Source: a virus. Taken from it: a stretch of 24,448 nt of DNA. Location of the stretch: the IMG/VR virus record IMGVR_UViG_3300010299_000060, positions 1 to 24,448 of that record; one strand, 5' to 3'. Under the pieces are notes generated by a model. It ran no database searches. It had not been told where the DNA came from and was given only the letters and a program-made list of their open reading frames with translations. Positions 1 through 24,448 of this stretch are shown here, one piece after another. The translations under genes and the position numbers were made by a program. Each line of letters starts with the position of its first letter. The first letter of the stretch is position 1.

Positions 1-25
1 GAGTGGACTCACTAAGAGGTAAAAT

Positions 26-313
26 ATGAAAACAATAAAAGTAACATTCTATCACGATTCTGGACACGGCTGGTATAGAGTAAAAAGATCTGTACTAGAA
101 GAGTTAAATCTACTAGAACATATCAGTTCGTTCTCTTATGTAAATGGTGCTAGTGTCTACCTAGAAGAAGACAGAGATGCATCTATATTTTATAATAGAG
201 TAAAAGAGTTGGGTTTATCTGTTGAAGAGAAACAAGCCAAATTTTTTGAGAGATCTCCAATAAGATCTTATCATAGATTTCAGAAGCCATATAAACAGTT
301 AAACATATCTTAA
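26..313 (+). CDS. Conserved phage protein of unknown function, DSGHGW/VYLEED family
   Basis: A 95-residue protein. It carries two signatures I associate with a small family shared by many phages and some bacteria: YHDSGHGWYRVKR near residues 9-21 and a VYLEEDRDASIF stretch near 44-55, with a short SPIRSY segment near 77-82. The role of the family is not known to me, and no catalytic motif, signal peptide or membrane segment is visible. The start is supported by AAGAGG at 14-19, six bases before the ATG. It is the first gene of the accessory stretch; a 9-bp hairpin follows the stop within ten bases. Family recognition is from memory of the motif; function is unassigned. Confidence 0.85.
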   Translation: MKTIKVTFYHDSGHGWYRVKRSVLEELNLLEHISSFSYVNGASVYLEEDRDASIFYNRVKELGLSVEEKQAKFFERSPIRSYHRFQKPYKQLNIS

Positions 314-319
314 TGAGTT

Positions 320-344
320 GCACTACTCGCATAAAGAGTAGTGC
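320..344 (+). repeat. Perfect 9-bp inverted repeat (RNA hairpin)
   Basis: GCACTACTC (320-328) and GAGTAGTGC (336-344) are perfect reverse complements around a 7-base loop, GCATAAA. It lies seven bases after the stop of the gene at 26. On the + strand it is followed by CAAAAAAAG rather than a T-run, and no T-run follows on the other strand, so it is not a standard intrinsic terminator. It may protect the 3' end of the upstream mRNA or be an RNA processing site. Confidence 0.7.
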
Positions 345-410
345 CAAAAAAAGACTGAATTTATATGGGGAAAAAACATTAACAAAGAAATATATGAGTA
401 ACTGTGTTTC

Positions 411-470
411 TCCCAGATTTTTTTTACCATCAGAATCCAAAAATTTTTCCCAGAAATTTTTTTACCCTCA
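411..470. repeat. Imperfect direct repeat in a non-coding gap
   Basis: A unit of the form TCCCAGA, two variable bases, a run of T, then ACC and TCA occurs at 411-432 and again at 448-470, 37 bases apart. The copies differ mainly at the AA/TT after CCCAGA and in the base before TCA. The gap 314-553 otherwise holds the hairpin at 320-344, several T-runs and the possible promoter at 512-539; I accept no gene in it. Confidence 0.45.
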
Positions 471-511
471 TAGTTTTTTTAGTTTGATTAGTAGCCAACA
501 TTGTGCTAGAA

Positions 512-539
512 TTGACTGTATAGAGTATAACAATATTTT
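512..539 (+). promoter_or_regulatory. Possible sigma70-type promoter for the small-gene run
   Basis: TTGACT (512-517) is a good -35 box. TATTTT at 534-539, 16 bases later, is a poor but possible -10 box. The surrounding ATTGACTGTATAG closely resembles ATTGACTTTATAG at the stronger promoter near 3632. It would serve the gene at 554. The weak -10 keeps confidence low. Confidence 0.35.
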
Positions 540-553
540 ATGAGCATCTGCAT

Positions 554-766
554 ATGATTAATAAAGTATCATTTAAAAACAACAAAATAAAGTGTCTTGG
601 TTGTGGTCAGATATTAGAATCCAAACATAGACACGATTTTCAACAATGCGATTGTGAGAATCGAACTTTTACAGATGGCGGCACAGAATACTTCCGTAGA
701 GGTGGCAAAAATCTAGATCTCATTGAAGATGTTAGTGAATTGGTTTATGAGGAAATTAAAGGATAA
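554..766 (+). CDS. Small cysteine-rich conserved phage protein, probably metal-binding
   Basis: A 70-residue protein. CLGCG near residues 15-19 and QCDC near 31-34 give a compact set of four cysteines (CxxC, then CxC). Between and after them come the segments ESKHRHDFQ and FTDGGTEYFRRGG. This arrangement matches a small family I recognise from many phages and bacteria that has no assigned role. The cysteines suggest a zinc-binding fold, which is inference. No clear Shine-Dalgarno precedes the ATG. The next gene starts three bases after the stop, so the two are probably co-transcribed. Confidence 0.85.
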   Translation: MINKVSFKNNKIKCLGCGQILESKHRHDFQQCDCENRTFTDGGTEYFRRGGKNLDLIEDVSELVYEEIKG

Positions 767-769
767 ACT

Positions 770-976
770 ATGACAAAAAAAGAAGTATATATAAATGTAG
801 CATTACATTTATTACACACCAGAATGCTTGGCTCTATAAAAGGCTCTGCTGAAGGTCTGCATGTTTGCGAAAGTTTTTTAAGTGATGTTGCTTTACTTTC
901 TGAAGCTATAGTAAAAGGCTCAGAACAATTTGAAGAAGATCAACGAACAAAGGTTAGAGAATCTATAGCCAAATAG
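770..976 (+). CDS. Small hypothetical protein, likely helical
   Basis: A 68-residue protein I do not recognise. The sequence is rich in Leu, Ala, Glu and Lys, looks largely alpha-helical, and has no membrane segment or metal motif. AAAGGA at 758-763, inside the end of the preceding gene, gives a good ribosome site six bases before the ATG and supports this start. It sits between two other small genes with gaps of 3 and 8 bases, so it is probably translated from the same message. No function is proposed. Confidence 0.75.
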   Translation: MTKKEVYINVALHLLHTRMLGSIKGSAEGLHVCESFLSDVALLSEAIVKGSEQFEEDQRTKVRESIAK

Positions 977-984
977 GGTATCAG

Positions 985-1260
985 ATGAATAATATTAGTT
1001 CTAAATCCAGAAATTTTTCTATAACTCTAGTATGTGCATTCAGACATGCTATCACCAAACAAACTGGTGTAGTTGATGCTGTTGTCAGTGAAATACACGA
1101 AAACTGGTGTAATATTACTGAAGCTGATTTAGAAGATATAGTCAGTGATATAAAAGCTAATAGGGAATCTTTGCATCCATCTGATAAAGTTAAATGGATG
1201 ACTATTGTAAATAGATATAATGAAGATCTTTTCTATGATAATTATGATGATGTAGAGTAG
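985..1260 (+). CDS. Small conserved phage hypothetical protein
   Basis: A 91-residue protein. The stretch ITLVCAFRHAITKQTGVV followed by EIHENWCNI and a D-L-E-x-I-x-x-D-I segment resembles small proteins common in phage and bacterial genomes (they carry an ALRYALGR-like segment and a NW motif). I know no function for them. The C-terminus is strongly acidic, ending DNYDDVE. AGGG at 975-978, overlapping the previous stop codon, is a usable ribosome site. A short gap follows (1261-1338) in which I see no convincing promoter. The family link is from motif memory and is tentative. Confidence 0.75.
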   Translation: MNNISSKSRNFSITLVCAFRHAITKQTGVVDAVVSEIHENWCNITEADLEDIVSDIKANRESLHPSDKVKWMTIVNRYNEDLFYDNYDDVE

Positions 1261-1338
1261 ATTTTTAAGAGCCATCAATGTATTTTTGGATCTAATATTG
1301 ATTTTACTTGAGCGTATTGTATATTGGGTGAATTGAAT

Positions 1339-1956
1339 ATGATTAGAAAAATATTAGATAGTATAGCGTATAGAACTGTAAGAAGATATAATATAATAAA
1401 GATTAGAGATCTAGAACCTAATTATTATGATAAAGATACAATATTGCTACATGGTATAATGCAAGTATTGGTAGATTATGTTGAGATTGAACTAGCTAGT
1501 GTATATAATCATCAGTGTGCTAAATCTGAATTAAATTTAAAAGAGCGTTTGCATAGCATCTTACATTGGAGACTAAGAACTTCTGAGTTGATAAGAAGTA
1601 GAGAAAAAGGTCTTAAAGTTTTAGACTACATGATTAAACCTCACGATGATATATTAAACGTAGAAGAGTCAAAATCATCTATGTTTGCAAAACAGGTTAA
1701 AGATGTTTATATCTGGTGGAAGGAACTTAGACCTAGAAGAAGGTCACCTGAAGTTGAGTCTGGTTATATGTCTATATATAACATATTAGTTAAAAAGTAT
1801 GGAAAATCATTTTCAGTAAATCATTTAGAACATGTTGAAAAACGTGAATATAAAAATGCTATTAGTAAATTAAACATGGTTGAAGCACAGCAATTACATG
1901 AAGATAAAGAGTATATGAAAAAGGTAATACAATTTAGTAATCATCTGTGGACTTAA
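1339..1956 (+). CDS. Conserved phage hypothetical protein with WWKELRPRRR motif
   Basis: 205 residues from the ATG at 1339. An in-frame TTG at 1324 would add five residues, but GGGTGA at 1326-1331, seven bases before the ATG, favours the later start. The central motif YIWWKELRPRRR, followed by acidic and aromatic residues, resembles a short signature seen in uncharacterised phage proteins. The N-terminal part is basic and the whole protein is probably helical. No catalytic motif or membrane segment is visible. It is followed four bases later by the zinc-finger-like protein at 1961. Function unknown. Confidence 0.8.
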   Translation: MIRKILDSIAYRTVRRYNIIKIRDLEPNYYDKDTILLHGIMQVLVDYVEIELASVYNHQCAKSELNLKERLHSILHWRLRTSELIRSREKGLKVLDYMIKPHDDILNVEESKSSMFAKQVKDVYIWWKELRPRRRSPEVESGYMSIYNILVKKYGKSFSVNHLEHVEKREYKNAISKLNMVEAQQLHEDKEYMKKVIQFSNHLWT

Positions 1957-1960
1957 TATT

Positions 1961-2359
1961 ATGAATGAAAGTAATACTAAAAAAATAATTAATGCTTGTC
2001 CTTCCTTATTTTCAACACTGAATGATGAAAATAGTATTGTGGCAATTTCTTGGTTTGGCTTCGAGTGTGGAGATGGTTGGTGCGATCTATTGGTTGAACT
2101 CTGTCAAAAAATACAACTAAGATTAAATGATATGTCTGAAGAAGATGTTGCAAAAATTTGTGTACATCAGGTCAAAGAAAAATATGGATCTTTAAGATTT
2201 TATGTCTCTCATCATGATGATGTAATAGAAAACCATATTAACGATGCTATGAAACAATCTTTAGTAACATGCGAAAAATGTGGAAGCTCTGGAAAACTTA
2301 GAGGAAAACACTGGTATTATGTTTCTTGCGATAGACATTCTCTTGAGGAAGATTTGTAG
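1961..2359 (+). CDS. Conserved phage protein with C-terminal CxxC...CxxH zinc motif
   Basis: A 132-residue protein. Two segments are typical of a family widespread in phages and prophages: GFECGDGWCDLL near residues 33-44 and VKEKYGSLRFYV near 70-81. The C-terminal part carries CEKCG and, about sixteen residues on, CDRH, a likely zinc-binding CxxC/CxxH pair. The family has no established role that I know of. There is no good Shine-Dalgarno (only GGACTT nearby); the four-base gap to the previous stop suggests coupled translation. Zinc binding is inferred from residue spacing. Confidence 0.85.
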   Translation: MNESNTKKIINACPSLFSTLNDENSIVAISWFGFECGDGWCDLLVELCQKIQLRLNDMSEEDVAKICVHQVKEKYGSLRFYVSHHDDVIENHINDAMKQSLVTCEKCGSSGKLRGKHWYYVSCDRHSLEEDL

Positions 2360-2375
2360 GTAAAATGGGTTATAT

Positions 2376-2780
2376 ATGAGTAGTCAATATACAATGTACA
2401 ATTCTTGGATAGGAGGAGAAAAACAAAAATTAAATGGTAATGGAAATCATAGTGCAGAACCTAAAATTATTTTTAAAGATGGTGATGGTAATGAAGTAAT
2501 TAAATTTACACCAGATGGCATTCATTATAATCACAAAATTTTTCCAAACAATACATATAAGCAAGCAGGACAAAGATTTTTCTACACAATGATTTATTAC
2601 AATCATTTAGATGTTAGTAAAAGAGATGTTAGATTTGGCTTAACTGAGTGGAAAGATCATAAGAAAAGAGAAATAATTTTTACAAAAAATGGTCTAGAAC
2701 ATAACTATGACTATATAGAAAACTGGACTTGGTGGATGATAGATACATTTAATCAACATATTAAAAGGTTTTGTAAATGA
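2376..2780 (+). CDS. Hypothetical protein, acidic/aromatic, unknown function
   Basis: A 134-residue protein. The segment KIIFKDGDGNEVIKFTPDGIHYN (split by a D-G-D-G turn) resembles short beta-strand units in other T4-like phage hypotheticals, where a 'G-x-x-V-I-x-x-x-x-x-G-I-x-Y' pattern is common; this resemblance is weak. The C-terminal half is rich in aromatic and charged residues (NWTWWMID). No signal peptide or metal motif is visible. Its stop overlaps the start of the tiny membrane protein at 2777 (ATGA), suggesting coupled translation. Function not assigned. Confidence 0.75.
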   Translation: MSSQYTMYNSWIGGEKQKLNGNGNHSAEPKIIFKDGDGNEVIKFTPDGIHYNHKIFPNNTYKQAGQRFFYTMIYYNHLDVSKRDVRFGLTEWKDHKKREIIFTKNGLEHNYDYIENWTWWMIDTFNQHIKRFCK

Positions 2781-2953
2781 TGAGTAAATTTTTAATTATA
2801 GCGTATATATTTTCTTTTTATATTACAATTAGATTGTATAACAATCCAAATTATGGAGAGGAAAATGGTTTTATAATATTTGAGTTTAGTGAAAAAAAGT
2901 CTAAAAGAAATAATATAAATGGAATTAAGATTTTTGATTTTAAAATAGGATAG
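2777..2953 (+). CDS. Tiny single-pass membrane protein (58 aa)
   Basis: An open frame of 58 codons beginning with ATGATG. The N-terminus reads MMSKFLIIAYIFSFYITIRL, a hydrophobic stretch with one early lysine and a following arginine, which fits a membrane anchor or uncleaved signal. The remainder is hydrophilic, with a KKSKRNN basic patch, and ends in KIG. The ATG overlaps the stop of the upstream gene (ATGA) and AAAAGG at 2763-2768 is correctly placed, so translation is plausible. The next gene starts five bases after its stop, which also argues for a real gene filling the space. Function unknown. Confidence 0.65.
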   Translation: MMSKFLIIAYIFSFYITIRLYNNPNYGEENGFIIFEFSEKKSKRNNINGIKIFDFKIG

Positions 2954-2958
2954 ACTAT

Positions 2959-3270
2959 ATGACAGATGATTTATTTAAAAGTATACTAAGTGAGTATAAT
3001 CAATCAATAGAAGATTTTGGGTTTACAGAAGTATCTGAAGATGTCTTTGAACAAGAAAAAGCAACAGAAGTTGTTAATGCTATTTTAGAGACGGAAGAGA
3101 GTACAGCAAAAGAATACCAAAACAAGTTGATGGAATTGGAAAAACTAATATTACCATTTCTAATTAAATTGATGAATGCAAAAGAAGTTTATATTAAATG
3201 GCCTCATGAAGTAAGGGAACCAGTAATAAAAGCTCAAATAGAAAAAATAGTTAAGTTGACAAGAGGCTAA
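2959..3270 (+). CDS. Small T4-like phage hypothetical protein with YIKWP motif
   Basis: A 103-residue protein. The C-terminal segment YIKWPHEVREPVIKAQIEK near residues 77-95 has the shape 'YIxWPxRxxxIxxQIxKIxxLTR', which I have seen at the end of small proteins in T4-like cyanophages. The N-terminal part is acidic, and the middle is a predicted amphipathic helix (EYQNKLMELEKLILPFLIKL). No enzyme motif is present. It lies between two very small membrane-protein genes, five bases after the first and directly abutting the second. Function unknown. Confidence 0.8.
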   Translation: MTDDLFKSILSEYNQSIEDFGFTEVSEDVFEQEKATEVVNAILETEESTAKEYQNKLMELEKLILPFLIKLMNAKEVYIKWPHEVREPVIKAQIEKIVKLTRG

Positions 3271-3357
3271 ATGTTTGCTAAATTTATAATAGTGGGTTCA
3301 ATAGCATTGGTCTTACTTGCAATAAACTTATATTATGATGAAGATGATTTATTTTAA
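3271..3357 (+). CDS. Possible 28-residue membrane peptide
   Basis: A short frame that starts on the base after the previous stop: MFAKFIIVGSIALVLLAINL, then YYDEDDLF. It has a lysine, about sixteen hydrophobic residues, and an acidic tail, the usual layout of a one-helix membrane peptide. AAGAGG at 3261-3266 lies four bases before the ATG, slightly close but usable. It exactly fills the gap between the genes at 2959 and 3372. Its shortness means chance cannot be excluded. Confidence 0.5.
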   Translation: MFAKFIIVGSIALVLLAINLYYDEDDLF

Positions 3358-3371
3358 TGGGAATATGATTT

Positions 3372-3596
3372 ATGTCACCAAAAAAGAAAAGTGAAAAAGT
3401 AATAGTTACAGAGGAAATGAATCTTTTGGTCGATGAGATAAAAGCATTGGTGAAAGTTAGAGATGCACTTTCATATGGCACAAAATCTGGATCTGATCCA
3501 GCCGAAAGTGTTATGATTAGAAGAATAAACAATAGAGTGATTCAATTATCAGAACATATCTTAGATACTTTTGGAAAAGAAGAAAAAAATAAATAA
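3372..3596 (+). CDS. Small lysine-rich hypothetical protein
   Basis: A 74-residue protein with basic ends (MSPKKKSEK at the start, GKEEKNK at the end) and a central helical region of alternating charged and hydrophobic residues. I recognise no family. GGGA at 3359-3362 is a possible ribosome site nine bases before the ATG. It is the last gene before the 103-base gap with the early and late promoters, so it may end a transcription unit, although no hairpin terminator is visible there. Function unknown. Confidence 0.7.
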   Translation: MSPKKKSEKVIVTEEMNLLVDEIKALVKVRDALSYGTKSGSDPAESVMIRRINNRVIQLSEHILDTFGKEEKNK

Positions 3597-3631
3597 TAGC
3601 AATTATAATATGTTATCAATTCACTTTACTA

Positions 3632-3661
3632 TTGACTTTATAGTAGCATAGATGGTATAAT
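3632..3661 (+). promoter_or_regulatory. Near-consensus sigma70 promoter
   Basis: TTGACT at 3632-3637 and TATAAT at 3656-3661 are separated by 18 bases. The -10 box is a perfect consensus and the -35 box matches five of six. It would start RNA near 3668 and serve the gene at 3700. Its last base is the first base of a late promoter box. Confidence 0.7.
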
Positions 3662-3668
3662 ATAAATA
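3661..3668 (+). promoter_or_regulatory. T4-type late promoter box TATAAATA
   Basis: An exact match to the T4 late promoter element read by the phage-encoded late sigma factor (gp55 in T4). It ends 31 bases before the GTG start at 3700 and overlaps the sigma70 -10 box by one base. Confidence 0.65.
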
Positions 3669-3699
3669 TAGAAAATAGTTAAGTTATAAGGCATTAAAA

Positions 3700-4203
3700 G
3701 TGGACACTAAACAATTTCTAAAATATTTAGCACATAAGCAGGGTATAGCAATTAACGAGCAAGTTGCAGTAAAAGCAGAGTCTGTATCAAAAGAAGCTGA
3801 ACTTGCCGTTAAAAAATTGGAAAAAGACTTAGGTCGTTTGCTTGGTAATAGATATGTAGTTCAAGCTAGGTATCAAAAAAATCTAGGAAGTACCATTTTA
3901 CTAATGTTACATCACGATAAGCCTGCAAATAAAATTCCAGATAATTCACCAGTGCATATGAAAATTATGATGCATTTAAGTAGCAATTTTGGTAAAGATG
4001 TAGATTTATCTCAAGTTAGTTGGGAATTTTTGACAGGTCATTTTAAGCAAAGAAAAGCTGGAATTAATTTTAGAAAAATAAATTCTAAAAAATCTATAGA
4101 TGATGCTACCAATAAACTTATAGATTGGTTTAAGAAAAATAAAAGCAAAATGGATTCTTTAATAAAAGATCAAGATGAAGAGGATCAGAGGTATGGAAGA
4201 TAA
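3700..4203 (+). CDS. Phage hypothetical protein with dual early/late promoter
   Basis: 167 residues, starting at GTG; AAGG at 3688-3691, eight bases upstream, supports this start. The N-terminal half is helical and charged (VSKEAELAVKKLEKDLGRLL). The middle has a beta-like stretch (RYVVQARYQKNLGSTILLML), and the C-terminal half is basic (SKKSIDDATNKLIDWFKKNK). I recognise no characterised family and see no catalytic motif. A sigma70 promoter and a late promoter overlap just upstream, so the gene may be expressed throughout infection, unlike its structural neighbours. Basic charge could indicate nucleic-acid binding, but that is only a guess. Confidence 0.8.
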   Translation: MDTKQFLKYLAHKQGIAINEQVAVKAESVSKEAELAVKKLEKDLGRLLGNRYVVQARYQKNLGSTILLMLHHDKPANKIPDNSPVHMKIMMHLSSNFGKDVDLSQVSWEFLTGHFKQRKAGINFRKINSKKSIDDATNKLIDWFKKNKSKMDSLIKDQDEEDQRYGR

Positions 4204-4248
4204 AAAAATTGTGGTTTTATATTATTAAATTTTGAATTGGTATATATT

Positions 4249-4887
4249 ATGGGAACTGATATACATGTTTATGTAGAGTTTTATGAAAAGGAAAATATAC
4301 CAAAATCAAAATACTGGACAACTAGTAATATAGCCTCATGCTTTTGTAAAGATTTAAACTTCGGCAGAAATTATGATTTATTTTCTCTAATATCTGATGT
4401 CGGAAGAGGTGCTCATTCTCCTTTATATAGACCTACTGGCTTTAAAAACATATCACCAAGATTATCATATGAGGTCGAATCTGAGTTTTATGTAAAAATA
4501 ATTCCAGACAATCAAGCTGAATTCTTAAAACACACAATGAGTTCTGGTAAAATTATAACTAAAAGTCATGCAGATAAACTTGTTGAAAATAAATCATTAA
4601 TAATGGTTGATAATGATCGTGGTAGACTTTTTGGAACTTTTGGGGAAACAATTTTAAATTTAGAACAAATAATGGAAATACGAAAAGAACATTTGATAAC
4701 CACTTTGAAATATGATCCTCGACAAAATTTAATTGATTTTATTGAATCTAAAAATTCCAGAGAATTAATGAATTATAATTTTAATGAAGATGAGCATACA
4801 TATTTATTTTCCACAATAAAAATGATGCAAGCATTGGAATTAAATTCTTCATTTTTAACGAGATTTGTTTGTTGGTTTGATAATTAA
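4249..4887 (+). CDS. Conserved phage protein, MGTDIH family, unknown function
   Basis: 212 residues from the ATG at 4249. A TTG at 4237 would add four residues, but the family characteristically begins MGTDIH, so the ATG is preferred. MGTDIHVYVE and the later RNYDLFSLISDV segment are hallmarks of a family found in many phages and some bacteria, usually with a short protein size like this one. Its biochemical role is not established to my knowledge. The conserved Asp and His near the N-terminus could bind a metal, which is inference. The next gene follows within 20 bases. Confidence 0.85.
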   Translation: MGTDIHVYVEFYEKENIPKSKYWTTSNIASCFCKDLNFGRNYDLFSLISDVGRGAHSPLYRPTGFKNISPRLSYEVESEFYVKIIPDNQAEFLKHTMSSGKIITKSHADKLVENKSLIMVDNDRGRLFGTFGETILNLEQIMEIRKEHLITTLKYDPRQNLIDFIESKNSRELMNYNFNEDEHTYLFSTIKMMQALELNSSFLTRFVCWFDN

Positions 4888-4904
4888 TAATGATGGAGAA
4901 ACGT

Positions 4905-5210
4905 ATGAAAATTAAATATGACTATAGCATAATTAAAATGGTAAATAAATTATTTCCAGAAGACACTTCAATGAAGATGTCTGCACAAAATGGAGATAGA
5001 AATTTATTAGATATGGTATATAATAAAATAGGATTTCATATAGACGAAGATGATGTTCTTGTCGCATTCAGAAATAAAAAAGAACAAAGAATCTTAGATA
5101 TGGCAAAAAGAGCTAAAGCAATTAGAGATTTGTATCAAAAAATATTTTTGGCAATAGAAAATGATATGAATGAGTTAGCAGAAAATCATTCATATCAAGA
5201 TTGCTTATAA
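4905..5210 (+). CDS. Small hypothetical protein, helical
   Basis: 101 residues from the ATG at 4905. Two earlier in-frame ATGs lie at 4890 and 4893, but GGAG at 4895-4898, six bases before the third ATG, favours the latter. The protein is mostly charged helix (EQRILDMAKRAKAIRDLYQKI) and ends in an acidic stretch. I recognise no family. It is the last accessory gene before the baseplate block; the 99-base gap after it holds the gp5 late promoter and a dyad. Function unknown. Confidence 0.75.
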   Translation: MKIKYDYSIIKMVNKLFPEDTSMKMSAQNGDRNLLDMVYNKIGFHIDEDDVLVAFRNKKEQRILDMAKRAKAIRDLYQKIFLAIENDMNELAENHSYQDCL

Positions 5211-5262
5211 ATTCAATATCACTACTTATTGGTGTTGGTTGAGTAAAAATACTAAATTTTAT

Positions 5263-5295
5263 AATCACTATAAATATGTTCATATATCAGTGATT
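5263..5295. repeat. Inverted repeat centred near the gp5 late start site
   Basis: AATCACT (5263-5269) pairs perfectly with AGTGATT (5289-5295), and ATATG (5274-5278) pairs with CATAT (5281-5285) around TT. The left arm contains the TATAAATA box. The dyad is centred near 5279, close to the expected RNA start. Confidence 0.5.
5269..5276 (+). promoter_or_regulatory. T4-type late promoter box TATAAATA (gp5)
   Basis: Exact late-box match, ending 33 bases before the gp5 start codon. The expected RNA would begin near 5282 with a leader of about 28 bases that contains no Shine-Dalgarno sequence. Confidence 0.75.
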
Positions 5296-5309
5296 GTAGA
5301 TAATAGTTT

Positions 5310-7337
5310 ATGGATAAAGCATTTCTAGGTAAAGATAAGTTTATTTGGTGGAAGGGTGTCGTAGAAGACAGAAAAGATCCCATCTTTTTAGGTAGGGTTC
5401 GTGTTCGTATATTTGGCTGGCATACCGAAAACAAAGAAGAGTTACCAACTGTAGATTTACCGTGGGCTATGATAAGCCTTCCTGCTGACAATGGAAGAAG
5501 TCCAGTTGGGTTAAAAGAGGGTGATTGGTGTTGGGGGTTTTTTCTTGATGGTGAAGAAGCACAAAAGCCTATTGTTGTGGGCTACATTCCTGGCATAGAT
5601 GAAGATGCCGCAGATCCTGAAATTGGGTTCTATGATCCAACACCAGATGAAGAGTTAGTTGCAGGTTCTGTACCAAGACCTCCAGAAATGATTCCTGTAA
5701 ATGTAGTTGAGGTAAATACAGAAACAGGAGAAACAGTACAAAAAACTGGAGGTAGATTTGGTGATCCCGATAAACTGCCAGGACAAACTGTTGCGTTCGG
5801 TCAACTCACTAAAGATTATAGTGCTGATTCATATAAGTTTGATCTAAATCAAGATGGTGTTTATGATGAAAAAGATTCCAATCAAATGTTGGATCTAAAT
5901 AACGACGGAATTCCCAGTAACGAAAATGAGTTTTTTTCTGGTCAAGTTGCAATAGCTGGAACATCTGCAATTTCTAGATACCCATTAGAAGATAGATTGA
6001 TGGAGCCATCTACATCTAGATTATCTAGAAATGAAAATATAGAAAAAACAATAGTAGCTTTTAAACAAGGAGATCTTGGTGCAGGTGAAGGTGGTGGATA
6101 TGATGGATCTGGCGTGGGTGGAGATTCTTCCGCAGATTCAGCACCATTCCAAGAGCCTGCTACTCCATATGATGCTAAGTATCCATATAATCATGTATAT
6201 GAAAGTGAATCTGGTCACGTTATAGAAGTAGATGATAGTCCATCAAAAGAAAGAATGCATTGGTATCATAGAAGTGGAACCTTTACAGAAATACATCCAG
6301 ATGGATTGGAAGTAAACAAGATAAAAAAATCTCAATACAATTTTATTTACGAAGAGTTTTATAACAGTACATTAAAGAGTATTAATTTTGATGCTGGAGA
6401 AGCATTTAGAGTAAAAGCTGGTACTGTTATTAATCACAAAGCTGGTAGTGATATTAATAGACAATCTGGTGGGAATCTTAATGCACTAGTTGGGGGTGAT
6501 AAAAATACTAGAGTTTCTGGAGATGAAAATACGGTAGTAGAGGGTGGATCTAAAACTCATATTTCAGATGATACATATGTTTTTATTAAAGAAGGTGTCT
6601 TGCATATTATGGCAGCTAGAGATATTGCTATTGGATCGGTAGCAGGATCTATTCAATTAACTTCTCCAGCAGAAATCTCATTGGTTGCACCTAAAGTTAC
6701 TTTAGAAGGTGCAAGCATACACCATGTTGGAACATGTATTGGATCGCAGTTGCCAGCACCTGCATGGGGAGCACCAACACCTGCAATACCACTGATTAAT
6801 GAAGCATTTAAAGATGATTGGTACGATGATGACGCAAAACCATCTGATGGATCTACAAAATATGGATTTTTATTACCGAGGGGTGTAACTGGTGATGTTT
6901 GGAAGCCAATATCAGAAAGTGATCAAAAATTAGTAACATTGAGTGCCGCAGGCCAAGAACATGAACTAAGAGAAGCATTACCAACTGGAAGATTAGAAGC
7001 TGTTAAAATTAAATATCAACATCCAAGTGGTGAAATAACAGAATGGGAAGTAGTTAGACCTGTACATGTAGTTGGCAAATTAATTGATACTCCAAATAAA
7101 ATTGACCAATTTGAAGATGGTGTTAGGTGGTTGAATAGATGGGATAAAGCTGGAAAAGACTATCCAAAACAATTATTTTGGATTGTAAAGGGTGGGCCGA
7201 CCAACTTAATACTCGATAGTGCAGAAAGACACCAATGTACAATAACTTATGATGATAGAGTAAATTTTGATTTGAGGACTATAAAAAAGGAAGAGACTGA
7301 TAGTAACACAAGCAATAATAATAACAATGCTTTATAA
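5310..7337 (+). CDS. gp5: Baseplate central spike/hub protein gp5, without lysozyme domain
   Basis: 675 residues. In T4, gp5 forms the trimeric spike at the tail tip. Residues 12-95 match its OB-fold domain (WWKGVVEDRKDP, then LGRVRVRIFG). Residues 292-335 carry the conserved GHVIEVDD and GTFTEIHPDG motifs that open the C-terminal needle. About 368-480 is repetitive (KAGTVINHKAGSDINRQSGG) and fits the triple-stranded beta-helix. The lysozyme domain of T4 gp5 is absent; the linker instead holds two Ca-loop-like segments, D178-D189 and D195-E207. After the needle comes an unusual extra domain of about 160 residues with a WKPISESD motif at 531-538, and an Asn-rich tail. Read from the late promoter at 5269; gp25 follows after 53 bases. 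The gp5 identity is strong; the roles of the insertion and the tail domain are inferred. Confidence 0.93.
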   Translation: MDKAFLGKDKFIWWKGVVEDRKDPIFLGRVRVRIFGWHTENKEELPTVDLPWAMISLPADNGRSPVGLKEGDWCWGFFLDGEEAQKPIVVGYIPGIDEDAADPEIGFYDPTPDEELVAGSVPRPPEMIPVNVVEVNTETGETVQKTGGRFGDPDKLPGQTVAFGQLTKDYSADSYKFDLNQDGVYDEKDSNQMLDLNNDGIPSNENEFFSGQVAIAGTSAISRYPLEDRLMEPSTSRLSRNENIEKTIVAFKQGDLGAGEGGGYDGSGVGGDSSADSAPFQEPATPYDAKYPYNHVYESESGHVIEVDDSPSKERMHWYHRSGTFTEIHPDGLEVNKIKKSQYNFIYEEFYNSTLKSINFDAGEAFRVKAGTVINHKAGSDINRQSGGNLNALVGGDKNTRVSGDENTVVEGGSKTHISDDTYVFIKEGVLHIMAARDIAIGSVAGSIQLTSPAEISLVAPKVTLEGASIHHVGTCIGSQLPAPAWGAPTPAIPLINEAFKDDWYDDDAKPSDGSTKYGFLLPRGVTGDVWKPISESDQKLVTLSAAGQEHELREALPTGRLEAVKIKYQHPSGEITEWEVVRPVHVVGKLIDTPNKIDQFEDGVRWLNRWDKAGKDYPKQLFWIVKGGPTNLILDSAERHQCTITYDDRVNFDLRTIKKEETDSNTSNNNNNAL

Positions 7338-7343
7338 AAACGT

Positions 7344-7351
7344 GATAAATA
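7344..7351 (+). promoter_or_regulatory. Late promoter box GATAAATA (gp25)
   Basis: Seven of eight bases of the T4 late box, with only the first base changed, which T4-like marine phages tolerate. It lies seven bases after the gp5 stop and ends 39 bases before the gp25 ATG. No Shine-Dalgarno is evident in the leader. Confidence 0.55.
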
Positions 7352-7390
7352 GTAAAGTTATATTTATTTTTATCATATTACTATAAAATA

Positions 7391-7783
7391 ATGTCAAGAG
7401 TATCAAAAAAGTTTTCAGATTTAAATTTTGATTTTATGCCACATCCAGTTTCTGGAGATATAGTTCCATTGAAAGATTCTGAGTCAGTAAAAAGATCATT
7501 AAGAAATTTAATGCTCACTGGAACATATGAAAGATTATTTCAACCAGATCTGGGAGCAAATTTGAAGCAATTATTATTTGAGCCTATTTCACCAATGACT
7601 CAATTAAGTATTCAATTACTAATATCTGATATAATTCGTTTATACGAACCTAGAGTTTCTATTGTAAATTTACAAGTATCAATTCCATCAACCGAAGATG
7701 GATATAATGTTCACTTAGTTTTTGCTATTGATAATTTATCTGAAGTTACAACTGCTAATTTCTTTTTAGAAAGATTGAGATAA
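7391..7783 (+). CDS. gp25: Baseplate wedge protein gp25
   Basis: 130 residues, the usual size for gp25. The family (also TssE of type VI secretion) forms part of the baseplate wedge core and nucleates sheath assembly. The diagnostic EPR motif is present at E86-P87-R88 within LYEPRVSIVNLQV. Upstream lie the conserved RSLRNLMLTGTYERLFQPDLG (from about 35, with the FQPxxG turn) and LLFEPISP segments. The gp6 start follows one base after the stop, so the two are almost certainly translated together. The ATG has no clear Shine-Dalgarno. Confidence 0.95.
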   Translation: MSRVSKKFSDLNFDFMPHPVSGDIVPLKDSESVKRSLRNLMLTGTYERLFQPDLGANLKQLLFEPISPMTQLSIQLLISDIIRLYEPRVSIVNLQVSIPSTEDGYNVHLVFAIDNLSEVTTANFFLERLR

Positions 7784-7784
7784 T

Positions 7785-9599
7785 ATGAGTAATATAAAAT
7801 ATACAGAATTAGATTTTAAGAAAATAAAAGATAATCTAAAAAATTTCTTAAAGAATCAAGATCAATTCAAAGATTATGATTTTGATGGATCTTCTATGTC
7901 AGTATTGTTAGATGTTCTTGCATATAATACTGGATATAATGGTTTCTATTTAAATATGGTTGCTAATGAAATGTTTCTAGATAGTGCTTCACTAAAGTCT
8001 AGTGTAGTATCAAGAGCAAAGCATTTAGGTTATACTCCAAGATCAATTAAGACTCTTTCTGCAAAAGTAAATCTTACTATAACATACACATCTGAAGATT
8101 TAGTTCCTGATGATTTATTGTTAGCAAATTCTGTAGAATTTCAAACAAATGTTAATGATACTCGATATATTTTTTATCCAAAAGATTCTGTTTATTTACA
8201 GAGAGAATCTTCTACGGTTTATACTGCAAAAAATTTAGAACTATTGGAAGGTAAAAGATTAACATATTCTTGGACGGTAGATAAAACACTACCAATAAAA
8301 CAAAGATACATTATACCAAATGATAATGTTGATTTATCCACACTAAAAGTTAGTGTTCAAACATCTTCAACTAACACTGGAAAAGTAGTTCTTAAAAAAT
8401 CTGATGATATAAACTTGCTAAAGCCAGATGATGCAATTTATTTTTTAAATCAATATGATGAATCAAAATATGAAATAACTTTTGGTGATGATATTTTGGG
8501 CAAAGATGTTGAAAATGGAAATATAATTTTAATTGAATATTTAGTATCTACTGGTAATGGTGCTGTAGGCGCAAGCAAATTTAAAATTGCAAGTGCAACT
8601 AGTCCTCTTTTATCAAATACATTGTCTGTAAAAGTTGAAACTATTGATAGTGCAAAAGGTTTTGCAGAAGCTGAAGATGTTGAATCTATAAAATTATTAG
8701 CACCAAGATCATATGATACACAAAATAGGGCTGTGACAAAATTTGATTATGAAACAATAATACAAAGAGATGTTGCTATTGTAGATGATTTAAGAGTTTG
8801 GGGCGGTGAAGAAAATGATCCACCTGAATATGGAAAAGTTTTTTGTTCCATAAAACCGATTACTGGATACTCATTAAATGAAGATGATAAAAAAAATATC
8901 ATAGAAACTTATATAAGACCAAGAAATGTTCTTTCAGTAGAAGTTGTTATTGTAGAGCCAGAATATATTAGATTAATCTTAAACACAAAAGTTAATTATT
9001 TTTCAACAAAAACCTCTAAAACAATTTCTGATATTAAAAGTGATGTCTTTAATTCAATCAAAACATACAAAGATGTAAAACTAGTTGGGTTTGATTCTGA
9101 TTTTAGACATTCAAAATTGACAAAAATTGTAGATGATACAGATCAATCAATAGAGAGTAATATTACAGATGTTACTATTAGATATAGAATAATACCAAGT
9201 TTAGATAGTAAAAATAATATTGTTATCAAATTAAACAATAAAATAGATACTGGAGACTCAAAAAATAACATTTCTTCTATTGATAGTAGCGAGTTTTTCT
9301 ATAAAAATACAAGAGTTAGAATTTCAGATAATGGTTCTGGTAAACTATTTTTATATTATCTTTCTGGCGATAAAAAAGTTATTATTAATACTAATGTTGG
9401 TTCTGTTTCGTATAATACTGGTGAAATAATATTAACTGATTTATTAGTTAGTAGAATTCCAAATAATATTAACTATATTGATTTGTTTATTACACCAAAA
9501 GAAAGTGACATTATAGTTTTAAGAAATCAAGTATTGTTAATAGAAGATTCAGATATTAATATTGATGTTGTAGATCTTAATAAAATTAAATTATCATAA
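7785..9599 (+). CDS. gp6: Baseplate wedge protein gp6
   Basis: 604 residues, near the 660 of T4 gp6. gp6 dimers form the inner ring that ties the wedges together. Residues 42-87 are highly typical (LLDVLAYNTGYNGFYLNMVA and the following RAKHLGYTPRS). A second conserved block near 300-330 reads LLAPRSYDTQNRAVTKFDYE, the part related to phage P2 J-type baseplate proteins. The C-terminal 150 residues are Asn/Ile/Ser-rich beta sequence and less conserved. Position between gp25 and the 520-residue protein matches T4-like order. The stop overlaps the next start (TAATG). Confidence 0.94.
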   Translation: MSNIKYTELDFKKIKDNLKNFLKNQDQFKDYDFDGSSMSVLLDVLAYNTGYNGFYLNMVANEMFLDSASLKSSVVSRAKHLGYTPRSIKTLSAKVNLTITYTSEDLVPDDLLLANSVEFQTNVNDTRYIFYPKDSVYLQRESSTVYTAKNLELLEGKRLTYSWTVDKTLPIKQRYIIPNDNVDLSTLKVSVQTSSTNTGKVVLKKSDDINLLKPDDAIYFLNQYDESKYEITFGDDILGKDVENGNIILIEYLVSTGNGAVGASKFKIASATSPLLSNTLSVKVETIDSAKGFAEAEDVESIKLLAPRSYDTQNRAVTKFDYETIIQRDVAIVDDLRVWGGEENDPPEYGKVFCSIKPITGYSLNEDDKKNIIETYIRPRNVLSVEVVIVEPEYIRLILNTKVNYFSTKTSKTISDIKSDVFNSIKTYKDVKLVGFDSDFRHSKLTKIVDDTDQSIESNITDVTIRYRIIPSLDSKNNIVIKLNNKIDTGDSKNNISSIDSSEFFYKNTRVRISDNGSGKLFLYYLSGDKKVIINTNVGSVSYNTGEIILTDLLVSRIPNNINYIDLFITPKESDIIVLRNQVLLIEDSDINIDVVDLNKIKLS

Positions 9600-11161
9600 T
9601 GCAAACAATAACTTTAGAAGAATATATACAATCTGAAGATTCTGGAATAATTGATCCAGATGTTTATGGATCGGATAGTATTCCCGGCATTAGTACAGTA
9701 TTATCTTCACAGTTTCCAGATTTTGTTTCTGAAGATCATCCTAAGTTTATTGCTTTTATGAAAGCATATTATGAGTGGATGGAAAGTCAAAGAAATGTCT
9801 TGCATGACTCTCACAGATTAAAATCATATCAAGATATTGATGAAAGTATAGATGTATTTACAGATCAATTTTTTAAAGAATTTTTAGTTAATATACCAAG
9901 AGATGTTGTAGTAAATAAAGCAACCTTATTGAAAAACATACGACAATTTTATAGAGCAAAAGGAACTGAAAAATCTTACAAATTATTTTTTAGAATGTTA
10001 TATAACTCAAATACTGAGTTTTATTATCCGAGAGTAGATATATTAAAAGCATCTGATGGTAAGTGGATACAGAATAATTCTATTAGATTATTCTTAATTA
10101 AAGGAACACCAAATGAATTAATTTCAAAAAGAATAAGAGGTAGAATTAGCAACTCTACTGCATTTGTTGAAAAAATTTTTTCCATTAGAGAAAAAGCATT
10201 AACTGGTTATGAAGTAATATTAAATAATTCTAGTATAACAGGAAGTTTTTCGTCGGATGAATTGATTGACTCTGAAGATGGATCTGTTATTGCTAAAATT
10301 TCACCCTCACCAACTAAAATAGAATTAATAAATTCTGGTTTGGGATATTCTGTTGGTGAAACATTTTTAATAGAAAATATTGGTTTGGGGGCAACTGTAA
10401 AAATAGATGAGGTGGATAGAAACGGTTCTATAACAAAACTTTCTATGTTAAAGTATGGATTGGGTTATCACTTAAATCAGCCTTTAGAAAATATTTCTTT
10501 GCTATCATCAAATGCAATAGAAGTTGCAAAAATTAATATAGATTTTACTGGATTGATAAAATATCCTGGCTATTATTCAAATGAAGATGGTCATTTATCA
10601 TCATCAAAATATTTACATGATGGTAATTATTATCAACAATTTTCTTATGTTGTTTATGTTAATGAAGCAATAGGAAGATATAAAGAAGCATTGAAAAAAA
10701 TATTACATCCTGCTGGATTTAAATTGTTTGGAGGATTTAGAAGCCAAGAAATAATAGATGCAGGAGCAAAAATACCAACACAAACTAAAGGTGGTGAGGT
10801 AATAAGAAAAATAGAGTCACAAATTGTAGATGCACAAACAAACATTAGAACATTTGTTTCATTAAAACAACAAATTGCAAGAAATAGAAATTCATACCCA
10901 CTAGGCCCAGCAAATTATTCCGTTTTTAGAGAGAGATTTAACTATAAACCAGTAAATGATTATAATGCAAATACTGAAATTGATAATCCATCAGAATACT
11001 TTGGTAATTTTGGAGACTTAACAGCTCAAAAAGCAATAACACCAATATCGGTCTTTGATCAAAAGGAATTATCTCCAAGTAAAATCCAAGAAAATCTAGA
11101 AGATAAAACAAATTTATTGCCAGATGCTGTTGTAATATCCAAACCAGAGGAGACTCCATAA
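9599..11161 (+). CDS. Baseplate structural protein in the gene 7 position
   Basis: 520 residues. Residues 39-62 (QFPDFVSEDHPKFIAFMKAY, then YEWME) form a motif shared by many tail structural proteins in large myophages. Residues 115-156 (RQFYRAKGTEKSYKLFFRML and the following FYYPRVDILKASDGKW) are also typical. About 215-300 contains two repeats of an 'INSGLGYSVGE' type beta module. Between gp6 and gp8, T4 has gene 7 (1032 residues), so this is a candidate functional counterpart at half the length; I see no clear sequence similarity to T4 gp7 and leave it unnamed. Start overlaps the gp6 stop by one base, indicating translational coupling. A late promoter follows its stop. Confidence 0.85.
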   Translation: MQTITLEEYIQSEDSGIIDPDVYGSDSIPGISTVLSSQFPDFVSEDHPKFIAFMKAYYEWMESQRNVLHDSHRLKSYQDIDESIDVFTDQFFKEFLVNIPRDVVVNKATLLKNIRQFYRAKGTEKSYKLFFRMLYNSNTEFYYPRVDILKASDGKWIQNNSIRLFLIKGTPNELISKRIRGRISNSTAFVEKIFSIREKALTGYEVILNNSSITGSFSSDELIDSEDGSVIAKISPSPTKIELINSGLGYSVGETFLIENIGLGATVKIDEVDRNGSITKLSMLKYGLGYHLNQPLENISLLSSNAIEVAKINIDFTGLIKYPGYYSNEDGHLSSSKYLHDGNYYQQFSYVVYVNEAIGRYKEALKKILHPAGFKLFGGFRSQEIIDAGAKIPTQTKGGEVIRKIESQIVDAQTNIRTFVSLKQQIARNRNSYPLGPANYSVFRERFNYKPVNDYNANTEIDNPSEYFGNFGDLTAQKAITPISVFDQKELSPSKIQENLEDKTNLLPDAVVISKPEETP

Positions 11162-11188
11162 AAGTTTTTAAGACATTTATTTTATGTT

Positions 11189-11196
11189 GATAAATA
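11189..11196 (+). promoter_or_regulatory. Late promoter box GATAAATA (gp8)
   Basis: Seven of eight late-box bases, in the 57-base gap before gp8 and ending 22 bases before its ATG. It is followed by a strong Shine-Dalgarno, AAGGAA at 11205-11210. Confidence 0.55.
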
Positions 11197-11218
11197 AAAC
11201 ATATAAGGAAAATTAATT

Positions 11219-12889
11219 ATGACTGCTATTATTAAAAATAAGTTTAGAATAAGAAATGCTAAAGATTTTTTAGAAAATCTAGATTCAACTAAACATTCTG
11301 TCGATAGAAATCACTATCTATTCATAGGAAAGCCTACAGTTTGGGGAGATGGTAGTCAAAACGATGAGTTATATCCAGTTACTCCATCAGACACCTTAGA
11401 AGAAGATGCTCAAATTTGGGATGAGATGTTAGGTCTTAAAAAAATAATAGAAACTCATGGATCTTTAGTAATACCGAGATCTGATTGGGATGCAACTGGA
11501 AATACAATATATGCAATATTTGATGACAAGGATTCCAATTTATATAGACAACCATCACAAGAAAGAATAGAATCTGCTTCTATAACAAATAATGTTGCTG
11601 GAAATTTTTATGTCTTAAATAGTGATTATCAAATTTTTGTTTGTATTGAAAATGGAAATAATTCTGTTAGTACGGTAAAGCCTGTAAAACCTCCCTCTAT
11701 AACAGATTTGGTAGATTATAGTGATCAAGATGGATATGTTTGGAAATATGTGACTACAATTCAACAGTCAGACATTGTTAAATTCTTAACTGATAGTTGG
11801 ATGCCAATAAAAACACTTCTATCAGATGATGGCATTAATGATCAATGGAATATTCAACAAGGTGCTATTAGTGGTGAGGCTTTATCTGTTGTTGTCGAGA
11901 GTGGTGGAAGTGGGTATACAAAAGTTCATGATGGCATTATATCTAATCCTCAAAATGTTGGTGGAAAAGGCACAGCAACTCTTACTTCATTGGTGGGTGG
12001 AGATGCACCATCTAGTATTATCGATGATTATAAAGACTGTCAAATACATATTGTTGATGGAGATGGACTTGGCCAAATCTACACCATAGAATCTTATGAT
12101 GGCTCAGTTATAACTTTAACTGAAGAGTGGGAACAAGACGAAGAAGGAATTATTGTAACAAATAGCTCTGAATATAAAATTCTTCCTGCATTATCGATTA
12201 CATCAAATGGAACATCATCAATTAAATTAAGACCAATTTTAACAGATGGTATTGTTACTAGAGTATTGATAATAGATGGTGGAGAGGGAGCAACACATGC
12301 AAGTGCTCAAGTTTTAGATACTGCTGGTGGAAGTGGAGCTTCAATCAGAGTCGTTTTATCTCCACCAAAGGGCTTATTAAATGATCCAGAGAAAGATTTG
12401 GGTGCTTTTTTTGTTATGTTAAACTCAAAACTTCAATATACAGAAGGATCTGGAGATTTTCCAATATCTAATGATTATAGACAAATTGGAATAGTAAGGG
12501 ATGTTCAAGAATTTTCTGGAGCATTAGCTACAGCTCAAACATTGATTGCAACAAAAAAATTGCAACTAACTAATGTGGTAGAAGGTATAAATGGATTGTT
12601 TAGATCTGATGAAATAATAACAGACGGCTCAGTTAGTGCTATAGTTTTAGATTATGATTCTACTAGTCAAACTATAACATTCATACAAAATGTTTCTACT
12701 GGATATGGAGCATTCTCAACTTCAGCAACATTATCTGGAGCAGATTCTTCGTGTGAGGCAACTATATCATCTGTTATAGACGAAGAAGTTAAAAAGCATG
12801 AAGGTGATATTCTGTATCTGGAAAATAGAAGAGCTATATTAAGATCAGAAGATCAAGTTGAAGATATAAAAGTTATCATAGAATTTTAA
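11219..12889 (+). CDS. gp8: Baseplate wedge protein gp8
   Basis: 556 residues; T4 gp8 has 334, so this is an enlarged form as in marine T4-like phages. The N-terminus (IIKNKFRIRNAKDF, then NHYLFIGKPTVWGDG at 31-45) is diagnostic. A second conserved block near 382-430 reads DLGAFFVMLN, then SGDFPISNDYRQIGIVRDV. Between them lie glycine-rich beta modules (VVESGGSGYTKV, IIDGGEGATHASAQV) that account for the extra length. gp8 is a dimer on the outer wedge that binds gp7, gp10 and gp6 in T4. AAGGAA eight bases upstream of the ATG and the late promoter at 11189 support the start and late expression. Confidence 0.93.
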   Translation: MTAIIKNKFRIRNAKDFLENLDSTKHSVDRNHYLFIGKPTVWGDGSQNDELYPVTPSDTLEEDAQIWDEMLGLKKIIETHGSLVIPRSDWDATGNTIYAIFDDKDSNLYRQPSQERIESASITNNVAGNFYVLNSDYQIFVCIENGNNSVSTVKPVKPPSITDLVDYSDQDGYVWKYVTTIQQSDIVKFLTDSWMPIKTLLSDDGINDQWNIQQGAISGEALSVVVESGGSGYTKVHDGIISNPQNVGGKGTATLTSLVGGDAPSSIIDDYKDCQIHIVDGDGLGQIYTIESYDGSVITLTEEWEQDEEGIIVTNSSEYKILPALSITSNGTSSIKLRPILTDGIVTRVLIIDGGEGATHASAQVLDTAGGSGASIRVVLSPPKGLLNDPEKDLGAFFVMLNSKLQYTEGSGDFPISNDYRQIGIVRDVQEFSGALATAQTLIATKKLQLTNVVEGINGLFRSDEIITDGSVSAIVLDYDSTSQTITFIQNVSTGYGAFSTSATLSGADSSCEATISSVIDEEVKKHEGDILYLENRRAILRSEDQVEDIKVIIEF

Positions 12890-12897
12890 TATAAATA
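12890..12897 (+). promoter_or_regulatory. T4-type late promoter box TATAAATA (DUF4815 gene)
   Basis: Exact late-box match, beginning one base after the last base of the gp8 stop and ending 33 bases before the ATG at 12931. The leader lacks a Shine-Dalgarno and contains an 8-bp AT-only inverted repeat (AAATAAAA 12893-12900, TTTTATTT 12919-12926). Confidence 0.75.
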
Positions 12898-12930
12898 AAA
12901 CACTAAATGTATTAATGATTTTATTTGCAT

Positions 12931-15900
12931 ATGACAAAAATTAACTTGAATCAATCACCATATTTTGACGATTATAATGAGAATAAAAAATTCCATAGAA
13001 TATTATTTCGTCCTGGTAGAGCTGTTCAAGCTAGAGAATTAACTCAATTACAATCTTCATTACAAAAACAAATTGAAAGGTTTGGTAGTCATGTATTTGA
13101 GCAAGGCTCTCAAGTATTGCCTGGAAGTAAAGAGGGTGTTAGGTATGTAAATAATCACCATTTTATAAGAATTGCAATAGATGATAATTATACAACTACT
13201 GATACACAAATACAACAATATCTTTTAAACAAAACTTTAGAAAATGATTTAGGTGTCAAAGCTACAGTTATTGGATATAGGTTAGCAGATTCTAATGGTG
13301 AAGTAATTTTATATTTAAATTACATAGAAGGTGCTGGCCAACAACAAACATTTTTACGAGGTGATTCTCTACAAACAGTCGATTCAATAACAATTAGTGT
13401 TGTAGATGCAGATTATGCAACTGGCACAATATCTTCCGTTATAGTTGAAGAAGGTGTTTACTTTTTTGATGGAAATTTTATATTAGTAGATAAGCAAACA
13501 CATTTTATAATTCCGCAAAATGTTGAAAATCAATACGCATGGCTGGAAGCACCAACTGCAATAGTAGGTTTGCGAATAACTCAAAGTATAGTTACATTTG
13601 AAGAAGATGAATCATTATTAGATAATGCATTGGGAAGTCCAAATTATTCTGCTCCAGGAGCAGATAGATTAAGAATTTCTGCTGATCTAGAACAGTTAAA
13701 TGATTTAAATGCACAAGAAGCAGATTTTATACAATTATTAAAAGTAATAGATGGTGTTGTTCAAGCAAGAGTTGTTAAAACAGAATATTCAGTTTTAGAA
13801 GATACTTTAGCAAGAAGAACTTTTGATGAATCGGGTGACTATTCTGTAAGACCGTTTCAAATACAAGTTAAAGATTTTCTTAGAGATGCAACGAATAATG
13901 GTGCTCATAGTGAAAAAGAATTTTACTTTTTGACACAAGATGATGCATTAACTGCTTCCAAACAAATATTTAATGTTGATAATGATGATGGTCGTGCATA
14001 TCTGGACTATACTAGAAGTGCATGGTTGCCTGGAAAGGATTATGAAGATTTTATAAACTTATGTGAAAATAAACTATCAATTAAAATTGATCCTGGCAAA
14101 GCATATGTTAAAGGATATGAAATTGAAAAACTGGCAACAACTATTGTTGACTTTGATAAATCTAGAACAATAAGCTCTAGAAACAATAAATCAATTTCGA
14201 CACCATTGGGTACATTCTTTTATGTTACAAATATGTATGGCTCTGTGACACCATATGATACTGTAAATTTATATGCAGATATAGTTGAAGTAATTGATGG
14301 AACACCACCAACACCACCTAGTAATAAAATTGGAACTGCAAAAGTTCTATCACTAGATTTTTTTACAGGAACATCTGGATCATTAGATGGTACATACAGA
14401 TTATTTTTATTTGATATAAGAATTGATGATGGAAAGGATCTAGCTCAATTAAAATCAATGTACTCATCTAGTCCAACATTTACTTGTAATTGCTCTCTAG
14501 AAAATTTTAGACTCTCTGGAAGTGTTTCTAAATCAACAAATGCAAATGAAATAATTGGTGTTGGAACATCTTGGAAAAATGATGAGAACGAAAGATTGAG
14601 AGTAGGAGATTATATTCAAGTATCAAATGGATTGACTGCAAAAAAATATAGAGTCACTAACAATCCAGAAAATGATAATGTTTTATTAGTAGATCCAGAT
14701 CCTTTAAGTGATGGACATTCCTGGCAAGATGGTTCAACAATAAATTATATCTATTCAATAGCAAATTCAAACTCGGATAAAGTTGGTTTATTATACAATT
14801 TGCCAGATGAATTTGTATATTCTATATCAGATGTATCTTATACCAAAACTATTGTTGAAGAAAATTTAACACCTATAGCAGATGAATTGTTAATCAACAA
14901 CTACAATTTTGATACATTTTCTACTAAAAATTATAGCATTATAAACTTAGCTACTGGTGACTGGTTAGAGGTCGTTCCTTATGTGGCAGGAAATCCAATA
15001 GCAGGTAGAGCCGAAGTTGATGTTAATAACAATCAAGTAAATATTTACTTAAATAATGCAGATACTCTGGATGGGGCAACTTTTAATGTATATATTTCTG
15101 TGGAAGATACAACATCAACACCAAAAACAAAAAATTTAAATAAAGGATATTTTGATCTATCGGGTGAATATCAAAATACTGGAAGTCCAGGAAAAGGTTT
15201 TGTGGTTTCTGGTGGTAAAGATGTCTCTGAAGTATCTTTGAACATACCAGATGTTTTAAGAATAACAAGAGTTGTTGAATCTCCAGATTATAGTACAACT
15301 CCATCTTCAAATCAAACCTTGCCAACTGGACACAAAGATGTTACATCAAATTATATTTTAGATGATGGTCAAAGAGATCATTTTTATGATATTGCTAGTG
15401 TGAGTTTGCGTCCAGGATCTCCTAGACCAAATGGAAAAATAAGAGTAGAATTTGATTATTTTACTCATACTGGAAATGGAAATTATTTTTCGGTAGATTC
15501 ATACCCATTCAAAGGTAATGAACCAGAAATGGAATATGAAGAAATTCCAGATTATGTCGCATCAGATGGAACAAAGTATGATTTAACGAGTTGTATAGAT
15601 TTTAGATCTGTTGTTTCTTCTCCTGGAGGAATTGATACTGGCTTTAATATATCACCAGATTTACCAAATTCATCTTTTACATGTGACTATGAATTTTATC
15701 TTGCAAGAAAAGATAAACTATATCTAGATAAGAATGGAAGTTTTTATGTTAAGCAAGGAGTTCCAGATGTAAATCCTGAACTACCAGATGATCCTGATAC
15801 AGGCATGGTTATTTATGAATTAGATCTTTTGCCATATACTGCAAATAAAGACTCTCTATCTGTATCTTTTAGAGATAATAAAAGATATACAATGAGAGAT

Positions 15901-18900
15901 ATTGGAAAGTTAGAAAAGAGAATTAGTAATCTAGAATATTACACAACATTATCACTTTTAGAAACTGACACTAAAAATCTTGTCATAAAAGACGCATTAG
16001 GAAATGATAAATTTAAAAATGGATTTTTAGTAGATAACTTTACAACTTTCAGTTCTTGTGATTTGGGGAGTTTAGATTTTAAAGCATCTGTTGATGTAAT
16101 AAATCAAACAACTAGACCAATAATATTTCAAACTGTTGCCACATTATCGCAAGATACTTTAAGTAATGCTCAAAAAACAGGAGATCTATATACATTACCA
16201 TATACAGAGACGACTTTAGTTGAGCAAAAGTTAGCCAGTAAAGTTGTCAGTGTAAATCCATTTGAAATACCATCATATGTTGGAAATATAAAATTGACTC
16301 CTTGGAGTGATGAATGGAGAGATGTGGTAAATCAAGAGCCATTACTCGTAAAAGATCAATCACTATGGGAAGCAACACAACAAAGTTTTGGGCCTGCTGG
16401 AACAACTATTGATTATGCTAGTACAATAAACAACTGGACTGGGGTTTCTATTTCAGAGCCAACTCCAACTGGAGGAATAATACTTCAAGGTGCTGGTCAT
16501 GCGGTTTTAGAACAACTTCCATTAAAACAACGAAAAAGAGCTAAGAAAACTGGGTTTGTTATAGTACCAGAAGGTTATGCAAATGCTGGTCAAAGAGTTC
16601 CAGTAGGGAAAAAAAATTGGATCTCAGACGAATTAAGAAGCACTTTTACACTAACTGGTCAGCAAATAACAACAGAATTTACATCATCATTTGTTGATAG
16701 GGGCTGGTCTACTGGTACTAATTTGGGATCTAGAGTAATTTCTACCGATATGGCAGAATTTATTAGAGAAAGAGAAATACAGTTTTCTGCAAGGGGTTTA
16801 CTACCAAATACACAAGTATTTCCCTTTTTTGATGGTATAGATGTATCAGAGGATTGCAAGCCAGATTCGGGAAATTATGGCGATCAATTAGTATCAGATG
16901 GGTCTGGTAAAGTTTCTGGAACATTTAAAATTCCAAATTCTGAGGGAAAAAGATTTAAAACTGGAGATAGAATTTTTAGAATAACAACATCATCAATCAA
17001 TCAGAAGAATCCACCACCAACTTCTGCTGGAGAAGCAACTTATACAGCAAGAGGTTGGATTGATACACAACAAGAAACAATACTCTCGACAAGATTATTT
17101 GAGATTTCTAGAAATACTGTTACCAGTTCTACTGATATTTCTTTATTAGCTGGAGAAACCTTCTCTGCTGGTAGAGCCTGTCCACAAGATCCTATTGCAC
17201 AAAGTTTCTTCATATATGATGATGGTGGATGTTTTTTAACTAGTGTTGATTTATTCTTTTATAAAAAACCAACTGGAGACTTTCAACCAGATATTACACT
17301 TGAAATAAGAAGTGTTAGTGATACGGGCTTACCAACAAATAGAATATTACCATTTGGTAAGGTAATTAAAGGTGTTGAGGAAATAACAACCAATCATATA
17401 GATTTAGAAAGTAGGCAAATTACAATAACAGACTCTGAAGGAAATCTTCAAGATGGTGTTTTTGATCTTGGTGAAGATCCCACTGAACAGATGGTAGCCA
17501 CGACATTTACATTTGAATCTCCCATATATCTAGCACAAGATGAACAATATTGTTTTGTTTTAATTTCCGATAGTAAAGAATATAAAGTTTGGGTTGCACA
17601 ATTTGGCGAAGATGTAACATCTCGTGATGCTGAAGATTCTTTTAGGGAATTTGGAGAAGCTAATACTAGAATTGGAACAGATGAGACTATACAATCTTTG
17701 CCATATCTGCAAGGAACCTTTTTTAAGAGTGAAAATGGTTTAACTTGGACTGAAGATCAAACTGTTGATATTAAATTTAAATTAAATAAAGCACAATTTA
17801 ATATTTCAATTAATGGTGAAGTTGATTTTGTTAATGATGAGTTGCCATTAAGGGCATTAACATTAGATCCATTTGAAACTAAAGATGGTTCTAGTTTAGT
17901 TAGAGTGTTACATCCAAATCATGGACATACCAATCAATGTATGGTTGTTTTTACATCATCAGATGATTTAACTGCTGATTCATTAAATGGTATAGATCCA
18001 ACTGTATTACTAAGAGCAAGTGGACATAACATTGTACAAACGGAACTTGATCATTATGTAATAGATCTTCGTGATGACAACGAAGCTAACGAAGCTACAG
18101 CATCTGGAAGAGTTGGTGGAGGAAATATTGTTGCGAGTGAAAATATTAGATTTGAAGAATTGATGCTACTTACAACACCACTATTACCTCAAGGAACAGA
18201 TATTTCTTGGAGTATAGAAACTATTACTAGTAAGGGTGTTAATGATGTTTCTGGTAATGCATATGAGAAAGTAGATGCTAGAAATTTCTATCCAAATGAA
18301 AAGTTTCTTTTTGATGTGCCAATGCAAATCACATCGACATTAAATGCTAATGTAAATGGTGCATATCCTAATGGAACTGGAGAGCCGTCATTAAAAGTAA
18401 GAGCTATATTGAAAAGTACAAATGCAAACTTATCGCCTATTGTAGACGATTCTCGTTTTAGTGTATTTTTGGTAGATAATAGAATAGACAATCCAACAAG
18501 CTCTGCTGTTAATTCAGCTTTTGATGATTTGCAAATTTTAACAACAGATGATGCTCCTGCTGTAGGAAATTTGAGCAATAAAATATGGTTTACTAATTCA
18601 TCAAGTGAATTAACTGGAACAGTGTCTGCAAATGTTGATGAAAGAGCTTTAAATGGATCTGGAACTAAATTTTTATCTGAGGTATCTATTGGTGATGTAA
18701 TTATTATTGGCGATGGTTCAGATCAAAAAAGGGTTGTTACTGCGGTAAATGATGATGATGTTTTAGTTGTTGATGTTCCATTTAGTCTATCGATTGATGA
18801 AGCTACAGTTCATATCAATCCACCAAATGTAAAAATAAAAACTGCCGATCCAGATGTTGCAAGGCATTTAAGTTTGCTTGATGTTGGAAAGTATATAACG

Positions 18901-19503
18901 ATAGATGGTACACTTAATAGAGATATAACAGAAAGTGATTTGGTTAAAGTATTAAAAGTTGATTATACTCCAAACAATACTGTTTTAGATTCAGAATTGA
19001 GTTCAGCAAAACTATGTGAAATTACATTAGACCATAAAAACTTAACTGATCCTGGATTTGAAAATGAAAATAATTACACAATCGTTCAAAAAGATCGTTT
19101 TGTTGATGAGATTGCACCTTCTGGTGGTAGCTGTTCTGCAAAATATGTTTGTAAAAAATTGGTTGTATCAAGACCATCAAATTCATTAAAAGTATTATTT
19201 GATGCAAATAGACACTCTTCTTGTGAGTTGGAACTATATTATAAATTAGAGCCTGTAAATTCAGATAAAAATATAGATGATATTAATTGGGTTAAAGCAG
19301 ATTTTAATTTAGATGTAAATGGAACACTGCAAGATATAACACCAAATGCAAATGAATTTGAAGGTGAATATTCAGCATACGAAGTGACATTAAATGGGTT
19401 ACCTAGTTTTGTTGGTGCTCAAACAAAAATTGTAATGAGAGGTGGAAATCCAGCAAGAGTTCCAAAAGTTAAAAACTTTAGAATGATTATTTTGGATGAA
19501 TAG
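12931..19503 (+). CDS. Giant DUF4815-family virion structural protein (2190 aa)
   Basis: Residues 21-65 (FHRILFRPGRAVQARELTQL, then QIERFGSHVFEQGSQVLPG) are the hallmark of DUF4815, found in large structural proteins of T4-like cyanophages and similar phages. Other conserved blocks: KLEKRISNLEYYTTLSLLE at 993-1011, and AQSFFIYDDGGCFLTSVDLF near 1423-1442. Two beta modules of the form G-x-GT-x-[FW]...GD-x-I occur at about 530-600 and 1890-1960, suggesting internal duplication. Location after gp8, where T4 has genes 9-11, suggests a peripheral baseplate or fiber-attachment role; that is inference. A TTG at 12925 adds two residues, but the ATG at 12931 gives the family-like start. It takes up over a quarter of the window and has its own late promoter. 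Confidence 0.9.
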   Translation: MTKINLNQSPYFDDYNENKKFHRILFRPGRAVQARELTQLQSSLQKQIERFGSHVFEQGSQVLPGSKEGVRYVNNHHFIRIAIDDNYTTTDTQIQQYLLNKTLENDLGVKATVIGYRLADSNGEVILYLNYIEGAGQQQTFLRGDSLQTVDSITISVVDADYATGTISSVIVEEGVYFFDGNFILVDKQTHFIIPQNVENQYAWLEAPTAIVGLRITQSIVTFEEDESLLDNALGSPNYSAPGADRLRISADLEQLNDLNAQEADFIQLLKVIDGVVQARVVKTEYSVLEDTLARRTFDESGDYSVRPFQIQVKDFLRDATNNGAHSEKEFYFLTQDDALTASKQIFNVDNDDGRAYLDYTRSAWLPGKDYEDFINLCENKLSIKIDPGKAYVKGYEIEKLATTIVDFDKSRTISSRNNKSISTPLGTFFYVTNMYGSVTPYDTVNLYADIVEVIDGTPPTPPSNKIGTAKVLSLDFFTGTSGSLDGTYRLFLFDIRIDDGKDLAQLKSMYSSSPTFTCNCSLENFRLSGSVSKSTNANEIIGVGTSWKNDENERLRVGDYIQVSNGLTAKKYRVTNNPENDNVLLVDPDPLSDGHSWQDGSTINYIYSIANSNSDKVGLLYNLPDEFVYSISDVSYTKTIVEENLTPIADELLINNYNFDTFSTKNYSIINLATGDWLEVVPYVAGNPIAGRAEVDVNNNQVNIYLNNADTLDGATFNVYISVEDTTSTPKTKNLNKGYFDLSGEYQNTGSPGKGFVVSGGKDVSEVSLNIPDVLRITRVVESPDYSTTPSSNQTLPTGHKDVTSNYILDDGQRDHFYDIASVSLRPGSPRPNGKIRVEFDYFTHTGNGNYFSVDSYPFKGNEPEMEYEEIPDYVASDGTKYDLTSCIDFRSVVSSPGGIDTGFNISPDLPNSSFTCDYEFYLARKDKLYLDKNGSFYVKQGVPDVNPELPDDPDTGMVIYELDLLPYTANKDSLSVSFRDNKRYTMRDIGKLEKRISNLEYYTTLSLLETDTKNLVIKDALGNDKFKNGFLVDNFTTFSSCDLGSLDFKASVDVINQTTRPIIFQTVATLSQDTLSNAQKTGDLYTLPYTETTLVEQKLASKVVSVNPFEIPSYVGNIKLTPWSDEWRDVVNQEPLLVKDQSLWEATQQSFGPAGTTIDYASTINNWTGVSISEPTPTGGIILQGAGHAVLEQLPLKQRKRAKKTGFVIVPEGYANAGQRVPVGKKNWISDELRSTFTLTGQQITTEFTSSFVDRGWSTGTNLGSRVISTDMAEFIREREIQFSARGLLPNTQVFPFFDGIDVSEDCKPDSGNYGDQLVSDGSGKVSGTFKIPNSEGKRFKTGDRIFRITTSSINQKNPPPTSAGEATYTARGWIDTQQETILSTRLFEISRNTVTSSTDISLLAGETFSAGRACPQDPIAQSFFIYDDGGCFLTSVDLFFYKKPTGDFQPDITLEIRSVSDTGLPTNRILPFGKVIKGVEEITTNHIDLESRQITITDSEGNLQDGVFDLGEDPTEQMVATTFTFESPIYLAQDEQYCFVLISDSKEYKVWVAQFGEDVTSRDAEDSFREFGEANTRIGTDETIQSLPYLQGTFFKSENGLTWTEDQTVDIKFKLNKAQFNISINGEVDFVNDELPLRALTLDPFETKDGSSLVRVLHPNHGHTNQCMVVFTSSDDLTADSLNGIDPTVLLRASGHNIVQTELDHYVIDLRDDNEANEATASGRVGGGNIVASENIRFEELMLLTTPLLPQGTDISWSIETITSKGVNDVSGNAYEKVDARNFYPNEKFLFDVPMQITSTLNANVNGAYPNGTGEPSLKVRAILKSTNANLSPIVDDSRFSVFLVDNRIDNPTSSAVNSAFDDLQILTTDDAPAVGNLSNKIWFTNSSSELTGTVSANVDERALNGSGTKFLSEVSIGDVIIIGDGSDQKRVVTAVNDDDVLVVDVPFSLSIDEATVHINPPNVKIKTADPDVARHLSLLDVGKYITIDGTLNRDITESDLVKVLKVDYTPNNTVLDSELSSAKLCEITLDHKNLTDPGFENENNYTIVQKDRFVDEIAPSGGSCSAKYVCKKLVVSRPSNSLKVLFDANRHSSCELELYYKLEPVNSDKNIDDINWVKADFNLDVNGTLQDITPNANEFEGEYSAYEVTLNGLPSFVGAQTKIVMRGGNPARVPKVKNFRMIILDE

Positions 19504-19504
19504 T

Positions 19505-19738
19505 ATGATAAAAGTTAAAAACAATCCAGATTTAATCAGAGATGAAAGATCTGGAGGAATTATAAACATTGATAATAATGCATATAATTCATACAAAACT
19601 AAAAAAAGAATTATAGAGGAAAAGTTACAAAAAGAAAGAGATACGGAAAATAGAATAAATAATCTTGAAAAGAAAATAGATTCTGTTGAAGAAAAGTTAT
19701 CAAAAATTTTGGATGTATTAACAAATGGCAACACCTAA
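19505..19738 (+). CDS. Small coiled-coil protein behind the DUF4815 gene
   Basis: 77 residues from the ATG at 19505, one base after the DUF4815 stop. An ATG at 19496 overlaps that gene and would add three residues; the later start gives MIKVKNNPDLIRD, which resembles the start of a small protein in the same place in marine T4-like phages. From about residue 30 on it is a charged heptad coiled coil (RINNLEKKIDSVEEKLSKIL). Likely a structural or assembly partner of its neighbours. Its end overlaps the next gene by 14 bases. Confidence 0.75.
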   Translation: MIKVKNNPDLIRDERSGGIINIDNNAYNSYKTKKRIIEEKLQKERDTENRINNLEKKIDSVEEKLSKILDVLTNGNT

Positions 19739-19973
19739 AACACTAGCAGAAAAAACAGCAATTTATCAAAATGATAGCTTTTCAATTTGGTTACAAAAAA
19801 CTAATATTGTAGCTAAAGAACAGGGCAATTTAAATGATCTAGAAGCATTAGTATTAGATGCTATAGATGATAGTGAAGATACATTGAATTTGGTTAATGC
19901 GATTAATTGGGTTTATACAGAATCTTTAAAAGAAGCTAGAAATATTTTAATTAAAGCTATAGGAATGAGTTAA
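19725..19973 (+). CDS. Small helical protein, probably structural or assembly
   Basis: 82 residues, acidic in the middle (LNDLEALVLDAIDDSEDTLN) and helical throughout, with no motif that assigns a role. It overlaps the preceding coiled-coil gene by 14 bases and ends one base before the next gene, a packing that implies coupled translation. Proteins of this size and place occur in other T4-like marine phages as uncharacterised proteins. A virion role is inferred only from position. Confidence 0.75.
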   Translation: MATPKTLAEKTAIYQNDSFSIWLQKTNIVAKEQGNLNDLEALVLDAIDDSEDTLNLVNAINWVYTESLKEARNILIKAIGMS

Positions 19974-19974
19974 T

Positions 19975-20319
19975 ATGGCAATAGCAGGAAACTTTAAAAA
20001 TGCAATAGCAACCGTAGCAGATACAGATGGATTTGTTGCAGTATATACAGCACCAGTTGATAAAACATCTTATGTTATAGAATGTGATATTGCTTGTCTT
20101 GAAAGTAGTGGTGTTCAAGTTTCTGTTAGATTACAAAAAGCAGACACATCAACTGCTCATATTGTAAAAAGTGCTCCAGTACCAGTTGGGTCTGCTATTC
20201 AAGTAATAGATGGTCAAAAAATTGTTTTAGAGCCTGGAGATGCTTTAGAAGTTAAATGTGAAACAACATCATCTAGTGTAGATGTTGTTGTTTCTTTAGT
20301 AGAAGATGTTAATATCTAA
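19975..20319 (+). CDS. Small beta-rich putative virion protein
   Basis: 114 residues. The pattern of alternating short hydrophobic strands (YVIECDIACLESSGVQVSVR, then VPVGSAIQVIDGQKIVLEPGD) suggests a compact beta-sandwich. I associate similar proteins with the fiber end of marine T4-like tail modules, but have no function for them. AGGAATGAG just upstream supports the start. It sits directly before the collar-type fiber gene, 13 bases away, so it could be a fiber-attachment or capping protein; this is inference. Confidence 0.8.
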   Translation: MAIAGNFKNAIATVADTDGFVAVYTAPVDKTSYVIECDIACLESSGVQVSVRLQKADTSTAHIVKSAPVPVGSAIQVIDGQKIVLEPGDALEVKCETTSSSVDVVVSLVEDVNI

Positions 20320-20332
20320 TTAAGAGAATGTA

Positions 20333-22747
20333 ATGGCTTACATAGGAAATGCTAGAACATTATTGATTGTCGGAACAAATGTTAGAGACGATCTAGTGCC
20401 AGGATATTCAGATCCACTACAAACTACTGGCCCATTTGATAAAACTTCTTTTCAATTAAGTCAAGAAGTGCCAGGAGGTCACGAACTAAATGTATCTGTA
20501 TTCAGACAAAAATATGTTATAGAAGAATTAATAGAAGATACAATAGAAGTAGATATAGTTTCTGATCCCACATCTTTAAAAATTATTTCTTCTGATACTT
20601 CTATAGCAAGTTCTTTATCTTTAGCACAAGAAAATGAAAATCTTATAATAAATGGTTCATCAAATTCCAATAATAATAGATCATTCAAAATATTAGATGT
20701 CATTTATAATGGAATAACTATAGAAATAATTTTACAAAAATTAGGAGGAGAAACTTCCACTACTGGAGAAACTCTTTCATTAAATTTAGGTAAAGTTGGT
20801 TTTTGGGAAATTCTAGAACCAGAAATAGATTATATAATCTCTGGTATAAATTCTCAATACAATAGATTAATTGAATTAACAGAAGCACCACAATTAAATG
20901 ATAAAGTTTATGTTGTTCATAAAGGTGATGCAACATATAATTTTGTTCCATCACCATATTCTGTTGGCCCAGATCAATTACAAGAAAATTTAAGAAACTT
21001 TGTAACAGATAGATTTACTGCATCTAGTGATGACACATTTGAATTGTCACAAGATGCTGTTAGTTCATCATCTATTGAAGTTTATGTTGATGGTGTTTGG
21101 AAGGAAGGTAGAGATTCTGGAGAAATTAATCCAGACTCAGATTGGGAACTATCTTCAGATGGAACTCAAATAGTTTTTGATAATGTGATAAGTTCTGGAA
21201 GAGTTGTAATAAAACATTTAGGATTTTCTACAATATCTAGAAGGTCTGCATTATCTCCTGGACAAGCTGGAAGTGTTGCAGATGGATCTATTACAGCACC
21301 AAAAATTGCTAATGGTGCTGTATTATCAGATAAATTGGGAGATGGTTCGGTAACTACAAGTAAGATTTCTAATAATTCAGTAAATGGAGCAAAAATATTA
21401 TTAAATAATAATGAAAATTTGAGGGGGAAAAAATTAGATAATACAGATACTGCTTTAATAAAAGTTAATTCTGATGATTCTACACACATAAGTTCTGTGG
21501 GGAAAATTGTTGCTAAAGTAGATGGTGTTGAAAAAATTAATATAACATCTACAGAAGTAGAACCAAGTAGTACAGATATTATATCTTTAGGAACATCTTC
21601 AAAAAAATTTAAAGATTTGCATATATCTGGCTCTGCAACAACTGGTGATTTATTAGTAAATGGTAATATAACTGTTACTGGTACTGTAGATAGTGGTGAC
21701 ATTTCAGACATGAAAACTGAGTTGCAAGATTTGAGAGATGAGATAGCTTTAATGCATCCAGTTGGTAGTATATCATTATGGGTATCTAACACATTACCAG
21801 ATGCAACTAATTGGAAAATTTGTGATGGCTCTGCTATATCTAGAACTACTTATGCAACTTTATTTGCATTAATTGGCACTACATTTGGATCTGGAGATGG
21901 ACATTCAACATTTAATATTCCAGATTTGAGAGGAAGGTCTGCTATAGGTAAAAAGAGCACATCAAGTATTGGAAGTAGTGATGGTCTTACAGAGGTTAAT
22001 AGAAATCACTCACATACTCATAGTGGAGCTCCCCACACACATGATTTGAGTAATCATACTCATGTAGTAAAAAAACATAATCATGAAATTGATCAAGATG
22101 CTGGTAGCACAGAAACATTAAATATTACTTCTTCTGGTCAACATAATACAACTATAGATATTTCACATGGTCATACAGCATCTAGTGGTAAATCTGATAG
22201 TAACATATCTATAAATGATGACGGCCATAGTCATTCAATTACAGATAATGGACATGATCACGGGGGGTCTACAGTATCTGCAAATACTAGATTATGGATC
22301 AGATCAAATGAAGCATCAAATTCTAGTAATAATGTAAGTAGATTTAATGATGCAACTGCTCTATCTTCTGATGGAACAGGAACCAGTCCTCGTGTTAAAA
22401 AAACAAGTGCAGAATCACATTCTCATACAATTAATAGTAGCACCACTGGAATTTCAATTAATTCTAATACTGCTGGAATTTCCCTTACAGATTCAAAGCA
22501 TAGTCATAATATAACAGTAAGTTCTTTATCTTCAAGTAAAACCGATACTGGCGGACAACATATTCATAGCTCTTCTAGCATAGTTGGAAAATTGGGGAAA
22601 ATAACTGATGGTGGAGTATCTGGAGACGTAGATCAAGATTCTGGCACACCAAGCAACAATAATACTGGGTCTGCTTCATATAGTGGAAATAGTGGATCTA
22701 CAACAATTCCACATTTAACATTAAATTATATAATAAAGGTGAGTTAG
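20333..22747 (+). CDS. Collar-domain tail fiber with histidine-rich tip
   Basis: 804 residues. The N-terminus (MAYIGNARTLLIVGTNVRDD, later SFQLSQEVPGGHELNVSVFRQK split around 39-60) is a form shared by fiber proteins of marine T4-like phages and probably the virion-attachment end. Residues 232-298 form a beta module also present in the next gene. Residues 317-355 are short 'DGSITAPKI/DGSVTTSKI' tail repeats. Residues 475-540 are a Phage Tail Collar domain (PVGSISLWVS, WKICDGSAISRTTYATLFALIG, FNIPDLRGRSAIGK, allowing for breaks), as in T4 gp12. From 559 to 745 there are eleven HxH pairs, four exactly seven residues apart. The end, IPHLTLNYIIKVS, is typical of collar proteins. Likely a host-recognition fiber. 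Confidence 0.88.
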   Translation: MAYIGNARTLLIVGTNVRDDLVPGYSDPLQTTGPFDKTSFQLSQEVPGGHELNVSVFRQKYVIEELIEDTIEVDIVSDPTSLKIISSDTSIASSLSLAQENENLIINGSSNSNNNRSFKILDVIYNGITIEIILQKLGGETSTTGETLSLNLGKVGFWEILEPEIDYIISGINSQYNRLIELTEAPQLNDKVYVVHKGDATYNFVPSPYSVGPDQLQENLRNFVTDRFTASSDDTFELSQDAVSSSSIEVYVDGVWKEGRDSGEINPDSDWELSSDGTQIVFDNVISSGRVVIKHLGFSTISRRSALSPGQAGSVADGSITAPKIANGAVLSDKLGDGSVTTSKISNNSVNGAKILLNNNENLRGKKLDNTDTALIKVNSDDSTHISSVGKIVAKVDGVEKINITSTEVEPSSTDIISLGTSSKKFKDLHISGSATTGDLLVNGNITVTGTVDSGDISDMKTELQDLRDEIALMHPVGSISLWVSNTLPDATNWKICDGSAISRTTYATLFALIGTTFGSGDGHSTFNIPDLRGRSAIGKKSTSSIGSSDGLTEVNRNHSHTHSGAPHTHDLSNHTHVVKKHNHEIDQDAGSTETLNITSSGQHNTTIDISHGHTASSGKSDSNISINDDGHSHSITDNGHDHGGSTVSANTRLWIRSNEASNSSNNVSRFNDATALSSDGTGTSPRVKKTSAESHSHTINSSTTGISINSNTAGISLTDSKHSHNITVSSLSSSKTDTGGQHIHSSSSIVGKLGKITDGGVSGDVDQDSGTPSNNNTGSASYSGNSGSTTIPHLTLNYIIKVS

Positions 22748-23683
22748 ATGGGAAAATATATTGGAAGAAATATACCATATGGTCTTTTTGAGAGTCAAGA
22801 TTTATCATCTGATGCTGATGGAACAAAAACTATATTTCCATTAATTTATAATGTTCCTAATTCTGCTTCTATATTGGTAATATATTCTGGAAGTGTTTTA
22901 CAACCAGTAGTAGACTACACCATCACAGAAGCTGGCTCTAAAGTTCAGTTTAATGATGCACCAGATTCTGGACTTAGTTTACATATATTATATCTTGGTA
23001 GAGAACTACTAGTTCCATCAACAATAGGAAATTCACCATTATTAGTTCAAATTGAAGCTGACGGCATAGAATCTGAATATGAGATCACCACCACACTAAC
23101 TTTAACACATCATGGTCTTATAATCTTTAAAAATGGTGTTCAGCAAAGACATGATCATGATTTTTCAATAACTGAAACAAATAAAGTTTCATTTATTCCA
23201 CCCCCATCTAATGGCGATAAGTTAGATTTTTATATTGTTGGTGCTGAAAGGTCTGATCTAGTAACTGTTGGTGAAGGAACTATTACAACTTCCAAATTAG
23301 ATGATGGTGCAGTGACTCCAGATAAAATGAATCTGAGTTTTAGCACATATAGTCCAACTGTAACTACATTTGAGAGCATGGTATCTAGTACAATAGTAGA
23401 AGAAGCTGACTACCAAGAATTCAATACCCATGTGAAAGCTAGAATAAAGATACGAACTACTTTGTCTGGAACAGAAGATAATAAAATTCGTGTTACACTA
23501 CCAATAAATAATGATGGAAGTGCTTTTATATCATCATCTGCAACAATAGTTTCAGATGAAAGCATAGAAAGTGGTATTGTGAGGTGGGGATCTGACAATA
23601 GTGTAGATATTTATCGACAATTTGGGGTAAATTATACATTAGATACTCATACAATAGAAATTTCTGTGGAATACAAAAAATAA
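22748..23683 (+). CDS. Small tail-fiber-like protein with duplicated beta module
   Basis: 311 residues. Residues 22-84 and 104-166 look like two copies of one beta module (strand, 'vYSGSVLQPVVDYTI', 'GSKVQFNDAP', 'LHILYLG' in the first; 'IFKNGVQQRHDHDFSI', 'NKVSFIPPP', 'LDFYIVG' in the second), related to residues 232-298 of the upstream fiber. Residues 177-193 read GTITTSKLDDGAVTPDK, the short tail repeat seen in phage fibers. The C-terminal 110 residues are a beta domain I do not recognise and may be a receptor-binding or tip domain. The ATG directly follows the upstream stop, with AAAGGTGAG just before it. Probably part of the same fiber or an accessory fiber. Confidence 0.82.
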   Translation: MGKYIGRNIPYGLFESQDLSSDADGTKTIFPLIYNVPNSASILVIYSGSVLQPVVDYTITEAGSKVQFNDAPDSGLSLHILYLGRELLVPSTIGNSPLLVQIEADGIESEYEITTTLTLTHHGLIIFKNGVQQRHDHDFSITETNKVSFIPPPSNGDKLDFYIVGAERSDLVTVGEGTITTSKLDDGAVTPDKMNLSFSTYSPTVTTFESMVSSTIVEEADYQEFNTHVKARIKIRTTLSGTEDNKIRVTLPINNDGSAFISSSATIVSDESIESGIVRWGSDNSVDIYRQFGVNYTLDTHTIEISVEYKK

Positions 23684-23694
23684 TTTAAAAAAAG

Positions 23695-23724
23695 CCAAAA
23701 ATAATTAAAAAAAAGTATTTTTGG
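23695..23724 (+). repeat. Perfect 9-bp inverted repeat after the fiber-like gene
   Basis: CCAAAAATA (23695-23703) and TATTTTTGG (23716-23724) pair perfectly around a 12-base A-rich loop. It starts 12 bases after the upstream stop. The stem is AT-rich and not followed by a T-run, so termination would be weak. The late box at 23728 begins three bases beyond it. Confidence 0.5.
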
Positions 23725-23727
23725 ATA

Positions 23728-23735
23728 TATAAATA
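23728..23735 (+). promoter_or_regulatory. T4-type late promoter box TATAAATA (fiber leader)
   Basis: Exact late-box match in the 257-base gap. It ends 205 bases before the next ATG, compared with 22-39 bases for the other five late boxes here. One-mismatch boxes at 23787 (TATAAATT) and 23890 (TATAAAAA) are alternatives; the latter would give a leader of ordinary length. Confidence 0.55.
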
Positions 23736-23802
23736 ATTATACTTATTATACTAAAGTAAGATTTCTTTATTATTTTCAATATCATATATAAATTGCATTG
23801 AT

Positions 23803-23874
23803 ACTCAAATTTCAAGAAAATTAAGATTTTTTCTAAAAATCTTGCATTTTTTTATCTGATTATGAATTTTGAGT
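23803..23874 (+). terminator. Nested inverted repeats with T-run, possible terminator or attenuator
   Basis: An inner hairpin pairs AAGATTTTT (23823-23831) with AAAAATCTT (23835-23843) over a TCT loop, followed by GCA and seven T (23847-23853), the layout of an intrinsic terminator with an AT-rich stem. An outer pair, ACTCAAA (23803-23809) and TTTGAGT (23868-23874), encloses it. It lies between the late box at 23728 and the fiber gene. Confidence 0.5.
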
Positions 23875-23940
23875 GACTATTCTTAATTATATAAAAAAAC
23901 ACAAACACAAAAAATTTATTCTAAAATAAGGAATATTAAA

Positions 23941-24448
23941 ATGGCTATAACCAAAATTCGTGGAACCTCACAAATTAAAGGTGGTTCGATTACCAATGCA
24001 GAAATTTCTGCAAGTGCTGGTATTGAACTAAGTAAACTCGCAGAAGGTGCAGAACTCATTAAACGTGACGGATCAGTAGCATTCACTGGTAATGTTGACA
24101 TGGGAAGCAACAAGGTAACTAATGTTGCTGACGGTGTAAATGCTGGAGACGTAGCAAATAAAGGTCAATTAGATGCTGAAGCAAGTGCTCGTGCGGCTGC
24201 TGACGCAACCCTTCAAGCTAATATCGATGCTGAAGCTGTAGCTCGTGCGGCTGCTGATTCTGCATTAGATGTAAGAATGACAACTGCTGAAGCTGATATT
24301 GATGCTTTAGAAGTTGCTGTTGCTGATGAAGCTACTGCTCGTGCGGCTGCTGACGCAACCCTTCAAGCTAATATCGATGCTGAAGCTGTAGCTCGTGCGG
24401 CTGCTGATTCTGCATTAGATGTAAGAATGACAACTGCTGAAGCTGATA
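23941..24448 (+). CDS. Repeat-rich tail fiber protein, 5' part (runs off the window)
   Basis: 169 codons are visible with no stop before the window edge. TAAGGA at 23927-23932, eight bases before the ATG, is a strong ribosome site. Residues 1-40 (GTSQIKGGSITNAEISASAG) match the short tail repeats of phage fibers. Residues 53-78 (MGSNKVTNVADGVNAGDVA, then KGQLD) are a common fiber motif that precedes the shaft. From residue 81 on, ARAAAD units recur in a coiled-coil or trimeric-shaft pattern, with a 50-residue period. Codon use differs from the neighbours: six of eight Arg codons are CGT and Ala is mostly GCT, against AGA-rich genes upstream. Probably a major tail fiber with high expression; transfer is an alternative reason for the codon shift. 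Confidence 0.88.
   Translation, partial: MAITKIRGTSQIKGGSITNAEISASAGIELSKLAEGAELIKRDGSVAFTGNVDMGSNKVTNVADGVNAGDVANKGQLDAEASARAAADATLQANIDAEAVARAAADSALDVRMTTAEADIDALEVAVADEATARAAADATLQANIDAEAVARAAADSALDVRMTTAEAD
24187..24448 (+). repeat. Perfect direct repeat, 150-base period, in the fiber gene
   Basis: Bases 24187-24298 and 24337-24448 are identical over all 112 bases that can be compared before the window ends. The period is 150 bases, 50 codons. A shorter unit coding ARAAAD (GCTCGTGCGGCTGCTGA) occurs at 24187, 24241, 24337 and 24391. Confidence 0.95.

Follow-up and report, generated by a model that had tools for sequence, protein, structure and literature searches.

In the fibres of R1 and R2 pyocins, the HxH motif builds an octahedral iron site in which the metal was identified by X-ray fluorescence, and the same motif occurs in T4 gp37, P2 gpV and phi92 (PMC6116203). 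Six histidines, two from each of three chains, surround the axial ion in such sites. Iron is not a certain assignment for such sites, however, since reconstituted gp12, the short tail fibre of T4, had zinc at its HxH site (PMC6116203). These metals have been suggested to set the folding register and to provide stiffness, the folding hypothesis being as yet without experimental support according to its authors (PMC6116203). A T4 review notes the similarity of gp37 and gp12 over the collar (PMC3004832). Beyond T4, the long tail fibre of Anabaena phage A-1(L) has been described as a receptor-binding protein with a gp37-like arm domain (PMC10966104), and a model of V22 gp23 shows a tip resembling that of the T4 LTF, in which there are three HxH sites (PMC10579305).

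Here we analysed a viral stretch of 24,448 bases (the window) carrying a run of T4-type baseplate genes (gp5 OB-domain, gp25, gp6, a gp8-like wedge and a 2192-aa DUF4815 protein) followed by fibres. The gp6 homologue is nearest to that of pelagiphage HTVC008M (37%) and then to those of the Melnitz methylophages (36%), both filed under Kyanoviridae. The 2192-aa structural protein (12925-19503) belongs to PF16075 and phrog_358. Downstream of it, on the plus strand at 20333-22747, lies a collar-type tail fibre gene of 804 aa, with matches in PHROGs to tail protein, tail fibre and tail collar protein and with whole-length relatives at two loci (L001/L002). We consider it very likely, on the strength of the sequence comparisons described below, that this protein serves a marine T4-like myovirus as its receptor-binding tail fibre and that its C-terminal 330 residues form a collar of the gp37/gp12 type followed by a metal-pinned needle. 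Two further probable fibre genes follow it. The adjacent one (22748-23683, 311 aa) has an MGKYIGR-type N-terminus and a weak, below cut-off match to the N-terminal domain of the T7 tail fibre (E=0.005), and a similar gene stands at the same place in L001/L002. The last is an ORF truncated by the window end (23941-24447), with near-identical repeats DATLQANIDAEAVARAADSALDVRMTTAEAD, and is probably another fibre shaft.

The N-terminal part of the 804-aa fibre (about residues 1-310, 20333-21262, plus strand) is probably the virion-attachment region. In fact, residues 162-258 match a 272-aa Melnitz methylophage fibre (L575:5809-6627) at 33% identity, over the N-terminal part only. That fibre, which has a similar gene order and position, contains no HxH at all; therefore the collar and needle tip looks like a lineage-variable module, gained or lost between lineages. 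Residues 311-350 carry repeats of the type DGSITAPKIANGAV...DGSVTTSKISNNSV. The sole Pfam domain of the protein is the Collar domain (PF07484, residues 478-536, 21764-21940, plus strand; E=1.5e-19, 70 bits against a cut-off of 24), which stands directly ahead of the HxH array.

Searched as a single sequence against the PDB, the fibre matched the A-1(L) long tail fibre (8KEC, E=3e-9) and T4 gp12 (1OCY, 1.6e-5). A profile of five tips, searched with hmmsearch, recovered 8kec_A (3.4e-13), 1ocy_A (4.1e-9) and also T4 gp37 (2xgf_A, 1.1e-5), the gp37 match spanning the collar and early needle only and thus falling short of the whole HxH array. In hhalign comparisons with gp37 and with the fibres of A-1(L) and Synechococcus phage S-T4, the collars aligned, as did the early needle of gp37, and the register of the HxH array was untrustworthy; a profile search based on A-1(L) was weak because that fibre aligned poorly beyond the collar. 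The initial annotation had pictured a needle fused to a gp12-like collar. The collar-then-needle layout is indeed present, but it is nothing special: residues 816-863 of T4 gp37 also match PF07484, so a collar followed by an HxH needle is the layout of gp37 itself and no new fusion.

A script scan placed HxH starts at residues 559, 561, 568, 575, 582, 612, 632, 641, 696, 723 and 743, a region running from base 22007, where residue 559 begins, to base 22567, where residue 745 finishes. Every position listed in the initial annotation is thus occupied. However, its count of eleven pairs comes down to ten distinct ones at most, because residues 559-563 read HSHTH, His561 being counted both in the 559 pair and in the 561 pair. 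All features of the array lie on the plus strand. Next to the collar, the heptad block HSHTHSGAPHTHDLSNHTHVVKKHNH (residues 559-584, 22007-22084) contains the pairs at 561, 568, 575 and 582, which a motif scan confirmed to be exactly seven residues apart, as well as the overlapping 559. A conserved block, HNTTIDISHGHTA (residues 604-616, 22142-22180), carries the pair at 612; it also includes a lone conserved histidine, His604, that belongs to no HxH pair. The pairs at 632 and 641 fall in a nine-residue unit of the form HxHxIxDxGHxH, HSHSITDNGHDH (22226-22261). Beyond a histidine-free variable segment (residues 645-695, 22265-22417), the pairs at 696, 723 and 743 mark a putative returning strand (22418-22567). 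A nine-residue repeat, INSSTTGIS INSNTAGIS, lies in this last region at 22418-22507, with INTSSTGIS IQSASTGLT as its A-1(L) counterpart and with the same period as the nine-residue HxH units. The protein closes with TIPHLTLNYIIKVS; its C-terminal strand, IPHLTLNYIIKVS (residues 792-804, 22706-22744), resembles the ends of gp37 (NIAFNYIVRLA) and gp12 (SLNYIIKV). We had also considered mirrored levels, given the equal 20-residue spacing of 612/632 and 723/743, and dropped the idea because the relatives differ (27 versus 21 residues in L001, 40 versus 21 in L248).

Chance does not produce such an array from this composition: 10,000 shuffles of the 187-aa region, which contains 22 histidines, averaged 2.5 HxH and did not exceed 8, and four heptad-spaced pairs appeared in none of 200,000 shuffles. 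No tandem repeat was found at the DNA level in the array, which is therefore not a recent DNA-level duplication.

Besides the full-length relatives L001/L002 (47% identity in the best segment), we found diverged ones at L244, L245-L247 and L248, with best-segment identities of 34-44%, and conservation was counted in an alignment of five diverged tips whose identity over the tip is 39-50%. In this alignment 18 of the 21 pair histidines are invariant, as opposed to 35 of the 243 remaining residues (Fisher p=1.7e-11), the exceptions being residue 559 and the pair at 696. Nine of the ten pairs are kept, only the 561 pair surviving from 559/561, and 723 and 743 are invariant. A two-sequence comparison pointed the same way, with 20/21 pair histidines matching against 101/243 other residues. 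The 7-7-7 spacing is preserved in every relative examined (L001, L244, L245 and L248), and the longest near-invariant stretch of the five tips is HxTxIDISHGHxA, in the block at 604-616. Segment 645-695 behaves in the opposite way: its identity is the lowest (0.17 versus 0.33-0.49 elsewhere) and its gap fraction the highest (0.29), and it coincides with the long histidine-free gap between the two HxH groups. We therefore have a clean conservation case, in which the pairs are retained and the putative tip varies. The initial annotation had extended the logic of the gp37 tip to this fibre, reasoning that relatives losing the pairs would speak against it; the relatives keep them and, at the level of sequence, the extension holds, with profile matches to gp37, gp12 and A-1(L) and with pair histidines far above their neighbours in conservation.

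To explain these observations we propose that three intertwined chains form the needle. Each chain would exit the collar, run outward through the HxH-rich segment 559-643, turn through residues 645-695 or thereabouts and come back through 696-745, to end as a strand at the collar (792-804). Such a path would suit the variable histidine-free segment between the two HxH groups and the LNYIIKVS end. The segment between the outgoing and returning strands is probably the tip that touches the host. At each HxH level, six histidines contributed by the three chains would point inward and surround one axial metal ion, most likely Fe(II). Up to ten such ions per trimer may set the folding register and stiffen the thin needle. 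The build would thus consist of a fixed heptad block beside the collar, nine-residue units (632-641) that vary in number, a tip and a returning strand; in fact, extra copies of the HxHxIxDxGHxH unit are present in L245 and L248.

Could the needle be of the gp37 type with most of its pairs empty, or filled by a different metal, for instance zinc, so that the register is set just by the stacking of histidines? The zinc held by the reconstituted gp12 site speaks for this, as does the A-1(L) paper, whose searched text mentions neither metal nor histidine despite five HxH pairs in that fibre. Nevertheless, both histidines of nine pairs are strictly conserved in the five tips and the pyocin fibres were seen to contain iron, and we regard mostly empty or zinc-filled levels as unlikely.

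We give still less credit to a surface role, in which the pairs would face outward or sit in loose loops as a binding or metal-scavenging array, directed for example at iron-uptake receptors in the manner of a "Ferrojan horse". The window does belong to a marine-type T4-like virus, and the authors of the study on Alteromonas phage R22Y discuss the idea that siderophore receptors recognise HxH iron in tail fibres (PMC11705849). In the solved homologues, however, the HxH sites lie buried along the axis (PMC6116203), and in our fibre conservation is highest at the pairs, the likely host-facing segment being the variable one, the reverse of what a surface recognition patch would look like. A surface array is thus very improbable.

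The term "histidine zipper" in the initial annotation suggested a third possibility, a trimeric alpha-helical coiled coil in the heptad block, which the exact seven-residue spacing across four pairs would seem to invite. Yet Gly, Pro, Asn and Thr abound in the block, HTHSGAPHTHDLSNHTH, and homologous arrays run at spacings of 9, 10, 13 or 14. The homologous needles, as known from the gp37 and gp12 structures, are beta structure. An AlphaFold2 monomer of residues 471-804, computed with the five-tip alignment, had no helix in 559-584, in a model that is itself unreliable (mean pLDDT 35.7, pTM 0.15). Nothing points to a coiled coil, which we judge highly implausible, and the zipper image is best abandoned. 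Finally, although the region is rich in histidine, glycine and serine, that it is low-complexity sequence with no structural role has next to no probability, being contradicted by the conservation of the pair histidines (18/21 invariant versus 35/243 for the rest), by an unchanged register in relatives at 39-50% identity and by the lack of a DNA tandem repeat.

With the metal-pinned needle as the preferred reading, how common is such an array, and which spacings does it use? In a sample of 82 complete proteins, picked through a DNA motif of the collar irrespective of their histidines, 78 have at least one HxH after the collar motif and only three (the top 4%) have ten or more. The commonest spacings in this sample are 9 (33 cases), 12 (16) and 7 (14), and 8 is absent. 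The initial annotation had called the needle unusually long, which does not stand: close relatives carry 10-14 HxH (13 in L001, 14 in L245) and S-T4 carries 17, A-1(L) having five. The window array is long, yet neither exceptional nor record-setting.

We also scanned viral contigs for four equally spaced pairs, the sequences being non-independent and later denominators including some loci from earlier scans. Among the matches listed, collar-containing ORFs made up 29/119 at spacing 7, 0/134 at spacing 8, 41/128 at spacing 9 and 9/134 at spacing 10; the matches listed at spacings 8 and 10 were mostly histidine-rich low-complexity or out-of-frame sequence. This preference for 7 and 9, with less 10 and no 8 among the matches listed, appears both in the collar sample and in the targeted scans, and comes from loci L004-L123, L124-L237, L274-L393 and L394-L574. 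We envision, tentatively and with slightly less than even confidence, that only a few fixed repeat units are used behind collars and that the heptad block would count as a separate kind of metal-pinned repeat, having a metal-metal distance of its own and joined to a variable number of nine-residue units. A preference for 7 and 9 but not 8 would then offer a testable rule for the packing of three chains around axial metals. It might be the sole, modest new point of this work, perhaps of specialist interest.

Placed beside the described fibres, the tip appears as a variation on a shared plan. T4 gp37 has the same Collar, HxH-rich needle, histidine-poor gap between HxH groups and C-terminus of the NYIxR/K type. 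Its seven HxH after the collar (883, 915, 929, 966, 980, 989 and 998) are spaced by 32, 14, 37, 14, 9 and 9 residues, whereas our fibre has ten pairs and a heptad block; the largest gap of gp37 (929-966) separates two HxH groups, as does that of the window fibre. We also count as a difference the dependence of gp37 on a separate chaperone, gp38 (PMC3004832). The A-1(L) long tail fibre gp34 (8KEC), the best PDB match, shares the collar, a uniform HxH array, the HxHxIxDxGHxH unit and TGISI repeats beyond the array, but its five HxH are spaced by nine residues, it lacks a heptad block and its arm is shorter (224 residues). With gp12 (1OCY) the fibre shares the Collar domain and a C-terminal end, LNYIIKV in gp12, whose metal site is formed by one HxH motif and not by an array (PMC6116203). 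The Synechococcus phage S-T4 fibre (MH412654), from another marine myovirus, likewise has a collar and then a long array, although its 17 HxH are mostly at spacing 10 and fall into two runs parted by a 37-residue gap. The fibre of R22Y, also a marine phage, has multiple HxH proposed to hold iron (PMC11705849), but it is a schitovirus fibre with six HxH in its N-terminal part, several at a spacing of about 22. To this group of HxH needles the fibre would add up to ten putative metal sites per trimer, which is relevant to phage-bound iron in seawater. In fact, the tip is another case of a known and common gp37-type design, and the known picture of these fibres is unchanged by it.
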